Below, piece by piece: positions 1-64,000 of a stretch of 64,000 bases of DNA; position 1 is the stretch's first letter, and every line of letters begins with the position of its first letter. The notes below the pieces were generated by a model that saw only the letters and a list, made by a program, of their open reading frames with translations, did not search any database and had not been told where the DNA came from. The position numbers were made by a program, and so were the translations under genes. The DNA comes from Candidatus Nitrotoga sp. 1052 (lineage in GTDB: Bacteria; Pseudomonadota; Gammaproteobacteria; Burkholderiales; Gallionellaceae): NCBI RefSeq assembly GCF_927312905.1, contig NZ_CAKMHQ010000006.1, forward strand, positions 62,001 to 126,000, in the 5' to 3' direction.

Positions 1-50
1 GCTATAGTTAGGGAAGCTGCTCTGTAGCGAACCTAATATTTGGAGAGAAT

Positions 51-1097
51 ATGACCAAACTAAATCGTTTTTTTTATATATTTGGGCTTGCCGCCTCGTT
101 GTCGTTAGCAGTCAATGCTTCGGCCGTTAACCTCACCGGCGCAGGCGCCACCTTCCCCTATCCAATTTACGCCAAATGGGCAGATACTTATAAAACCCAA
201 ACCGGCATCAGCCTGAATTACCAATCTATCGGTTCCGGCGGGGGCATCAAACAAATTATCGCTAGGACAGTAGATTTTGGCGCCTCAGATATGCCGTTGA
301 AACCCGAAGAGCTGGAAAAGAACGGCCTGATGCAATTCCCGGCAGTGATGGGCGGTGTGGTGCCTGTCATCAACGTAGCCGGAGTTGCAGCCGGGCAGCT
401 CAAACTGGATGGCAAGGTGCTGGCCGACATTTTCCTCGGCAAGATCACCAAGTGGAATGACCCGGCACTAATGGCGCTGAATGTAGGCACTAAACTGCCC
501 AATGAAACCATCACCGTAGTACATCGCTCCGATGGTTCAGGCACCACCTTCATCTTCACCAACTACCTGTCCAAGGTTAGCCCGGAATGGAAATCTGCGG
601 TCGGCGAAGGCACTGCTGTCTCCTGGAAAGCGGGCACTGGCGGCAAAGGCAATGAAGGCGTGGCATCTTATGTGCAGCGCATAAAAAATTCCATCGGTTA
701 TGTGGAATATGCTTATGCTCTGCAGAATAAAATGACTTACGCACAACTAAAGAACCATGACGGCCAGTTTGTCAAACCAGATGACACCTCGTTCAAGGCT
801 GCTGCTGCCAACGCTGATTGGGAAAAGGCTCCAGGTTTTTATGAACTGTTGACCAACGAACCAGGCAAAGAAAGCTGGCCCATCACCGGTGCCACTTTCA
901 TTCTGATGCACAAGACGCAAGACAAACCTGAAACAGCTAAAGAGGTACTAAAGTTCTTCGACTGGGCTTACAGCAATGGCGGCAAAATGGCTGAGGCTCT
1001 GGATTATGTACCCATGCCGGAAAAAGTTCAGCAATTGGTGCGCGCCGCCTGGAAAGCACAGATCAAGGATAACAAGGGCAAGGCTTTCTGGAAATAA
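51..1097 (+). CDS. pstS: Phosphate ABC transporter substrate-binding protein PstS
   Basis: This is the periplasmic phosphate-binding protein that delivers inorganic phosphate to the PstCA permease. The 348-residue length is typical. A signal peptide of about 25 residues ends at NASA, and the mature protein begins with the family hallmark LTGAGATFPYPIY. The SIGSGGG and RSDGSGT phosphate-binding loops are also visible. The start is supported by a GGAGAG ribosome binding site 4 bases upstream. It is the first gene of a pstSCAB operon. A 12-bp stem-loop follows it, which fits the usual excess of pstS over pstCAB expression. Only 50 bases upstream are in the window, so a Pho box cannot be judged. 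Confidence 0.97.
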   Translation: MTKLNRFFYIFGLAASLSLAVNASAVNLTGAGATFPYPIYAKWADTYKTQTGISLNYQSIGSGGGIKQIIARTVDFGASDMPLKPEELEKNGLMQFPAVMGGVVPVINVAGVAAGQLKLDGKVLADIFLGKITKWNDPALMALNVGTKLPNETITVVHRSDGSGTTFIFTNYLSKVSPEWKSAVGEGTAVSWKAGTGGKGNEGVASYVQRIKNSIGYVEYAYALQNKMTYAQLKNHDGQFVKPDDTSFKAAAANADWEKAPGFYELLTNEPGKESWPITGATFILMHKTQDKPETAKEVLKFFDWAYSNGGKMAEALDYVPMPEKVQQLVRAAWKAQIKDNKGKAFWK

Positions 1098-1153
1098 TAG
1101 TCTACTTAAGCGCTCTGGCAGCGTGTGTTTGCAAGATATAATTCTTGCTGGAT

Positions 1154-1186
1154 AAAATTTGAGGGGGCCGGGCTCCCTCAAATTTT
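1154..1186 (+). terminator. Stem-loop between pstS and pstC (attenuator or mRNA stabiliser)
   Basis: A perfect 12-bp inverted repeat (AAAATTTGAGGG at 1154-1165 and its complement at 1175-1186) encloses a 9-base loop. It sits in the 107-base gap after pstS, and no strong T run follows. Partial termination or protection of the pstS message is the likely role; this is an inference. Confidence 0.6.
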
Positions 1187-1204
1187 GAGCACTTTTAAAA
1201 AATC

Positions 1205-2167
1205 ATGCCGACGTTTTTACGTGAAGTACATATGAAGCGCCATAATTTGCTGGACATTCTGTTCCGCAATGTCACTCGCTTGTCTGCATTTGCCGTGCTC
1301 ATGCTGCTAGTCGCCATAATCGTTTCGTTGATAATCGGCAGCCTACCCTCCATCAAGACGTTCGGTTTCCGGTTTTTAACCAGCGCAGAATGGAATCCGG
1401 TCACGGACGAGTTTGGCGCACTCGTTCCGATAGTTGGCACGCTGGTAACCTCTGCCATCGCCTTGCTGATCGCAATCCCGGTCAGTTTCGGCATCGCGCT
1501 TTTCCTCACTGAACTGTCACCGCGCTGGTTACGCCGCCCATTGGGCATTGCCATCGAACTGCTGGCTGGTATCCCCAGCATTATTTACGGCATGTGGGGT
1601 CTGTTCGTATTTGCGCCACTATTTGCTGACTATGTACAGCCTTGGCTCATTGAAAAACTTGGTCCGCTGCCGATATTTGGGCCTTTGTTTCAGGGCATTC
1701 CCATGGGTATAGGTGTGCTCACCGCAGGCATCATTCTTGCCATCATGGTAATTCCCTTTATTGCCTCGGTGATGCGCGATGTGTTCGAAGTTGTTCCTAC
1801 CCTGCTCAAGGAATCTGCTTATGGCTTGGGCGCTACCACTTGGGAAGTGATGTGGCATGTGGTACTGCCCTATACCAAGATCGGTGTGGCCGGCGGTATT
1901 ATGCTCGGCTTGGGGCGTGCGTTGGGCGAAACAATGGCGGTCACCTTCGTCATCGGCAATGCACATAAATTGAGTGCCTCACTACTGATGCCGGGTAATA
2001 GCATCTCCTCCGCGCTGGCCAACGAATTCAATGAGGCAGTGGGCGAGTTATATACCTCAGCGCTGGTCGAACTCGGACTAATTCTATTCTTAATCACTTT
2101 CATCGTGTTGTCGCTGGCGCGTTATATGCTGTATATGCTGACGAAACGCGAGGGATCTACGACCTGA
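1205..2167 (+). CDS. pstC: Phosphate ABC transporter permease PstC
   Basis: Inner-membrane permease subunit of the Pst high-affinity phosphate importer. Up to 320 residues with about six hydrophobic segments. The binding-protein-dependent transport signature (EAA loop) lies around [21 protein letters not shown], and [12 protein letters not shown] follows, as is typical of PstC. The reading frame opens at 1205, but the second ATG at 1232 (giving [11 protein letters not shown]) is about as plausible because neither has a strong ribosome binding site. pstA begins 2 bases after its stop, so the two are translationally linked. Confidence 0.95.
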
Positions 2168-2169
2168 TT

Positions 2170-3015
2170 ATGCTGACACTCTACGCACGCCGCCGTCTGA
2201 TTAATGCCATAGGTCTCGGAATTTCGGCCCTGGCCATGCTGTTCGGCCTGCTCTGGTTGGGCTGGATTTTATGGACGCTACTGGCAAACGGCCTGCCTCA
2301 ACTATCCATGGCAGTGCTTACCCAGATGACGCCACCACCAAACAGCGCCGGCGGCTTGCTCAACGCCATTGCCGGCAGCCTGATGATGACCTTTCTCGCC
2401 GCACTAATTGGCACTCCTATCGGCATACTGGCGGGCACCTATTTGGCGGAATTCGGCCAGCGCGGCTGGTTAGCGCCGACCACGCGCTTCATTAACGACG
2501 TATTGCTTTCTGCACCATCTATCGTGATCGGTCTGTTCATATATGAAATGTATGTCATCAAGATTGGGCACTTCTCCGGCTGGGCCGGTGCGCTGGCATT
2601 ATCCATTTTAGTCATCCCGATCGTCATCCGCACCACCGAAAATATGTTGCGCCTGGTGCCGAATACCTTGCGCGAAGCGGCGGCAGCGCTGGGCGCACCG
2701 CAATGGAAGGTGATCAACCTGGTTACTCTGCGCGCTGCACGAGCCGGCATTATTACCGGGGTGCTGCTAGCTGTGGCGCGTATTAGCGGAGAAACCGCAC
2801 CGCTATTGTTTACCTCGCTGAATAATCAATTTTGGAGCAGCGATATGAATCAGCCCATGGCCAACCTGCCGGTAGTCATTTTCCAATTTGCCATGAGTCC
2901 TTACCAGGACTGGCAGAGTCTCGCCTGGGCTGGTGCGCTGCTTATCACTTTCAGCGTGCTCTCGCTCAATATAATGGCGCGAGTCTTATTCCGCCAGAAA
3001 TCAACAACTTATTAA
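2170..3015 (+). CDS. pstA: Phosphate ABC transporter permease PstA
   Basis: Second inner-membrane permease subunit of the Pst transporter, 281 residues with about six transmembrane segments. The EAA-type loop [16 protein letters not shown] and the following [13 protein letters not shown] match PstA. It partners with PstC to form the phosphate channel and is driven by PstB. It starts 2 bases after pstC, and pstB follows after 12 bases, so this is one operon. Confidence 0.95.
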
Positions 3016-3027
3016 GGATGCAGACAG

Positions 3028-3801
3028 ATGGGCGCTGAAAAAACTGTTACTCCGAAGCTGGTCGTACGCGACCTGAATTTTTACTACGGGGCTGAGCGCG
3101 CCCTCAAGGACATCAACCTGACCATTCCGGAAAAAATGGTGACCGCCTTTATTGGTCCCTCAGGCTGCGGCAAGTCCACCATGCTGCGCACCTTCAACCG
3201 CATGTACCAGCTCTATCCGAAGCAAAAAGCTACTGGCGAAGTTCTGCTGGATGGTGAAAATATTCTCGACAAAAAACAGGATCTCAACACACTCCGTGCC
3301 AAGATCGGCATGGTATTCCAGAAACCTACTCCGTTCCCAATGTCTATTTATGACAACATTGCTTTCGGTGCGAAACTCTATGAAAACCTTAGCCGCCATG
3401 ATATGGACGAGCGCGTGGAATGGGCATTGAGGAAAGCAGCGCTCTGGACAGAGGCGAAAGATAAACTAAAACAGAGCGGCACCGGACTTTCCGGCGGTCA
3501 GCAACAGCGCTTGTGTATCGCGCGCGCTATTGCTGTCAAACCGCAAATATTGTTGCTCGACGAACCTACCTCTGCGCTAGACCCAATTTCCACCGCACAC
3601 ATCGAAAAGCTGATCGATGAGCTGAAAGCAGAATTCACCATCATCATCGTCACCCACAATATGCAGCAGGCAGCGCGCGTGTCAGACTACACCGCCTATA
3701 TGTATCTGGGCGACCTGATCGAATTCGGCGATACCAGCACGGTGTTCACCAATCCTAAGCGCAAGGAAACGGAAGATTACATTACAGGCCGATTCGGGTA
3801 A
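3028..3801 (+). CDS. pstB: Phosphate ABC transporter ATP-binding protein PstB
   Basis: Cytoplasmic ATPase of the phosphate importer, 257 residues. It shows Walker [13 protein letters not shown] signature LSGGQQQR, Walker [14 protein letters not shown] and the H-loop VTHNMQQA, all in the expected order. An AAGGA ribosome binding site precedes the ATG. It is the last gene of pstSCAB. A phoU gene, which often follows pstB, is not present; the next gene is convergent and unrelated. Confidence 0.97.
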
Positions 3802-3927
3802 TCGTTCGCTCCTGATTTGCATCTATAAGAACAATGCTATTAATCTATAGCTACAACATTATTCTGGGGTGAAGAGATTAAAGATTAAATTCTTCGCCAA
3901 TCAACCCCACGTTACAGAATGAAAACT

Positions 3928-4671
3928 TCAACTCAGGCATTCTTTAATTTCTGCCCATAACGACTCATAAGCCAAAGCTGCCCGACACTTTGGAGCATAG
4001 CTGGCAAGGGCTGCGCGATTAAGTCCCATACGTTCTATATCGCTGGCATAGGGAATAGTAGTGTTAAGCAATCCGGCTAAAGTTTTCGGTGGCTTTTCAA
4101 CAATAAGCCGGTGCAGCTGTTTGCGTATGTCCACCATGGAAAAAAATGGAAGCACCAGAAGATTATCCAGATTATTTTCTTTGCAAAACTTCAGAATCTG
4201 GTCCAACGTTCGCAACGATAAAATCGTAGGAATGGTCGGCACTAACAAGATGTCAGCCGCCTGAAATACGTTTTCGGATACTAGCGAAATACTGGGCGGA
4301 CAATCCAGAAAAGCAATGTCATAGTCGTCATCCAGACTCTTGAGCAACTTTCGTAATTGCCGCGTGGGTTTTTTTGCATCTTCCAAAAATAAATCCATAT
4401 TGCGGAAGGAAAAGTCCGCAGGAATAAGGTCGAGATTGGCATAATCAGTTCCCTTGATTAACTCACCCAAACCTTGCTTGCCATCCATCAGCGTTTTAAA
4501 GCCTCCTTTTATCTTGGGCTTAACACGAAAATAAAAAGAAGCCGCACCTTGCGGATCCAAGTCCACAACCAATGTGCGGGCACCCTCACGACTTGCCAGA
4601 TAGGCCAGATTGACGGTCGTTGCGGTTTTACCGACACCCCCCTTAATGTTGTAGCAGGCAATAATCTTCAT
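3928..4671 (-). CDS. ParA/MinD-type partition ATPase coupled to the CHAD gene
   Basis: A small 247-residue ParA-family ATPase without an N-terminal DNA-binding domain. It has the deviant Walker A KGGVGKTATT with the signature lysine (K10) and catalytic lysine (K15). The A' motif DLDPQG lies around residue 37 and Walker B FLDCPP around residue 121. No parB or parS is visible nearby, so it is probably not a chromosome partition system. Its start overlaps the end of the CHAD-domain gene by 29 bases, so the two are translationally coupled. Orphan ParA proteins of this kind position cellular cargo such as carboxysomes (McdA) or chemoreceptor clusters (ParC). Here the cargo could be polyphosphate granules, which is an inference from the neighbour. 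Confidence 0.85.
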   Translation of the reverse strand: MKIIACYNIKGGVGKTATTVNLAYLASREGARTLVVDLDPQGAASFYFRVKPKIKGGFKTLMDGKQGLGELIKGTDYANLDLIPADFSFRNMDLFLEDAKKPTRQLRKLLKSLDDDYDIAFLDCPPSISLVSENVFQAADILLVPTIPTILSLRTLDQILKFCKENNLDNLLVLPFFSMVDIRKQLHRLIVEKPPKTLAGLLNTTIPYASDIERMGLNRAALASYAPKCRAALAYESLWAEIKECLS

Positions 4672-6274
4672 GAGAGCGTGCTTCCTTTTGGATCTTGGGT
4701 TTAAATAGCCTCCTGAAAGCTACACGATTCTTATTTTCTGCGAAGGTCGCAAATCGTGTCTTAAACATTTTGCGTACCTGGCTTTGGCGTTGTTCGAGCG
4801 TCTGCAGAATAATATCAATTGCCGCCAACGTACGGTCAGTCGCTCCGCTTTCGGATTTCATCTGGGCCCTGAATGTTGCCAATGATGCGATTTGAACATG
4901 AATATCCTGATATTCTCCGAGTTGATTTTGAAGAAACTTCAGCGCTTTAATTAACTGCTTGATCTCATCCGATGGATAGAGGCTTTGAAAAAATTCCATC
5001 AAGTAACGCAGTTTTTTGCATGACTTGCGTAGTTCATGCAAATCTTCGGGGGGGCTGCTCGCATTGATAGCCTCACCTTCTTTAATGACACGTCGAACCA
5101 TGCGCCATATTCGCTGATTTGCTACATCAAACGTTGAACAGTGGGCATTAGGAAGTGTAGTTCGTGCTGGTAATGGAGCTTTCAAGTACACTAGCCAAGC
5201 AGCTATCATTTTTCTATAACGCGCTGACTCTAGATGCATAACTAACTTTTTATGTTCGATTATCCGATGTTCTCCCAGAAAATAATAAAGTGGGTCAAGA
5301 TCATCCCTGACAGGTAGCGGCAGGCTATTTTTGTAAGCTCCGAAATTTAACAGATAGACATCGAGGTCACGGGTTGGGCCAGTTATTTCTCCTAGCCATG
5401 CAAATTTTCGACTAAATCGATCCCACATTTTATGTGGCAAAACACCTCTTATTTGCCCTAAAGCCGAACGACTCCGTCGTACAGCGACGCGGAAGTCATG
5501 GAGAAACTCTGTATCCAAATCAGCTCTTATGCCCCACTCATTAGCTTTCATAATCTCAAGCAGGCGCAACAAAATGTTGCGCATCACCACCTCGATATGT
5601 GTCTCCGGACGCAGCTTTAAATTCAAATCGGAAGAATATGCTCCAGGCTGTAATTCAACTGCTGCCATTGCCCTTTGTACCATACCCTGGTTATCAACTT
5701 TAAGAGCCAACTGTTGATTGATTACTTGTAAAACTTCTTTAAAAACGGTGCCATAACCTTTCACTGATTCTACGTACAATATGGCAGGAAGCTTGCGTGG
5801 CTTGGATTCGGTCGATCCCAAAATTCGATTTTCTTCGATACCTAGCCGGGCGACCGTTTTTTTTTCCTTATTCAGCACTATCAGGCCATGAACCATACAG
5901 TTCATGCGAAGAAGGGGCAACAAGGCACGCATTTCCAGTATAGGCTCCAGACGTTCGCGCAGATCACAATCAGGCAGATCCCAAGCAAATCGGACCATGT
6001 TATTGATTGAGGTGTTGCCATAAATTTCATTGGACACAAAGTTGCGCCAACGCAATGCAAAGCCACCAGTTCCGGATTCCTTTTCAATAACGCCACCGGC
6101 ACAATAAATTCGCCAGTCAAAACTATCAAAGTAGGTACGCTGCAACACGTGGGTATGCAATTCCTCACAATGCATGCATGTGAGAAATTTATTTTTAATG
6201 TCCGATATTTTTATGTCAGCCGGAATGACAAAACTCATCCGATGAACTGTGGTGCTCACCCTTTGTACGGACAT
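4643..6274 (-). CDS. CHAD domain protein (polyphosphate-associated)
   Basis: A 543-residue protein. The C-terminal half (about residues 225-520) is a CHAD domain. Its two histidine/arginine helices are visible as HDFRVAVRRSRS (residue 259 on) and HELRKSCKKLRY (residue 413 on). CHAD domains bind polyphosphate and locate to polyphosphate granules. The N-terminal 220 residues contain a YFDSFDW-type stretch followed by ALRWRN and look like a diverged CYTH-type tunnel fold, but that is uncertain. The gene lies between a CYTH protein and a ParA ATPase, with which it overlaps, in a minus-strand set that also includes exopolyphosphatase. Confidence 0.85.
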   Translation of the reverse strand: MSVQRVSTTVHRMSFVIPADIKISDIKNKFLTCMHCEELHTHVLQRTYFDSFDWRIYCAGGVIEKESGTGGFALRWRNFVSNEIYGNTSINNMVRFAWDLPDCDLRERLEPILEMRALLPLLRMNCMVHGLIVLNKEKKTVARLGIEENRILGSTESKPRKLPAILYVESVKGYGTVFKEVLQVINQQLALKVDNQGMVQRAMAAVELQPGAYSSDLNLKLRPETHIEVVMRNILLRLLEIMKANEWGIRADLDTEFLHDFRVAVRRSRSALGQIRGVLPHKMWDRFSRKFAWLGEITGPTRDLDVYLLNFGAYKNSLPLPVRDDLDPLYYFLGEHRIIEHKKLVMHLESARYRKMIAAWLVYLKAPLPARTTLPNAHCSTFDVANQRIWRMVRRVIKEGEAINASSPPEDLHELRKSCKKLRYLMEFFQSLYPSDEIKQLIKALKFLQNQLGEYQDIHVQIASLATFRAQMKSESGATDRTLAAIDIILQTLEQRQSQVRKMFKTRFATFAENKNRVAFRRLFKPKIQKEARSHEDYCLLQH

Positions 6275-6441
6275 GATTTTCTTTGAATATTGGTCATTTT
6301 GGAGTATTTATATGACTAAAGAAGAGTGGGTACACAGATCCATGATGATAGATTGCAATATGCCATATGCCATATGCATGTAATTCTCTGCCTTGCCGCC
6401 TGGAATATTCAGTCGAACATCAGCCCGATTTTTACTGGACT

Positions 6442-7065
6442 TTATTTTGCATGAGAGTAGCCGCTATAAAACTTATAGCCTCGGTCAGCCTTGCTTCTAT
6501 CTTCAGGCTGCAAAGCAATTGATTTCCGCAATTCTCGGGCCAGATCGAACAGTGACGCAGGGGCTCCTGACTTCAATTCCAATTCAACTTCGCAAATCGG
6601 AACCTGTTTATTTTTTGCCTGTATTTCGCCTGCATCCAATGCCAGCTCAATTAAACCGTTAGGAAGCTCCATTAGCCAGATCGTGCGCCAGAAATCCGTT
6701 ACAAATATCGGTATTAACCTGTTTTGGATATCCGGCGTAAAAAAACTGTGCCATGGTGATACTGATAGCTTGTCAAAATCCGGCATGCCACCAGTAACAG
6801 GCACTTCCCATTCAGGACGTTGATGCAGCCCACCCTCTACATTGCCGCTACCTTTCACGGTCTGAATCCAGTGTCCACCAGCCTGACGTAAACGCAGGGC
6901 AATCCGCTGGCGCATAAGCTCAAGATCCGGCGTATCAAAGTAAATGCTGTGAAGCTTTTGCCTCAACGGCCCGGATTTGCACGCCGACTTAAGCAGTGGG
7001 TGCTGCAATAACTGGGGGATGTTTGCGCTATCAATGAGTAGCTTCAATTCAATTTCAGTATGCAT
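6442..7065 (-). CDS. CYTH domain protein (inorganic triphosphatase-like)
   Basis: A 207-residue protein consisting of a single CYTH domain. The N-terminal EIELKL supplies the ExExK metal/phosphate motif. YFDTPDLEL, ALRLRQ, TVKG and RPEWEV follow in the order of the family's tunnel strands. CYTH enzymes hydrolyse inorganic triphosphate or bind polyphosphate. In many bacteria CYTH and CHAD are fused in one protein of about 500 residues (YgiF-like); here they are separate neighbouring genes. The exact substrate cannot be read from sequence. Confidence 0.85.
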   Translation of the reverse strand: MHTEIELKLLIDSANIPQLLQHPLLKSACKSGPLRQKLHSIYFDTPDLELMRQRIALRLRQAGGHWIQTVKGSGNVEGGLHQRPEWEVPVTGGMPDFDKLSVSPWHSFFTPDIQNRLIPIFVTDFWRTIWLMELPNGLIELALDAGEIQAKNKQVPICEVELELKSGAPASLFDLARELRKSIALQPEDRSKADRGYKFYSGYSHAK

Positions 7066-7143
7066 AAGCGTAGTACGGAATATTTTAAGTCACAAATATT
7101 TGCAGGTATAAAGCTATGTTTTAACAGCAGTTACATAAAAATA

Positions 7144-8637
7144 TTAACTGGTTACTGAAAAACTGACTCCTACTGCCTTCCATTCTTTGATCTCAGCTTG
7201 CAACGCATTTTCTGTGAGCGGATTTTGCTCAATCCAATATTTATCAAGTTTGATGCGATACTCATTGCCGCTTTTTTTCAATTGCATTTCAGGCAAGGTT
7301 ACATCCGTACGACTACGACAAAACAAAACCGCCAGACGCAATGCTAATATTGCGCTCCAATCCTGTATTATTCCCGACAAGTTTGGCACCTTGGAAAGCG
7401 ACCCGCGTTGCGCTCTTACTTGCAACCCAAGCTGAAACTGTTCCATTTTAGAAAAACCCGGCATATCAGCGTTTTCCAAAATGTAAGCTGCATGTTTGTG
7501 ATAACCACTATGTGCGATGGAAATACCTATTTCATGCAACCTGGCCACCCATTGCAACTGCTGCTGCGCAGCGTCAACATCAACATCAACATCAACGTCA
7601 TAGCCCTGCGCCACTTGCTTGAAAAACGACAACGATAAATCCTCCACACGTTTGGCTTGTAATGGATCAATATGGTAACGTCGCATGAATTGGCTCACGG
7701 TGACATCGCGCATATCCTGATGATGCAAACGACCCAACAGGTCATATAACACCCCTTCTTTGAGGGCGGCGCCCGCTACGCTCATATGCTGAATATTCAA
7801 TTCAGTGAAAACTGCCGACATAATGGCGAATCCACCAGGCAGAACAGGAATGCGATCCGGTTTAAGGCCAAGTGCATCCAGCCGCTTGCATTCTCCTGCT
7901 TTCAGTAACATGGAACGCAATTTTGCCAGCCCCTCTGCCGTTATACCTTCATTGCTCCAATCGTTTTGCTTTAACAAATCTGCCAACGCACGTGCTGTAC
8001 CAGATGACCCGATCGCTTCTTGCCAATTTCCGCCGGAAAACTCAAAACGAATTGTTTGTAGCTCCATGCGCGCAGCGAGTTCCGCCTGCCGCATGGCATC
8101 TTTAGTAATTTTACCGTCGCCAAAAAAACGCTTGCTATAACTGACGCATCCCATATACAAACTTTCCATTCGAAGCGGCTCCAATCCCTCGCCAATCACG
8201 CATTCGGTAGAGCCACCGCCGATATCAACCACCAACCTATGATTTTGCGATGGTGGCATGCCATGTGCCACGCCCAGATAAATTAACCGCGCCTCCTCTC
8301 GGCCAGCGATTACTTCGATCGGAAAACCCAAGGCATCTTCTGCTTTTTCAAGAAAAGCGGATGCATTTTTAGCCAGCCTGAAAGTATTCGTACCTACCGC
8401 CCTTACAGCATGGATTGGCAAGCCACGTAAGCGCTCGCCAAAACGCTTAAGGCATGCAAGGGCACGTAGTTGGGACTCGTCGTCCAGAAATTTGTCCGGC
8501 GTTAGCCCTGCAGCCAGACGTACCGTTTCCTTCAAGGAATCGAGTGGATATATCTGATCTTCCACCACTCGCGCGACTTGTAGCCGGAAGCTATTGGAAC
8601 CCAAATCCACTGCGGCAATGGTATCGTATGCTTGCAC
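7144..8637 (-). CDS. ppx: Exopolyphosphatase / guanosine pentaphosphate phosphatase (Ppx/GppA)
   Basis: A 497-residue actin-fold phosphatase that removes terminal phosphate from polyphosphate (or from pppGpp). N-terminal AAVDLGSNSFRLQ and VVDIGGGSTECV are the two phosphate-binding loops. The C-terminal HD-like region (WVARLHEIGISIAHSGYHKHAAY) is typical of Ppx/GppA. A hexanucleotide repeat encodes a run of alternating Asp-Val around residues 350-358, probably in a surface loop. It is the first gene of the ppx-CYTH-CHAD-parA minus-strand set. No ppk lies in the window. Confidence 0.93.
   Translation of the reverse strand: MQAYDTIAAVDLGSNSFRLQVARVVEDQIYPLDSLKETVRLAAGLTPDKFLDDESQLRALACLKRFGERLRGLPIHAVRAVGTNTFRLAKNASAFLEKAEDALGFPIEVIAGREEARLIYLGVAHGMPPSQNHRLVVDIGGGSTECVIGEGLEPLRMESLYMGCVSYSKRFFGDGKITKDAMRQAELAARMELQTIRFEFSGGNWQEAIGSSGTARALADLLKQNDWSNEGITAEGLAKLRSMLLKAGECKRLDALGLKPDRIPVLPGGFAIMSAVFTELNIQHMSVAGAALKEGVLYDLLGRLHHQDMRDVTVSQFMRRYHIDPLQAKRVEDLSLSFFKQVAQGYDVDVDVDVDAAQQQLQWVARLHEIGISIAHSGYHKHAAYILENADMPGFSKMEQFQLGLQVRAQRGSLSKVPNLSGIIQDWSAILALRLAVLFCRSRTDVTLPEMQLKKSGNEYRIKLDKYWIEQNPLTENALQAEIKEWKAVGVSFSVTS
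7574..7605 (-). repeat. Hexanucleotide microsatellite inside ppx
   Basis: About five copies of a six-base unit (ACATCA on the + strand, the last one variant) encode alternating Asp and Val. A change in unit number would keep the reading frame and change the protein only by Asp-Val pairs. Confidence 0.75.
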
Positions 8638-8901
8638 AGTAATTACCTATCAATACAAGGTTAGCCACTTACTCGGTGTGGTACATATAGCTTATAAAAT
8701 TTTAGTATATTCTGGCACGGAAGATTGCAATCATTTTTCCATCGCCTACATTTTTTTCGCCATTTGCAATAAGGTTCTTCACGTCCATCGGTTTGTCAAA
8801 GGCAGCATTTGAATAATGGCATAGTCAATCTGCAGTAATGCGACAAAAACCGTTGAACAATGACATTTTGCTTCGGGACAACAGAACATTGTAACAACTG
8901 C
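8638..8901. other. Intergenic region upstream of ppx
   Basis: 264 bases between the divergent-side end of ppx and the next minus-strand gene. No convincing gene or strong hairpin was seen. The ppx promoter should lie here. Confidence 0.5.
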
Positions 8902-9375
8902 TCAATGTTTCGTTGGCCGACCTGTTTTGAGTATTTCCACTTGCCCTACAACATTAACCAACTCAGAATCAGACAGCTTTGACAAGCAAAGCAACCCCGC
9001 TCGCAGCAATTCACTTTTCTTCACATGAACACCAGCCAGCAGGCACTTCCTCTTTAATGCGGCGAACTGCGAATAATCATTTTCTGGCATGCTGAAGCTA
9101 TCACGCACCATTTTAATTTTTTTAGGCTTATCCGCCTTTGATAACTTCCCCGTTTTAACTATTTTAGAAGGTGTTACATCAGATTTTGCGACAGGATTTT
9201 TGTTTGCCATTTTGGCCGTCACCTGTGTGGGAATCACGGCTTTAACCGCTGGAGCAGGCTTAGGCTTATTACTTGCTGCCACTTTAGTTGGCAACGATCT
9301 CGTAGCAGTTTTAGATTTAGAAACAGGTTTGGATTTAACAGCATTTTTTGCTTTTGTCGTCATGGCTCGCTCCAA
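8902..9375 (-). CDS. Lysine/alanine/proline-rich basic protein with C-terminal helix-rich domain
   Basis: A 157-residue protein in two parts. Residues 1-90 are low complexity (Lys, Ala, Pro, Thr, Val) and resemble histone H1-like or AlgP/PhaF-type tails that bind DNA non-specifically. Residues 91-157 form a compact domain (SFSMPENDYSQFAALK, KKSELLRAGLLCL, LKTGRPTKH) resembling ribbon-helix-helix-type sequences common in betaproteobacteria. An internal start at residue 5 is possible. It lies just upstream of ppx on the same strand. By analogy with AlgP in Pseudomonas, it could link the nucleoid to storage granules; this is an inference. Confidence 0.75.
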   Translation of the reverse strand: MERAMTTKAKNAVKSKPVSKSKTATRSLPTKVAASNKPKPAPAVKAVIPTQVTAKMANKNPVAKSDVTPSKIVKTGKLSKADKPKKIKMVRDSFSMPENDYSQFAALKRKCLLAGVHVKKSELLRAGLLCLSKLSDSELVNVVGQVEILKTGRPTKH

Positions 9376-9528
9376 ATTAAATGAGAATTCTAAAAAATAG
9401 TTACCGGTGCAGATTTGGATAATAACATTACTTTATAAACAGTTTATATTAATATCTCCGGGTTCAATTCCCCATCCCTTGGGGCGAAGGCTGGCTGAAA
9501 GCCGGCAGCTTGGAGAGCGGTGTTAATC

Positions 9529-9548
9529 CCCCGCTGCTCGCGGCGGGG
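9529..9548. terminator. GC-rich stem-loop between HIT gene and the basic-protein gene
   Basis: CCCCGC (9529-9534) pairs with GCGGGG (9543-9548) over an 8-base loop. TGCTTTATTT follows on the + strand. It lies 41 bases past the end of the HIT gene, so it is probably its terminator. The T-rich side faces the opposite strand, so this is not certain. Confidence 0.4.
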
Positions 9549-9589
9549 TGCTTTATTTAGTTGGATTAATCTGCAAGGTTACATATCGA

Positions 9590-10000
9590 TTATTGAAGTC
9601 GTTGACGTATGCTCTGTGAAAGTCGCGCCTGCCAATCTAACGGTGGCTTTGGAAAGCCTGCACGTTGAGGTGTGCCCCAGACCGGGTTGGGAAAGTGTTT
9701 GTCGAGGGCATAGCGCGGAATGATGTGCCAGTGCAAGTGCGGTGTTAGGTTGCCGAGGCTGGCAAGGTTAATTTTGTCGGGCTGCATAACTTCACGCAGC
9801 GCGCTTTCCACGGCAAATACCGCATCCATGAAAGCATGCCGTTCGCCATCATTCAAGTCCGTCATTTCCTTGACATGGCGGTTCCATATCACGCGACAGA
9901 ATCCGGGATAATCGGCATCCTCGATCAGCACCACGCGACAAAGCTCGCCGCGCCATAGCAGGGTTTCGCTCGTTGTTTTACAGAGTTCACAGTTCATCAT
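9590..10000 (-). CDS. HIT family nucleotide hydrolase/transferase
   Basis: A 136-residue HIT protein. The catalytic triad motif appears as HLHWHIIPR near residue 108, and the N-terminal CELC resembles a zinc-binding pair found in this branch. HIT enzymes act on nucleoside phosphoramidates, dinucleoside polyphosphates or AMP conjugates; the substrate cannot be deduced here. The start could be Met1 or Met2. The next upstream gene on the same strand ends 18 bases before it, so the two may share a transcript. Confidence 0.9.
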   Translation of the reverse strand: MMNCELCKTTSETLLWRGELCRVVLIEDADYPGFCRVIWNRHVKEMTDLNDGERHAFMDAVFAVESALREVMQPDKINLASLGNLTPHLHWHIIPRYALDKHFPNPVWGTPQRAGFPKPPLDWQARLSQSIRQRLQ

Positions 10001-10018
10001 TTTTTCGTGAATATATTG

Positions 10019-11272
10019 TCAGCGATATAGAGGCAGTGCGGCGATGCGTCGCTCGATTTCGTTGGTCATTTTTATATAAGCCGGGCTGCCGATGCCGCCA
10101 TAGCGGCGTTTGAATTCGCTTTCCTGCACATACTCTGGTAAATCCTTCACTTCCGGCATGATGTCGGATTCGCGCAGCCCAGCAGTAAGTTGCTGCTGCA
10201 CTTTTTGCGCGCCACTCTCACTTGTTGTGGCAAGCTCGCCGAAACGTGTGCCGGCACGATCAGCGGCGATATCATTGAAGCTGAAGCCGCTGCCACCGTG
10301 AGAATCCTTGATCTCCTTGTACAAGCCGATAACATCCGACAGCGGGCTGCCAGCAGTAGAGGCGAGTGCCGCAGAAATCGTGAAATGCTGAGAAAAGTCA
10401 CTGCGTCCGCCTAGGGTCACATTGCGCGAAGTCGGCTTTGGCCATTGCATGGCAGCCGGAATAATGGCACCAAGCCCTTTGCCGTTTACGTAAAACGCCA
10501 TAACGATAATCGCGGCGCGATTTTCCGCCGCCGGATCGCCGCCGTTTGTACGCTGTTTGGCGAGCTCGAACAGCGCTCGCATCAGTTCATTGAACCGCAG
10601 TTTACGTTTTGAGCCAAGTTTGCCGGTCAGCTCGACCAGTCGTTCGTGATACGCCTTTAGTCGCTCCTGCTCCTTGGGCGGCACCAGCAAGGCCTTAAGC
10701 TGATTGGGCAGCGCTTCGTTCCATTCGAAGACGATGCGCAGCATCTCATTGTTTGTGCTCACATTCTTGATGACATCGGCAGCTGCTCCATAGTCCTCGC
10801 TGGCTTGCAACTGCTTAATGCCAAACTGTAGTAGCCCGTCTGCAATAAACGCGGGCACCGGTAACTTGCCAATACGCAGATACTCAAATCGTGGTAGTGC
10901 TTTCGTTTCGCGAAATTTGGCGTCGATATTGAGATAGCGCCCGATTGGATTGGGCGGCAATTCGACAGTTGCGCGCACTCTGGCCATGCCTTGCTGTAAA
11001 TCTATATTGGAGCTGCTCTTGCCGTAGCTGTTGGCAAGATAATTGACAACAAGGTCGAGATCTTCTTGACTAATAGTAATGGTGCGCAGTACTCCTGCTT
11101 TCATTTTGCGCGGATCGTTACGAGACAGTATGTGTTTGGCGCGGTCGATATGAGCTGGAGTAAATTGGGCTATACCAGTGACGAGCGGTTGTTTTTCGAC
11201 ACTTAAATAAATTACAGATAGCAGCGCCAACAAGACAACGATGATCAGTATTAATAGAAACCGTATTCGCAT
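10019..11272 (-). CDS. Conserved membrane-anchored protein of unknown function
   Basis: A 417-residue protein with one N-terminal membrane anchor or uncleaved signal (residues 4-24). The rest is probably periplasmic. A conserved-looking block near the C-terminal third reads FSFNDIAADRAGTRFGE; no catalytic motif I recognise is present. It precedes the HIT gene by 18 bases. No function is assigned. Confidence 0.8.
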   Translation of the reverse strand: MRIRFLLILIIVVLLALLSVIYLSVEKQPLVTGIAQFTPAHIDRAKHILSRNDPRKMKAGVLRTITISQEDLDLVVNYLANSYGKSSSNIDLQQGMARVRATVELPPNPIGRYLNIDAKFRETKALPRFEYLRIGKLPVPAFIADGLLQFGIKQLQASEDYGAAADVIKNVSTNNEMLRIVFEWNEALPNQLKALLVPPKEQERLKAYHERLVELTGKLGSKRKLRFNELMRALFELAKQRTNGGDPAAENRAAIIVMAFYVNGKGLGAIIPAAMQWPKPTSRNVTLGGRSDFSQHFTISAALASTAGSPLSDVIGLYKEIKDSHGGSGFSFNDIAADRAGTRFGELATTSESGAQKVQQQLTAGLRESDIMPEVKDLPEYVQESEFKRRYGGIGSPAYIKMTNEIERRIAALPLYR

Positions 11273-11328
11273 TCTTTTGTCCGCATTTCTTTATTTTTAC
11301 TCTGTTACAAAAGTGCAAAAATTTGTGC

Positions 11329-11395
11329 CAAGTAAAATCGGTACCACAGCTGCATTATCTTAATATTAATGCAGCTGTGGTACCGATTTTACTTG
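11329..11395. terminator. 29-bp perfect inverted repeat downstream of htpG
   Basis: Arms at 11329-11357 and 11367-11395 are perfect reverse complements (29 bp) with a 9-base AT-rich loop. The element lies 113 bases past the htpG stop and 57 bases before the next minus-strand gene. On the minus strand a short T run follows about 10 bases beyond the stem. A very strong terminator is the simple reading. The arm length is unusual for a terminator and could also be a small mobile element or a regulatory hairpin. Confidence 0.65.
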
Positions 11396-11507
11396 TGTAA
11401 CCATGGGCGCATCAGCAATGTTGCCCAGTTGTTCAAATGCTTAGTGTTTGGCCGTCTGGTGGCAGGATATGGCGTGCAAGCATACCCTGCCAAACAGCAA
11501 TTCAGAG

Positions 11508-13412
11508 CTAGCTGCCGCTCATCTCCAGCATCAGCTGATTAATACGTTTCACGAAGCTGGCTGGATCGTCGAGCTGACCACCCTCGGCTAGCAAGGCTTG
11601 GTCAAATAATACTGAGGCCCAGTCATCAAACTTTTTCTCTTCGGCTTTCAGGCGTAACACAACCGGATGCTTGGGGTTAATCTCGAGGATAGGCTGCGAC
11701 ACTGGCGCCTTCTGCCCTGATGCCTTCAGTAGACGAGCCAGGTTGGCGTTTATGTCATGAACGTCCGCTACTAGGCAGGCTGGCGAATCGGTCAGTCGGT
11801 GAGTCACGCGTACCTCTTTAACGCGCTCGCTAAGGCTGGCTTTAATCTTGTCAGTTAGTTCCTTGAATGCACCGGCATCTTTTTCTTGTTCCTGTTTCTC
11901 TGCTTCATCTTCGAGTTTGCCGAGATCAAGTCCCCCTTTTGCAACAGACACCAACGGCTTACCCTCGAATGCGGATAAATTACTCACCACCCATTCATCT
12001 ACGTGATCGGTCAGCAAAAGCACTTCAATGTCTTTTTTGCGAAATACTTCCAAATGCGGACTATTTTTCGCGGCATTAAAAGTATCAGCGGTGATGTAGT
12101 AAATCTTGTCCTGACCTTCCTTCATGCGACTAATGTAATCGGCCAGAGAAACGGTTTCTCCTGGCGAATTAGTATGAGTAGAAGCGAGGCGCAGCAAGCC
12201 AGCGATCTTGTCTTTATTAGCGAAGTCTTCGCCCACTCCTTCCTTCAGCACGCGGCCAAATACATCCCAGAACTTGGTATATTTCTCTGGGTCCTTAACG
12301 GCCATGTCTTCCAGCAGACCAAGCACTTTTTTCGTGCAGCCGGAACGGATTGCTTCGATGTCCTTCGATTCTTGCAGAATCTCGCGCGATACGTTGAGCG
12401 GGAGATCATTGGTATCAACCACACCGCGCACAAAGCGCAGGTAATGCGGCATTAGTTGGGTGGCATCATCCATGATGAAGACGCGGCGTACATACAGCTT
12501 AATGCCGTGACTCGCATCGCGCTCCCACAGATCAAAGGGTGCCCTGGCCGGTATATATAGCAACAAAGTGTATTCCTGGCGTCCCTCTACACGCGCATGA
12601 GTCCATGCCAGCGGGTCTTCATAATCATGGCCTACATGTTTGTAAAAACCCTTGTACTCATCATCGCTGATCTCGGTTTTGGGGCGCGCCCACAGCGCAA
12701 AAGCTTGATTGATTGTCTCCTCTTCCTCCAGCACCTGCTGTGCGTTGTCTTTCCATTCCTCCTTTTTCATCAAGATAGGCTGAACGATATGGTCCGAATA
12801 CTTGTGGATAATGGTGCGCAACTTTGTGCCATTTAGCAGGTCTTCCTGCCCTTCGCGCAGATGCAGGGTAATAGCCGTACCCCGCGTGGCCCGCTCGACC
12901 ATCTCAATGGCAAATTCTCCTCCACCGTCGGATTCCCAGCTTACACCTTGATCGATTTTTTCACCGGCACGGCGCGTTAACACGCTCACCTTGTCGGCGA
13001 CAATAAAAGCCGAATAAAAACCCACGCCAAACTGACCGATAAGATTTGCATCCTTCTGCTGGTCTCCAGAAAGCTGAGTAAAGAATTCGCGCGTGCCGGA
13101 TTTGGCAATAGTGCCGAGGTTGTTGATGACCTCGTCGCGGCTCATACCAATGCCATTGTCGCTAATGGTCAGCGTTTTTGCCTCTTTGTCGTAGCTGACA
13201 TGGATAGTCAGCTCGGAATCATTCTCAAACAACGCTGAGTTATGCAGCCCCTCGAAGCGCAGCTTGTCGCAGGCATCGGACGCATTGGATATCAGCTCCC
13301 GCAGGAAAATTTCTCGATTCGAATATAGCGAATGAATCATCAATTGCAGTAGTTGCTTTACCTCGGCTTGAAAGCCCATGGTTTCACGATTGCTGGTTAC
13401 ATTTTCGGTCAT
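11508..13412 (-). CDS. htpG: Molecular chaperone HtpG (Hsp90)
   Basis: A 634-residue bacterial Hsp90, full length. The N-terminal GHKL ATPase shows [22 protein letters not shown] and GQFGVGFYS. The middle domain ([21 protein letters not shown]) and C-terminal dimerisation domain follow in order. It folds and remodels client proteins in the cytoplasm using ATP. A sigma-32 type promoter lies 38-65 bases upstream of the start, matching heat-shock control. Confidence 0.97.
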
Positions 13413-13449
13413 TACTCTCTCCGTTATTTTTTAGACAGGACGCACGCAT

Positions 13450-13477
13450 AGGTTGGGGTAGTCTCACGATTTTCAAG
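13450..13477 (-). promoter_or_regulatory. Sigma-32 (RpoH) type promoter of htpG
   Basis: Read on the minus strand, CTTGAA (13472-13477) is followed after 13 bases by CCCCAACCT (13450-13458). This matches the heat-shock consensus CTTGAAA-N(11-16)-CCCCATNT well. It lies in the gap between the RIO-kinase stop and the htpG start. Confidence 0.75.
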
Positions 13478-13487
13478 AGGGATTATT

Positions 13488-14348
13488 TCATCTGCCATCT
13501 GCTTTAGCTGCTTGTCGCAAAAGTCGCCGTGCAGTGTCAGCATCGCGAGCGGCATCAATTTCCCGCATTACAGCGCCGACGTCAGCCTGCTTTTCGCTGC
13601 GTTTGAATTTGCCCGTCAGTTTGACTTCAGGATGTAGTTCACCGCTCTCATAGAGCGACCAGATTTCTTTGCCATAGTCTGTAGAACGTAGTTCGGGGGC
13701 GAATTGGCCGAAGTAGATTGCCAGATTATCGACGTCTCGCTCCAGCATTTTGCAGGCATTGTTGTTTGCGGCGGCATCGATTGCTTGCGGCAAGTCGATG
13801 ATGACCGGTCCGTTGCTGTCAACGAGGACGTTGTACTCGGACAGGTCGCCGTGAACGATGCCAGCGCACAGCATGCGCACGACTTGTCTGATCAAAATCT
13901 GGTGATATTGTCGCGCGAGCTCAGCAGTAAGTACTAGATCATTGAGTCGCGGGGCGGGCTCGCCATTCGCGTCGGACACCAATTCCATCAGCAGTACGCC
14001 TTCGTAAAATCCATATGGATGCGGAACACGCACTCCTGCAGCGGCGAGTTTGTACAAAGCGTCCACCTCGGCATTTTGCCAGGCGGTTTCCCGCTCTTTA
14101 CGCCCATAGCGGGTGCCTTTTTCCATGGCACGGGCCATACGGCTGTTTTTCACCTTGCGGCCTTCCGTGTAGTGAACGGCCTGATGGAAACTGCGCTTGT
14201 TAGCTTCCTTATAAACTTTCGCGCAGCGGATATTTTCTCCACAGATGACAATATAGACATTAGCTTCTTTGCCGCTCATGAGCTGACGGTCAACCTTGTC
14301 AACTATGCCATCCTGGATAAGCGGCTCAATTCTTTTTGGAGTTTTCAT
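13488..14348 (-). CDS. RIO1-type serine protein kinase
   Basis: A 286-residue atypical kinase. The nucleotide-binding segment KEANVYIV and lysine-containing CAKVYK lie near the N-terminus. The catalytic loop HGDLSEYNVLV and metal-binding IIDLPQAID are near residues 170-190. Archaeal and eukaryotic RIO1 acts in small-subunit ribosome maturation; the role of bacterial members is poorly defined. It lies directly upstream of htpG on the same strand, but htpG has its own promoter. Confidence 0.85.
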   Translation of the reverse strand: MKTPKRIEPLIQDGIVDKVDRQLMSGKEANVYIVICGENIRCAKVYKEANKRSFHQAVHYTEGRKVKNSRMARAMEKGTRYGRKERETAWQNAEVDALYKLAAAGVRVPHPYGFYEGVLLMELVSDANGEPAPRLNDLVLTAELARQYHQILIRQVVRMLCAGIVHGDLSEYNVLVDSNGPVIIDLPQAIDAAANNNACKMLERDVDNLAIYFGQFAPELRSTDYGKEIWSLYESGELHPEVKLTGKFKRSEKQADVGAVMREIDAARDADTARRLLRQAAKADGR

Positions 14349-14429
14349 GTGATCAAGGCGTTACCAAAGAGCGAATTTTACAATAATCTAAATAGCGTTT
14401 TAAACAGGACGGATTTGCTGCCCTGATAT

Positions 14430-14849
14430 TTAAAGGGATGATTGGTATTCAATAAATTCCAGCGCATTATCATCCGGGTCGCGGCAGAATAAGGCAGGGC
14501 GGCCGGACATACTTATCGTGTAGCTTATCGTGGCTGAATCCAATTTTTGCATCAACGTATTCAGATGGTTTACCGACAGGGCTATATGGCGGTCACGTCC
14601 TCCGTACGCTGGACGCTGCAGGTTCGCTTCTGGATTAGGAAGTTGCATGAGATGGATTTGCTGATGTATGCCAACGTTATACCACACGCCGGGAAAACTC
14701 ATCTCTGGGCGCTTGCCGTCAGGTACCAGCCCCAGAACACTTTCGTAAAAAATACGCGCCCTATTCAGGTCTGCCACCAGAAAGGTAGCATGCAGCAGGT
14801 GAGTGATTTGCATAAGTCTAGTGGCGTCCTGCATTATGCATAATGTCAA
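14430..14849 (-). CDS. VOC superfamily (glyoxalase/dioxygenase fold) protein
   Basis: A single vicinal-oxygen-chelate domain. LLHATFLVADLNRARIFYESVLGL starts the first repeat. The second half ends with RDPDDNALEFIEY, which supplies the conserved glutamate. The frame is open from 14849, but the domain starts right after the Met at 14813 (MQITHLLH), so the true protein is probably 127 residues. The reaction is not predictable from sequence. Confidence 0.85.
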   Translation of the reverse strand: MTLCIMQDATRLMQITHLLHATFLVADLNRARIFYESVLGLVPDGKRPEMSFPGVWYNVGIHQQIHLMQLPNPEANLQRPAYGGRDRHIALSVNHLNTLMQKLDSATISYTISMSGRPALFCRDPDDNALEFIEYQSSL

Positions 14850-15352
14850 AGACGGATACTGTCATTTGTATTCAGTATATTATGCGTGATAGTAATAAAT
14901 TAAAATTTAAGAGGCGATCAGACACAATAAGATGTCGGTCAGAGGATGGAAATAAAATTGTGTCGGTACAAAATTTGATATGACAAGATGTTGTTGTTTT
15001 GACAATTGCGTTTCTGTACAAAAAGCATTATATAAAATATTGCGGTTACATTGTCTGTTTTATACACAGATCAAATTAATGGAATAAAATCTTGGCCTTC
15101 TATGCTGTTTTCTGGGCTGAATAAAAGTACAACGAGCTTAAGGGCGCCTCTAAAAATTCAAGTTTCTAAGCAAGACAAGGCGCGAGTAAATATTAGAGCG
15201 CGGCATATAGTTGATATGTAAGCGATAATTTTTTTCGAGTAATGCCGTATTGTGACGAAGCGGGGTAAGCAGGCAAGCCGCAAAGCGGCTGCTCGCAAAA
15301 TTGGATTTTTAGAGGTGCCCTTAATATAATTAATCCTAAGGAGAGCATCATC
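14850..15352. other. AT-rich intergenic region holding MITE copy 1
   Basis: 503 bases without a gene. The first 290 bases are AT-rich and contain a stretch (around 14980-15030) resembling the promoter region of the second DUF1566 gene at 15898-15960. The MITE then fills 15142-15320. A short minus-strand open frame over the MITE is not a gene. Confidence 0.6.
15142..15320 (+). mobile_element. MITE copy 1 (179 bp)
   Basis: Bounded by imperfect terminal inverted repeats (GGGCGCCTCTAAAAAT at the left, ATTTTTAGAGGTGCCC at the right) and flanked on both sides by TTAA (15138-15141 and 15321-15324). A second copy of the same length class lies at 51562-51739 in the same orientation. It has no coding capacity. 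A TTAA target fits the YTAR target of the IS5 group, so a related transposase elsewhere in the genome probably moves it; this is an inference. Confidence 0.85.
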
Positions 15353-15838
15353 ATGAAAACCGGCACTCCCCAGCCCGTGGCAGATATACCCGCTGTGCCA
15401 GGCAACTCAGATGCACAAGTTCAGGCCAGATATGTCATTTCGGCGGATGGCGACGAAGTTGCTGACAGCAAAACCGGGCTAATCTGGCGACGTTGTCCAG
15501 AAGGTATGACGGCCAGCAGCAATGGCTGCAGCGGGGTTGCAGCCGCTTATACTTGGGAGCAGTCGCTGGCCTTGGCCAACGACGTAGCGTTGGCTAGTGG
15601 CAAGTCATGGCGGCTTCCCAATGTAAAAGAACTTTCGAGCATTGTAGATGCCAGCTTCGGAAATCCGGCGATTGATACGCACGCCTTTCCGGGGACGCCT
15701 GCAACACCTTTCTGGTCGGCTTCGCCCGTGGAGAACAATCCGTTAAAGGCTTGGTATGTCATGTTTTATGGTGGCTTCATGAATACTTACGTCTGTGGCG
15801 GCAAACTTCAGGTGCGCTTAGTGCGTTCCGGCCAGTGA
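15353..15838 (+). CDS. DUF1566 domain protein, copy 1
   Basis: A 161-residue protein with a DUF1566 (C-type-lectin-like/FGE-type) domain. Typical motifs are KTGLIWRRCPEGM, W.LPNVKELSSIVD, FWSASP and the terminal VRLVRS. An AAGGAG ribosome binding site supports the start. There is no signal peptide, although many family members are exported. A paralogue follows 215 bases downstream. The MITE sits between this gene and its probable promoter. Function unknown; a ligand-binding or structural role is a guess from the fold. Confidence 0.85.
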   Translation: MKTGTPQPVADIPAVPGNSDAQVQARYVISADGDEVADSKTGLIWRRCPEGMTASSNGCSGVAAAYTWEQSLALANDVALASGKSWRLPNVKELSSIVDASFGNPAIDTHAFPGTPATPFWSASPVENNPLKAWYVMFYGGFMNTYVCGGKLQVRLVRSGQ

Positions 15839-15897
15839 TGGGATGCGCAGCGCTGGGGAAGGTACGAAACGAAACTACACTGGAGTAGAATTCAACA

Positions 15898-15926
15898 TTG
15901 ACAAGATATTGTAATTATTTTACAAA
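15898..15926 (+). promoter_or_regulatory. Putative sigma-70 promoter of DUF1566 copy 2
   Basis: TTGACA (15898-15903), a 17-base spacer and TACAAA (15921-15926). A related sequence lies upstream of copy 1 at about 14980-15030, so the promoter region was duplicated with the gene. Confidence 0.45.
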
Positions 15927-16053
15927 TACGCGTTCTCTACAGAACACAGTATGGTTAAATCGTTGCAGTAATTATTAATATTTTTTGCAAAAATGCAGGG
16001 AAATCCCTGTTAACTGATAATTAACTAATTAACTGATAGAAAGAAGATCAAAT

Positions 16054-16515
16054 ATGCAGAATGAAACTGATAACTCCCAGCCGCAGGCAGACAACCCAGA
16101 CGAGCAACCGGCAGAACGATTTATCATTTCCGAGGATGGTACTGAAGTTACAGACAATAAAACTGGCCTGATCTGGCGACGTTGCGCTGAAGGTATGACA
16201 GCAAGTATCGATGGCTGCACTGGGATTCCTGGCGCTTATAATTTGGAGGATGCGTTGGCATTGGCTAAAAGCGAAGCGAAGGCCACGCGCAAAGCTTGGC
16301 GCTTGCCTAAAGTTGAAGAGCTGTCGAGCATCGTGGATATGAGCCGTAGAGATCCGTCGATCGACACAGCCGTCTTTCCAGGAACGCCAGGATCAGCTTT
16401 TTTTACAGCTTCGCCAGACGGCGCCTTATCCTGGTTTGTCAGTTTCTACGTTGGCAAGGTATATAGCGAATACAGCGCCATTCCTAGTCACGTAAGGTTA
16501 GTGCGTTCCAGTTAA
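16054..16515 (+). CDS. DUF1566 domain protein, copy 2
   Basis: A 153-residue paralogue of the preceding gene. It shares KTGLIWRRCAEGMTAS, AWRLPKVEELSSIVDMS and the C-terminal VRLVRSS. The two proteins are most alike in the middle and differ most in the last 45 residues before that terminus and in the N-terminal 30 residues. No signal peptide. The start has a weak AAGAAG ribosome binding site. It probably arose by tandem duplication including the upstream promoter. Confidence 0.85.
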   Translation: MQNETDNSQPQADNPDEQPAERFIISEDGTEVTDNKTGLIWRRCAEGMTASIDGCTGIPGAYNLEDALALAKSEAKATRKAWRLPKVEELSSIVDMSRRDPSIDTAVFPGTPGSAFFTASPDGALSWFVSFYVGKVYSEYSAIPSHVRLVRSS

Positions 16516-16526
16516 TTAAATTAAAT

Positions 16527-16599
16527 TTAATCAACTAGTTATAAAAACGTTCAATGCCACGGTTTGTATCCAAAAGGTATAGGCCGTGGTTGTGATTAA
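16527..16599 (+). terminator. Interrupted stem-loop after the DUF1566 pair
   Basis: Two nested inverted repeats: TTAATCA (16527-16533) with TGATTAA (16593-16599), and CCACGG (16557-16562) with CCGTGG (16584-16589). It starts 12 bases after the stop of copy 2. Probably a transcription end; there is no clean T tract. Confidence 0.4.
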
Positions 16600-16618
16600 G
16601 TAAGACAATTCGTTTTTC

Positions 16619-16900
16619 ATGAATGCGGAAGAGGTACTTCAGCCGATTGATCTGTATTTATCCAACCTGCTCCTGCTTTCCCTTGGACTCTGTCTGTATC
16701 TCGCTGTAGTTTCTTTCGCTGTCGTGTGCATTCCAGACTACCTGAATTCAGGCGATGCCGATTTTATGCGCAGAGTGCGTCGAATTAGCTGGATCACCGC
16801 ATCGCTGCCGCTTTTCTCGCTGTTCGCGTTCGCCGCAGGCACACTTTTCGACGTCTATACCTTTCTGTTTAAGCTAGGCGACTGGGTCTTGTTGAAATGA
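16619..16900 (+). CDS. Small two-helix membrane protein
   Basis: 93 residues with two hydrophobic segments (about 15-38 and 60-82) separated by a charged loop with RRVRR. No family recognised. Its stop overlaps the start of the alpha/beta hydrolase by 4 bases (ATGA), so the two are translationally coupled and probably work together at the membrane. Confidence 0.7.
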   Translation: MNAEEVLQPIDLYLSNLLLLSLGLCLYLAVVSFAVVCIPDYLNSGDADFMRRVRRISWITASLPLFSLFAFAAGTLFDVYTFLFKLGDWVLLK

Positions 16901-17859
16901 GACCAAGTTTTATTTTAGCTGCCACACGGTGGTTTATGACAATGTTTGGCGGCATTGTGTTAGCAATTAACTCCGGCTGCGCTGTCCTCGACAAGAGCAC
17001 GCCTGCTTGGCGAGATTACCCGGCAACCTTGAAAGATGAGCCGCGCATTGATTTGCACATGGAAGTGTCAGGTTCGGGTAAACCCGTATTGCTAATTCAC
17101 GGCTTCGGCAACAGCATCTATGTGTGGCGTCATTTGGCCCCTGCACTGGCTCAACAAAACCGGGTGATCGCAATTGACCTGAAGGGTTTTGGCGACTCCC
17201 CAAAGCCGGCCGACGAGCGTTATTCTGTCTACGAACAGGCACGGTTGATCCGCGATTACGTAGTGGATAACGACCTGAAAGATGTAACTATTGTGGGGCA
17301 CTCCCTCGGCGGCGGTATTGCGCTGGTGGCCTCGCTCTACCTGCAACAGTCGGCTCCCGGTCGTCAGAGAGGCTTGGTGCTGATCGACGGTATCGCGTAC
17401 CCGCAGCGGATGCCCATGTTCATTCGTTTGCTTGCAACCCCTGTACTTGGGCCGTTGGTCGTGAGAGTGGTGCCGCCTGAAATTCAAATTCGAGAGGTAA
17501 TGAAACTGGTGTATGCAAAAGATTCGGCAGTGCCCGAGGATGCGGTTAAGGTTTACGCCAAGGCCTTGAAAACACCCGATGGGCGCTATGCCGCAGTAAC
17601 CAGCGCGCGCCAGATCCAGCCGCCGGACCTGGAAGATTTGTCTCTACAGTACTCAAGCCTCCGGGTTCCGACTCTCATCGTTTGGGGTAAGCAGGACAGG
17701 ATTGTCCCGGTCAGCGTCGGCGAGCGACTCCACCAGGCGATCCCCGGTTCACGGCTGTTTGTGATCGATGATAGCGGTCATTCTCCAGCGGAAGAGCGGC
17801 CGCAGGTGCTCCTGCCTTTAGTGGAGTCATTCCTGCGTAATCCTGAGACAACAAATTAA
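16897..17859 (+). CDS. Alpha/beta hydrolase
   Basis: A 320-residue alpha/beta hydrolase. It has oxyanion HGFGNS, nucleophile elbow GHSLGG, the acid in GKQDRIVP and the catalytic His in DDSGHSPAEE, all correctly spaced. The N-terminal 28 residues are hydrophobic and end in SGCAVL, suggesting export or membrane anchoring; the lipobox is poor. The substrate is unknown. It is coupled to the small membrane protein before it. Confidence 0.9.
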   Translation: MRPSFILAATRWFMTMFGGIVLAINSGCAVLDKSTPAWRDYPATLKDEPRIDLHMEVSGSGKPVLLIHGFGNSIYVWRHLAPALAQQNRVIAIDLKGFGDSPKPADERYSVYEQARLIRDYVVDNDLKDVTIVGHSLGGGIALVASLYLQQSAPGRQRGLVLIDGIAYPQRMPMFIRLLATPVLGPLVVRVVPPEIQIREVMKLVYAKDSAVPEDAVKVYAKALKTPDGRYAAVTSARQIQPPDLEDLSLQYSSLRVPTLIVWGKQDRIVPVSVGERLHQAIPGSRLFVIDDSGHSPAEERPQVLLPLVESFLRNPETTN

Positions 17860-18189
17860 TGGCCCTCTGTGTTAATCGCGCCGCATATCATTGAAAATGA
17901 TCGGCCGGGAATTTGTTGCCCGTATCAAGAAAGTTCCTGCGCTGGTTACATTCCGAAGGTGATTATTTCAATCATGACAGACTACAGCATGAGTTTTTTC
18001 GCGGCGTATCAACAGAGCTGCAGAAACCGATTAACCGTGCAGAATTGCAAAACACGCTGGCTGATGACATATCTGTATACAAGATTTCGATATAACGGCA
18101 ATTATTCATTTGCACAAATTGAAGTTGGTACTGGTAAAAACCTATAAAATGCGAATCCATCGGTAAATTTTTGTTGAGGTTGATCTATT
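17860..18189. other. Intergenic region before guaB with a possible gene remnant
   Basis: 330 bases. A frame at 17913-18095 reads sensibly (KFLRWLHSEGDYFNHDRLQHEFFRG) but has only a TTG start. A different frame just upstream reads MIGREFVARIKKV and stops. Together these could be a short gene broken by a frameshift. The guaB promoter must lie in the last 100 bases. Confidence 0.35.
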
Positions 18190-19650
18190 ATGCGTATCAC
18201 CCAAAAAGGGCTAACTTTTGACGATGTCTTGCTAATTCCGGCACATTCCAATGTATTGCCGCGTGATGTCAGTTTGCGTACTCAGCTTACCCGCAACATC
18301 ACCTTGAATATTCCTTTGTTATCCGCTGCCATGGATACCGTCACCGAGGCACGTCTGGCAATAGCCTTGGCGCAGGAAGGCGGCATCGGCATCGTTCACA
18401 AAAATATGACCGCCAAGATGCAGGCTGCTGAGGTATCCAAGGTTAAGCGTTTTGAAAGTGGCATGGTGAAGGATCCCATCACCGTCACACCCGGGATGAC
18501 AGTGCGCGATGTGCTGAACCTTATTCGCCAGCACAATATTTCAGGATTGCCGGTGGTGCAGGGTAAACAGGTAGTCGGTATTGTGACTAACCGCGATTTG
18601 CGTTTCGAGAGCAACCTTGATCAACCCATCCAAAATATCATGACGCCGCGAGAACGGCTGATCACGGTCAAGGAAAACGCCACCCGTGAAGAGGCGCGCG
18701 GGTTGATGCATCAGCATCGTATTGAACGTGTGCTGGTAGTGAATGATGCGTTTGAGTTGTGTGGTCTATTTACCGTAAAGGATATTCTCAAGTCCAGCGA
18801 ACATCCGCTGGCGTGTAAAGATGAACACGGGCGTTTGCGCGTTGGTGCCGCGATTGGCGTGGGCGAAGGCACGGACGAACGCGCTACCCTATTGGTAGAA
18901 GCCGGAGTGGATGTGCTCATAGTGGATACCGCGCACGGCCATGCGCAGGGCGTGCTGGACCGTGTAAAGTGGGTAAAGAAGAATTTTCCGAACGTGGATG
19001 TAATTGGCGGGAATATTGCTACTGCTGCCGCCGCCAAGGCCCTTATGGATCATGGCGCAGACGGCGTTAAAGTAGGTATTGGCCCCGGCTCGATTTGCAC
19101 TACGCGCATGGTTGCAGGTATAGGCGTGCCACAAATATCGGCTATCCAGAATGTGGCGGAAGCATTGCAAGGTTCCGGTATAGCGCTCATTGCAGACGGT
19201 GGAGTACGCTATTCCGGCGACATCGCAAAGGCGATTGCGGCAGGTGCGCACGTAGTGATGTTGGGTGGTCTGTTTGCAGGTACAGAAGAAGCGCCCGGTG
19301 AGGTGGAGTTGTTCCAGGGCCGTTCTTACAAATCCTATCGCGGCATGGGCAGTATAGGCGCGATGCAGCAGGGTTCCAGTGATCGTTATTTTCAGGACAA
19401 CGAAGCCAATCAAGACAAACTGGTTCCTGAAGGAGTGGAAGGACGCGTGCCTTACAAGGGAAGCGTGTTGGCGGTTATCCACCAACTAATGGGTGGTTTG
19501 CGTGCCAGCATGGGTTATCTGGGTTGTCCGGATGTCGCCACAATGCACACCAAGGCTGAGTTTGTGCAAATAACCGCTGCCGGAATTCGTGAATCGCATG
19601 TCCATGACGTGCAGATCACCAAGGAGGCACCGAATTACCATATTGATTAG
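18190..19650 (+). CDS. guaB: Inosine-5'-monophosphate dehydrogenase
   Basis: Oxidises IMP to XMP with NAD+, the committed step to GMP. 486 residues, full length. The N-terminal [13 protein letters not shown], two CBS domains (about 95-205), the catalytic-Cys loop [10 protein letters not shown] and flap RGMGSIGAM are all present. guaA follows 160 bases downstream on the same strand, the common GMP synthesis pair. Confidence 0.98.
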
Positions 19651-19810
19651 TTGTTGTTAGCGATTAGTTATTAGCTGAGGTAAAGATGGCTGAATACCGT
19701 AAGCTGAAATTATGGTGAAGTCCAATCGTACTGTTCATAGGCCAGCAACAATCGCTGCACCAAACTATTAAATAATTACCTACATTTAATAAATTACATC
19801 TGATAACTTT

Positions 19811-21376
19811 ATGTCCCACCAAAAAATTCTGATTCTCGACTTTGGTTCGCAATACACCCAACTTATAGCGCGCTGCGTGCGCGAATCTCATGTTTACTGC
19901 GAGCTGCATCCATTCGACGTAGGTGATGAATTCATTCGCGATTTCAAGCCGGCTGGCATCATTCTTTCGGGCGGCCCCAGTTCAGTGACTGAAGGTGATG
20001 CCCCGCGTGCGCCGCAAGTAGTATTTGAACTGGGCGTTCCGGTGCTGGGTATTTGCTACGGTATGCAAACCATGGCCGCGCAATTGGGTGGGGAAGTGGA
20101 AGTCGGCCTGGTGCGCGAATTTGGCTATGCGGAAATCCGTGCGCGCGGCCATTCAAAATTATTTCGCGACATTCAGGATCGTATCAACGAGGCAGGCCAC
20201 GGCTTGCTAGATGTATGGATGAGCCACGGCGACAAGGTCACCCTGCTGCCGCCGGGCTTCACGGTGATTGCTTCCAATGCAATCACGCAGATTGCCGGTA
20301 TGGCCGACGAGGCACGTCGTTTCTACTCGGTACAATTTCATCCGGAAGTGACCCACACTCCGCAAGGCAAGGCGATAATCAGCCGCTTTGTGCATGACAT
20401 CTGCGGCTGCGGGCAGGACTGGAACATGCCCGATTACATCGGTGAGGCGGTAGAAAAAATCCGCGCCCAAGTCGGTCAGGAAGAAGTCATCCTCGGTCTC
20501 TCCGGCGGAGTGGATTCTTCCGTGGCCGCAGCATTGTTGCATCGTGCCATCGGTGCGCAACTCACCTGCGTATTTGTGGACAATGGCCTGTTGCGCTTGA
20601 ATGAAGCCAAGCAGGTTATGGAAACTTTTGCTAAAAACCTGGGCGTGAAAGTTATCCATGTTGATGCTGGCGCAGAATTCATGAAACATTTGGCAGGCGT
20701 GTCTGATCCAGAGCAAAAACGCAAAATTATCGGGCGCGAATTTGTCGAAGTATTTCAGCGAGAAGCCGCCAAATTGCCACAGGCAAAATGGCTGGCGCAA
20801 GGCACCATTTATCCTGACGTGATCGAATCTGCTGGCGCCAAAACAAAAAAGGCACACGCCATCAAATCACACCACAATGTTGGCGGCTTGCCTGATACCT
20901 TGCATCTTAAGCTGCTGGAACCGTTGCGCGAACTGTTCAAGGACGAAGTGCGCGAACTCGGCGTGGCGCTCGGCTTGCCGCGCGACATGGTGTACCGCCA
21001 CCCATTCCCGGGGCCGGGGCTGGGTGTGCGCATCCTCGGAGAAGTCAAGCGAGAGTACGCCGACTTGTTGCGCCGTGCTGATGCAATTTTCATCGAAGAG
21101 CTACATACGTCCGGCTGGTATGAGAAAACCGCACAGGCATTTGTTGTCTTCCTGCCAGTAAAGTCGGTGGGCGTGATGGGCGATGGCCGTACTTATGAGT
21201 GGGTGGTGGCGCTGCGTGCGGTGCAAACGCAGGACTTCATGACCGCGCATTGGGCAGAATTGCCGCATGCCTTGCTGGCCAAAATTTCTAACCGCATCAT
21301 CAACGAAGTGCGAGGCATCAACCGCGTAGTTTATGATATTTCCGGAAAGCCGCCTGCTACTATTGAGTGGGAGTGA
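19811..21376 (+). CDS. guaA: GMP synthase (glutamine-hydrolysing)
   Basis: Converts XMP to GMP using glutamine and ATP. 521 residues with an N-terminal class I amidotransferase domain (nucleophile in GICYGMQ, His/Glu in FHPEVTH). The ATP pyrophosphatase P-loop LSGGVDSSV and the C-terminal dimerisation domain ending in PPATIEWE follow. Full length. Confidence 0.98.
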
Positions 21377-21410
21377 GTTGTCATAATTAATTGTTATTAA
21401 AGGATAAATT

Positions 21411-22081
21411 TTAGCTCATTGTTTTACCCTGGTTGGTTACCGTCGCAATCATCGATAGCTTGTGGCGCGTGCCGCCTACTGCGAACGTCACAGGTGTCTT
21501 GCCCACCGGCGCATAGCTCCTGCCTCTGACATCCGTGTTGACTAGCGCCGTCTCGTCGCCCCAGTGAATTTCCGCACCTTCGGTTTTTGCTCTGGCTTCA
21601 ATGGCCGGATACTGTTCATCAAGCCAAGCCTGGACAGCTTCAGGGCGCTGCTCATATGCTTTTTTGATGGGTTTTTGTGGTGTAAACCCCAACGTGCCAA
21701 ATAGTTGCCTACTGCCCGAATAGACAGCTTGATACCATGCGCCAGCTCAATGTGCTGGCGCACGGTGGGCCTGCTCCATAGCGCAAAATCCATCTTGAGT
21801 TGTTCCGGGCGTTTGTCGCAGATGGTTTGCTGAATCGTCAGCTCTTGGCTAACCATCAAGCGACGTCCACTGCCAGGTTTTTTGCCCCGAACGCAGGGCT
21901 TGAGTGCCCCCGAACCTTCAGCCTTATACAACCGCAGCGCCGTATTGACTGCCGTCCAGCTCAGTCCCGTTTGCGCCACGATCTCCATCACCGCCACGCC
22001 TTTGCGGTGCACACGAATGACTTGCTTGCATCGTTCATGAAGTACTTCTCGCGACTGCTTGCTGGCATCTTCTTTTTCCAT
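21411..22081 (-). pseudogene. IS630-family transposase, frameshifted and 3'-truncated
   Basis: Two minus-strand frames cover the first two thirds of an IS630 transposase. The first (22081 down to about 21690) has the helix-turn-helix region. The second (to 21411) continues with TPQKPIKKAYEQRPEAV and HWGDET, the first catalytic Asp. The frames join at a GGGTTTA heptamer (21683-21689), a classic -1 slippery site, so the shift may be programmed rather than a mutation. The protein ends after MIATVTNQGKT. The second Asp and the Glu of the DDE triad are missing, so the element is dead. It abuts the end of guaA. Confidence 0.8.
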
Positions 22082-22410
22082 ACCACACAGTCATCGAAAA
22101 CCAAGAAAAATTCATTAATAAATCATGCCGGGTCTATAAAGGCCTTCAAAAGTTTGGCGCATTGATCACGTAGTTGATAATTGCGTGCTGCGGCCTATCC
22201 GCGTGCTGCTGACCGATGGGCAGTTCGACATAATTTAGGGGAGGATTACGTCCTATAGTGCGATATCCACGTAGCCGATTAACTCCGCCGAATAGCTGCC
22301 TCACCATTTAAGGTCGGTTGGCATTCGACTCAGACAGTTGGCCTTCAATGTCCTATGAAAAGCGGAACCGAGACGTGTACAAGTACCATGAACCTCTTCT
22401 GCCCAGTGGA
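22082..22410. other. Intergenic region between IS630 remnant and prenyltransferase
   Basis: 329 bases with no credible gene, RNA or strong repeat. It may contain degraded insertion-sequence end sequence. Confidence 0.4.
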
Positions 22411-23025
22411 TTACCCGCCAAGTGTCTGGTCCTGTTTTTTATACCAGGCAAGTGCGTACTCAAAATGCTGCGGATCAAAATCTGGCCAATATTCATCCCT
22501 GACATAGAAATCCGCATAAACCGATTGCACCGGGAGAAAACCGCTCAATCTGCGTCCCCCGCCCCAGCGTACGATCAAATCCAGACGTGAAACTTCATCG
22601 GAACGCAGGCCGCCGTTTTTAAGACCGGCGAGATCCCATTCCCAGCCATAGTTGACCAGAAGATTCACCTTCATTCCGACACCCTGGCGCTGCCGGAATT
22701 CTTTTAACACCTCGGGGAATTGTGTCGAGGTCTCATCGCCGACCACAAGCAAAGCCGCTCCACGACGTGCAATCTCAAAAGCGAATGCAACGCAGGCGTC
22801 GCTGAATGCCTGTTTCTGAATGGAAGACCGCTTGGTGTTGTCCTGGGTAAAGCAGTAGATGGAAACTTCCATGATCCCGGATTTTTTACATTTCTCGTAC
22901 AGCAGCAACCCCGGGTCGATACCATGAGCATATCCGGCTTCTTTGGGCAGACCATGATCCATGGCCCAGCGGCGATTTCCATCGGGAATGAAACCGACAT
23001 GATGCGGGATGTTGTTTTTCGTCAT
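22411..23025 (-). CDS. Short cis-prenyltransferase (UppS family)
   Basis: A 204-residue member of the undecaprenyl diphosphate synthase family, shorter than the usual 240-260. The diphosphate-binding start HVGFIPDGNRRWA is conserved. The C-terminal block reads RWGGGRRLSGFLPVQSVYADFY and WPDFDPQHFEYAL. The usual RTGGE/RTSGE glutamate is replaced by glycine and the YAE/YSE acid by Asp. It may therefore be a specialised enzyme making a shorter or different polyprenyl product rather than the essential UppS. It lies near ispH on the same strand. Confidence 0.8.
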   Translation of the reverse strand: MTKNNIPHHVGFIPDGNRRWAMDHGLPKEAGYAHGIDPGLLLYEKCKKSGIMEVSIYCFTQDNTKRSSIQKQAFSDACVAFAFEIARRGAALLVVGDETSTQFPEVLKEFRQRQGVGMKVNLLVNYGWEWDLAGLKNGGLRSDEVSRLDLIVRWGGGRRLSGFLPVQSVYADFYVRDEYWPDFDPQHFEYALAWYKKQDQTLGG

Positions 23026-23127
23026 TGCAAACCTTATTCCAAATTGATGTGTGACTACACGATGCGAACGGTAATAAATTAACTTTCTCTGACATCTTGC
23101 ATGTTATTTGATAAAACCGAATGCAAA

Positions 23128-24093
23128 TCAGGCATTGCTCTGACTTGAACTCCCCGCTGTCTGAAATTTGCTCAATCCCTTTGGCAACGGAAAGGTAATA
23201 TGTTCTTCTACGCCTTCCAGTGTTCGCACGCTTTTCGCGCCGCATTCCTTCAATCGATCAATCACCGACTGCACCAAAACTTCCGGCGCCGATGCGCCAG
23301 CGGTCACGCCGATGCGTATTTTTCCGACCAACCATGCCGGATCGATTTGCGTCGCGTTGTCTACCATGTATGCCTCAGTCCAATTTTTTTCTGCGACTTC
23401 ACGCAGGCGGTTGGAGTTGGAACTATTTGGGCTGCCGACCACGATTACGATATCCACCTGCGGCGCCATGAATTTCACTGCTTCCTGCCGGTTCGTGGTC
23501 GCGTAGCATATATCGGCTTTTTTCGGCTCGGTAATGCTTGGATATTTGCGTTTCAGCGCCCGAATGACTTCAATGGTATCGTCTACAGATAAGGTGGTTT
23601 GTGAAACATAGCCCAGCATGTTCGGATTGGTCACTTGCAGTTTTTCCACATCATGCGCAGTCTCGACCAGATGCATCCCATGTTCCGACTGACCCATCGT
23701 GCCTTCCACTTCTGGATGGCCTTGGTGGCCGATCATGATGATTTCACGTCCTTCACGGCGCATTTTTGCCACTTCGATATGTACCTTGGTCACCAAAGGG
23801 CAGGTTGCATCAAATACTCTCAAGCCGCGTGCATCGGCCTCATCCTGTACGGCTTTGGAGACACCGTGCGCCGAAAAAACGACGGTATTGCCGCCCGGGA
23901 CATCTTGCAATTCTTTGATGAAAATTGCGCCTTTGTTGCGCAGATCATTGACGACATAAGCATTGTGTACGATCTCGTGGCGCACATAGATCGGTGCGCC
24001 AAACTCCGTGAGCGCTCGCTCAACGATTTCGATCGCGCGATCTACTCCGGCACAAAAGCCACGCAGTTGGGCGAGTAGTATTTCCGTATTCAT
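23128..24093 (-). CDS. ispH: 4-hydroxy-3-methylbut-2-enyl diphosphate reductase
   Basis: Last enzyme of the MEP isoprenoid pathway, producing IPP and DMAPP via a [4Fe-4S] cluster. 321 residues. The three cluster cysteines are in [18 protein letters not shown] and [11 protein letters not shown]. The substrate-binding SSNSNRL segment is present. In many proteobacteria fkpB lies directly upstream; here only its tail is present, fused to a cupin gene. Confidence 0.97.
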
Positions 24094-24157
24094 TTTCTAT
24101 CCTTCGAATCGCGCCACACATGCCTTGCACAAAATTCGCAGCAGCTTTCTGTACCTG

Positions 24158-24691
24158 TCATAGTATGCCGATAATTTTCGCTTCGAATTTCAGCGGTTGG
24201 CTCTCCAGCGGATGATTGAAGTCGAACAAGGCATCGTCTTCGTTGATCTCGTGCAGGGCACCGGCAAAATATTCGCCGCCGGGCGCGCACTCGACTCTAT
24301 ATTCCGTCGTTTCGCCATCGAAGTGCTCGTTGTCGGCCTCCGCATCGGCGCGGGTATGGTGGACGACGCCGTCGCGATGGTTCGGCGGCGCATAGAGCGT
24401 ATAGAGCTTCAGTGGGACGCTGCCGGTATTGATGATGTTGTGATTCGTTCCCGCCGGGACGACTACCGCAAAGCCGGCGGAAATCGCCGTACGAATGCCA
24501 TCGAGAACTGCCTCACCGGATCCCTCCTCCACGCGGAAGAACTGGTCGAGTTTGTGGACTTCCGCCCCGATCTCTTCCTTGGGCTTTAACGCCATGACGA
24601 CGAGCTGGCAGTTCCTGGCCGTGTAAAGCACTTGTCGAAAATCTTCATTCTTGACAGCGATGCTTTCAATGTCTTGCACATAACCTTTCAT
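24158..24691 (-). CDS. Cupin domain protein fused to the C-terminal tail of an FkpB-type PPIase
   Basis: The start at 24691 (MKGYVQDIESI) has a good AAGGAG ribosome binding site; the longer open frame from 24793 is not used. Residues 1-130 form a single cupin domain (EIGAEVHKLDQFF, VVVPAGTNHNIINTG, LYAPPNHRDGVVH) that should end at DGETTE. Instead, about 47 further residues continue, including APGGEYFAGALHEIN and DDALFDFNHPLESQPL. That is the end of an SlpA/FkpB peptidyl-prolyl isomerase. fkpB normally precedes ispH, which starts 64 bases downstream. I infer that a DNA insertion replaced the front of fkpB and fused its tail in frame to the cupin. Confidence 0.75.
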   Translation of the reverse strand: MKGYVQDIESIAVKNEDFRQVLYTARNCQLVVMALKPKEEIGAEVHKLDQFFRVEEGSGEAVLDGIRTAISAGFAVVVPAGTNHNIINTGSVPLKLYTLYAPPNHRDGVVHHTRADAEADNEHFDGETTEYRVECAPGGEYFAGALHEINEDDALFDFNHPLESQPLKFEAKIIGIL

Positions 24692-24719
24692 AGCAACTTC
24701 TCCTTGGTTCAAGGCAACA

Positions 24720-25147
24720 TCAGGTTTTAAGGAATTCCAGCAGGTCAGCGTTGAGTTGGTCTTTGTGCGTGTCCGCAAGGCCGTGGAGTGCACCCGCGTA
24801 GATTTTCAGGGTCGCGTTCTTGACCAGCTTCGATGAGCGGAGGCCTGCGGCACCAATCGGCACGATCTGGTCGTCGTCGCCATGAATAATCAGCGTCGGC
24901 ACGTCGAACTTCTTGAGGTCTTCGGTAAAATCCGTTTCGGAGAATGCCTTGATGCAGCAGAAGGTGTTCTTGTGACCCGCCCGCATCCCGTTCAACCAGA
25001 ACGACTCGATCATGCCTTGAGAAACCTTGGCGCCGGCCTGTTGGCATCGAAGAATGGGCCGCTGGCGATATCCTTGCTGAACTGCGAGCTATCGCCGATG
25101 CAGCCGTTGCGGATCTGCGTGCCGTCTTTCGTCATAATCGTGCTCAT
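24720..25147 (-). pseudogene. Non-haem haloperoxidase/arylesterase-type hydrolase with internal deletion
   Basis: The start at 25147 reads MSTIMTKDGTQI, the usual N-terminus of these alpha/beta hydrolases. It jumps after about 12 residues to [18 protein letters not shown], roughly the family's mid-region, so the nucleophile region is missing. A frameshift follows. The C-terminal third (24720-25013) is intact, with [12 protein letters not shown] and the catalytic His in [10 protein letters not shown]. It is not functional as an enzyme. It lies 28 bases upstream of the cupin start on the same strand. Confidence 0.75.
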
Positions 25148-25168
25148 TGTTTGTTTCCTTTTTATCGG

Positions 25169-25408
25169 TTACACCAACGTTCTAACGGACTTTTTCCGGT
25201 CCCACTGGCGCGTCTTTGCCGCAGCCAGATTGGTGTCGAAGAACAACTGCTTGCCGAGCCACTACTTGTCCGTGAAGCTTGCTGGTCGATCGAGTGCGGG
25301 CAGCGACTTGCTAGGGTCGCTCCCCGACCCGCCGCACGCCGATACGGCGACGAGAAATGGCACGCACAGCGCGATTGCAATCACGGGTAGCACGTTCTTT
25401 CGTAGCAT
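25169..25408 (-). pseudogene. Chimeric remnant: exported peroxidase N-terminus joined to catalase C-terminus
   Basis: It starts at 25408 with MLRKNVLPVIAIAL and a lipoprotein signal (lipobox AVSAC), then SLPALDRPASFTDK and a stop. Beyond the stop, the same frame reads WLGKQLFFDTNL, the start of a cytochrome c peroxidase domain. It then switches directly to [18 protein letters not shown], which matches the last residues of the KatE catalase in this window ([18 protein letters not shown]). The DNA around 25175-25225 is clearly similar to that around 26925-26975. Two unrelated genes were joined by recombination. Confidence 0.65.
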
Positions 25409-25462
25409 CTGATCTGCCCTCTTCAGTTGGTATTTCCGGCAACCGCCTGCGACGGTCATGGA

Positions 25463-26602
25463 TCAATGCCCCGGCTTAAGAATGACCTTGGTCCAGCCCT
25501 CCTTGCGCGCAACAAAGTTTTCGTAGCCTTCGGCCGCCCGGTCGAGTGGCAGTTCGTGCGAGATGATGAAGGACGGTTTCGCTTTCCCTTCTGCGATCAG
25601 CTTACACAACTTGCGGTTGTATGCTTTTACATTTGCTTGGCCAGTCCCGATGTGCTGGCCCTTGATCCAAAATTGGCCAAAGTCGAACGCAATCTGACCT
25701 TGCTTGGCCAATTTATCTTTGGCGTGAGGATCTTCCGGTACGAAAACCCCCACCACCCCGATACCGCCAGTCGGGCGCACCATTTTCACTAGATTGTTCA
25801 TCGTCAGGTTCGGCACCTCATGCCCTTTGTGGTCGCAGCATTGATAGCCCACGCATTCGCACCCCCGATCCGCTCCTTGGCCGGCGGTCAGCGCCATGAC
25901 CTGGTCCACGCCAGACCCATCCGAGTCATCGACCGCAATAGCACCGATTTTTTCTGCCAATGCCAGTCGGTCCTTGTGCATGTCCACGACCATGACCTTG
26001 CTGGCCCCTTTGATGATCGAAGAGTACGCTGCCATAAGACCGACCGGCCCAGCGCCGTAAATGACAACCGAATCGCCTGCTTGCACGCCTGCGAGCTCGG
26101 TGGCGTGATAACCGGTCGGAAAGATATCGGACAACATAACGTAATCATTTTCCTTTTCCTCCGCATCGGGCGGGAGCACCAGACAGTTGAAGTCGGCATA
26201 GGGCACACGTAATAGCTCTGCCTGTCCGCCACTGTATGGCCCCATGCCTGCGAAGCCATACGCTGCGCCCGCGTTGCCGGGGTTGGCAATGAGGCAGAAT
26301 CCGGTGAGGCCACGCTCGCAATTTTCGCAAAAGCCGCAAGAAATATTGAATGGCATGCACACCCGATCTCCCAGTTTGACGCGGTCGACCGCGCTGCCGA
26401 TCTCGATGACCGTTCCAAGATTCTCATGTCCGAAGATTCTGCCGGGCTCCATATTAGTCCGGCCTTCATACATATGCAGATCCGAGCCGCAGATGTTCGT
26501 GGTCGTGATTTTTACAAGCACATCGGTTGCTTTTTCAATCTTGGCATCCGGAACTGTTTTGACGACGACGTCGCGAGGACCTTTATAAACGACTGCTTTC
26601 AT
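25463..26602 (-). CDS. Zinc-dependent alcohol dehydrogenase, glutathione-independent formaldehyde dehydrogenase type
   Basis: A 379-residue medium-chain dehydrogenase. Catalytic zinc ligands are in NICGSDLHMYEG and GHENLG, and the structural zinc cluster is in CGFCENCERGLTGFC. The Rossmann motif is GAGPVG. The long insert around CECVGYQCCDHKGHE is typical of the Pseudomonas putida formaldehyde dehydrogenase branch, which oxidises formaldehyde with tightly bound NAD and needs no glutathione. The substrate may be another aldehyde or alcohol. It sits in the stress island upstream of the catalase gene's 3' end. Confidence 0.9.
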   Translation of the reverse strand: MKAVVYKGPRDVVVKTVPDAKIEKATDVLVKITTTNICGSDLHMYEGRTNMEPGRIFGHENLGTVIEIGSAVDRVKLGDRVCMPFNISCGFCENCERGLTGFCLIANPGNAGAAYGFAGMGPYSGGQAELLRVPYADFNCLVLPPDAEEKENDYVMLSDIFPTGYHATELAGVQAGDSVVIYGAGPVGLMAAYSSIIKGASKVMVVDMHKDRLALAEKIGAIAVDDSDGSGVDQVMALTAGQGADRGCECVGYQCCDHKGHEVPNLTMNNLVKMVRPTGGIGVVGVFVPEDPHAKDKLAKQGQIAFDFGQFWIKGQHIGTGQANVKAYNRKLCKLIAEGKAKPSFIISHELPLDRAAEGYENFVARKEGWTKVILKPGH

Positions 26603-26919
26603 GAGGGCTCCTTAAATGTCAATTATTCCGCCGCACATTGAACACAGTAAGCGGAGAAAAAATATTCAGCTAACGGGTGAGTCACTTGATCGCGCCAACT
26701 TGCTCCCATACCAGGATCGAGGCGATCTCGCATCCATATCGGCCGGCGACAGAAATCTGCCTTGCCCTGCATGTATCGATACATGTTGCTAACATATACG
26801 TTTGCTGCGAAATACTCTGTGCGCTAGTCAACATAAGGGTTTTATCCAAATCCATCGACGTGACGAATGGGTTGGTAGGATATTTTGGGCGGAGGCGCCA
26901 AGACTGACCCGACCATCTC
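26603..26919. other. Intergenic region between katE and the dehydrogenase
   Basis: 317 bases. Only a minus-strand frame running into the end of katE is open, and it looks non-coding. No strong hairpin or repeat was noticed apart from the katE tail similarity described for 25169-25408. Confidence 0.4.
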
Positions 26920-29034
26920 TTATGCCAATGTTCGAATGGACTTTTCCCGATCCCATTGGCGAGTCTTTGCCGCCGCAATAAATGCGTTCGTGTCATTGGT
27001 ATCCACGACGCCCGCGTCTTGTCCGACATTTGCTATTTTTAAAAGTGCCTGACCGCCTTTGTCGACGGCGAGTGCCTTGAGATGACCGAAAGCATCTCGT
27101 ACAAAATCGATCGCGGCGCTTTCTGTCGACAGCGCTTTCGCGCCTTTGTCGGAGAGGATGACGGCGACTGCGTCGAATAGCACAGAAGGCGTGCCAGCCA
27201 GCTGTCCATCAACCGCCAGCATCGAACCATCGGCAAGCTTCGTGCCCCCCACCTTGGGGGCAATAATCTTCACGTTAGCACCCGCATCCATTGCGGCTTT
27301 TTTAATGTTCTTGATGACCGCGCCATCTGAACCGTCCGCGATCAGGATACCAATCGTGCGCCCTATCAGAGTGTCTTTCATCTTGCCAATGATCTGCAAT
27401 GCGGGTGAAGGCTCCATTTCCTGCACGGGTGCTGCGGCTTTCGGCGCATCGGGCATTTTGTCAAATGCAAGACCTGCGGCAACCCGTTTGGCGAGGTCGT
27501 TATCAATATGCAGCAGGTGACCGACCATCGCCTCACGCACGTGCACATGTTCGACCTTGGAGAGCTCAAACACTAATGCCGAGGCGATGTGCGCCTGCTC
27601 ATATGTCGTTTGGCTGAGATAGAACTGTCGCGCCTGGCTGTAGTGGTCGGCGAAGCTCTCGGCACGGATGCGTATTTTCTCGCCAGTTTCAGCTACTACA
27701 GTGCTATGAAAGCCTTTGATCGGCATTTCTCGTGGTGAGTTTTCAGACAAGGAGTTGGGCTCATATGCAACGCGACCCACCGGTTGCGCCATTTGCATGT
27801 GCCCGTCACGTTGGTGGTTGGAAAAGGGGCATTTGGGCGCGTTGACCGGAATCTGATGAAAATTGGGCGAACCCAGGCGCGAAAGTTGCGTGTCGAGATA
27901 GGAGAATAAACGGCCTTGCAATAGTGGATCGTTCGAGAAATCGATCCCTGGCACGACATGAGAAGGGCAGTAAGCAACCTGTTCAGTTTCAGCGAAAAAA
28001 TTGTTTGGCCAGCGATCCAGCACCATACGCCCGATCACTTTCAAGGGCACCAGTTCTTCGGGAATCAGCTTGGTCGCATCCAGATGGTCGAACGGGAATC
28101 TGTCCGCATCTTCCTGCGTGAAAAGTTGAACCGAAAATTCCCACTCGGGAAAATTGCCGGCTTTGATGGCCTCGAACATATCGCGACGATGAAAGTCTTG
28201 ATCAGCGCCTGAAATCTTGACGGTTTCATCCCAAATGGTTGACTGCAAACCGAGCTTGGGACGCCAGTGGAATTTGACGAAGGTTGATTTGCCGGCGTCG
28301 TTAATCAGGCGGAAACTATGCACACCAAAGCCTTCAATCATGCGCAGCGAACGCGGTAGAGTGCGATCAGACATAATCCACATCACCATATGCATGGATT
28401 CAGGCGTGAGTGAAATAAAATCCCAGAACGTGTCATGCGCGCTTGACGATTGCGGGAAGCCACGGTCGGGTTCCATCTTTACCGCATGGACGAGGTCGGG
28501 GAATTTAATGGCATCCTGGATAAAGAAAACCGGGATGTTGTTGCCAACCAAATCCCAATTACCTTCCTTGGTATAAAACTTGACGGCAAACCCGCGTACG
28601 TCACGTGGGGTGTCGATCGAACCCGCTCCGCCTACGACGGTTGATATGCGAGTAAACACGGGCGTTTTTTCACCTACTTCGGTGAGAATTCTGGCGGTAG
28701 TGTATTGCTTTAATGAGGCGGTCAGCTCGAAGAATCCGTGCACGCCCGTTGCACGCGCGTGAACGATACGTTCTGGAATACGTTCGTGATCAAAATGAGT
28801 GATTTTTTCACGAAGGATAAAATCCTCCAGCAGAGTAGGACCGCGTAAATTGGCCCTGAGCGAGTTCTGATTATCGGAAAGTCCGACGCCTTGGTTCGTG
28901 GTAAGAGCGGGGTGCTCTCCACCCCCAATCTGGTGCAGCTCGCCGCCGGCACCCAGTTGTGAGTATCCGTTCGAATCTAAACCCAAATTCTCTTTGCCGC
29001 TACTAGAACTACTCGTCGTATTTTTCTTATCCAA
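26920..29034 (-). CDS. katE: Large-subunit catalase HPII
   Basis: A 704-residue monofunctional haem catalase of the large-subunit clade. The active-site region [18 protein letters not shown], the Asn region [23 protein letters not shown] and the haem Tyr region ([14 protein letters not shown]) are visible. The C-terminal 170 residues form the extra flavodoxin/amidotransferase-like domain ([24 protein letters not shown]) found only in this clade. It decomposes hydrogen peroxide. A low-complexity Ser/Gly N-terminal tail is typical. Confidence 0.95.
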
Positions 29035-29164
29035 ATTAATCTCCTTAATGATTCAACCCAGCCTAACGCTAATGAGCGAATTTTAATTAAATGGGTTTTA
29101 ATAACACTACATGAATTTGAGTAAGCTTCGTGCCAATTACGATATACCGTGAGTGTAAATCGAA

Positions 29165-29653
29165 CTATCTAGATTCCTTCTGAAGTTCTTCTTTGCGAGC
29201 AGTGATTCTGGTACCAAGCGCAACCATATCCAGCTCTGTTGACTTCGCTTGAGGAAAGATTTCGTTCTGTTCTTCCTTGACGTGATGCTTAACGTACTCG
29301 GACAGCACCTTGATCTTTGCATCGAACATCTCGCCGTCTGGCTCGATACCTTCGATTTGGCCAATGAGCTCTTTAAGCGTTGCGTGTTCCACTATTGCTT
29401 CCGGTATCAACTCTTTGTCTTTAAGCGCTTTCTTGACAGCGGGATAGAATATTTCTTCTTCCACTTGGGCATGAACGCTTAGCTCAGTGCATATTTGGGA
29501 GACGAGCATCTTCTTCTTGGAAGTGGAGCGCGCCTTTTCGTATTCGGCGAAGAGTGTGCTGACAAGTTTGTGGTCAGCGCGCAACAAGGCTATTGCATCC
29601 TGAACCTTGGATGGATTATCTGGCGTGGTCTTTTTTTGCATTGCAGTTGTCAT
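29165..29653 (-). CDS. Hemerythrin HHE domain protein
   Basis: 162 residues with a hemerythrin-type four-helix bundle. Metal-ligand motifs are LRADHKLVSTLFAEYE, ELSVHAQVEEEIFYP, IVEHATLKELI and VKHHVKEEQNEIFP. Such proteins bind a di-iron centre and take part in oxygen, NO or peroxide sensing or iron handling. Encoded next to katE in the stress island. Confidence 0.9.
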   Translation of the reverse strand: MTTAMQKKTTPDNPSKVQDAIALLRADHKLVSTLFAEYEKARSTSKKKMLVSQICTELSVHAQVEEEIFYPAVKKALKDKELIPEAIVEHATLKELIGQIEGIEPDGEMFDAKIKVLSEYVKHHVKEEQNEIFPQAKSTELDMVALGTRITARKEELQKESR

Positions 29654-29694
29654 AATGTCTTTTCCTTTATAGATTTGGTGGGGACGGATCTCGT

Positions 29695-29769
29695 TTAGTG
29701 TACGAATAACGCGATCAGAATAATGATGGGAATGGGGATGCCGAGTAACAAAAGAAGTATTGAACGCAT
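29695..29769 (-). CDS. 24-residue hydrophobic membrane peptide
   Basis: A very short frame reading MRSILLLLLGIPIPIIILI and ending ALFVH. It has an almost perfect GGAGG ribosome binding site 6 bases upstream of the ATG (29769). The whole peptide is one transmembrane helix with a Pro-Ile-Pro core. It lies between the hemerythrin and membrane-protein genes on the same strand, with gaps of 41 and 33 bases, so it belongs to that operon. Peptides of this style recur beside stress genes in proteobacteria; the function is unknown. Confidence 0.7.
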   Translation of the reverse strand: MRSILLLLLGIPIPIIILIALFVH

Positions 29770-29802
29770 TATTGCCTCCGAAGTGAAATGTTTAAATTTT
29801 GG

Positions 29803-30789
29803 TTAGAGGTCGCGCCGCCGCCCGCCATACGTGGCCGCTAAACTGGCGACGAATGCGCCCCCGAGCAGTGAGACGAAGATCCACAGTGCCGCATAGGCAG
29901 AAGCTTTACGTGCCTTGTTAGCAGCGTCCTTCGTTGCAGCTTCCGCATCGTGTAACTTTGCCTGCATGCGCGCATAAGTGTCACTCACTCGCTTCTCTGC
30001 GTCTTTCTGTGTAAGACCGGTACGCTGCGAAACGATCTGGCCAACATACTTAACATCTTCCGGAGCTAGAGTCCCTGTTTGGATAGTGGTCATGAAGATC
30101 CGTGCGACTTCGGATGATGGTGCGGCAGCGGTTTGCTCCATGGCACCCTCTAATCTAGTGCCGCTTCCAGCAAGGGCAGCCGTGTTTATGTCCTTGCGGA
30201 ATAGGTAATCCACGAAGTAGCCCATCGGTCCACCGTCACTGCCCGACTTCGCCATCTCGGATCCAGCCGCCGCCGCACCGCCTGCGGTAGCGGCAGTTGC
30301 CGTGGTAGCAACGCCCCCTGCCACAGAGGCTCCAGCCTGAATTCCACCGCTGATGATCGCCCCAATCACCGATGTCAGCAACGCGGCGGTAACAAGGGAC
30401 GCGACGGCCCAAGCTAGGAAGCCGTGCGCGGTATCGCGGAAATAAACCTCATCCGTATGAACCGCAACCCACTTTGTTCGCAGCCTCCCGGCGAGGTAAC
30501 CACCCATTCCGGAAGCAATGAGTTGCGTGGCGGTAACCCAAAGAATGGTCGATACACCAAAGGTCGTTGCACTAATACCGCTGTGCGCCCATGGTGATAC
30601 TGAGGACAAACCCAAACCAGTTCCCAAAATCAGCAGAATAAGAGACAGAGCGGCAGCGGCAGCAGCCCCTGCAACTATGGCGCCCCACGACACTGCGCTG
30701 GTATCGGATTGCGTGTTGTTGGGGTTCAGTCCGGACACGCCTCCTGCGGGCCCGAATTCGACAGCGGTTGCTACATTGGGAAGGGCCAT
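29803..30789 (-). CDS. Multi-pass membrane protein of unknown function (stress island)
   Basis: 328 residues with several alanine/glycine-rich membrane segments (about 33-60, 78-98, 120-150 and 303-323). A soluble loop near residues 250-300 reads VKYVGQIVSQRTGLTQKDAEKRVSD, and an alanine/lysine helix follows. No catalytic motif recognised. First gene of the minus-strand run membrane protein - 24-residue peptide - hemerythrin - katE, so a role in stress physiology is an inference from position. Confidence 0.75.
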   Translation of the reverse strand: MALPNVATAVEFGPAGGVSGLNPNNTQSDTSAVSWGAIVAGAAAAAALSLILLILGTGLGLSSVSPWAHSGISATTFGVSTILWVTATQLIASGMGGYLAGRLRTKWVAVHTDEVYFRDTAHGFLAWAVASLVTAALLTSVIGAIISGGIQAGASVAGGVATTATAATAGGAAAAGSEMAKSGSDGGPMGYFVDYLFRKDINTAALAGSGTRLEGAMEQTAAAPSSEVARIFMTTIQTGTLAPEDVKYVGQIVSQRTGLTQKDAEKRVSDTYARMQAKLHDAEAATKDAANKARKASAYAALWIFVSLLGGAFVASLAATYGGRRRDL

Positions 30790-31039
30790 GATGACTCCTG
30801 AAAGTTAAAGTGGAGTAATTTTGGAGCGAGGTACCAATACGCGTCTGTTCGAAAGCGCACATTGAGGTGAATATATTGCGGGTTCCGGCGGCGAGTGCCT
30901 TCGCATACCAATTCGTTCAAGGAAAACGCACCTCAATATAATGGACCGATCATTGTGCCGTTGAATCAACCCAGCGACGACACGGCGGACCTCATTAATG
31001 CCCCGGCCAAGGCTTGAAGGAAATCTACTGCAGTGGCTT

Positions 31040-31165
31040 TCACTACAAGAAAAGCGGCATGCTATTTCGCCGCTTCCTTCGGGCTTAACCCGCTTCTGTG
31101 ACTTGCTTGACCGCCTGTTCTCGAAATTCTTTGCTGTAAATTGTGATTGGTACTCTCTGTTTCAT
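31040..31165 (-). pseudogene. IS3-family transposase orfA, N-terminal fragment
   Basis: Start at 31165 with a GGAGG-type ribosome binding site, reading MKQRVPITIYSKEFREQAVK and then QVTEAG before a stop at 31085. Restoring one base gives LSPKEAAK, the continuation of the orfA helix-turn-helix. The rest of the element is absent. Confidence 0.65.
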
Positions 31166-31251
31166 CTCATACCTCCGTTTCAAGTTTAACAAAACGTTGG
31201 TGTCCATTTTCCCCAGCCTACCTCAGTCGTGGGAGTGCGGTGTATCACCAT

Positions 31252-31271
31252 ATTAAGGACGCGTCCTTAAT
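31252..31271. promoter_or_regulatory. 20-bp perfect palindrome (possible operator)
   Basis: ATTAAGGACG followed by its exact reverse complement CGTCCTTAAT. It has the size and symmetry of a dimeric regulator site but could be a hairpin. No bound protein can be named. Confidence 0.35.
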
Positions 31272-31339
31272 TGAAAGGATTTTTTAAAATTAAGCTCCAA
31301 TTAAAGAGGGTCTAATCATTTGCATTAAAACTTATAAGA

Positions 31340-31672
31340 CTAATGTCCAGACCCTCCAGCTGAGCCGGAATTAGAATCAGAGCTACCCATTCCACCGGAT
31401 GGGCCCGAGGGATCCATTCCACCTGAGGTGCCAGGAAGACCCATTACGCCGGATGTGCCCGAGGGATCGATTACACGCGTGGAGCCAGAAGGATCCATTA
31501 TGCCTAAGGTGTCAGAAGCAGCCATTCCTCCAGATATACCGGTGGTGCTGCTTCTTCCGGGTGTGTCAGACTTAATTATATTTCCATGATTTTCCTGGGA
31601 ATCAGCTTGAGTTAAGGTAGTCCCCATTGCAAAACAGGACGCAATTGCTAAGCTCATAAAAGTTTTTTTCAT
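31340..31672 (-). CDS. Small secreted Gly/Ser/Pro-rich repeat protein
   Basis: Start at 31672 (MKKTFMSLAIASCFAMG) with GGAG upstream; the open frame extends further to 31765 without a good start. A signal peptide of about 24 residues ends near TQA. The mature part is a low-complexity tandem repeat of roughly ten-residue units of the type DPSGTSGGM with variants. DNA units are about 30 bases. Probably an exported unstructured protein; function unknown. Confidence 0.65.
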   Translation of the reverse strand: MKKTFMSLAIASCFAMGTTLTQADSQENHGNIIKSDTPGRSSTTGISGGMAASDTLGIMDPSGSTRVIDPSGTSGVMGLPGTSGGMDPSGPSGGMGSSDSNSGSAGGSGH

Positions 31673-32399
31673 GATTAACTCCACTATATTTTTAAGACAA
31701 AAGACACCCATACATCGAGAAAGTTGACATACTTGCGTCAAAGCTACCCTGCTAAGCACATCCAAAAATAGCGCTCAGGCGAGCTCGCGACGCCATGAGC
31801 CAACCAACCAGTCACTTTACTGGTCAAAAGCTCTGAGCCCTGCCATGATAGCGAGGTAGCTGCCAGTTTTCTGTTCGCTAGCATACAAAGCCACAGAATT
31901 TTCATTGGTGCGCCTCGGGGAGCAGCCGCCGCGCAAATCGAGTGCATCTTCCGCGCCAGTCAATGCGCTTATTTTTTGACGGTAAATATGACGGTAAATT
32001 TAGATGGTTGATACAAAGAAAGCATGTATCTATATGGATTTAGAGACCTTGGAAACAATAGAGTGGGAATGAATAGACAATTAGCAACATCTCGCAATTG
32101 CCAGTAATAAATCACCTCAAGGCCACGTATTAACGTGGTTTTTTCTTTTATGACTGGAAACATCTGGCAATGACAAGTAGCGGCAAGCAAGTATTTTTTC
32201 ATGGCTTTATCAATGGTATATTTTTTTTATGCCATTAATTAATATCATTGAATATATAGGCAATCTGGCATATAGACATGATGAAGCTTCGATGCGACAC
32301 TCCCCCGCATTGTACATAGCGCATTTCAGCAGCAGATCATGACCAGCAAGACTCACTACAGCCGCTAGAAGCGGAAATCGGCAGGCAAAATCGCGTATC
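31673..32399. other. Gene-poor stretch before the defence island
   Basis: About 730 bases, AT-rich in the second half. Short open frames occur on both strands, but none has a credible start, composition or family match. It may contain the eroded front of the helicase remnant that follows. Confidence 0.45.
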
Positions 32400-32752
32400 C
32401 TAAGCAACCTAAAGACTTGTAACTTGATCTTGTTCGCCCAAGAAACCGAGAGGCTGGACTCATGGGTTGATGACTTGAAAGTGGGGCTTGAGCGGGAAAT
32501 CAAAGAGCTCGACCGCCAAATCAAAGAAGCGCGGGCCAAAAGCAAAGGCGCTGTAACCTTGGCTTAAAAGCTTGTGGTTCAAAAGGAGCAGCGCGACCTT
32601 GAAGCAAATCGAGATCGCAAACGTCGAGAACTGTTTCAGAGAAAAGACAAAATCAGACCCGGCGCGACAATTTGATTGATGGGCTGGAAAAGCAATTGTC
32701 GCAGCAGGTAACAGTGAAGCCATTATTTACGTGTGAATGGGAGATTTCATGA
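32400..32752 (+). pseudogene. C-terminal remnant of an SNF2-type helicase
   Basis: In one frame the DNA reads QETERLDSWVDDLKVGLERE, then IKELDRQIKEARAKS, the lysine/glutamate-rich C-terminal coil of an SNF2-family helicase. An in-frame stop follows (TTG GCT TAA), then QKEQRDLEANRDRKRREL. After a frameshift it continues DNLIDGLEKQLSQQ and ends at CEWEIS with its stop overlapping the next gene's ATG. The front of the gene is gone. The ATGA overlap shows it was once translationally coupled to the DUF2130 gene. Confidence 0.6.
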
Positions 32753-34029
32753 CAGAACCAACAATCATCTGCCCGAGTTGTAACACCGAGATCAAGCTTA
32801 ACGAATCGCTCGCCGCTCCGCTGATCGCGGCGACACGCAAGCAGTTCGAGCAACAACTGGCGCAGAAGGACAATGACATCGCACAGCGCGAACAGGCTAT
32901 GCGCGACAAGGAAAAGCAGCTTGCAGAAGACAAGCGCAAACTCGACGATCAGGTGGCCGATCAAGTTGCGACACAGTTGAAAGCAGAACGTGTCCGCGTT
33001 ATTGCTGAGGAATCCAAGAAAGCTAAACTTGCCAGTGCCGTCGAACTGGAAAACAAGGCACGTGAACTGTCCGAATTGCAAGATGTGCTTAAAGCAAACA
33101 ATGAAAAACTGGCCGAGGCACAGAAGGCGCAAGCCGAGCTCATCAAGAAACAGCGTGAACTCGATGATGCCAAGCGCGAACTGGAACTTACGGTAGAAAA
33201 GCGGGTGCAGGATGGATTGACCCACGTCCGCACGAAAGCCAAAAAAGAAGCCGAGGACGAACAGAAGCTCAAGGTAATGGAGAAGGAACAGACCATTGCC
33301 GCGATGCAGAAACAGATTGAAGACCTCAAGCGCCGGGCCGAGCAAGGATCACAACAATTGCAGGGTGAAGTTCAGGAGCTGGAGCTTGAAAACCTGTTGC
33401 GCATCAAATTCCCTTTCGATGGTATTGAGCCAGTACCCAAGGGGGAGTTTGGCGGGGATGTGCTGCATCGCGTTGTTGGCGCAGGTGGCCACTCCGGCGG
33501 TACCATTTTGTGGGAGTTCAAGCGCACCAAAAACTGGAGCGATGCCTGGCTGGTAAAGCTTCGCGGAGACCAGCGCACCGCGAAGGCAGAAATCGCCGTG
33601 ATCGTGAGCCAGATATTGCCGAAAGGCGTTGAAACCTTTGAAATGGTAGAGGGCGTCTGGGTAACACATCCCCGTGCTGCTTTGCCGGTGGCGATGGTTT
33701 TGCGCCAGTCATTGCTGGAGCTTGCCCTTGCGCGGCAGTCAATAGAAGGTCAGCAGACCAAGACCGAAATGGTCTACCAGTACCTCACCGGTCCGCGTTT
33801 TCGCCAGCGCGTTGAAGCCATCGTTGAAGCCTTTTCCACCATGCAGGAAGACCTCGACAAGGAAAGAAAAGTCATCATGAAGCAATGGGCCAAGCGAGAA
33901 GAGCAGATTGAGCGGGTGATGGGGGCAACGGTGGGGATGTATGGGGACTTGCAGGGTATTGCTGGGAAGTCGTTGCAGGAAATTGAAGGCCTAAGTTTTC
34001 CTGCTTTAGGGGATAATTCCCCTTTGTAA
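32749..34029 (+). CDS. DUF2130 protein with PD-(D/E)XK-like nuclease motif
   Basis: The start at 32749 (MTEPTIICPSCNTEI) overlaps the end of the helicase remnant; 12 bases further upstream is an alternative ATG. 426 residues. There is an N-terminal CPSC half-zinc motif and a long coiled coil (about 25-220). A compact domain follows with GGDVLHRV (Asp237) and GTILWEFKRTK (Glu256, Lys258), the spacing and pattern of a PD-(D/E)XK nuclease. That assignment is my reading of the motif, not a known activity. It lies in a defence island. Confidence 0.8.
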   Translation: MTEPTIICPSCNTEIKLNESLAAPLIAATRKQFEQQLAQKDNDIAQREQAMRDKEKQLAEDKRKLDDQVADQVATQLKAERVRVIAEESKKAKLASAVELENKARELSELQDVLKANNEKLAEAQKAQAELIKKQRELDDAKRELELTVEKRVQDGLTHVRTKAKKEAEDEQKLKVMEKEQTIAAMQKQIEDLKRRAEQGSQQLQGEVQELELENLLRIKFPFDGIEPVPKGEFGGDVLHRVVGAGGHSGGTILWEFKRTKNWSDAWLVKLRGDQRTAKAEIAVIVSQILPKGVETFEMVEGVWVTHPRAALPVAMVLRQSLLELALARQSIEGQQTKTEMVYQYLTGPRFRQRVEAIVEAFSTMQEDLDKERKVIMKQWAKREEQIERVMGATVGMYGDLQGIAGKSLQEIEGLSFPALGDNSPL

Positions 34030-34047
34030 AACTATTGGGGCACTGAA

Positions 34048-35220
34048 ATGAAGGGTGAACCCGTCGCCGGAGTGCGGCCAGAGGTTATGCGTTGGGCAAG
34101 ACAGTCTATCGGGCTGTCGGTGTCTGATGTCGCCCTTTGTTTGAAAAGACCCGTTGAAGAAGTCGAGGCCTGGGAGGCAGATGGACCATACCCAAGCTAT
34201 CCTCAACTGGAAAAACTGGCGTATCAAATTTACAAACGCCCATTGGCGGTTTTCTTTTTGCCTGCCCCTCCCGAGGAAGTAAGCCCGGCGCGAGAATTCA
34301 GGACGTTGCCTGCGGAAGATTTGCAATCACTTGCCGCTGACACACACCTGCACATCCGCCGCGCCCACGCTTACCAGCTCGCGCTACGGGAATTGTTCGG
34401 CGCCCGCAATCCCAGCGAACATTGCATTTGGCAGGAATTATCCATATCCCGTGCGCATTCTGTCTTGGAGCAAGCGGCTGCGGTTCGCAACTATCTGGGC
34501 ATTGCTCTCGAAGAGCAAATTCGCTGGAAAGATGATGAGCAGGCGCTGAAAAAATGGCGGAAAGCGATAGAGGACAAGGGCGTATTTATTTTCAAGGAAT
34601 CTTTCAAGCAGAAGGACATTTCCGGGTTTTGTCTTGTCGACAGCCAATTTCCAGTTGTTTATTTGAACAACAGCACGACCAAGACAAGACAAACTTTCAG
34701 CCTGCTCCATGAGCTTGCGCACCTGTTGCTCAATGTTAACGGGCTGAGCAAATTCGACCAGCGATATGTCGAGCGACTGCCGGATCAGGAAAGACAGATC
34801 GAACGGTTTTGCAATGTAATCGCTGCGGAAATTCTGATCCCATCGCCTGATTTTCAGATGCAGGTCAAACAGTTTCCGGCAGACATCGAGCGGGCATCTG
34901 AACAGCAGTTCTCGGACCTCGCTGCGCGATACGGCGTCAGCCGCGAAGCCGTGTTGCGCCGATTCCTGGATCAAGATCGCGTCACCGCCGCTTTCTATGA
35001 GCAGAAGGCCAAAGCATGGGCGGCACAGCAGAAAAAAGGTACGGGCGGCGACTGGTACGCATCTCAGCATGTTTACCTGAGCGACCGTTTCGCGAGAGAA
35101 GTGGTCAGCCGCCACTATAAGAACCAGCTTAGTGTCGAACAGGCCGCCGATATGCTGGGGATAAAACCCAAGAATTTTGCCGGGTTGGAGCAACGTATTC
35201 TGCAAGGTGTGACTGCATGA
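34048..35220 (+). CDS. XRE-type HTH / ImmA-IrrE metallopeptidase regulator
   Basis: 390 residues. The N-terminal 70 residues form a helix-turn-helix (ARQSIGLSVSDVALCLKRPV). The middle carries the zinc peptidase motif HELAHLLLN (H221, E222, H225) of the ImmA/IrrE family, and the C-terminal part is helical. It overlaps the following PIN gene by 4 bases (ATGA). This arrangement is typical of an antitoxin/regulator with a PIN-like DUF4411 partner. It probably represses its own operon. Confidence 0.88.
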   Translation: MKGEPVAGVRPEVMRWARQSIGLSVSDVALCLKRPVEEVEAWEADGPYPSYPQLEKLAYQIYKRPLAVFFLPAPPEEVSPAREFRTLPAEDLQSLAADTHLHIRRAHAYQLALRELFGARNPSEHCIWQELSISRAHSVLEQAAAVRNYLGIALEEQIRWKDDEQALKKWRKAIEDKGVFIFKESFKQKDISGFCLVDSQFPVVYLNNSTTKTRQTFSLLHELAHLLLNVNGLSKFDQRYVERLPDQERQIERFCNVIAAEILIPSPDFQMQVKQFPADIERASEQQFSDLAARYGVSREAVLRRFLDQDRVTAAFYEQKAKAWAAQQKKGTGGDWYASQHVYLSDRFAREVVSRHYKNQLSVEQAADMLGIKPKNFAGLEQRILQGVTA

Positions 35221-35687
35221 TCTATGTGTTCGACACCAGTTCAATACGTTCACTCCAGCACTTTTATCCAAGCGTGTTCAAAACCATCTGGGATGGGTTG
35301 GACAGCTTGGTGCACCAGAAAAATATTATTTCAACCCGTGAAGTCTGGAATGAACTTGAACGTCAAAACGTAAGTGCGGATGTGCTGGCGTGGGCGAAAC
35401 AAAACAAGCAAATTTTTACTACTCCGAACACCGCCGAACTTCAGTTTGTTGCGCAGATATTTCAGACTAAGCACTTCCAGAGCTTGATCGGGGAACAGCA
35501 GCGATTGAAAGGAACACCAGTTGCGGATCCATTTGTCATTGCCTGCGCCAAAATTAAAGGCGCCACCGTGGTTACGGAAGAGCAACAGAAACCTAACGCA
35601 GCAAAAATTCCAAACGTGTGTGAGTATTTCAATGTGCCCTGCATTGACCTTGAAAGATTTATGCAGCAGCAGGGATGGACTTTCTGA
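35217..35687 (+). CDS. PIN-like DUF4411 protein (probable toxin)
   Basis: 156 residues with a PIN-type fold. It has N-terminal MIYVFDTSSIRSL (Asp6), an acidic REVWNELE segment and ADPFVIACAK (Asp near 104), the usual acidic metal-binding set. PIN proteins cut RNA, often as toxins. Translationally coupled to the ImmA/IrrE gene. Confidence 0.85.
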   Translation: MIYVFDTSSIRSLQHFYPSVFKTIWDGLDSLVHQKNIISTREVWNELERQNVSADVLAWAKQNKQIFTTPNTAELQFVAQIFQTKHFQSLIGEQQRLKGTPVADPFVIACAKIKGATVVTEEQQKPNAAKIPNVCEYFNVPCIDLERFMQQQGWTF

Positions 35688-35957
35688 TGGCAAGTCGAAG
35701 GCTAGCAACTAGATGGAAGATGCCACTGTTCTAGCCAAGAAGGAAGCGGCAATCAAATCAAGTGGTGCAAGAATGCTTCGGACTACGCGGCAGCCAATGG
35801 TGGCAAACCTTGGCGCATGTGCGGATCCCGCATACCGCGATTGCGGTGATTATGATGCTGGGTAGATTGGCGGGCAGTTTGGATGCTATCAGGACATGCG
35901 AAGTTGATGATGCCGTATGTATAACGGCAGTTGCTTAAAACGTGAATTGTATTTTCA
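35688..35957 (+). pseudogene. Probable degraded C-terminus of a restriction-type helicase
   Basis: 270 bases with no intact gene. Spread over shifted frames it reads AKKEAA, KWCKNASDYAAANGGKPW and IPHTAIA. I associate that pattern with the end of type III restriction (Res)-like DEAD helicases. It is too short and broken to be sure. Confidence 0.4.
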
Positions 35958-37412
35958 ATGAATTTCGACTTTGCCACTCTTGATCTATTGCGCCAAAGCC
36001 ATCCGGCGTGGCGTTTGTTGCGCTCGGATCACGCACCGCTGATAGCGAGTTTTTTGCAGCGAGTGTTTATCGTGCCGAATGTGCGTGTTATGGCGCAGGC
36101 TGATTTGGCAGAATCACTCGAAGACGAACTGTTTACCCTGCGCGAGAGTCTAGGCTCAGATGCTTTTCCCAAGTCTGCACTTGAATACCTCAACGACTGG
36201 GCGAGCACTGAGAAGGGGTGGTTACGCAAATTCTATGTTCAAGGTTCGGATGAACCGCATTTCGATCTTTCCCCACCGACCGAAAAAGCGATTACTTGGC
36301 TTGCAACGCTCACCCAGCGCAGCTTTGTTGGTACGGAATCCCGCTTGCTTACGCTATTCGAGTTGCTTAAGCAGATGAGTGAAGGATCTGAATCCGATCC
36401 TCAAACGCGTGTTGCTGAATTACACAAACGGCGTGATGAAATTGATAGGGAAATCGAGCAAATATTATCTGGTGATATTCCGCTGTTAGATAACACCGCA
36501 TTGAAAGACCGCTTCCAGCAATTCACACAATTGGCGCGGGAGCTGCTGAGCGATTTTCGTGAGGTAGAGCATAACTTTCGTGGTTTGGATCGGCGCGTGC
36601 GGGAGCGCATCGCACTGTGGCAAGGCTCAAAAGGAGCGCTACTGGAAGAGATCATGGGCGAGCGGGATGCAATTTCCGACTCGGATCAGGGACGCAGTTT
36701 TCGCGCATTCTGGGATTTTTTGATGTCCAGTCGGCGGCAGGAGGAACTGTCGGTATTGCTGGAACGTGTGTTGACCTTGCCACCTGTCATTGAACTCAAG
36801 CCTGACAGCCGAACACGTCGTGTACATTATGATTGGCTAGAGGCTGGAGAACATACACAGCGTACTGTCGCCCAGCTTTCGCAACAGTTACGGCGTTTTC
36901 TTGACGACCAAGCTTGGTTGGAAAACCGCCGCATCATGGACATTCTGCACGGTATCGAAACTAAAGCGTTGGCAGTGCGCGAATCTCAGCCGTCAGGTGT
37001 GATGATGGACATTGCAGATACGGCTGCTGATATTGAGTTGCCGATGGAACGACCACTACACACACCTTCCATCAAACCGCAAATCGCCGATATCGTGCTG
37101 GAAGAGGGTGATGTCGAAATAGATGCAGGAGCCTTGTACTCGCAAGTCGTTATCGATAAGGCGCAACTGGTTAGACATATCCGACATGCTTTGCAGGATC
37201 GTTCGCAAATCACGTTGCGTGAGCTGTGCGAAATGCAGCCGCTACAACGCGGATTGGCAGAACTGGTGGCCTATCTCCAGCTTGCGGGCGACACTTTCAA
37301 GGCCGTGGTGGACGAAGAGGTGACCGATGAAATTTTCTGGCGCAGAGAAGAATCGGATGGGCAAGAACAAGTGAAACGGGCACGTTTGCCGCGCGTTATT
37401 TTTGTGAGATGA
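35958..37412 (+). CDS. jetA: Wadjet anti-plasmid protein JetA (DUF3375)
   Basis: A 484-residue DUF3375 protein, the kleisin-like (MukF-like) subunit of the Wadjet condensin complex. The N-terminus TLDLLRQSHPAWRLLRSDHAP is typical. Long helical segments and an acidic C-terminal linker follow, ending in PRVIFVR. It is the first gene of a complete jetABCD set; the stop overlaps jetB by 4 bases (ATGA). The ribosome binding site is weak. Confidence 0.93.
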   Translation: MNFDFATLDLLRQSHPAWRLLRSDHAPLIASFLQRVFIVPNVRVMAQADLAESLEDELFTLRESLGSDAFPKSALEYLNDWASTEKGWLRKFYVQGSDEPHFDLSPPTEKAITWLATLTQRSFVGTESRLLTLFELLKQMSEGSESDPQTRVAELHKRRDEIDREIEQILSGDIPLLDNTALKDRFQQFTQLARELLSDFREVEHNFRGLDRRVRERIALWQGSKGALLEEIMGERDAISDSDQGRSFRAFWDFLMSSRRQEELSVLLERVLTLPPVIELKPDSRTRRVHYDWLEAGEHTQRTVAQLSQQLRRFLDDQAWLENRRIMDILHGIETKALAVRESQPSGVMMDIADTAADIELPMERPLHTPSIKPQIADIVLEEGDVEIDAGALYSQVVIDKAQLVRHIRHALQDRSQITLRELCEMQPLQRGLAELVAYLQLAGDTFKAVVDEEVTDEIFWRREESDGQEQVKRARLPRVIFVR

Positions 37413-38056
37413 GCATGACAGAGCAAGAACTTAAACCAGAAAATGCCGCTGCAACGAATGAGTTATCAGCCTTGGTCATTACTTTGCTCAAAGGCGTGAT
37501 TTACCAAGAAGGAGAGGCCAGCCTTTGGAATGCCTTGCTCAATCTACAAGCCCGCGTGCGTGATTACGTGACCGTGTTGGGCCTGGAATTGGTGCTGGAC
37601 GAGTCCGAGGGGTATGCATTCTTGCGAGCACGTTTGGAAAGTGAAGGCGAAGGTGTTGCCAAGCTGCCTCGACTGGTGGCGCGCCGTCCGCTGACTTTCC
37701 CTGTGAGCTTGCTGCTGGCGCTGTTGCGCAAGAAGTTGGCCGAGTTCGATGCAAGTGGTGGTGACACACGCCTCGTGTTGACTCGTGATCAACTCGTCGA
37801 GCTGGTTCGCGTGTTCTTGCCCGACAGCAGTAACGAGGCGAAGCTCATCGACCAGATAGAGACGCATCTCAACAAGATTGTCGAGTTAGGATTTTTGCGC
37901 AAGCTTAAAACTGGCGCAGGACAACCCACAGCATTCGAGGTGCGCCGCATCATCAAAGCTTTTGTGGATGCGCAGTGGCTGAATGATTTCGATACGCGGC
38001 TGTCAGCGTATCAGGTACAGATCAATGCAACTTCAGCAGGTGATTCCAATGGCTGA
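37409..38056 (+). CDS. jetB: Wadjet protein JetB (DUF4194)
   Basis: A 215-residue DUF4194 protein, the KITE-type (MukE-like) winged-helix subunit of the Wadjet SMC complex. Recognisable segments are [27 protein letters not shown] and [19 protein letters not shown]. It overlaps jetA by 4 bases and jetC by 8 bases, so the complex is made from one coupled message. Confidence 0.93.
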
Positions 38057-41000
38057 GATGCAAACATTGGGGCTGGATTTTGTCAGCGATGATGCGCTAT
38101 CCGGATTCCGCTTGCACCGTTTGGAAGTGTTCAACTGGGGGACTTTCGATGCACGGGTATGGACGCTGAACCTCGATGGTAAGAATGCCTTGCTCACCGG
38201 GGACATTGGATCGGGGAAATCCACGCTGGTGGATGCAGTCACCACTCTGTTGGTTCCGGCGCAGCGTATCGCTTACAACAAGGCTGCCGGTGCTGACAAC
38301 AAAGAGCGCACGCTGCGCTCCTATGTGCTTGGGCATTACAAGTCCGAACGCAATGAGGTGAGTGGAACGGCAAAGCCTGTAGCGCTGCGCGACCATAATT
38401 GTTACTCGGTTATTTTGGGTATTTTTCATAACGCGGGCTATGACCAAACGGTGACGCTGGCACAGGTGTTCTGGATGAAGGATGCCCAGGCACAGCCTGC
38501 GCGCTTCTTTGTCTGTGCAGAACGGGCGTTGTCGATTACGACTGACTTTGCACATTTTGGTTCGGATATCGTTCAGCTCAGGAAAAAACTGAGAGGAATG
38601 GGCGCGGAAATATTCGACAGCTTTCCACCCTACGGGGCATGGTTTCGGCGTCGCTTCGGCATTGACAACGAACAGGCTCTGGAATTATTTCACCAAACCG
38701 TGTCGATGAAATCGGTGGGTAACCTCACGGATTTTGTACGCAGCCACATGCTGGAACCATTTGACGTTGCGCCGCGCATCACCGCTTTGATTGGCCACTT
38801 TGATGATCTTAACCGCGCACACGAGGCCGTGCTGAAAGCCAAGCGGCAAGTTGAGATGCTTGCCCCTCTGGTTGCAGACGGAGATCGTCATGCGTCGCTG
38901 GTTGCATTAGTCGATGAGTTTCGCGCTTGCCGCGATGCGCTCAGTTCCTACTTCGCTGGATTGAAACTCGGCTTGTTGGAAAAACGCGCAGCTAACTTGC
39001 TAGAGGAATGGACACGACAAGACATCCAGGTCAAACGTGTTGAAGCACAACGTGATGCACAGCGCGTCGAAGTGGCTGAGCTCAAACGCAGCATTGCTGA
39101 CAACGGCGGAGACCGCGTGGAACGGCTGACGATAGAGATCAACAAGAAGGATCAGGAGCGTGAGGTGCGTGAACGCAAGGCGCAGCGTTACGCTGAGCTG
39201 GTGCGCGCTGTTGCTGAAAGTCCCGCAGATGATGAGGACGGATTTTTGCGGCAACGACAACGATTTATTACATTGACTGAAACCACGCGGGCGAGAGACG
39301 CCAGCTTGCAAAACAATCTGACTGAGCACAGCGTGAGCTTGCGTCAAGGTAAACAAGAGCATGACGCGGTGACTGCCGAAATCAAGAGTTTGAAAGCGCG
39401 ACTCAGCAACATTCCATCGGAACAAGTGGCCATGCGGGCTGCCTTATGTAAAGCACTCAACTTGTCTGAAGAGGAGATGCCCTTCGCTGGCGAGTTGCTC
39501 CAAGTACATGAGGACGAGCGTGACTGGGAAGGCGCGGCCGAAAGACTGCTGCGCAGCTTCGGCTTGTCCTTGCTGGTGCCGGATGAACGCTATGCAGCGG
39601 TCGCTGAGTGGGTTGATAAAACGCATTTGAAAGGCCGTTTGGTTTATTTCCGTATACGTCAGAATTCTCGGATTGAATTGCCCAGCCTGCACCGCGACTC
39701 TTTGGCGCGCAAGTTGGCGATTAAGCCTGACTCTGCTTTTTACGATTGGCTGGAACGTGAACTGGCACACCGTTTCGACGTGGCCTGCTGCATCACTCAA
39801 GAGCAATTTCGCCGCGAGACGCGGGCTATCACTCGTGCAGGACAAATCAAGGCAGGGGGTGAGCGGCACGAGAAAGACGACCGCCATCGGTTGGATGATC
39901 GTAGTCGTTACGTGCTGGGCTGGACCAACGCAGCCAAAATCGCTGCGCTTGAAGATAAAGCCAGAAATTTGGAGAAACGCCTTGGCGAGGTGGGCAGCCT
40001 TATTGGAAAGATCGAATCAGCTCGTAGGGAGCTTCAAGCGTTCATCACGGTGCTTTCGAAGCTGGAGGTGTTTGCCGATTTTCGTGAAATTGACTGGCGA
40101 CCCCTTGTACAAGAGGTTGCGGCATTAACCGATGAGAAACAAAGGCTGGAATCGGCTTCCGATGTGCTAAAGCAACTGGCTGACCAGTTGAGTGTGATGG
40201 AGGCAACATTAATAGCCACGGAAGGACTGCTTGAAGAACACAAAGACAAGCGATCCAAAGCTGAGCAGAAAAAAATAGATGCCGAAGCATTGCGGATGCA
40301 AACGCAAGCAATACTTGATGAACCGGCATATGCAACTCATTCAGCGCGTTTTGAGCGCCTTGACACGATCCGTGGCGAGGCGTTGGGCGAGCATCAGCTC
40401 ACGGTTGAGTCTTGTGATAACCGTGAGCGAGATTTGCGTGATTGGTTGCAGGCCAAGATCGATGCAGAGGATGCAAAACTCAAACGTTTGCGCGACAAAA
40501 TCATTCAAGCGATGGCAGCCTACAAAGAGGCATTTAAATTGGAAACCTCAGAGGTGGATGCCAGCATCGAAGCCGCTTTTGAATATCGCGCCATGCTTTA
40601 TGCGCTACAGGCCGATGACTTGCCGCGTTTTGAAGCGCGCTTCAAAGAATTGCTGAACGAAAATACAATCCGCGAAGTCGCGAACTTCCAATCGCAGTTG
40701 GCGCGCGAGCGAGAAACGATCAAGGAGCGTATCGCGCGCATCAACGAATCGCTAACAGGGATCGACTACAACACGGGGCGCTACATACAACTTGAAGCTC
40801 AGCCTACGCCGGATGCCGACATCCGCGATTTTCAAACTGAACTGCGCGCCTGTACTGAAGGGGCAATCACTGGTTCAGACGACAGCCAATATTCAGAAGC
40901 AAAATTCCTGCAAGTGAAGCTTATCATCGAGCGTTTTCGCGGACGTGAGGGTGTCTCTGAGCAAGATCGACGCTGGACAACTAAAGTAACCGATGTGCGC

Positions 41001-41423
41001 AACTGGTTCGTGTTCGCAGCCAGCGAACGTTGGCGCGAGGACGGCAAGGAGCACGAACATTATTCTGATTCGGGCGGTAAATCGGGCGGACAAAAAGAGA
41101 AACTGGCTTACACCATTCTTGCCGCGAGCTTGGCCTATCAGTTTGGTCTTGAATGGGGGGCAGTACGATCTCGTTCCTTCCGGTTCGTGGTGATCGACGA
41201 AGCTTTCGGACGAGGCTCTGACGAGTCCGCGCAATATGGCTTGCGCTTGTTCGCCCAACTCAACTTGCAACTCCTGATTGTCACGCCCTTGCAGAAGATT
41301 CACATCATCGAGCCTTTCGTGTCCAGCGTCGGCTTCGTCCAAAACGAAGATGGTCGCGCCTCCAAACTGCGCAATCTTTTGATTGAGGAGTATCGCGCAG
41401 AGAAGGCAAGAGTTTCGGGATGA
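38049..41423 (+). CDS. jetC: Wadjet SMC-like ATPase JetC
   Basis: The start at 38049 ([11 protein letters not shown]) overlaps jetB by 8 bases; an upstream in-frame Met at 37983 would lie deep in jetB and is unlikely. 1124 residues, MukB/SbcC-like. Walker [10 protein letters not shown] is near residues 51-59, with very long coiled coils in between. The signature [12 protein letters not shown] and Walker [16 protein letters not shown] lie in the last 120 residues. It loads on DNA and extrudes loops with JetA and JetB, selecting small circular DNA. All ATPase motifs look intact. Confidence 0.95.
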
Positions 41424-42598
41424 GTTGGACAAGACCGAGAGACTTCCGTACTCAGCTAGAAAAGCTATGGGAACGAGGGGATATGTTGTCCAGCCTTGTC
41501 ACGGGGGAATCACTGTTCCCGCGACGTTTGATACTCAAGTGTCCCACCTCGGCTGAGATGGCTGATCGCTTTGACGAGGTTCGTGCCTGGGTCGGAGAGA
41601 TTCGAGCCGCTCCGCACTGCCGGGTGGAGACGCGGGAGTTCAAGCACCGCATTTTCGGGACGAACTCCGTTCCCGCCGAGGTGTGGGTCGATAGCTTCGA
41701 TGTTGCCGCAACATTCATATCCAAGCGCAAAGATGCTGCCCGATTTGTTGCGTTGATAGCGGAAACAAAACAGTCCCAGCCGAAGCTGCTGGGCTGGCTG
41801 GCAAGATGTCCCATGCGCGCGCTGGCTTTAGCAGATGATTGGAGCCGGTTGCTGGCGATTGTCGTTTGGATGCAGGCTCATCCTAGACCAGGCGTGTATC
41901 TGCGACAGGTCGATATTCCAGGCGTTCACAGTAAATTCATTGAAGCGTATCGCAGCGTGCTGACTGAGTTGTTTGATATGGTTTTAGATCCCGAAACAGT
42001 TGATTTTACCGCCTCTGGCGTGAGCGGATTTGCAACGCGCTATGGATTCCGCGACAAGCCGCTGCGCATTCGTTTTCGTTTGCTTGATCCCAATCAAATT
42101 CCATTGGCACACGTACAAGACATCACTCTTGATGCCGCGAGCTTCGCTCAACTCAATCCTATGGTTTCACGGGTTTTCATTGTTGAAAATGAGATCAATT
42201 TTTTAGCCTTTCCGCTGCTAAAGGACAGCTTGGTAATCTTCGGTGCGGGGTATGGATTTGAAATGTCGAGACACGCCAATTGGCTATCACGCTGCCGCAT
42301 TTATTATTGGGGTGATATTGATACACACGGATTCGCAATTCTCGATCAACTACGCAATCAATTCGCGCACGTGGAATCGTTACTGATGGATCGAGCCACT
42401 TTACTTAAATTCGAGCCGCTCTGGGGTGAGGAAGAGAAGCAAACGCTGCGCGACTTGCCTAGACTAACCTCCGAAGAGCTTTCTCTTTATAACGACTTGC
42501 GTGATAACCGGATACGTAAAAATATTCGGCTTGAGCAAGAAAGAATCGGCTTTAAATGGTTCGAAGCTGCATTGAAAAGGCTCTCGGATATTCGATGA
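41420..42598 (+). CDS. jetD: Wadjet nuclease JetD (DUF3322/DUF2220, Toprim)
   Basis: 392 residues. An N-terminal DUF3322 arm (about 1-190) is followed by a DUF2220 Toprim domain. The Toprim acid is in [12 protein letters not shown] (E256) and the DxD is in WGDIDTHGF (D299, D301). JetD cuts the DNA that JetABC has captured, destroying plasmids. It overlaps jetC by 4 bases. Catalytic residues are present, so the system appears functional. Confidence 0.94.
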
Positions 42599-42709
42599 AT
42601 TGTAACAAGTGTCCTATCGTTTTGCCCGAAATTACTTGGCTACTACAATAGGGCCATGGGTTATAAGATTGATCCATTAAGAGAGTCATTTCTGAAAGGA
42701 CACAGCATC

Positions 42710-44478
42710 ATGAAAGCTAAGTGCAATTCGAGCAAATCAGTCAAGGAATCCAGGCTATCCAGAACCCATGCTCCGGCTGATATTTCACCGGTCGACTGGC
42801 AGCGCGCGTTGCGACGCCAGTTTGGGCGCGAGCAGTCGTTTGATCTGGAATGTCTTGTTGGTCTGGAATGCCTTAGAGCCGAACCATTTTTCTCGGATTA
42901 TCGTGTCGGCAATCCGCAGTCCAAGAGCAGCTATCGCGTGGCGATTTGTGGGCTGCATCCGGGCGACAATTTTTGTTCTTGTCCGGACTATGCGACCAAT
43001 GAGCTGGGTACCTGCAAGCACATCGAATTTACCCTGGCACGGCTGGAAAAGAAACGCGGTGCCAAGGCGGCGTTTGCGCGCGGCTACCATCCGCCGTTTT
43101 CCGAGTTGTATCTGAGAAACGGCTCTGGCCGGGCTATCCATTTTCGCGCCGGGACGGATTGTCCAGCGGCGGTGAGCAAGGCGGCTGTGCTGCTGTTTGA
43201 CGAGTCACGCGGCTGGGTGCTGCGTGAGAACTGTTTCGGCGAGTAGGAGCGCTTTGTCGCGGCAGTGGCGAAAACTGGCCACGAGTTGCGCGCTTATGAC
43301 GATGTGCTCGACTTTGTCGCCGGACAGCGCGATGCGGAGAGGCGGGTGGCGGCGTTGGATGGGCTGTTCCCGCGTGGCGCAGATGATCCTTTGCTGAAGA
43401 AGCTGCTCAAGGCACCGCTCTATGCCTACCAGGCCGAGGGCGCGCTGTTTGCGGTGCGTGCCGGACGTGTGCTGATCGGCGATGAGATGGGCTTGGGCAA
43501 GACTATTCAAGCCATCTCGGCAGCTGAAATTCTGGCGCGGTAATTCGGCGTATCCAAGGTGCTAGTGATTTGCCCGACTTCGCTCAAGTGCCAGTGGCAG
43601 AGCGAGATCGCACGCTTTGCCGGGCGTGAGTCGCGAGTTCTTACGGGCGGTCGGATGCAACGCCAGAAGGACTATGCGCTGGACGATTTCTGCAAGATCA
43701 CCAACTACGAGAAGCTCAAGTCCGATCTGGATTTGATTGCTTTCTGGGCGCCGGAACTGGTGATCGTTGATGAGGCGCAGCGGGTGAAGAACTGGAACAG
43801 ACGGTGGTGTTCAGTCAGTGGACGCGGACGCATGATATTGTCATCCGCCGGTTGGAGGCGCGCGGCGTGCCGTCCGAAAAACGTCCGGCGCTGATTGAGC
43901 GTTTCCACGATGATCCGGGCTGCCGGGTGTTCCTTTCGACCGATGCCGGCAGCACGGGGCTTAATCTGCAACACGCTTCCACGCTGGTGAACATGGACTT
44001 GCCATGGAACCCGGCCATCCTCGAACAACGCATCGCGCGCATCCATCGCATGGGGCACAAGCGACCGGTGCAGATCGTCAATTTTGTGTCCAAGGGAACT
44101 ATCGAGGAGGGCATGCTCTCGGTGCTGGCGTTCAAGCGCTCGCTTGCGGCAGGCGTTCTCGACGGTGGCACGGGCGAGATTTCGCTCGGCGGTTCACGCC
44201 TCAACCGGTTTATGAAAGATGTGGAGAATGTCACTGGCCACATGGGCGAGGGTGAGGCCGTCAGCCCGACGGAAGAGGCAGGCAACATGGCCGCCGCATC
44301 CGGGGCGGAGCCATCGGTAAATCCCCCTCTTTTCCGGAACGAGTACAAATTGCATTTTGCCAGATACCACAAGGCTTGCAGAGGATTTCATGTTGAATTC
44401 CACCCACTCGATTTCACGAAGACATGTTTTAATTTACACTCTTTTTCTCTTGGCTTGTTGACAAGGTTTAGAAGATGA
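42710..44478 (+). pseudogene. SWIM zinc-finger / SNF2 helicase, multiply disrupted
   Basis: A start at 42710 (MKAKCNSSKS) has AAAGGA upstream. The SWIM motif CSCPDYATNELGTCKHI is intact. An in-frame stop (TAG, 43244-43246) interrupts the gene, then the frame continues. It goes through the helicase Walker A region IGDEMGLGKTIQAISAAEIL to a second in-frame stop (43541-43543). It then runs to VDEAQRVKNWN near 43797. There a deletion removes the middle of the helicase and shifts the frame to TVVFSQWTRTHDIVI and motif VI (HRMGHKRPVQIV). The C-terminus is also cut. It cannot make a working enzyme. Confidence 0.85.
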
Positions 44479-44555
44479 TAAGTTATAACTCAATATCTTC
44501 TAAAAAAAATGAACTTCACTCTTGAAGTCATGTTACGAATTCGTAAATATGGAAT

Positions 44556-46010
44556 TCAATGGATCAAAAATAGGGCAGCGAGCCCAAGGAAAATGAAGAA
44601 GCCGCCGCTGTCGGTAATAGCGGTGAGCAATACACTGGAACCGATGGCCGGGTCGCGCCCCATACGCTGCATGGACAGCGGTATCAGCAAACCAGCCAAT
44701 GCGCCAAGGACTAAATTGAGCACCATGGCACTAGTCAAAATCACGCCAAGCAGTACACTTTTATATAGGAAGTAAGCGAACAATCCGGCTACGCCGCCCC
44801 AAATCAAGCCGTTTAGTCCGCCGATGGTGAGTTCCTTGCCAATTAGCCGCCGTGCATTAGCTTGGTTAAGCTGCCCCAGCGCCAGCGAGCGGATGATAAT
44901 AGTGGCGGTCTGGTTTGCCGAGTTGCCAGCAATGCCTGCCACGATAGGCATTAGCGCCGCGAGCGCGACAAGTTTTTCGATGGTATTTTCGAATTCGCCT
45001 ATCACGCGTGAGGCAAAGAATGCAGTGCACAGATTGAGCGCCAGCCACATCCAGCGGTTTTTTACGCTCTTCCATACCGAAGCAAAGATGTCTTCTTCTC
45101 CGCGCAAACCGGCCGTATTCAATATGTCGTTTTCCGATTCTGAACGAATATAGTCCATTACCGTATTCACGGTAACGCGACCAACCAGCTTGCCATCCTC
45201 TTCTACCACAGGTGCTGAAACTAAATCATAACGCTCAAATGCTTGTGCTGCTTGCTCCGCCTTGTCATCCGAATGCAATTTGATGGTATCGGTCAGCATC
45301 AGCTTGCTTACGGGCACTTCCGGTTCGTTCACCAACAAGCGATTAAGTGGCAATACACCCTTAAAAATATCGTCTCTATCCACTACAAATAATTGGTCAG
45401 TATGATCTGGCATCTCGTCGAAACGGCGCAGATAACGCGACACTACTTCCAGCGTGACATCCTCGCGGATGGTCACCATATCGAAATCCATCAGAGCACC
45501 TACCGCATCTTCCGGATAGGACATCGCCGCGCGCAATTGCTCGCGCTCCTCAATGGTGAGAGACTTAAATACATCGCGCATTACCGCCTGAGGCAAATCA
45601 TGCGCCAGATCGGCAATCTCGTCAGTATCAAGCTGCTCCGCCGCCTCGCGCAGTTCCTCGCGACTCATGGTGGCAATCAATGATTCACGCACTGAATCGG
45701 AGACTTCGATCAAGATTTCGCCGTCACGATCGGCCTTGACCAGATCCCATACCAGCAAACGCTGCTCGATGGGCAGAGCCTCCAAGATAAAGGCGATATC
45801 GGAGGAATGCAGTTTGCCAAGCTTATCTTGCAACTCGGCTAGATGCTGCTTGTGCAGTATGCTTCCCAACAATTCGTGACGCTCTTGGCGTGGCATTTCC
45901 TGCTTGCGCGCCAGCATCTCTACCAGAGCGTGCTTGTCTAGCAGGCTTTGCACCTGTTGCAGATGCTCCTGCACGTTTTCAGTGTAATGAGGTTCGAGGT
46001 TTTTGGTCAT
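44556..46010 (-). CDS. mgtE: Magnesium transporter MgtE
   Basis: A 484-residue MgtE channel. The N-terminal helical superhelix domain (about 35-140) is followed by a tandem CBS pair (about 145-265, including TDQLFVVDRDD and SAPVVEEDGKLVGRVTV). Five transmembrane helices follow, with the pore segment PIVAGIAGNSANQTATI. The cytosolic domains sense Mg2+ and gate uptake. Single gene, flanked by remnants on both sides. Confidence 0.95.
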   Translation of the reverse strand: MTKNLEPHYTENVQEHLQQVQSLLDKHALVEMLARKQEMPRQERHELLGSILHKQHLAELQDKLGKLHSSDIAFILEALPIEQRLLVWDLVKADRDGEILIEVSDSVRESLIATMSREELREAAEQLDTDEIADLAHDLPQAVMRDVFKSLTIEEREQLRAAMSYPEDAVGALMDFDMVTIREDVTLEVVSRYLRRFDEMPDHTDQLFVVDRDDIFKGVLPLNRLLVNEPEVPVSKLMLTDTIKLHSDDKAEQAAQAFERYDLVSAPVVEEDGKLVGRVTVNTVMDYIRSESENDILNTAGLRGEEDIFASVWKSVKNRWMWLALNLCTAFFASRVIGEFENTIEKLVALAALMPIVAGIAGNSANQTATIIIRSLALGQLNQANARRLIGKELTIGGLNGLIWGGVAGLFAYFLYKSVLLGVILTSAMVLNLVLGALAGLLIPLSMQRMGRDPAIGSSVLLTAITDSGGFFIFLGLAALFLIH

Positions 46011-46778
46011 AATGCGCTATCTGAAAGACTGCGACTATTGTAAAGAAGTTGGATGGCTGACGTGAGAAATAATCTTGACTGCACTGTGTTGGTGCTACCA
46101 ATCTGACTTGGTAAATTGCAGGGAACATAACCGAATTAATTGCAGCTATGCGTGCTCACCGAGTTGCGTAAATTTGGCATCGTGCCCAGCGATGCACGAT
46201 TCTACGGTTCTGATTCTGAAATCAATTACCAATTTAAGTCAAAAAATCGGTACATGACACATAAACCAATACTAACCTAAGTGATCAAATACATATAAAT
46301 AACACATTGCGTTTTTGGGGTTGCTTAGTGCTGCTTTGTCTCTGAGTTTTCAACTTTTAGTTCAGCTTCGAGGCTCCGCTGGATTTTCACCGAGCCGCCT
46401 TTTCTATTGAGTTAATAAACCATTCTCTGGTTTGACGATCGGAGGCGACATCCGAATAAACTTCAGCAAAAACTTAGTCTCCGACTTTTATAGACTTTGA
46501 ATTTAAGAGATTTTTTCCGTTTTCATCAATATTCACAATCATAATATAACTGGTTCCACATATACCCTCCAGTTCTCGGATGATCCAGGACATATGCGGC
46601 GTTGATGCGCGTAGCCGATATAGCATCAGAAGCGGTTGCGAATTTTCAAGCACCTCCCTCAATAAGCAGATACAACACCACAAGCTATCAATAGCCGCCA
46701 TCAAGGTTTCCGTAATATTCAGAGCGACGGATATTAGAGGAGCTACCATCTTGTCACGTAACTTCATGTGAAAAACAT
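46011..46778. other. Long gene-poor region upstream of mgtE
   Basis: 768 bases. Short open frames on both strands lack credible starts or composition. The mgtE promoter should be within the first 150 bases. A conserved leader (magnesium riboswitch type) was considered but nothing clear could be folded by eye. Confidence 0.45.
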
Positions 46779-46940
46779 ATGGATCGGACAGAACGTTTTT
46801 ACAAAATTGAACAACTGCTGATTTCACGTCGAGTAGTACCAATTTCTATCTTTCTGGAAGCGCTTGGGATTTCGCAGGCCACTTTTAAGCGTGACCTGGA
46901 TTACCTGCGTGACCGAACGCCCCCTTTCCCAACTGATTGA
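46779..46940 (+). pseudogene. N-terminal HTH fragment of a WYL-type transcription regulator
   Basis: 53 codons beginning MDRTERFYKIEQLLISRR, then SIFLEALGISQATFKRDLDY and LRDR. This is the DeoR-type helix-turn-helix at the start of WYL-domain regulators. It stops at 46938-46940, before the WYL domain. Probably truncated; such regulators are often linked to defence islands. Confidence 0.7.
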
Positions 46941-47121
46941 CCACAATGCTTGACCGTTCTCACATAAGTGGCCAATATTTTTCTGGGCTGATACGGCTGG
47001 CATTCAGCATGATTGAACTATTGATCGGTATCCCAAGTTGATCCATCAGTTTTTTTTCGCGCTATTTCTCTGCCTAATAATGAAACAGGCAAGTGCGCCT
47101 TCAAAAGGGAGTCTTCATTAT

Positions 47122-47481
47122 TTATTTCTGCATACTGAAAATCTGCACACTGATAGTTGTTAAAATATTCAACATATTCTTACCCTGCGATACCGCACCA
47201 AACTGCACCACTTCACCACTGCGTATGTCACTGATCGTTGCACGCTTTTCATTCACTGTGACTTTCGTACTTAAAGGGTTATACGCATACGTCACCCCTC
47301 CAATCACCATTTTGCTCTCATCTGCGCGGATTTCACCCACCTGGCCACTTTGCTGGACTAGATTCACTGGCGTGGCCGATGTACCGCTTTCCGACTGGGA
47401 TGTTTCAAGCAGCATCCTGGCATGCGCCAAACTACTGAAAAAAATGGCTGAAACAAATATCGCAACAAGCTGCCTCATCAT
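47122..47481 (-). CDS. Small exported protein at the end of the pilin cluster (PilY2-like position)
   Basis: 119 residues with a signal peptide ending at LAHA. The mature part is rich in beta strands (GQVGEIRADESKMVIGGVTYAY, GEVVQFGAV). It lies after pilE at the end of the minor-pilin cluster, the general neighbourhood where Pseudomonas has the small exported pilY2. Similarity to PilY2 itself is only inferred from size and place. Confidence 0.65.
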   Translation of the reverse strand: MMRQLVAIFVSAIFFSSLAHARMLLETSQSESGTSATPVNLVQQSGQVGEIRADESKMVIGGVTYAYNPLSTKVTVNEKRATISDIRSGEVVQFGAVSQGKNMLNILTTISVQIFSMQK

Positions 47482-47624
47482 TCACTCTCCTATTGAAAAA
47501 TCTGCCGCCATCTCGAACGATACAGTATGGACGGCAGTGTGTTAAAACGAACATCCAACCCGCCTGCGGCGATTAGATCAAAGTGGATAAATAGCAATCG
47601 TCCACATGCACTATGGTCTATCGA

Positions 47625-48065
47625 CTACCTTCCCCAACACGCGGCTGTCGCGGCTGTCGTGCCGCTAACCCCTTGTCCCTGTATTCCGGCATTAGTCAGC
47701 GTGTAGGTGCCGCACTCATCACCAGACATAACTCCTGTAGGTGTCGCACCAAGTATAAAAGTCTGGGCTGGCGCTGCACCATACGCTGCAGCGATGGTGT
47801 ATTTTGGTGTTGTTCCGGTTTTTGGTGAAGTCAGGTATGGCAAAGTGATAGCAGTTCCCGCGCTGTCTTGGTCATAGCGGTTAGCCGTAGTGTAATTTCG
47901 CTCAAGAAACTGAACGCTCTCCAGTAATATAGCGCGCGCCTCCGCCCGGTTTGCACGTAACACATACTGCGTGTAACTGGGATAAGCAATCGCAGAGAGA
48001 ATGCCGATGATCGCCACCGTGACCATCAGTTCAATCAGCGTAAACCCAGGCTGGCGTTTAAGCAT
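47625..48065 (-). CDS. pilE: Type IV minor pilin PilE
   Basis: The start at 48065 gives the short leader MLKRQPG followed by [20 protein letters not shown], a classic type III signal cleaved by PilD between Gly and Phe. The open frame continues to 48131 but the longer form would bury the leader. 146 residues. The C-terminal part has a disulfide-type cysteine pair (DECGTY and AACWGR), as in PilE. It follows pilY1 in the minor-pilin order. Confidence 0.9.
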
Positions 48066-48145
48066 AGCCCGCAACGCGAGCCGTGCAGATGTAACCATAT
48101 CGGCGTGTCTCTCAATCTTATGTGCTCGCATGGAACCCTCCCCGT

Positions 48146-51100
48146 TTATTGCAAAATTTCCCGCCAGTTAACGCGACCACCAGACAAGGAACCGAAATTA
48201 ATCCCTGGCGTACTTAGTGTGCCGTTGGTCAGCGAGGCAACACCAAGCCCGACCGAACTACCTGCTGCCCCCTTGATAAACGTCGTACCCCCGATGGCGG
48301 CGCCGATCTTAATTCCGCCGATGCCCGCATCTGTGCTATTAAAAACACCATCTTTATTACCGTCAAACACCAGCAAACCAGGCTGAGCTCCGGTCAGACT
48401 ATCCACAGCCATCAACCAACCCGTTCCCCCAGAAGCGCATGGTACCGTGGAAGGAATCAAGGTATTAAAGAAAAAATTACCGCTCTCCAGTTTGGGGACA
48501 CCGGTCAGACGCTCCCCTGAAGCAGGAAGGTCGAGGAGCCAACCCTTCTTTGTTGTCCAATCAATCGACGTGCCTGATATCGTACGCTTCCCAAGTGGAT
48601 CAAGCATGGTCCGCACTTCCAACGCGCTCACCAGCACCGTACCCGAACCACTGTCGCGTATACCATATATCGTTTGCGTGGCGGTAGTCGTGTTGTCTGT
48701 CAGCTCCAGATATTTGCCCGTCCCAAATAACACCATGTTACCGCCCGATGGATGAGAGAACACTCCGGGTGGAGTCGTAATCGGCTTGGTTGTCCCGCTA
48801 CTGAACAAGAGTGAGGCGACGGGGGTGGAGGGGGTGCTGATATCGAACCGCCACATATTACCCAGTAGATCGCCCGCGTAGGCAACATCTACCATGCCAT
48901 CGCCATCACTATCGTAAGGTACGGGTGTCGACAAACCGTTGTTAGGTCCACCATCCGCCACCACTTTAAAGTAATCGCCCAAGGTAACCCAACTGCCATC
49001 AATCCCCTTTTCAATGTTCAGCAGATACAACACCGCCTTGCCACTTGTACTGTTGTAACCATTGCCGACGACTGCTGCCCAATTGCCGTTTTGCAGCTTG
49101 ACGATCTGCTTGGCCTGACTATTACCCGAATCCTGTGGTGGCAGGTTATACGCGTAGCCCATATCCGTGTCATCGGCATCAGTGAATTCCCATAGCAGCA
49201 AATCTGCCGCATTGCCAGCGCTGAAGGTGGGCGCAGACACGCTGGGCAGATTGGGGTTGGTGATATCGAGCGCAAAATAACCCTTGCCGCCGCTGTTCAT
49301 ATTGCCGATCAACACGGTGCGCCACTTGTCTACGCTAGTGCCTGTCAGTGACGGCAAATACACATCGGCTGACATGGGTGTGCCATCTACCATGTAGCGA
49401 TGGTTCTGGTTATAGGTTTGAGCAGTGAGCTGGCTCAGGGAGCCAAACATTTGCGATGGTACATAGGCAATCACCTCATTTCCCCCTGTGGAAACCGGGT
49501 TTCCGCTGCTATCAAGCTGCGCATCGAAGCCATGCAACATGCCGTCGTTTGCCCCTACGTATACCACCGGTTTACGACTCAAATACCTCGCACGAAAAGC
49601 AGCATAGCCAGGGTAATCGACATCCGAATAACCGGCTTTGGGTGCACCTACATACAGCGGGCCGGAGTTGACGATATCGCCTAGGACGCTGCCATTCACC
49701 GTTGACGAGTTGCGAGCACGGAACTGTCCCGGCGAGGTACCTTCGTTGGCTGTCTCACCACGCAGGTAATTTAGGCGAGCCGAACCCAGTCCATCGTTGA
49801 CTCCAAGATTGTTAGTGTCGAGCAAGGTTTGCTGGCTAACGGGTGAACCAAACGTCAGGTTTGCCCATTCGAAACTCACCCCGTCAGCCGCCCCCTTGGT
49901 CAGAATGACCCGGCTAGCGGGTGCCATAGCATCGAGCTTGGGTGCAGCATCCCATTTCTCCGTCGTAACCACCAAGCCACTGCTGGAGCTGAGGCGGAGC
50001 GAAACCAGTTGCCCGCTCCAGTCCGCCGTCTGAAATTTAGCCTGGAATATATAATTGTCGATCTGAAGATTTGCCGTATTGGTGGCAACCGCAGCTGCGG
50101 ATCCGGTTTTCGCAAGAATGTCGCTGAAGATTGTGCTTAATGTGGAATTCAGCGTAATAAGGTCGTTCGCAAAAAAAGCAGAGGTCGTGCCGCCCGCGGC
50201 CGCCATTTGATTGAGCGGATTGGGTGGATTGCTGACGAAATAATTATTGGTAAATTCCGGCAAGGCAAAACCGATGACGTATGTTTCGACTGGGCGCGCA
50301 CCACTGTTCAAATTAGTCACTGCAGTAACTGCGTTTACCACCTCACTCGCCGAAAATGGCTGCCCAACGCCATAAGTAACGGCCCCGCCGGACGCGGTTC
50401 GGCTAGGTAATCCATTAGTCAATAATACGGCGAAATCGTGGCCACACGCAGCTATTGGTGCCGCCATCGGCCCGCCTTGAGACGAACCAAAATTCGTGGT
50501 GGCACCATTAAAGTAATCCTTGGCTGTCATGAATGTTCCGGTAATGGGAGACAAACCCGCATTTATCAGGGGCGCGTTAGGATTCGTAGGAGTATTTCCA
50601 CCGGATATGTTGGTAGGGTTGTCGTTCCAAGTACTTCCGACAAGAGTGGGCACAACACTTGTTGCCAGCTTCACGTTAAGTTTACCTGCTTGAACCGTAT
50701 CCAGGCTTACGATCGGCACATGCAAATAGCCCTTACCTGGGCTGCCATTGGCAAACCAAGTCGGCCCTTGATCAGAACTGGCAAGTCTTTGGCCAAAGTC
50801 GTCAATGTTCTGTGCAAAATCACTCTCTGTCGGGCCAAAAGTCCCACTAAACTGAAACGCACTATACCCTGCACCGGGCGCACCTGGCGCAGCATTCGAA
50901 GTACCTGTCTTGGTACCGTAGCAAGCATAGCTCGTATGGTCACCCGGAAAGGTGGGCGTGGTCGCCCCTACCGGGACTGAATAACAAAAACTGTTACCCT
51001 GCGGCGTTGACGTGTAATAAGGTAGATTGACGTTGTAATACACGCAATCAACCTTAATACCGCCGCTCGTCGTGCATGCCCCGGCCACATTAGGACTGCT

Positions 51101-51541
51101 GGAGTTAGGGATTTTAAATTTCTTATGGGTTGCGCTATCTCTTGCACCCGTCCAGGCCGGATCATAAGTGGCAGGGTCAAAGCTGGCATCGTAAGGGCTT
51201 TGATTCAGCCACCGATGTGCCACACTACTTTGCTGATATGCCATCAAACCCATATTGATCCGGCCGGTGTAATTCGCCACCAGGCTTTTGGCTGCCGTAC
51301 GTGCGATCTCTGATTTACTGGTTGGGTTGTTGCTACCCACAGCCAAGCCCGTGGGGTCTTCATCCATGGCGTTAGAGTTACTGAAAATCAGCAGCACATT
51401 GGCTTTTGTCGCGGAAAGGACAAACAGAGGAGTCTGGCTTATGAGTAATGTGCCACTTGCCACCCCGTAATACCCCACCGAGAAAGTGACCAACAGCGCC
51501 CGTACCAATAGTTTTAGTTTGAAAGTCTTCATAAAATGCAC
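48146..51541 (-). CDS. pilY1: Type IV pilus tip adhesin / biogenesis factor PilY1
   Basis: 1131 residues (1128 if the Met at 51532, MKTFKLKLL, is used). A signal peptide is present. The N-terminal third is von Willebrand A-like but its metal site is degenerate ([11 protein letters not shown]). The C-terminal beta-propeller includes [15 protein letters not shown] and the calcium-binding [24 protein letters not shown] loop needed for pilus extension and retraction control. Located between pilX and pilE. A 178-bp MITE lies just upstream of its start. Confidence 0.93.
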
Positions 51542-51949
51542 TCCTTTGAATAAGCTGTTAAGGGCGCCTCTAAAAATTCAAGCTTCCAGACTAGACAAGG
51601 CACGAGTAAAAATTTTAGTGCTGCATTCGGTTGATATGTAAGCGATAATTTTTTAGAGTGACGCCGTATTGTGACTAAATTGGGTAAGCAGGCAAGCCGT
51701 AAAGCGGAACCTCGAAAAATTGGATTTTTAGAGGTGCCCTTAACAACAACTTGTACAGTTGCCCAAGCTTGTCCAGTCATTTCCAGCCACATGCAGTAAT
51801 ATGGAATGGAATCATCTGTGCCCCGATACACCGTCACTGCTGTTCGACATACTTTCTCCAGGAAGCGGGACGGAAGCTGGAATAAGCTCGATGGTGTAAT
51901 GTGGCCGTAGATGGTTTTCATGGCTCTACTTTTCGATTAAACAACACTG
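51542..51949. other. Gap between pilX and pilY1 carrying MITE copy 2
   Basis: 408 bases in a cluster whose other genes overlap or nearly touch. It contains the MITE (51562-51739). The remaining 200 bases encode a short minus-strand frame (from 51921: MKTIYGHITPSSLFQL) that runs into the MITE. This could be the front of a small gene cut by the insertion, or chance. Confidence 0.5.
51562..51739 (+). mobile_element. MITE copy 2 (178 bp)
   Basis: Same family as 15142-15320. Terminal repeats are GGGCGCCTCTAAAAAT and ATTTTTAGAGGTGCCC, with TTAA at both edges (51558-51561 and 51740-51743). Internal sequence is similar but diverged. The right edge of its body lies in the pilX-pilY1 gap. Confidence 0.85.
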
Positions 51950-52516
51950 CTATGACCTGTAAACTTCCTGCAACCATACCACCGTATTGGCGTTCGCGCC
52001 TTGCGCACGCACGGTGATGCGGTAGTAATAAATAGCTGTACCTGATCCGCTCTTCTCGATGCCTTCGATGATGTAACGCGGCTGCGCCGAAAGCACGACA
52101 TTACCTATGGCACCCGTATTGGTGCCATACGCAACGCTGGGGGCAGCAGTCATACTGACCACGCTCCAGACTGGAGTGGTATTCCAATTTGTTCCATTAG
52201 CATTCCCTGCGGGTCCGTTGTAACACAGGCCAGCAGTACAGGCAGAGTCGAAGTTGGTTAGCCCGGAAATAGACGGTGCCCGGGTAATGCCTGCACCACC
52301 GCGAATATCACGCTCGGCATCTCGCAACGCCATCTCGGCTGCCTGCATGGCCAGAGAGCGATCCCGCATATTGCCCGACATGCGTTCTTCAAGACTGGAC
52401 ATGCGCGCTGCCGTGACGGAAATCAACGTTAACACCACCAGGAAAATCAGCCCGGTAATCAAGGCGACACCATGCTGGCGATTAACGGGTCGAGTATTGC
52501 AGCGTTGATTTATCAT
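51950..52516 (-). CDS. pilX: Minor pilin assembly protein PilX
   Basis: Start at 52516 (MINQRCNTRP), 4 bases after pilW. 188 residues. The N-terminal segment RQHGVALITGLIFLVVLTLISVTAARMSSLEERMSGNMRDRSLAMQAAE is the PilX hallmark (shown here by its key parts HGVALI, MSSLEERMSGN, AMQAAE). The upstream extension of the open frame to 52648 lies inside pilW and is not used. Confidence 0.92.
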   Translation of the reverse strand: MINQRCNTRPVNRQHGVALITGLIFLVVLTLISVTAARMSSLEERMSGNMRDRSLAMQAAEMALRDAERDIRGGAGITRAPSISGLTNFDSACTAGLCYNGPAGNANGTNWNTTPVWSVVSMTAAPSVAYGTNTGAIGNVVLSAQPRYIIEGIEKSGSGTAIYYYRITVRAQGANANTVVWLQEVYRS

Positions 52517-52520
52517 GATC

Positions 52521-53402
52521 TTAAGGTGCAGCAGCAACGCGGTTACGCAGGTTGTAGGTAGCCACAAAGCTGCGATGCAGGCGCAGATCCCCGGCAGCTG
52601 CTGTGGAAAAGGCTGCGGCTCCTGTTGCTGTGCCCAGCGCACCTGCACAGTTCAGATATTTTTGCGGAGAGGTGGTCAGACCATTATTGGCCGATCTAAT
52701 CCGCACACAAACGCGCGCGGTAACGACATTCGGCCACTGTGCTGCAGTGGGCGCTGCCACATATAAATCAGCTGACCGATATTCTGGGCTTCCGGAAACG
52801 TCGGTATCAATGCCGTACACCACCTGAAGGTCTTCGACATTTTCAACCAGTGGCTGCACGCCTCCTACACTGCCCGTACATCGCAGATCGGTACCGGTGA
52901 TGTCAAATGTGTTGGTTACCACTTGGCCTAATGCAGGGTTAGCTTTACCGCCAGTACAGTCACGGGCTATCCAACCAGGAGTGGGAATGAGAGCGGGGTC
53001 GAGTTCTTCACTCCCCGCATAAAATTGCACAGTTAGCGTATCAGGATCCGCCACGGTGGCACCATTGACTCCGCCAATAGCATCACATACACCCGCTACA
53101 TTACATTGCAACGCGGTTGCCGATTTGTTGAAATTCATTTCCGCATTCGCGCCTGCCTGCCGGATGCTGCGGCCAAGCACTTCCAGCGCATATCTACCCG
53201 CTTCCTGAATGCGGGCGTTATCTTCCTGAACCCGGTAGGTCTGTCGACTGCCGATGTAAATCGAACCAACGGCCAGCAGCACAATCAGACCCAGCGTAAT
53301 CGCAATCATGAGTTCCACTAGCGAAAAACCTGCCTGATGCCTAGGCATACCAAGTTGAGACGTTGCTTTGTGGGGCGAAGACAAAAACATGCGGTTTCTC
53401 AT
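52521..53402 (-). CDS. pilW: Minor pilin PilW
   Basis: The start at 53402 (MRNRMFLSSP) overlaps the pilV stop by 4 bases (ATGA). 293 residues. The prepilin segment QAGFSLVELMIAITLGLIVL follows a leader of about 25 residues. The conserved block IYIGSRQTYRVQEDNARIQEAGRYALE (key parts SRQTYR, RIQEAGRYA) is typical of PilW. Part of the minor-pilin priming complex. Confidence 0.92.
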   Translation of the reverse strand: MRNRMFLSSPHKATSQLGMPRHQAGFSLVELMIAITLGLIVLLAVGSIYIGSRQTYRVQEDNARIQEAGRYALEVLGRSIRQAGANAEMNFNKSATALQCNVAGVCDAIGGVNGATVADPDTLTVQFYAGSEELDPALIPTPGWIARDCTGGKANPALGQVVTNTFDITGTDLRCTGSVGGVQPLVENVEDLQVVYGIDTDVSGSPEYRSADLYVAAPTAAQWPNVVTARVCVRIRSANNGLTTSPQKYLNCAGALGTATGAAAFSTAAAGDLRLHRSFVATYNLRNRVAAAP

Positions 53403-53935
53403 GGGGTGATACTCGTCAAAAAGCAACGTATGTTGACTGGCGACCCGACCGGACAGCTCGGATCGGCGACCCCTCCCATACCCTTTTCAGTCCACATAAC
53501 GGTGATGTTGAATACCCAGTTGCCCGTGGCTGCGGTACACCCCGCAGCAACAGGACCATCTGCACACACGACGGTTCCATTGCCGTTAGGCAACAAGGTG
53601 GCATTGGCCATGTTCCACTGACGATGGTCGGAAATGGCCATATTTTCGGGGGTGCAGACCGCAGCGGAGCAATCGGGGTTTCCAACCGGGAGGCCTGCCG
53701 TCAAATTGTTGTAACTATAACCATGAAGCGAACCCGCGCCAGCCAGATTGGCGCGCAGCCGATCGGCGATGTCGTACGCCTGTTGGGTGGCAATGCCGCG
53801 ATAGTAGGCAGTCTGATTGTTGCTCAGGCTGGCTGCTTGCAATCCCGCCAGCCCGATCAAGCCAAGTGACAGCACCACGATTGCCACAAGGACTTCGAGC
53901 AGGGTGAATCCGGATTGTGTTTTGGTCAGGGGCAT
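53399..53935 (-). CDS. pilV: Minor pilin PilV
   Basis: 178 residues. Short leader MPLTKTQSG then FTLLEVLVAIVVLSLGLIGL, the type IV prepilin signal. LAGLQAASLSNNQTAYYRGIA is characteristic of PilV. It overlaps fimT by 10 bases and pilW by 4 bases. Confidence 0.92.
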   Translation of the reverse strand: MPLTKTQSGFTLLEVLVAIVVLSLGLIGLAGLQAASLSNNQTAYYRGIATQQAYDIADRLRANLAGAGSLHGYSYNNLTAGLPVGNPDCSAAVCTPENMAISDHRQWNMANATLLPNGNGTVVCADGPVAAGCTAATGNWVFNITVMWTEKGMGGVADPSCPVGSPVNIRCFLTSITP

Positions 53936-54489
53936 GCTGTGGTTCCTGTGCTAGTAGATACCCGACCTTGCAAACTCACAACAATGGCCCGCCCACTTGC
54001 TGTGCCACGACTGTCGCAAAGACGGAAAGTGTCAGCGTTGCCGGAAAAACCGGAGTTTTGATACGTTACACGTTGCATCCCCGCCGTGCGTAGCGTATTG
54101 CCATTTTCCAGCGGCTGCCGCACTTGTAGCACTGCTTCGCCTATGTTTACCACTGCATCGCCATTGGGATTAACAAATACCAACCACCCCGTATCCCAAT
54201 TGAATACAGCCGCACCCGAACAGGTAGTATTGTTCAAACGGCTACATACTGAAACCCGAACACCGCGCTTGATGGCTTCAATTCTGGCGTAATTGAGTGA
54301 GGTGACCAGGTCATTCGTTTGCCCGACCAAGCGACTGTTCTGCACAAACGTAATGAAGTTGGGCACGGCGATTAACAGCAAAATCGCCAAGATTGCGATC
54401 GTAACTAGCAATTCGATCAGCGTGAACCCCGTTTGCCCACGCAATGTACCGACTCTTTGGTTACCCAATAATGGGAGTTTGTTTTCCAT
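53926..54489 (-). CDS. Minor pseudopilin FimT/GspH family
   Basis: 187 residues with a leader of about 20 residues ending in QTG and the segment FTLIELLVTIAILAILLLIA. The GspH/FimT domain follows (NSRLVGQTNDLVTSLNYARIEAIKRG, key parts LNYARIEAIKR), and the cysteine-rich VSVCS. First gene of the fimT-pilV-pilW-pilX-pilY1-pilE run on the minus strand. Confidence 0.9.
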   Translation of the reverse strand: MENKLPLLGNQRVGTLRGQTGFTLIELLVTIAILAILLLIAVPNFITFVQNSRLVGQTNDLVTSLNYARIEAIKRGVRVSVCSRLNNTTCSGAAVFNWDTGWLVFVNPNGDAVVNIGEAVLQVRQPLENGNTLRTAGMQRVTYQNSGFSGNADTFRLCDSRGTASGRAIVVSLQGRVSTSTGTTACP

Positions 54490-54944
54490 AGCTCATTCTA
54501 TCGATAGGCTTGAATCAAATACCACTTTGATCTGACCAATGGTCGCCTTGCCAGAATATACGGACAGACCATTGGGTTTACTGGCCTAGCTCACCACATA
54601 CTTGTTATCGGCACTGACATCGTTAACTTTAATACAGGCCAAGCCTAATTGCAGACTTCCACAAACCTATAGCCCGTTTGTGAGAATAAGCAGCTATTTC
54701 AAGCCTTTTCATAGACTCATAACATTCTCATTGTCGACACTGGCGTCTCAGGCTGCGGCACTGGAGCAAGTCACGCTCCACCGGCATTTCCATCGGCAAA
54801 TGCCCTGCCCCGTAGCCAAATGGGGTGTCGAGCTACATCCGCATAGGTAACGTGCATCAAGGCGGTCTGGATGGCGTAAACGGTGTGTGCCACATCAACG
54901 CGGCGGACTTGTGTGACGTAGGTGCTGCGGTAATCTGTGTCGGC

Positions 54945-55080
54945 CTTCGGTGCACCCGCAGTTGTGTATGATGCTGACTTGCGATCTCCCCTTGGCGACA
55001 TTCTGGTCGCTCTCCGCCAGTTGCAGGTAGGTCACGACGCTATCATCCTTTCGTCATTGCTTGCTTTCGCATAGGTACAT
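54945..55080 (-). pseudogene. IS1634-like (IS4 family) transposase, N-terminal fragment
   Basis: Start at 55080 reads MYLCESKQ, then an in-frame TGA. It then reads RKDDSVVTYLQLAE and NVAKGRSQVSIIHNCG. VVTYLQLAE..AKGRSQ is the characteristic front of IS1634-type transposases. Later sequence is scrambled. Confidence 0.55.
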
Positions 55081-55189
55081 AGACTCTATCGTAGAGCCTT
55101 CTGGCGGCAAACATCAATAATCCATGTATCTAGGTTTTTGTCGAATCCACCCTCGCAAACCCGCGCCGTCACAAGGAGTCAGTGAAAAT

Positions 55190-55610
55190 CGTGTCTTAAA
55201 AGTGTCAAAGTCGGGCAGTACCAGGCCAGAGAATGCGAGGGTTATACCGCAACGCGCCGCCCGTTGGAGCTTATTTGATCGCAGGAGCATGTCACGCGGG
55301 AAGATGCCTTGTCGGCTAAGATGCAAATCAAGGGCTGGAGCCGCAAGAAGGAAGAAGCCATGAAAGTGGCGACTGGATGAAAATTTCACGCTTGGCGAAA
55401 AGTAAATCCGTTCATCCTTCGACTGGCTCTCAAGAAACAGCTTTTCCTGCTCACGCCTTGCCTCGCGTATGCGAGGCTTACTTGGCTCAGGATGAACTGA
55501 TTTACTTCTTCTACGGCGTATCGTTTAGAGAAAATCATGGTGTTACTCACTTTTCAGTTTCAATGATGAAATATACTTACCAGGCTCTGATTCAAAAACC
55601 AGACCAATGA
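55190..55610 (+). pseudogene. GIY-YIG endonuclease, C-terminal remnant
   Basis: One frame reads EGYTATRRPLELI, a TGA stop, then SQEHVTREDALSAKMQIKGW and SRKKEEAMK. After a one-base shift it continues GDWMKISRLAKSKS. TATRRP, IQIKGWSR and GDW are the conserved end of short GIY-YIG (UPF0213-like) proteins. The catalytic GIY-YIG front is missing. Confidence 0.6.
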
Positions 55611-55642
55611 TGGCCTTCTAGAAGCTCTAAAAATTGAATTTT

Positions 55643-56905
55643 CTAGAACTTTTCTATTAATAAACCACGCTTGGCCAACAGGGCCGCGCCGAAGGCAGCT
55701 TCAGTATGTTCCGCTACCGACAGCGGCACACCTAACAAGCGTTCGCGTATTTTTCCCCACACTTTATTCTTCGCTCCGCCGCCTGAGGTGGTAACAGATT
55801 TTAGCGTGCTTGCACCGAGTTCAGCCAGCTTGGTGTAACCCGCCGCTTCGATACGGCTCAAGCCTTGCAGCAGACCGTGCAGAAACAGTACGTCGTCCGC
55901 AGGACGCGGAGTAAGACGTGGGGCCAAGGTGGGATCATTAATCGGAAAGCGTTCGCCAGGTCGCGGCAACGGGTAGTAGTCAAGAGGGCTATCAGTCGCC
56001 GGATCAATGTGCTGGCTGAGCTCATCGATTTGCGGATCGCCAAAATATTGCCGCAACACGCCGCCGCCTGCGTTGGACGCACCACCCGCCAGCCATAAAT
56101 TGCCAAAACGATGACTGTATACGCCATATTGTGCTGCTTCTACACGTTGTTCCGAAAGTAGCTTGAGTACCATGGTAGTGCCTAGCGAAGTGACAGCTGA
56201 GCCGGGCTCATGCACGCCTGCGGCAATAAAAGCGGCGATACTGTCAGTGGTGCCCGCATGCACCATGCACGCCGGGTTAATCTTGAAATGCTGTGCCACA
56301 AATGAGCTGATATTAGTAATGCTTGCTCCGGGGGCGACAACTTGCGGCAGAAAATGGGCATGCGGCAAACTCTTGATCCAATCCGGCCAGCATAAGCGCT
56401 CTGCGTCATAGCCGCTCTTGAGCGCATTATGATAGTCGCTGACGCCACCCAGCCCGGTAAGCAGCGCAGCGAGCCAATCCGCCTGATGCAGGAAGTGCGC
56501 AACGTTTGAAAGTTCGGTGTGCTTTGTCAGCCACAGGAATTTGGCTAATCCTGAGCTTGCGCTGCAAACAATGTGGCCCGGTGGGGCAAGCTGCTTTAGC
56601 TGTTCCGATTCTTCTTGTGCGCGGTTATCGAAGTAAAGCAAAGCGGGAGTAGTCGGCTCCAACTCTTTATCACATAGCAATACTGTGGCAGAAGTAGCAG
56701 CAATAGCGATGCTTTGTAGTTCAGCTGCAATAGTAGCGGGTAGACGTTTGAGCAGCGTATGCAGTGCCTCGCGCCAATTCAGATGAATTTGTAAAGCAGC
56801 ATCAGGATAGAAGATATGATCTTCATGGCTAATAGTCCCAACTTTGTTCACAACACAAACGCGTGCGCCGGATGTGCCAAAGTCGAGACCGAGGTAAGAT
56901 TTCAT
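55643..56905 (-). CDS. FGGY family carbohydrate kinase
   Basis: 420 residues. N-terminal GLDFGTSGARVCVV is the phosphate-1 loop. Later segments are CMVHAGTTDSIAAFI, VTSLGTTMVLKLL and TTSGGGAKNKVW (adenosine motif). It is shorter than xylulokinase or glycerol kinase and resembles the D-ribulose/xylulose kinase-like branch found in plants and cyanobacteria. The sugar substrate is not certain. Confidence 0.85.
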   Translation of the reverse strand: MKSYLGLDFGTSGARVCVVNKVGTISHEDHIFYPDAALQIHLNWREALHTLLKRLPATIAAELQSIAIAATSATVLLCDKELEPTTPALLYFDNRAQEESEQLKQLAPPGHIVCSASSGLAKFLWLTKHTELSNVAHFLHQADWLAALLTGLGGVSDYHNALKSGYDAERLCWPDWIKSLPHAHFLPQVVAPGASITNISSFVAQHFKINPACMVHAGTTDSIAAFIAAGVHEPGSAVTSLGTTMVLKLLSEQRVEAAQYGVYSHRFGNLWLAGGASNAGGGVLRQYFGDPQIDELSQHIDPATDSPLDYYPLPRPGERFPINDPTLAPRLTPRPADDVLFLHGLLQGLSRIEAAGYTKLAELGASTLKSVTTSGGGAKNKVWGKIRERLLGVPLSVAEHTEAAFGAALLAKRGLLIEKF

Positions 56906-57060
56906 GTGTGACGTTAAAGGAAGAAAGCAAAGTTAACGTAAAGCTAAAAAATATCGAATACAAATACAAAAACTTCGAAAATGTTAGTCCGGCTCCCTTT
57001 GATGACTGCCGTAAACGAAAATTAATTTTTAATTTACCTATTGATTTGTATAGAATTAAT

Positions 57061-57609
57061 CTAGAACATCGGCTTCTTATCGGCTGACTTATAGCGCTTG
57101 ACCCCACTCATGATCTCCACCTCGGCTTCCTTGACCCCGACCCAGCCATTTATCTTGACCCATTTGCCTATTTCCAGGTCTTTATAGTGAGCAAAGAAAT
57201 GCGAGATTTGCGAAAGCACAAGTTCCGGCAGGTCGGTATGCGATTTTATCTTGCGGTAAAGACTGCATAACTTGTCAACGGGTACAGCCAGGATCTTGGC
57301 ATCCTCGCCCGCTTCGTCAGTCATCTGCAACATGCCCAACGGCCTACAGCGAACCACCACACCGGTAATGAGCGACACTGGTGAAATTACAAGCACATCT
57401 ACCGGATCCCCGTCTTCCGACAACGTATGTGGAATATAACCGTAGTTACACGGATAATGCATTGCCGTGGACATAAAACGATCCACAAACATGGCGCCAG
57501 TATCCTTGTCCACTTCGTATTTGACGGGATCGGCATTCATGGGTATTTCAATGATGACGTTAAAATCGTTGGGAAGGTCACGACCAGAATTTACTCGATC
57601 TAGATTCAT
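57061..57609 (-). CDS. ppa: Inorganic pyrophosphatase
   Basis: 182 residues, soluble family I enzyme that hydrolyses pyrophosphate to two phosphates. Active-site segments are [32 protein letters not shown] and the signature DGDPVDVLV. Full length. It stands alone, with transposon remnants upstream. Confidence 0.96.
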
Positions 57610-58169
57610 TTCTATTCCTGGCTAAAAAATATCTATTATACCCGTGAGTCTGACAGATCAACCAGTCTGCATTCCATGCGTGCGTGGGTATATTGTCTAC
57701 AGCTCGCCCAGATAAATTCGTGTGTTTCCTTCCCTTCAACGCCAACCCACATAATTGACTACGTGGAACTGATAACGAAGTTACTCAACAAAACACTAAA
57801 TCGAGAAGGAGGCTAATCGAATCAGTAACAGCAGAAAACATGGACGTCCACTTTTTCCAATCTTTCAATCAATAATGGGTCGAAGATAAAGATTACGTGG
57901 GTGACCGGAATTGTGGGGGTGTCCGGGATTTTGTGTAAACGGAGTTTCGAGTAACTCAGTAAAATCCGTTCACCAAGCTGGATAGTGAAGCGGTTCAAAC
58001 CGGCTTTCCAGTCCCAGATTTGCATTGTCCACTTTTTGCTGATGTTTCTCAGCGCCAGGTAAAACAGCTCGGTCACTGCCTCGTCGGCCAGGGCAATGGA
58101 TCAGCATTTCCATAAGTATTGAGTTATATATAAAATGGACAATGTACCGAAATAAAAAAAGGCGAAGAG
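57610..58169. other. Intergenic region with IS256-type remnant
   Basis: 560 bases. Holds the IS256-like transposase tail (57940-58110, minus strand). The rest shows no gene. Confidence 0.5.
57940..58110 (-). pseudogene. IS256-family transposase, C-terminal fragment
   Basis: Reads ALADEAVTELFYLALRNI, then SKKWTMQIWDWKAGLNRFT and IQLGERI. LFLALRNISKKWT..I..W..ALN.F is the conserved end of IS256 transposases. The front of the gene is absent and the frame runs on into unrelated sequence. Confidence 0.65.
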
Positions 58170-58255
58170 ATGTTTGATGATCTTACTAAAGAGATTAAGG
58201 CTCAATATATGAGCGTATTAGAAGTCCGCTACTTGGTACATTCGCGCTCTCTTGG

Positions 58256-58708
58256 GTGGCATGGAACCATCGGCCAATTATGGCATTTTTCTCCGATATG
58301 TCATTTCAAGAAAAATTGAACTATTTCGACATCTTTTATGATCAGCATGCTATTAGCTATGGAGTACTTCTACCGCTCTGTTCTGCCATTTTGTTTGTCC
58401 TGCTCTACCCTTATTCGGCTAGATGGATTTACACGTATTCTGCTACACAACAAAACAAGCTAAAAGCGGTTCAGATACAAATCGAAGACAAAACACCATT
58501 GACCCAAGAAGAGGCTAATATAATTAGAAAAGTATCTTTAGACCAACAGGCAGAGCTCCAAAGAGAACTTCAAGAACTCTCCGGGGTGAACCAAGAGTTG
58601 AGACAGCGGCTCAAGCAAGCACAAATACCGAGGTCGGAAAGGCAGCAGAAAGAAGATGCCTTCGCCTCATCCGATGAACTTTCCAAACCTAAGCGAGGAT
58701 ATTATTAG
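58256..58708 (+). CDS. Membrane protein with C-terminal coiled coil, probably frameshifted at its start
   Basis: 150 residues from a GTG at 58256: one membrane segment pair (about 33-60) and a coiled coil (about 65-125). In-frame sequence just before the GTG reads SPLLGTFALSW, a natural continuation upstream. Another frame begins with ATG at 58170 (MFDDLTKEIKAQYMSVLEV). Joining the two near 58220 with a one-base change gives a sensible protein of about 180 residues. So the gene is either frameshifted or uses the late GTG. It lies just outside the integrative element. Function unknown. Confidence 0.6.
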   Translation: MAWNHRPIMAFFSDMSFQEKLNYFDIFYDQHAISYGVLLPLCSAILFVLLYPYSARWIYTYSATQQNKLKAVQIQIEDKTPLTQEEANIIRKVSLDQQAELQRELQELSGVNQELRQRLKQAQIPRSERQQKEDAFASSDELSKPKRGYY

Positions 58709-58853
58709 CTCTTGATGGGGTATTAATAAGTGCAGACTGGAATCAGCAAAAATAATTAATACCACAGAGCCTGCAAATCCTACACTGACCCTACAAGCAG
58801 ACAAAACAACTTTAAAGAAAAAAGGCCTACATCGCTGCAAGCCTTGTTCTATA

Positions 58854-58899
58854 TGGTGGGTCGTCAGGAACTTGAACCCCGGACCAAAGGATTATGAGT
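58854..58899 (-). other. attL: 3' fragment of a CAT-anticodon tRNA (probably tRNA-Met)
   Basis: Read on the minus strand, it gives ACTCATAATCC (anticodon CAT in a normal 7-base loop), TTTGGTC, a T arm around GTTCAAGT, an acceptor strand ACGACCC and the terminal ACCA at 58854. The 5' half of a tRNA does not follow, and the sequence beyond the anticodon loop does not pair. This is the duplicated 3' end left when an element integrates into a tRNA gene. Elongator Met is most likely; Ile2 is possible. Confidence 0.75.
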
Positions 58900-59067
58900 A
58901 CCCGCAAATAGGTATTTTTCGCTGTTGATTGCCATTCTACCAACCCGTCAGTTTTCTATTATTTCAATGAGTTATTAATTTATCACTTGTTTGTTGTGTT
59001 GATAAGTATTCCGGCATATACTGTATTTGTGGTTACTAACTGGTTACAACTTTTCGGGGGCGATGCC

Positions 59068-60411
59068 GTGGCAAAGGTCAAAGAGATAATTAAAGCGGAA
59101 AAGGTGAAGCTGACAGCCGGGCGCATTGCAGGGTTTGAATGCCCCAGGGAAAAGCCGCAAACCTTTCTTTGGAGCAATGACCCGTTAGGGCTGGCAGTGC
59201 GCGCCTATCCATCCGGTGCAAAGGCTTTCATATTTCAAGCCAAGGTTAAGGGGCAAACGATGCGACTGACCATTGGTGACGTGAAGGCGTGGGGTATTGC
59301 AAAGGCCGAAGCCGAAGCCCGCCGCCTGCAAATCCTGATAGACAACGGCGAAGACCCGCGCCAAGTGATTGCTGATGCAATAGTTGCCAAGGAAGTCAAA
59401 GCCGCCGCGCTGGTGATGCAGGAAGCCCGCGAAACGGTAACGGTAGGCACGGCATGGGGCGAATATATCAAGGCAACAAAATCCGCATGGGGTACACTTC
59501 ACCTGCGCGACCATGAAAAGGCAATGCAAGCCGGGGGAGAGAAAAGAACCCGAAGCAAAAAACTAACCGCGCCCGGTGCGCTTGCTTCACTGGCAACTAT
59601 TCGCCTTGTGGACATTACCCCCGAACTGATGACAGAGTGGGCGAAGGTGGAAAGCGCGAAACGACCTGCCCGCACCCGCAATGCCCGCACTTTGTTTTCT
59701 ACGTTCCTGAATTGGTGCGCTGCGCATCCCACCTATAAAGCAATCGTGACAAGCAATGCCGCACAATCCAAGGATGTCAGAAAGCATATAAGCAAAGCCA
59801 AGCCGAAAAATGATGCACTACAGCGTGAGCAATTGCCCGCATGGTTCGCCGCCGTGAAGCAAATCGGCAACCCTGCTATTTCGGCTTATGTGCAAGCCAT
59901 GCTATTGACCGGCGCAAGGCCGAATGAATTGATAACCGTTCGCTGGGCTGATGTGGATTTGCAGTGGAACAGCTTGACCATTAAAGACAAGGTGGAAGGC
60001 ATGCGCGTTATTCCCTTAACGCCCTATGTGGCACACCTGATAGCAGCCTTGCCGCGCCGTAATGAGTGGGTATTCTCAAGCCTTACCTCTGCCAGTGGGC
60101 ATTTAGTGGAGCCGCGCATAGCGCACGATAAGGCCTGCGCTGTTGCCGGTTTGAATGTGACCTTGCACGGATTGCGCCGTAGCTTTGCCAGTCTGTGCGA
60201 GTGGATAGAAATGCCCGCCGGTATTGGTGCGCAGATACAGGGGCACAAGCCGCAAGGGGTTCGAGAGCAACACTACATCCGCCGCCCACTCGACCTGTTG
60301 CGGATGTGGCACGTCAAAATTGAAGCGTGGATATTGGAGCAAGCTGAAGTTGGGTTTGTACCCATTCAAGCGGGCTTGCGTATGGTGGCAAGTAAAGGGA
60401 AAGCAATATGA
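59068..60411 (+). CDS. Tyrosine recombinase / integrase
   Basis: The open frame extends back to 58987, but a GTG at 59068 (reading MAKVKEIIKAEKVKL) preceded by GGGGGCG fits the family better. 447 residues. An N-terminal DUF4102-like arm-binding region is followed by a SAM-like core. The catalytic residues are Arg in LTGARPNEL, His and Arg in HGLRRSFAS, His in GHKP and Tyr in EQHYIRRP. It catalyses integration and excision at the adjacent tRNA. It overlaps the next gene by 4 bases (ATGA). Confidence 0.92.
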   Translation: MAKVKEIIKAEKVKLTAGRIAGFECPREKPQTFLWSNDPLGLAVRAYPSGAKAFIFQAKVKGQTMRLTIGDVKAWGIAKAEAEARRLQILIDNGEDPRQVIADAIVAKEVKAAALVMQEARETVTVGTAWGEYIKATKSAWGTLHLRDHEKAMQAGGEKRTRSKKLTAPGALASLATIRLVDITPELMTEWAKVESAKRPARTRNARTLFSTFLNWCAAHPTYKAIVTSNAAQSKDVRKHISKAKPKNDALQREQLPAWFAAVKQIGNPAISAYVQAMLLTGARPNELITVRWADVDLQWNSLTIKDKVEGMRVIPLTPYVAHLIAALPRRNEWVFSSLTSASGHLVEPRIAHDKACAVAGLNVTLHGLRRSFASLCEWIEMPAGIGAQIQGHKPQGVREQHYIRRPLDLLRMWHVKIEAWILEQAEVGFVPIQAGLRMVASKGKAI

Positions 60412-61124
60412 TTAATAATGAAAAATGGCTTTCAATCCACAGGTTTATTTTAGAAAACAAGTGCCCTAATATTTATGATCCATCCACAGGGAGTACTACG
60501 CCCATAAAAAATCATAAAGTCATTACGGATGCTGTATTGGCGACCGCTATAGAGACCTCAACGCTCTTCGTTAGGGATACCTATGGTCGAATTAAACCAG
60601 CTACTAACGGAGGCCCTGAAGACATTGAATCTAGGGCTTATGCGCTACAGGCCTTGGGAGGATATATACGTTTCACTCAACGAGATAGCCCTGATGAAAT
60701 TCCAGATGACCATCCTTTTCTTGAAAACACACCATTAAATACATTCGGCTGGATGGATGATGCACTTCCTGACTTTGATGAAATCAATCCTCATTCCCCC
60801 TTACCAGCAATAAAAACCGTCGCAAAACAAGCAACAGTTAGAAGTGGCATAACCAAGAATTCAGTCATTAACGCATTCGAGGGATTACATTTTGACCGCG
60901 ACCAGTGGATCAGAGCGCTAGCTAATGTACCAAATTGGCTGAAAGACTGCCGCGTAACGCCGGGCAAACGTGGCAATAATAAAACTTCCGCAACATGGAA
61001 CCCTGCGCTAATAGCCGTTGCACTTTTAGACAAGAACGTCCCTATAAGAAAGCTTGATTCTGTATTTGTCCGCTTGAGGGAATGGGCTGAGGAATGGAAC
61101 GATGCGTCCGCAAATGAGCGCTAG
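60408..61124 (+). CDS. Unknown protein coupled to the integrase
   Basis: 238 residues, soluble, no signal or membrane segment. No family recognised. The C-terminal part (KTVAKQATVRSGITKNSVINAFEGLHF, ALANVPNWLKDCRVTPGKRGNNKTSATWNP, shown by key parts GITKNSVINAF and VTPGKRGNNKTSATWNP) resembles proteins that recur in integrative elements. The ATGA overlap with the integrase stop implies co-production, so a role in excision control is possible. Confidence 0.8.
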   Translation: MINNEKWLSIHRFILENKCPNIYDPSTGSTTPIKNHKVITDAVLATAIETSTLFVRDTYGRIKPATNGGPEDIESRAYALQALGGYIRFTQRDSPDEIPDDHPFLENTPLNTFGWMDDALPDFDEINPHSPLPAIKTVAKQATVRSGITKNSVINAFEGLHFDRDQWIRALANVPNWLKDCRVTPGKRGNNKTSATWNPALIAVALLDKNVPIRKLDSVFVRLREWAEEWNDASANER

Positions 61125-61125
61125 C

Positions 61126-61201
61126 CATACCGCTCCACCATACCGGATGCATACCGGACAACTAACCGCAAAACCGCACAGAGCATAGCACTGCCATACC
61201 G
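61126..61201 (+). repeat. Iteron-like direct repeats (CATACCG)
   Basis: Four copies of CATACCG start at 61126, 61139, 61150 and 61195. Each is followed by C or G, with related AACCGC units between. They sit directly before the excisionase-like and primase-helicase genes. Possible replication-protein or regulator binding sites. Confidence 0.5.
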
Positions 61202-61277
61202 CTGCATGATAAAAAAAAGAACTGTATGAGAAAAGGAATCATCTTAAACACGCAGCAATGCGGAAAGGTGGTTCAAA

Positions 61278-61538
61278 ATGCAATTTGTCACAAATCAATT
61301 AGCCTCAATACCCGTTACATTCACAGCATGTAGCGTTCCAAAATTTCCCCCGCTGAATCAAGTTACAAGCCCTACGGTTTCAACTGCTGCTGCTGCCTAT
61401 TATCTAAATCGCAAGCCACAGACTCTCAGAGCGTGGGCATGTCTTGAAAATGGAGCTATACGCCCAGTTCGTGTACATGGCCGTTTAGCGTGGTCTGTAA
61501 ATAGTATTAGAAACCTTCTGAATGGAGGTGGTGAATAA
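61278..61538 (+). CDS. Excisionase/AlpA-like helix-turn-helix protein
   Basis: 86 residues. The C-terminal 50 read VSTAAAAYYLNRKPQTLRAW, then RPVRVHGRLAWSVNSIRNLL. This is a winged MerR-like HTH as in AlpA or excisionase proteins. GGTGG precedes the ATG. Its stop (TAATG) overlaps the start of the primase-helicase, so the two are coupled. Confidence 0.78.
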   Translation: MQFVTNQLASIPVTFTACSVPKFPPLNQVTSPTVSTAAAAYYLNRKPQTLRAWACLENGAIRPVRVHGRLAWSVNSIRNLLNGGGE

Positions 61539-63844
61539 TGACTAATACAACTTGGCTAGACGCTGTCCGTCCCAATAATCGAGGGTATCTGTTTTGCTTA
61601 GGTGCTAACAAGATACCAAGACAATCTCTTTTCGATAACCACACCGATGCATTAGAACTCATTACGGACGCCGTTGGAAGAAATGAGGATGTATTTGTAA
61701 GCCTTGCTAAATTTAAAGAGAACAGCCTAAGTCGGAAAAGTGAATTTGCTGACAGCTTCAAATCTGTATGGCTTGATATCGATTGCGGCTTGGGAAAAGA
61801 ATACAAGTCACATGATGAAGCTTTAAAAGCTGCATCTATCTTTGGTTGGAAATGCAAGCTCCCTAAACCGTCAATCGTAGTTAATAGCGGAGGCGGGTTA
61901 CATCTCTATTGGTGCTTTACACACGAAGTGGACATATCGGAGTGGCATCCCATATCAGCAGATTTAAAAACATTATGTACTTTGAATAACTTCTTTGCCG
62001 ACCCTGCCGTGATGAGTGATCCTTCTCGAGTGATGCGTGTTCCGGGATCATTTAATTTGAAGCTGCCTAATAGCGCCAGAGAAGTTTTAATCGAGCATCC
62101 AAAGTCTGAACAAATTAAGTATTACGCTTCGCAAGATATTCATAAAATTATCAAAGCAGCGATGATACCAACTCGTACTTCAATTGCTCACTTAACCAAT
62201 CCCCCGCCCTCTGGTTTTATACTTCCAGACAAGATTCCAGAAGGCTCTAGAAATACAACATTATTGAGCTATGCAGGGCATTTAAGGGGGCGCGGTAAGG
62301 CCCAGTCCGAAATCGAAGAGCAGCTTCTTATCGCAAATAACCACAGGTGTAAGCCGCCTCTGGATTTTGATGAAGTGATAGATGTTGCAAGGCGATTTGC
62401 CCATCAAAATGCCGTCTTGAGTGTGCCTAATACAGCAATGAACATTTACGCGAAATCAAATAATGACTCGCACGGGGATATACGAAATGCACGTGCATAT
62501 GCGGCGATGTGGCGCGGAAATATGCTAAACATAATTACCCACAATAAGTGGTTGCAGTGGACTCCTCAAGGATGGCAGTGGTGTGAAAAAAATGAGCATG
62601 TGCAACGCGCAAAAGCAGTCTCAGAAAGCTTGGTGAAAGAAGCACAGGAGGTGCTGAGCGAAGACCAAGACAAGGGCAAACGCCTAATGCAACAGGCGGT
62701 AAATAGTCACAATTTGCCCCGAATCGAAGCCATGTTGAAGTTAGCAGTTTCTGAACCTGAGATGGCTGCAACAGTTTCGGAACTTGATAAAAATCCACTA
62801 TTGTTAGGCGTTAGAAATGGGGTAGTTGATTTGCGCACCGGGGGACTGTTGACTAATGAGCCTTCTATGCTGATTACAAGATTTTGTAATGCTGATTACG
62901 TTGTGAATTCAACATGCGATAAGTGGCTGACATTTCTAGATCAAGTTTTCCAAAGCGACACGGCAACTATTGAGACTATTCAACGGGCGCTAGGCTACAC
63001 CCTAACTGGTGAGATAACAGAAGAGGTTATGTTCGTATGCTTTGGGCATGGTAGCAACGGAAAAAGCGTTTTCAATAATGTGGTTTCTACAATTATCGGT
63101 GATTATGGGCGCATGGCACCTTCAACCTTACTCACCATGAGGCGGGGCGATGATTCCGCACCTAGAAATGACCTAGCTGCTCTTGCTGGCGCTCGTTATG
63201 TCTCAATTAATGAACTACAGGCGGGTGATAGGTTAGATGAACAAATCATAAAACAACTAGCAGGGCGCGAACTTATCTCAGCTCGTTTTTTGCATAAAGA
63301 GTTTTTTGAATACATGCCAACCTATAAAGCTTGGCTTCGAACGAATCACAAACCGATTATTACCGGGGACGATGATGGCATTTGGCGCAGGCTCGCCCTT
63401 ATCCCGTTCAGGAGGAAATTCACAGATTCAGAAAAAGACCCTTATCTTGAACAGAAGCTCTTAGATGAACGGGACGGAATTTTGATGTGGATGATTGAAG
63501 GTGCTTTGAAGTGGCGAAAAGATGGGTTGAAATTAAGTGCCACCATCAAGGCAGAACATACAGCTTATCGAAAAGAAAGCGATTTGCTCGGAGAGTTTTT
63601 GAATGAAAAATGCCAACCAAATCCCAATGGAAAAATTGAACAAACTTATCTATTTGAGCAATGGCGGGACTGGTGTATTAGAAACGCCTTTAGATACAAC
63701 TCAAAGGCGAGTTTTACGAGACGGCTTTCTGAGCGTGGATTTACAGAGTCAAAAAGTAACGGTAAACGTTATTACATAGGGCTGGTGCATCTTGGTGAGC
63801 TGAATTGTGCAGCTACTTACGCAGGGCAGGCAGGGCGGGTTTGA
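61538..63844 (+). CDS. Phage/plasmid primase-helicase (PrimPol + D5-type helicase)
   Basis: 768 residues. The N-terminal region has the PrimPol-type LDIDCG (metal-binding acids) and NSGGGLHLYW. A D5_N region (about 310-450) follows. An SF3-type helicase comes next, with Walker A FGHGSNGKSVF near residue 505, YVSINELQAGDRLDE (Walker B) and WLRTNHKPIITGDDDGIWRR (sensor). It probably primes and unwinds DNA for autonomous replication of the excised element. The C-terminal part has a winged-helix look (DWCIRNAFRYNSKASFTRRLSERGF). Complete. Confidence 0.9.
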   Translation: MTNTTWLDAVRPNNRGYLFCLGANKIPRQSLFDNHTDALELITDAVGRNEDVFVSLAKFKENSLSRKSEFADSFKSVWLDIDCGLGKEYKSHDEALKAASIFGWKCKLPKPSIVVNSGGGLHLYWCFTHEVDISEWHPISADLKTLCTLNNFFADPAVMSDPSRVMRVPGSFNLKLPNSAREVLIEHPKSEQIKYYASQDIHKIIKAAMIPTRTSIAHLTNPPPSGFILPDKIPEGSRNTTLLSYAGHLRGRGKAQSEIEEQLLIANNHRCKPPLDFDEVIDVARRFAHQNAVLSVPNTAMNIYAKSNNDSHGDIRNARAYAAMWRGNMLNIITHNKWLQWTPQGWQWCEKNEHVQRAKAVSESLVKEAQEVLSEDQDKGKRLMQQAVNSHNLPRIEAMLKLAVSEPEMAATVSELDKNPLLLGVRNGVVDLRTGGLLTNEPSMLITRFCNADYVVNSTCDKWLTFLDQVFQSDTATIETIQRALGYTLTGEITEEVMFVCFGHGSNGKSVFNNVVSTIIGDYGRMAPSTLLTMRRGDDSAPRNDLAALAGARYVSINELQAGDRLDEQIIKQLAGRELISARFLHKEFFEYMPTYKAWLRTNHKPIITGDDDGIWRRLALIPFRRKFTDSEKDPYLEQKLLDERDGILMWMIEGALKWRKDGLKLSATIKAEHTAYRKESDLLGEFLNEKCQPNPNGKIEQTYLFEQWRDWCIRNAFRYNSKASFTRRLSERGFTESKSNGKRYYIGLVHLGELNCAATYAGQAGRV

Positions 63845-64000
63845 AGGCTTTTTGGGTAAATTCCCCTAGGAGAATTTCTAGAGTAATTACCCCAAATCAC
63901 CTCAAAACCCGCCCTGTTCGCCCTGTACTTAAGACGCTGACAACTTATGAGTGACGGGTTAGCTATCCAAATTTACTGCATTACTTAAATTTAATTGAGA
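63845..64000. other. Terminal intergenic sequence of the window
   Basis: 156 bases after the primase-helicase. No gene or strong repeat seen; the element continues beyond the window. Confidence 0.4.

Follow-up and report, generated by a model that had tools for sequence, protein, structure and literature searches.

A ParA-family ATPase gene overlapping a CHAD protein gene: a candidate module for positioning polyphosphate granules

Organization of the locus

The window analysed here is a stretch of 64,000 nucleotides from Candidatus Nitrotoga sp. 1052. Near its beginning, a ParA-family ATPase gene lies directly behind a gene for a CHAD protein, and the features surrounding the two are collected in Table 1.

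Table 1. Features of the ParA-CHAD locus (positions in the window)
Feature	Position	Strand	Remarks
pstS, pstC, pstA, pstB phosphate transporter	51-3801	+	convergent with ParA
ParA-family ATPase gene	3928-4671	-	247 aa, ATG start; ORF list, Pfam
Overlap of CHAD 3' end and ParA 5' end	4643-4671	-	29 nt
CHAD protein gene	4643-6274	-	543 aa; ORF list, Pfam
AAGGAAG, Shine-Dalgarno-like, inside the CHAD gene	4681-4687	-	9 nt upstream of ParA ATG; by eye
Separate CYTH protein gene	6442-7065	-	Pfam; ExExK kept (EIELK near start, by eye)
ppx/gppA-type exopolyphosphatase gene	7144-8637	-	GTG start; Pfam Ppx-GppA

The overlap, noticed in an earlier sequence-only reading, is confirmed by the ORF coordinates, as are the CYTH and ppx genes ahead of the pair on the same strand and the adjoining pst genes. 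Pfam E-values were 4.6e-38 for ParA (AAA_31), 5.8e-57 for CHAD, 4.6e-28 for CYTH and 1.4e-72 for Ppx-GppA; PstB (3028-3801) was identified by NCBIfam (TIGR00972), and pstS, pstC and pstA were named from their sequence and gene order. The start assigned to ParA is plausible: it puts the first residue of the deviant Walker A motif at position 10 of the protein, and the Shine-Dalgarno-like sequence is suitably placed before the ATG. The overlap suggests that CHAD and ParA are translationally coupled. The CYTH protein, by its family and motif, is likely a short-chain polyphosphatase or triphosphatase, and a PPK1 gene is also present in the genome.

The same reading had seen neither parB nor parS near ParA, and this was borne out. 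ParB_N matched once in the genome, on contig C22 and next to a soj homologue. A scan of the window with a parS consensus returned one match with three mismatches, against 1.89 expected, which is not above chance. A chromosome or plasmid partition locus (ParABS) is ruled out by this lack of parB beside parA and of parS in the window. A Lys-rich ORF at 8902-9375 was considered as a ParA partner and found unsupported, since its matches occur in 33 of 61 relatives versus ParA in 10 of 149.

A distinct subfamily of ParA

The ATPase carries KGGxGKT with the signature lysine, the catalytic aspartate and Walker B, the marks of ParA/MinD deviant Walker A ATPases; K10, K15, D37, D39 and D123 are kept in 48/48 sequences of the subfamily alignment. 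The predicted model (pLDDT 92) has Soj-type ParAs as its nearest structures, with fold matches to 8ray (Z 32.8) and 2bej (Z 32.0), and the 247 residues include no long N- or C-terminal extension. Of the positions of the two DNA-binding arginines of Soj, only one, R183, looks kept (46/48). Judging by its family and its Soj-like monomer model, ParA would bind ATP, dimerise and sit on nucleoid DNA.

The subfamily, which has no NCBIfam name, has invariant residues of its own (H187, E213 and M215) and forms a branch at 100% in a tree built from 146 of 170 rows, with 12 of 36 generic ParAs kept and L031, L164, L125 and near-copies excluded beforehand. In one scan full members scored 196-400 bits, generic ParAs 130-159 and one contig-end fragment 176; a further scan gave four ParA matches at 157-178 bits, so that the border between the subfamily and other ParAs is not sharp.

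Pairing of ParA and CHAD across genomes

The subfamily ParA was found in 57 of 369 genomes of the window's class (58 matches; three scans with identical genome number and handles were treated as one sample). A CHAD gene lies directly upstream of ParA on the same strand in 43 of the 58 matches, against about 0.015 expected, which rules out chance adjacency. All 43 linked CHADs, from 42 genomes and 29 families, have this orientation, and an independent count with PF05235 returned the same 43 matches. Overlap was observed in 27 of them, most commonly by exactly 4 bases (19/43); the longer, 29-base overlap seen in the window recurs in two congeners, G006 and G001. A 631-aa frame in G094 that resembled a ParA-CHAD fusion proved to be separate genes with a 4-nt overlap, the frame being open upstream. 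Among the matches listed from a scan of named genomes, none of 36 generic ParAs adjoins a CHAD gene, and generic ParA drift is thereby ruled out.

Pairs were also found in at least five further phyla (at least six in all). They occur in Prauserella muralis, Rhodothalassium salexigens and one complete Lentisphaerota genome; further pairs are carried by a draft genome of Desulfococcaceae and by Planctomycetota, Chlorobiaceae and Mariprofundales MAGs. Pfam confirmed CHAD in 10/10 pairs checked. The survey of adjacency and overlap that the sequence-only reading had proposed thus came out strongly in favour of conservation beyond close relatives, so that one of the two results which that reading named as refuting it has been removed.

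The two genes also co-occur: CHAD is present in 50 of 57 ParA-positive versus 70 of 312 ParA-negative class genomes (odds ratio 24.7) and PPK1 in 52 of 57 versus 163 of 312 (odds ratio 9.5), the Fisher values being descriptive since genomes are not independent. Distances among the ParAs are correlated with those among the CHADs (62 pairs, Mantel r 0.76, a value reached by 0 of 2000 permutations); the test took 62 of 69 linked loci, seven being excluded as partial, duplicate or odd, and the 69 include repeats or near-copies (L208, L230).

Other neighbours raise the question of a metabolic switch, in which an ATP-sensing ParA would regulate polyphosphate synthesis or breakdown via CHAD, acting on PPK1, PPX or SixA and not on position. 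Within 6 kb, or within the flank fetched, the 43 linked loci include SixA in 14 cases, Pst in 10, PPK1 in 6 and PPX in 6, and a PPK1-ParA arrangement was seen at L114. These neighbours vary, however, while CHAD is constant, and ParA is nearest to Soj-type partition ATPases in both fold and sequence; we consider such a switch unlikely.

Exceptions to the pairing

The association of ParA with CHAD is not absolute: besides the 43 linked class matches there are 15 unlinked ones, and three congeners (G008, G013 and G018) have ParA without this CHAD. In the tree, 64 of 134 subfamily rows have no CHAD beside them. The three congeners keep ParA under selection, at dN/dS 0.07-0.19, values that do not support a decay of CHAD-less ParAs in the genus; a second ParA copy in G006 is broken. 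Conversely, three genomes of family f183 have no ParA match although their CHAD domain is of the paired type; in one of these genomes the tunnel domain is present too.

Unlinked ParAs adjoin ntrB-ntrC-like, acyl-CoA ligase-like or acc-like genes (names assigned by eye). Together with the retention of ParA in the three congeners, these neighbours are what could be expected if the pair were only co-regulated, sharing a phosphate-response operon while ParA positions another cargo. Against this, gene order and the 4-base overlap recur across phyla while other neighbours change, and the distances of ParA and CHAD are correlated, making mere co-regulation very unlikely in our judgement.

No CHAD match was obtained in 7 of the 57 ParA-positive genomes, and no PPK1 match in 5; in one genome without a CHAD match, PPK1 instead lies 7 bp upstream of the subfamily ParA. 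The seven genomes would fit a ParA that itself binds polyphosphate through its DNA-binding surface, DNA and polyphosphate both being polyanions, with CHAD only regulating. Nothing else in this analysis speaks for such binding, and we regard it as most improbable.

The CHAD partner

The CHAD protein of the window has an N-terminal tunnel (TTM/CYTH) fold at about residues 8-213, followed by a long CHAD domain (about 213-528). The former matches TTM structures at Z about 12-16, and the CHAD model matches polyphosphate-bound 6qva at Z 36.1. Six residues of CtCHAD that contact polyphosphate, established by mutation according to the accessible part of PMC6537752, are retained in 46-47 of 47 paired CHADs (alignment A3, comprising 47 of 59 full-length linked CHADs), and the PF05235 domain was found in all 47 rows. 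The CHAD protein of one Chlorobiaceae pair is the ortholog (461 bits) of the crystallised, polyphosphate-bound CtCHAD. Residue conservation and this orthologous structure make it very likely that the paired CHADs bind polyphosphate, a link now stronger than when first claimed.

Active tunnel enzymes carry the motif ExExK. It is absent from the window's CHAD protein, from the first 60 residues of all 47 A3 rows and from 58 of the 61 paired proteins whose N-terminal part is complete (frames anchored on the CHAD domain; eight of the 69 linked loci, with a short N-terminal part, are outside this count), versus its presence in 11 of 12 distinct uncoupled CHAD frames, two of which lie 0.9 and 2.8 kb from ParA (G013, G018). 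The pattern appears in three paired frames: in L082 and L125 it is probably due to chance, being well away from the first strand, and in L156, from Actinomycetota, it is at the right place and accompanied by a weak CYTH match under the Pfam cut-off. Short CHADs were seen at L105, L109 and L119. With contact residues kept and ExExK mostly gone, the paired CHAD protein is, by its sequence, a distinct kind. That of the window is likely a polyphosphate-binding cargo adaptor.

ParA partners usually carry a basic N-terminal peptide. A net charge of at least +2 was found in only 2 of 39 N-tails of paired CHADs, and the C-tails (14 of 47 at this charge) contain no conserved basic stretch. The lack of an evident partner peptide in the CHAD tails would suit a static tether, by which ParA and CHAD tie polyphosphate to the nucleoid or restrict the merging of granules, with no active gradient. 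In its favour, AlgP of P. aeruginosa, which has no ATPase, influences how many granules form, how large they are and how they are spaced, and a review states that nonspecific DNA binding may suffice (PMC9239181, PMC13052382; accessible parts). A mere tether, however, would not need D39 and both Walker lysines, which are kept in 48/48 ParAs; a static role thus seems rather unlikely.

Proposed function

Taken together, these results suggest that ParA and CHAD probably form a McdA/McdB-like cargo-positioning module for polyphosphate granules, with CHAD as the adaptor. We also lean towards the more specific proposal that ParA and a catalytically dead tunnel-CHAD adaptor partition the granules between daughter cells in an ATP-driven manner, in what would be an old system spread over at least six phyla and the first in which a ParA serves polyphosphate. 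CHAD would bind polyphosphate on the granule, as its conserved residues and the orthologous crystal structure strongly suggest, and its tunnel domain, having lost the catalytic motif, may be structural or contact ParA. ParA, by its family and fold, would bind ATP, dimerise and associate with nucleoid DNA. By analogy with ParA/ParB and McdA/McdB, contact with granule-bound CHAD would stimulate ATP hydrolysis and release ParA locally, and granules tracking the resulting gradient would be kept separate and passed on to both daughter cells. Overlapping, coupled translation, to judge from the conserved 4-base overlap, may maintain the ParA:CHAD ratio.

Among the papers listed by a literature search of mainly open-access articles, none described a ParA for polyphosphate granules. 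In the accessible part of a 2025 review (PMC13052382), AlgP of P. aeruginosa is the table's sole polyphosphate entry, and whether energy is spent on granule spacing is said to remain to be seen; the coupled ParA-CHAD pair makes the energy question in granule spacing and sharing directly testable. If true, our proposal would add a new ParA cargo to the chromosome and the protein-based ones counted as known in the accessible part of PMC10241942. It would also give CHAD proteins a role and the ParA subfamily a name.

The accessible part of PMC10241942 also sets aside one ATPase of Halothiobacillus neapolitanus under 'nitrogen metabolism'; by elimination, we infer that this is Hn0255. Two Halothiobacillus ParAs of the subfamily lie directly behind ntrB-ntrC-like genes, and this neighbourhood, with the elimination, indicates that subfamily membership may explain Hn0255.

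Comparison with known systems

Soj/ParA of ParABS is nearest in fold and sequence and shares the catalytic motifs; the present ParA differs in having no ParB/parS and in belonging to a separate subfamily. McdA/McdB, as described in the accessible parts of PMC10241942 and PMC12204374, is alike in consisting of two genes, for a ParA-type ATPase and a non-DNA cargo adaptor, with no parS. Here too a ParA-type ATPase gene is coupled to that of CHAD, the presumed cargo adaptor, and the ATPase matches the fold of 6non (Z 29.0). In contrast, McdA has only 18-19% identity to the window ParA over the model, the cargo here would be polyphosphate, and the paired CHADs lack a counterpart of the basic segment at the N-terminus of McdB.

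YgiF-type CYTH-CHAD polyphosphatases likewise join a tunnel domain to CHAD (5a60 is among the fold matches), differing from the paired proteins by their ExExK motif. The CHAD phosins, represented by CtCHAD (6qv7/6qva), share the long CHAD fold and the six tested residues, with an ortholog in a ParA pair; the text and legends of PMC6537752, as far as accessible, name no ParA. AlgP, a histone H1-like protein (PMC9239181, accessible part), is similar in tying polyphosphate granule spacing to the nucleoid and unlike in lacking an ATPase.

The sequence-only reading knew of no earlier description. This does not hold for the adjacency itself, since a conserved folD-ppk-parA-CHAD group is in print for Acidithiobacillus (PMC10892726); it stands for function, as no granule role or other function is proposed in the accessible part of that paper. 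The likeness lies in the published gene group, parA with CHAD and ppk. Relative to that account, the gene adjacency was already known, and what is new here is its interpretation in terms of granule positioning.

The locus and its host genome

The open reading frames of the window bore out the gene order of the sequence-only reading and its 29-nt overlap between the genes for a 247-aa ParA and a 543-aa CHAD protein. The same strand carries CYTH and ppx farther upstream, and the pst genes run towards ParA from the opposite flank. A Shine-Dalgarno-like AAGGAAG was recognized by eye inside the CHAD gene, 5' of the ParA ATG. The reading had also seen no parS, and parS was indeed not above chance within the window. 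In the host genome, a 3.23-Mb draft of 99 contigs, the single ParB_N match adjoins a soj homologue on a contig other than that of ParA-CHAD, the PPK1 gene is on contig C56, and the single CHAD match is the one paired with ParA. G+C is 0.444 in ParA-CHAD and 0.474 in CYTH-ppx, as against 0.517 in pstSCAB and 0.501 in the whole window; this lower G+C from ParA to ppx and the scattered occurrence within the genus may together reflect a transfer.

Features of the window
Feature	Position	Strand
pst genes	51-3801	+
ParA gene	3928-4671	-
CHAD gene	4643-6274	-
CYTH gene	6442-7065	-
ppx	7144-8637	-
ParA to ppx, lower G+C	3928-8637	-
VDVDVDVD stretch within ppx	~7580-7600	-
Gene beside ppx	8902-9375	-

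The VDVDVDVD stretch stems from a GATGTT-like repeat; three congeners have a version shorter by two VD units. The gene beside ppx encodes a 157-aa protein, rich in Lys, Ala, Pro and Ser in its N-terminal half and, judged by eye, ribbon-helix-helix-like in its C-terminal half, which had no Pfam match at 0.001. It has matches in 33 of 61 relatives (two on one contig in G012) and looks like a histone-like nucleoid protein.

Spread of the ParA-CHAD pair

A close ParA was found in 10 of the 149 relatives searched (host genome counted), in 7 of 19 genomes of the genus, and, in a class draw of 369 genomes, in 57 genomes representing 46 of 272 genera, with 58 matches in total. CHAD was counted twice around these 58, once by a local profile on the fetched flanks and once by running Pfam PF05235 across all genomes of the draw. 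By both counts, CHAD lay directly upstream on the same strand in 43, where chance would give about 0.015. The adjacency noticed in the sequence-only reading is conserved beyond close relatives: the 43 linked pairs come from 42 genomes and 29 families, and the genes overlap in 27, by exactly four bases in 19. At one such locus (L037, genome G094), the ParA behind the CHAD gene reaches 531 aa instead of 247, owing to a long C-terminal extension.

A phylum draw yielded ParA in 70 of 398 genomes, many loci of other classes having no adjoining CHAD. A scan of named genome contigs, which is a sample, gave pairs, among the matches listed, in Prauserella muralis, Rhodothalassium salexigens, a complete Lentisphaerota genome, a Desulfococcaceae draft and MAGs of Planctomycetota, Chlorobiaceae, Actinomycetota and Mariprofundales, that is, in at least six phyla by record title, Pseudomonadota counted. 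All ten CHAD neighbours from these contigs that were scanned with Pfam were CHAD; contamination is possible for the MAG-borne pairs.

A distinct ParA subfamily

A tree built on 146 rows sets this ParA family (66 rows CHAD-linked, 64 unlinked, 4 at contig edges) apart from Soj-like ParAs by one fully supported branch. The CHAD-link label changes 16 times on the tree, compared to a mean of 47 in shuffles. Because linked rows are scattered throughout the family, near the base too, an early link followed by many losses would fit, although many inner branches are weak. Residues K10, K15, D37, D39 and D123 are kept in 48 of 48 aligned members, which also share H187, E213 and M215. The window ParA matches 25 NCBIfam models and reaches the cut-off of none (best 81 bits vs 180); the same best model gives the lowest E-value among the 48 members, 1.4e-28. 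The structure model (pLDDT 92) is closest to Soj-type ParAs (8ray, Z 32.8, 2.0 A over 246 residues); McdA matches it at Z 29.

The CHAD partner

In the CHAD structure model (pLDDT 92), residues from about 8 to 213 form a tunnel (TTM) fold, and the long CHAD domain that follows matches CtCHAD, the crystallised CHAD protein with bound polyphosphate (6qva), at Z 36.1 and 34% identity. According to the available part of PMC6537752, mutation of CtCHAD H253, R256, R260, R296, R418 and Y419 lowers polyphosphate binding. The equivalents in the window protein, mapped by counting, are H259, R262, R266, R302, R423 and Y424, and at each of the six positions 46-47 of 47 paired CHAD proteins keep the residue. 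In the Chlorobiaceae MAG, the paired CHAD is a CtCHAD ortholog (461 bits), with PPK1 in the same locus.

ExExK, the motif found in tunnel enzymes that are active, is absent from 58 of the 61 paired frames whose N-terminal part is complete; of 12 distinct uncoupled frames, 11 have it. Pfam CYTH matched none of the 47 rows of the paired alignment. With the motif mostly missing and no such match, the paired CHAD looks, on sequence grounds, like a binder rather than an enzyme. ExExK is retained in the window's separate CYTH gene. One paired CHAD (L156, Microthrixaceae MAG) still has the motif at the right place and is perhaps an older, active form. No conserved basic tail was seen in the paired CHAD proteins.

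Polyphosphate context and unlinked ParAs

In the class draw, CHAD occurs in 50 of 57 genomes with ParA vs 70 of 312 without, and PPK1 in 52 of 57 vs 163 of 312. Within 6 kb, or to the end of the fetched flank, the 43 linked pairs have as neighbours SixA (14), Pst (10), PPK1 (6) and PPX (6), and in one genome without a CHAD match PPK1 lies seven bases upstream of ParA. Over 62 pairs, the distances among ParAs correlate with those among CHAD proteins (r 0.76), no doubt partly from shared species history. In a one-contig congener genome, a second ParA copy broken by two stops (L031, G006:C1:40000-59900) has a SixA gene on one side and pst genes on the other.

Fifteen of the 58 ParA matches are unlinked, with CHAD elsewhere in eight of those genomes and none in seven. 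Three congeners (G008, G013 and G018) have lost the paired-type CHAD, of which G013 keeps a 3'-end remnant, and have a YgiF-type CYTH-CHAD instead; pairwise dN/dS of their ParA is 0.07-0.19. Either this ParA can use the YgiF-type protein or some additional partner exists. None of the four congeners that have the pair gave a match to a second CHAD at 1e-10. The two types seem mutually exclusive: matches occur in 12 genomes of the genus, the paired type alone in four and the YgiF type alone in eight (G013 plus the fragment). Three genomes of one family (f183) carry a CHAD domain like those of the pairs, in one with a tunnel domain, and have no ParA match.

In an unlinked ParA clade of another class (L217, L221, L229, L231 and L233), the divergent upstream neighbour is a small protein, which we take to be RnfH-like, whose long Lys/Ala-rich tail is similar to the histone-H1-like ones in AlgP and PhaM. 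Other unlinked ParAs (L161, L162 and L122-L124), from Halothiobacillus and family f207, lie directly downstream of ntrB-ntrC-like genes.

Interpretation and comparison with known systems

It is almost certain that ParA and CHAD work as a conserved functional pair, and the CHAD residues argue strongly that its ligand would be polyphosphate, which we consider very probable. ParA biology best suggests that the pair would position or segregate polyphosphate granules, a role we regard as reasonably likely. The unlinked ParAs, the three congeners that keep ParA after losing the paired-type CHAD, the f183 genomes with no ParA match and the lack of a conserved basic tail in CHAD count against it.

The available text of PMC10892726 describes a folD-ppk-parA-CHAD group that is conserved across five species or strains of Acidithiobacillus and gives ParA no function, and that of PMC13052382 names no ATPase for polyphosphate granules. 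For H. neapolitanus, the accessible part of PMC10241942 covers five positioned cargoes and leaves out one ATPase with a link to nitrogen metabolism, which by elimination is Hn0255; this is probably a member of the CHAD-associated ParA family, since Halothiobacillus members adjoin ntrB-ntrC-like genes, lying behind them.

ParA-CHAD is not a ParABS system. It is proposed to work like McdAB, yet we do not file it as a member.
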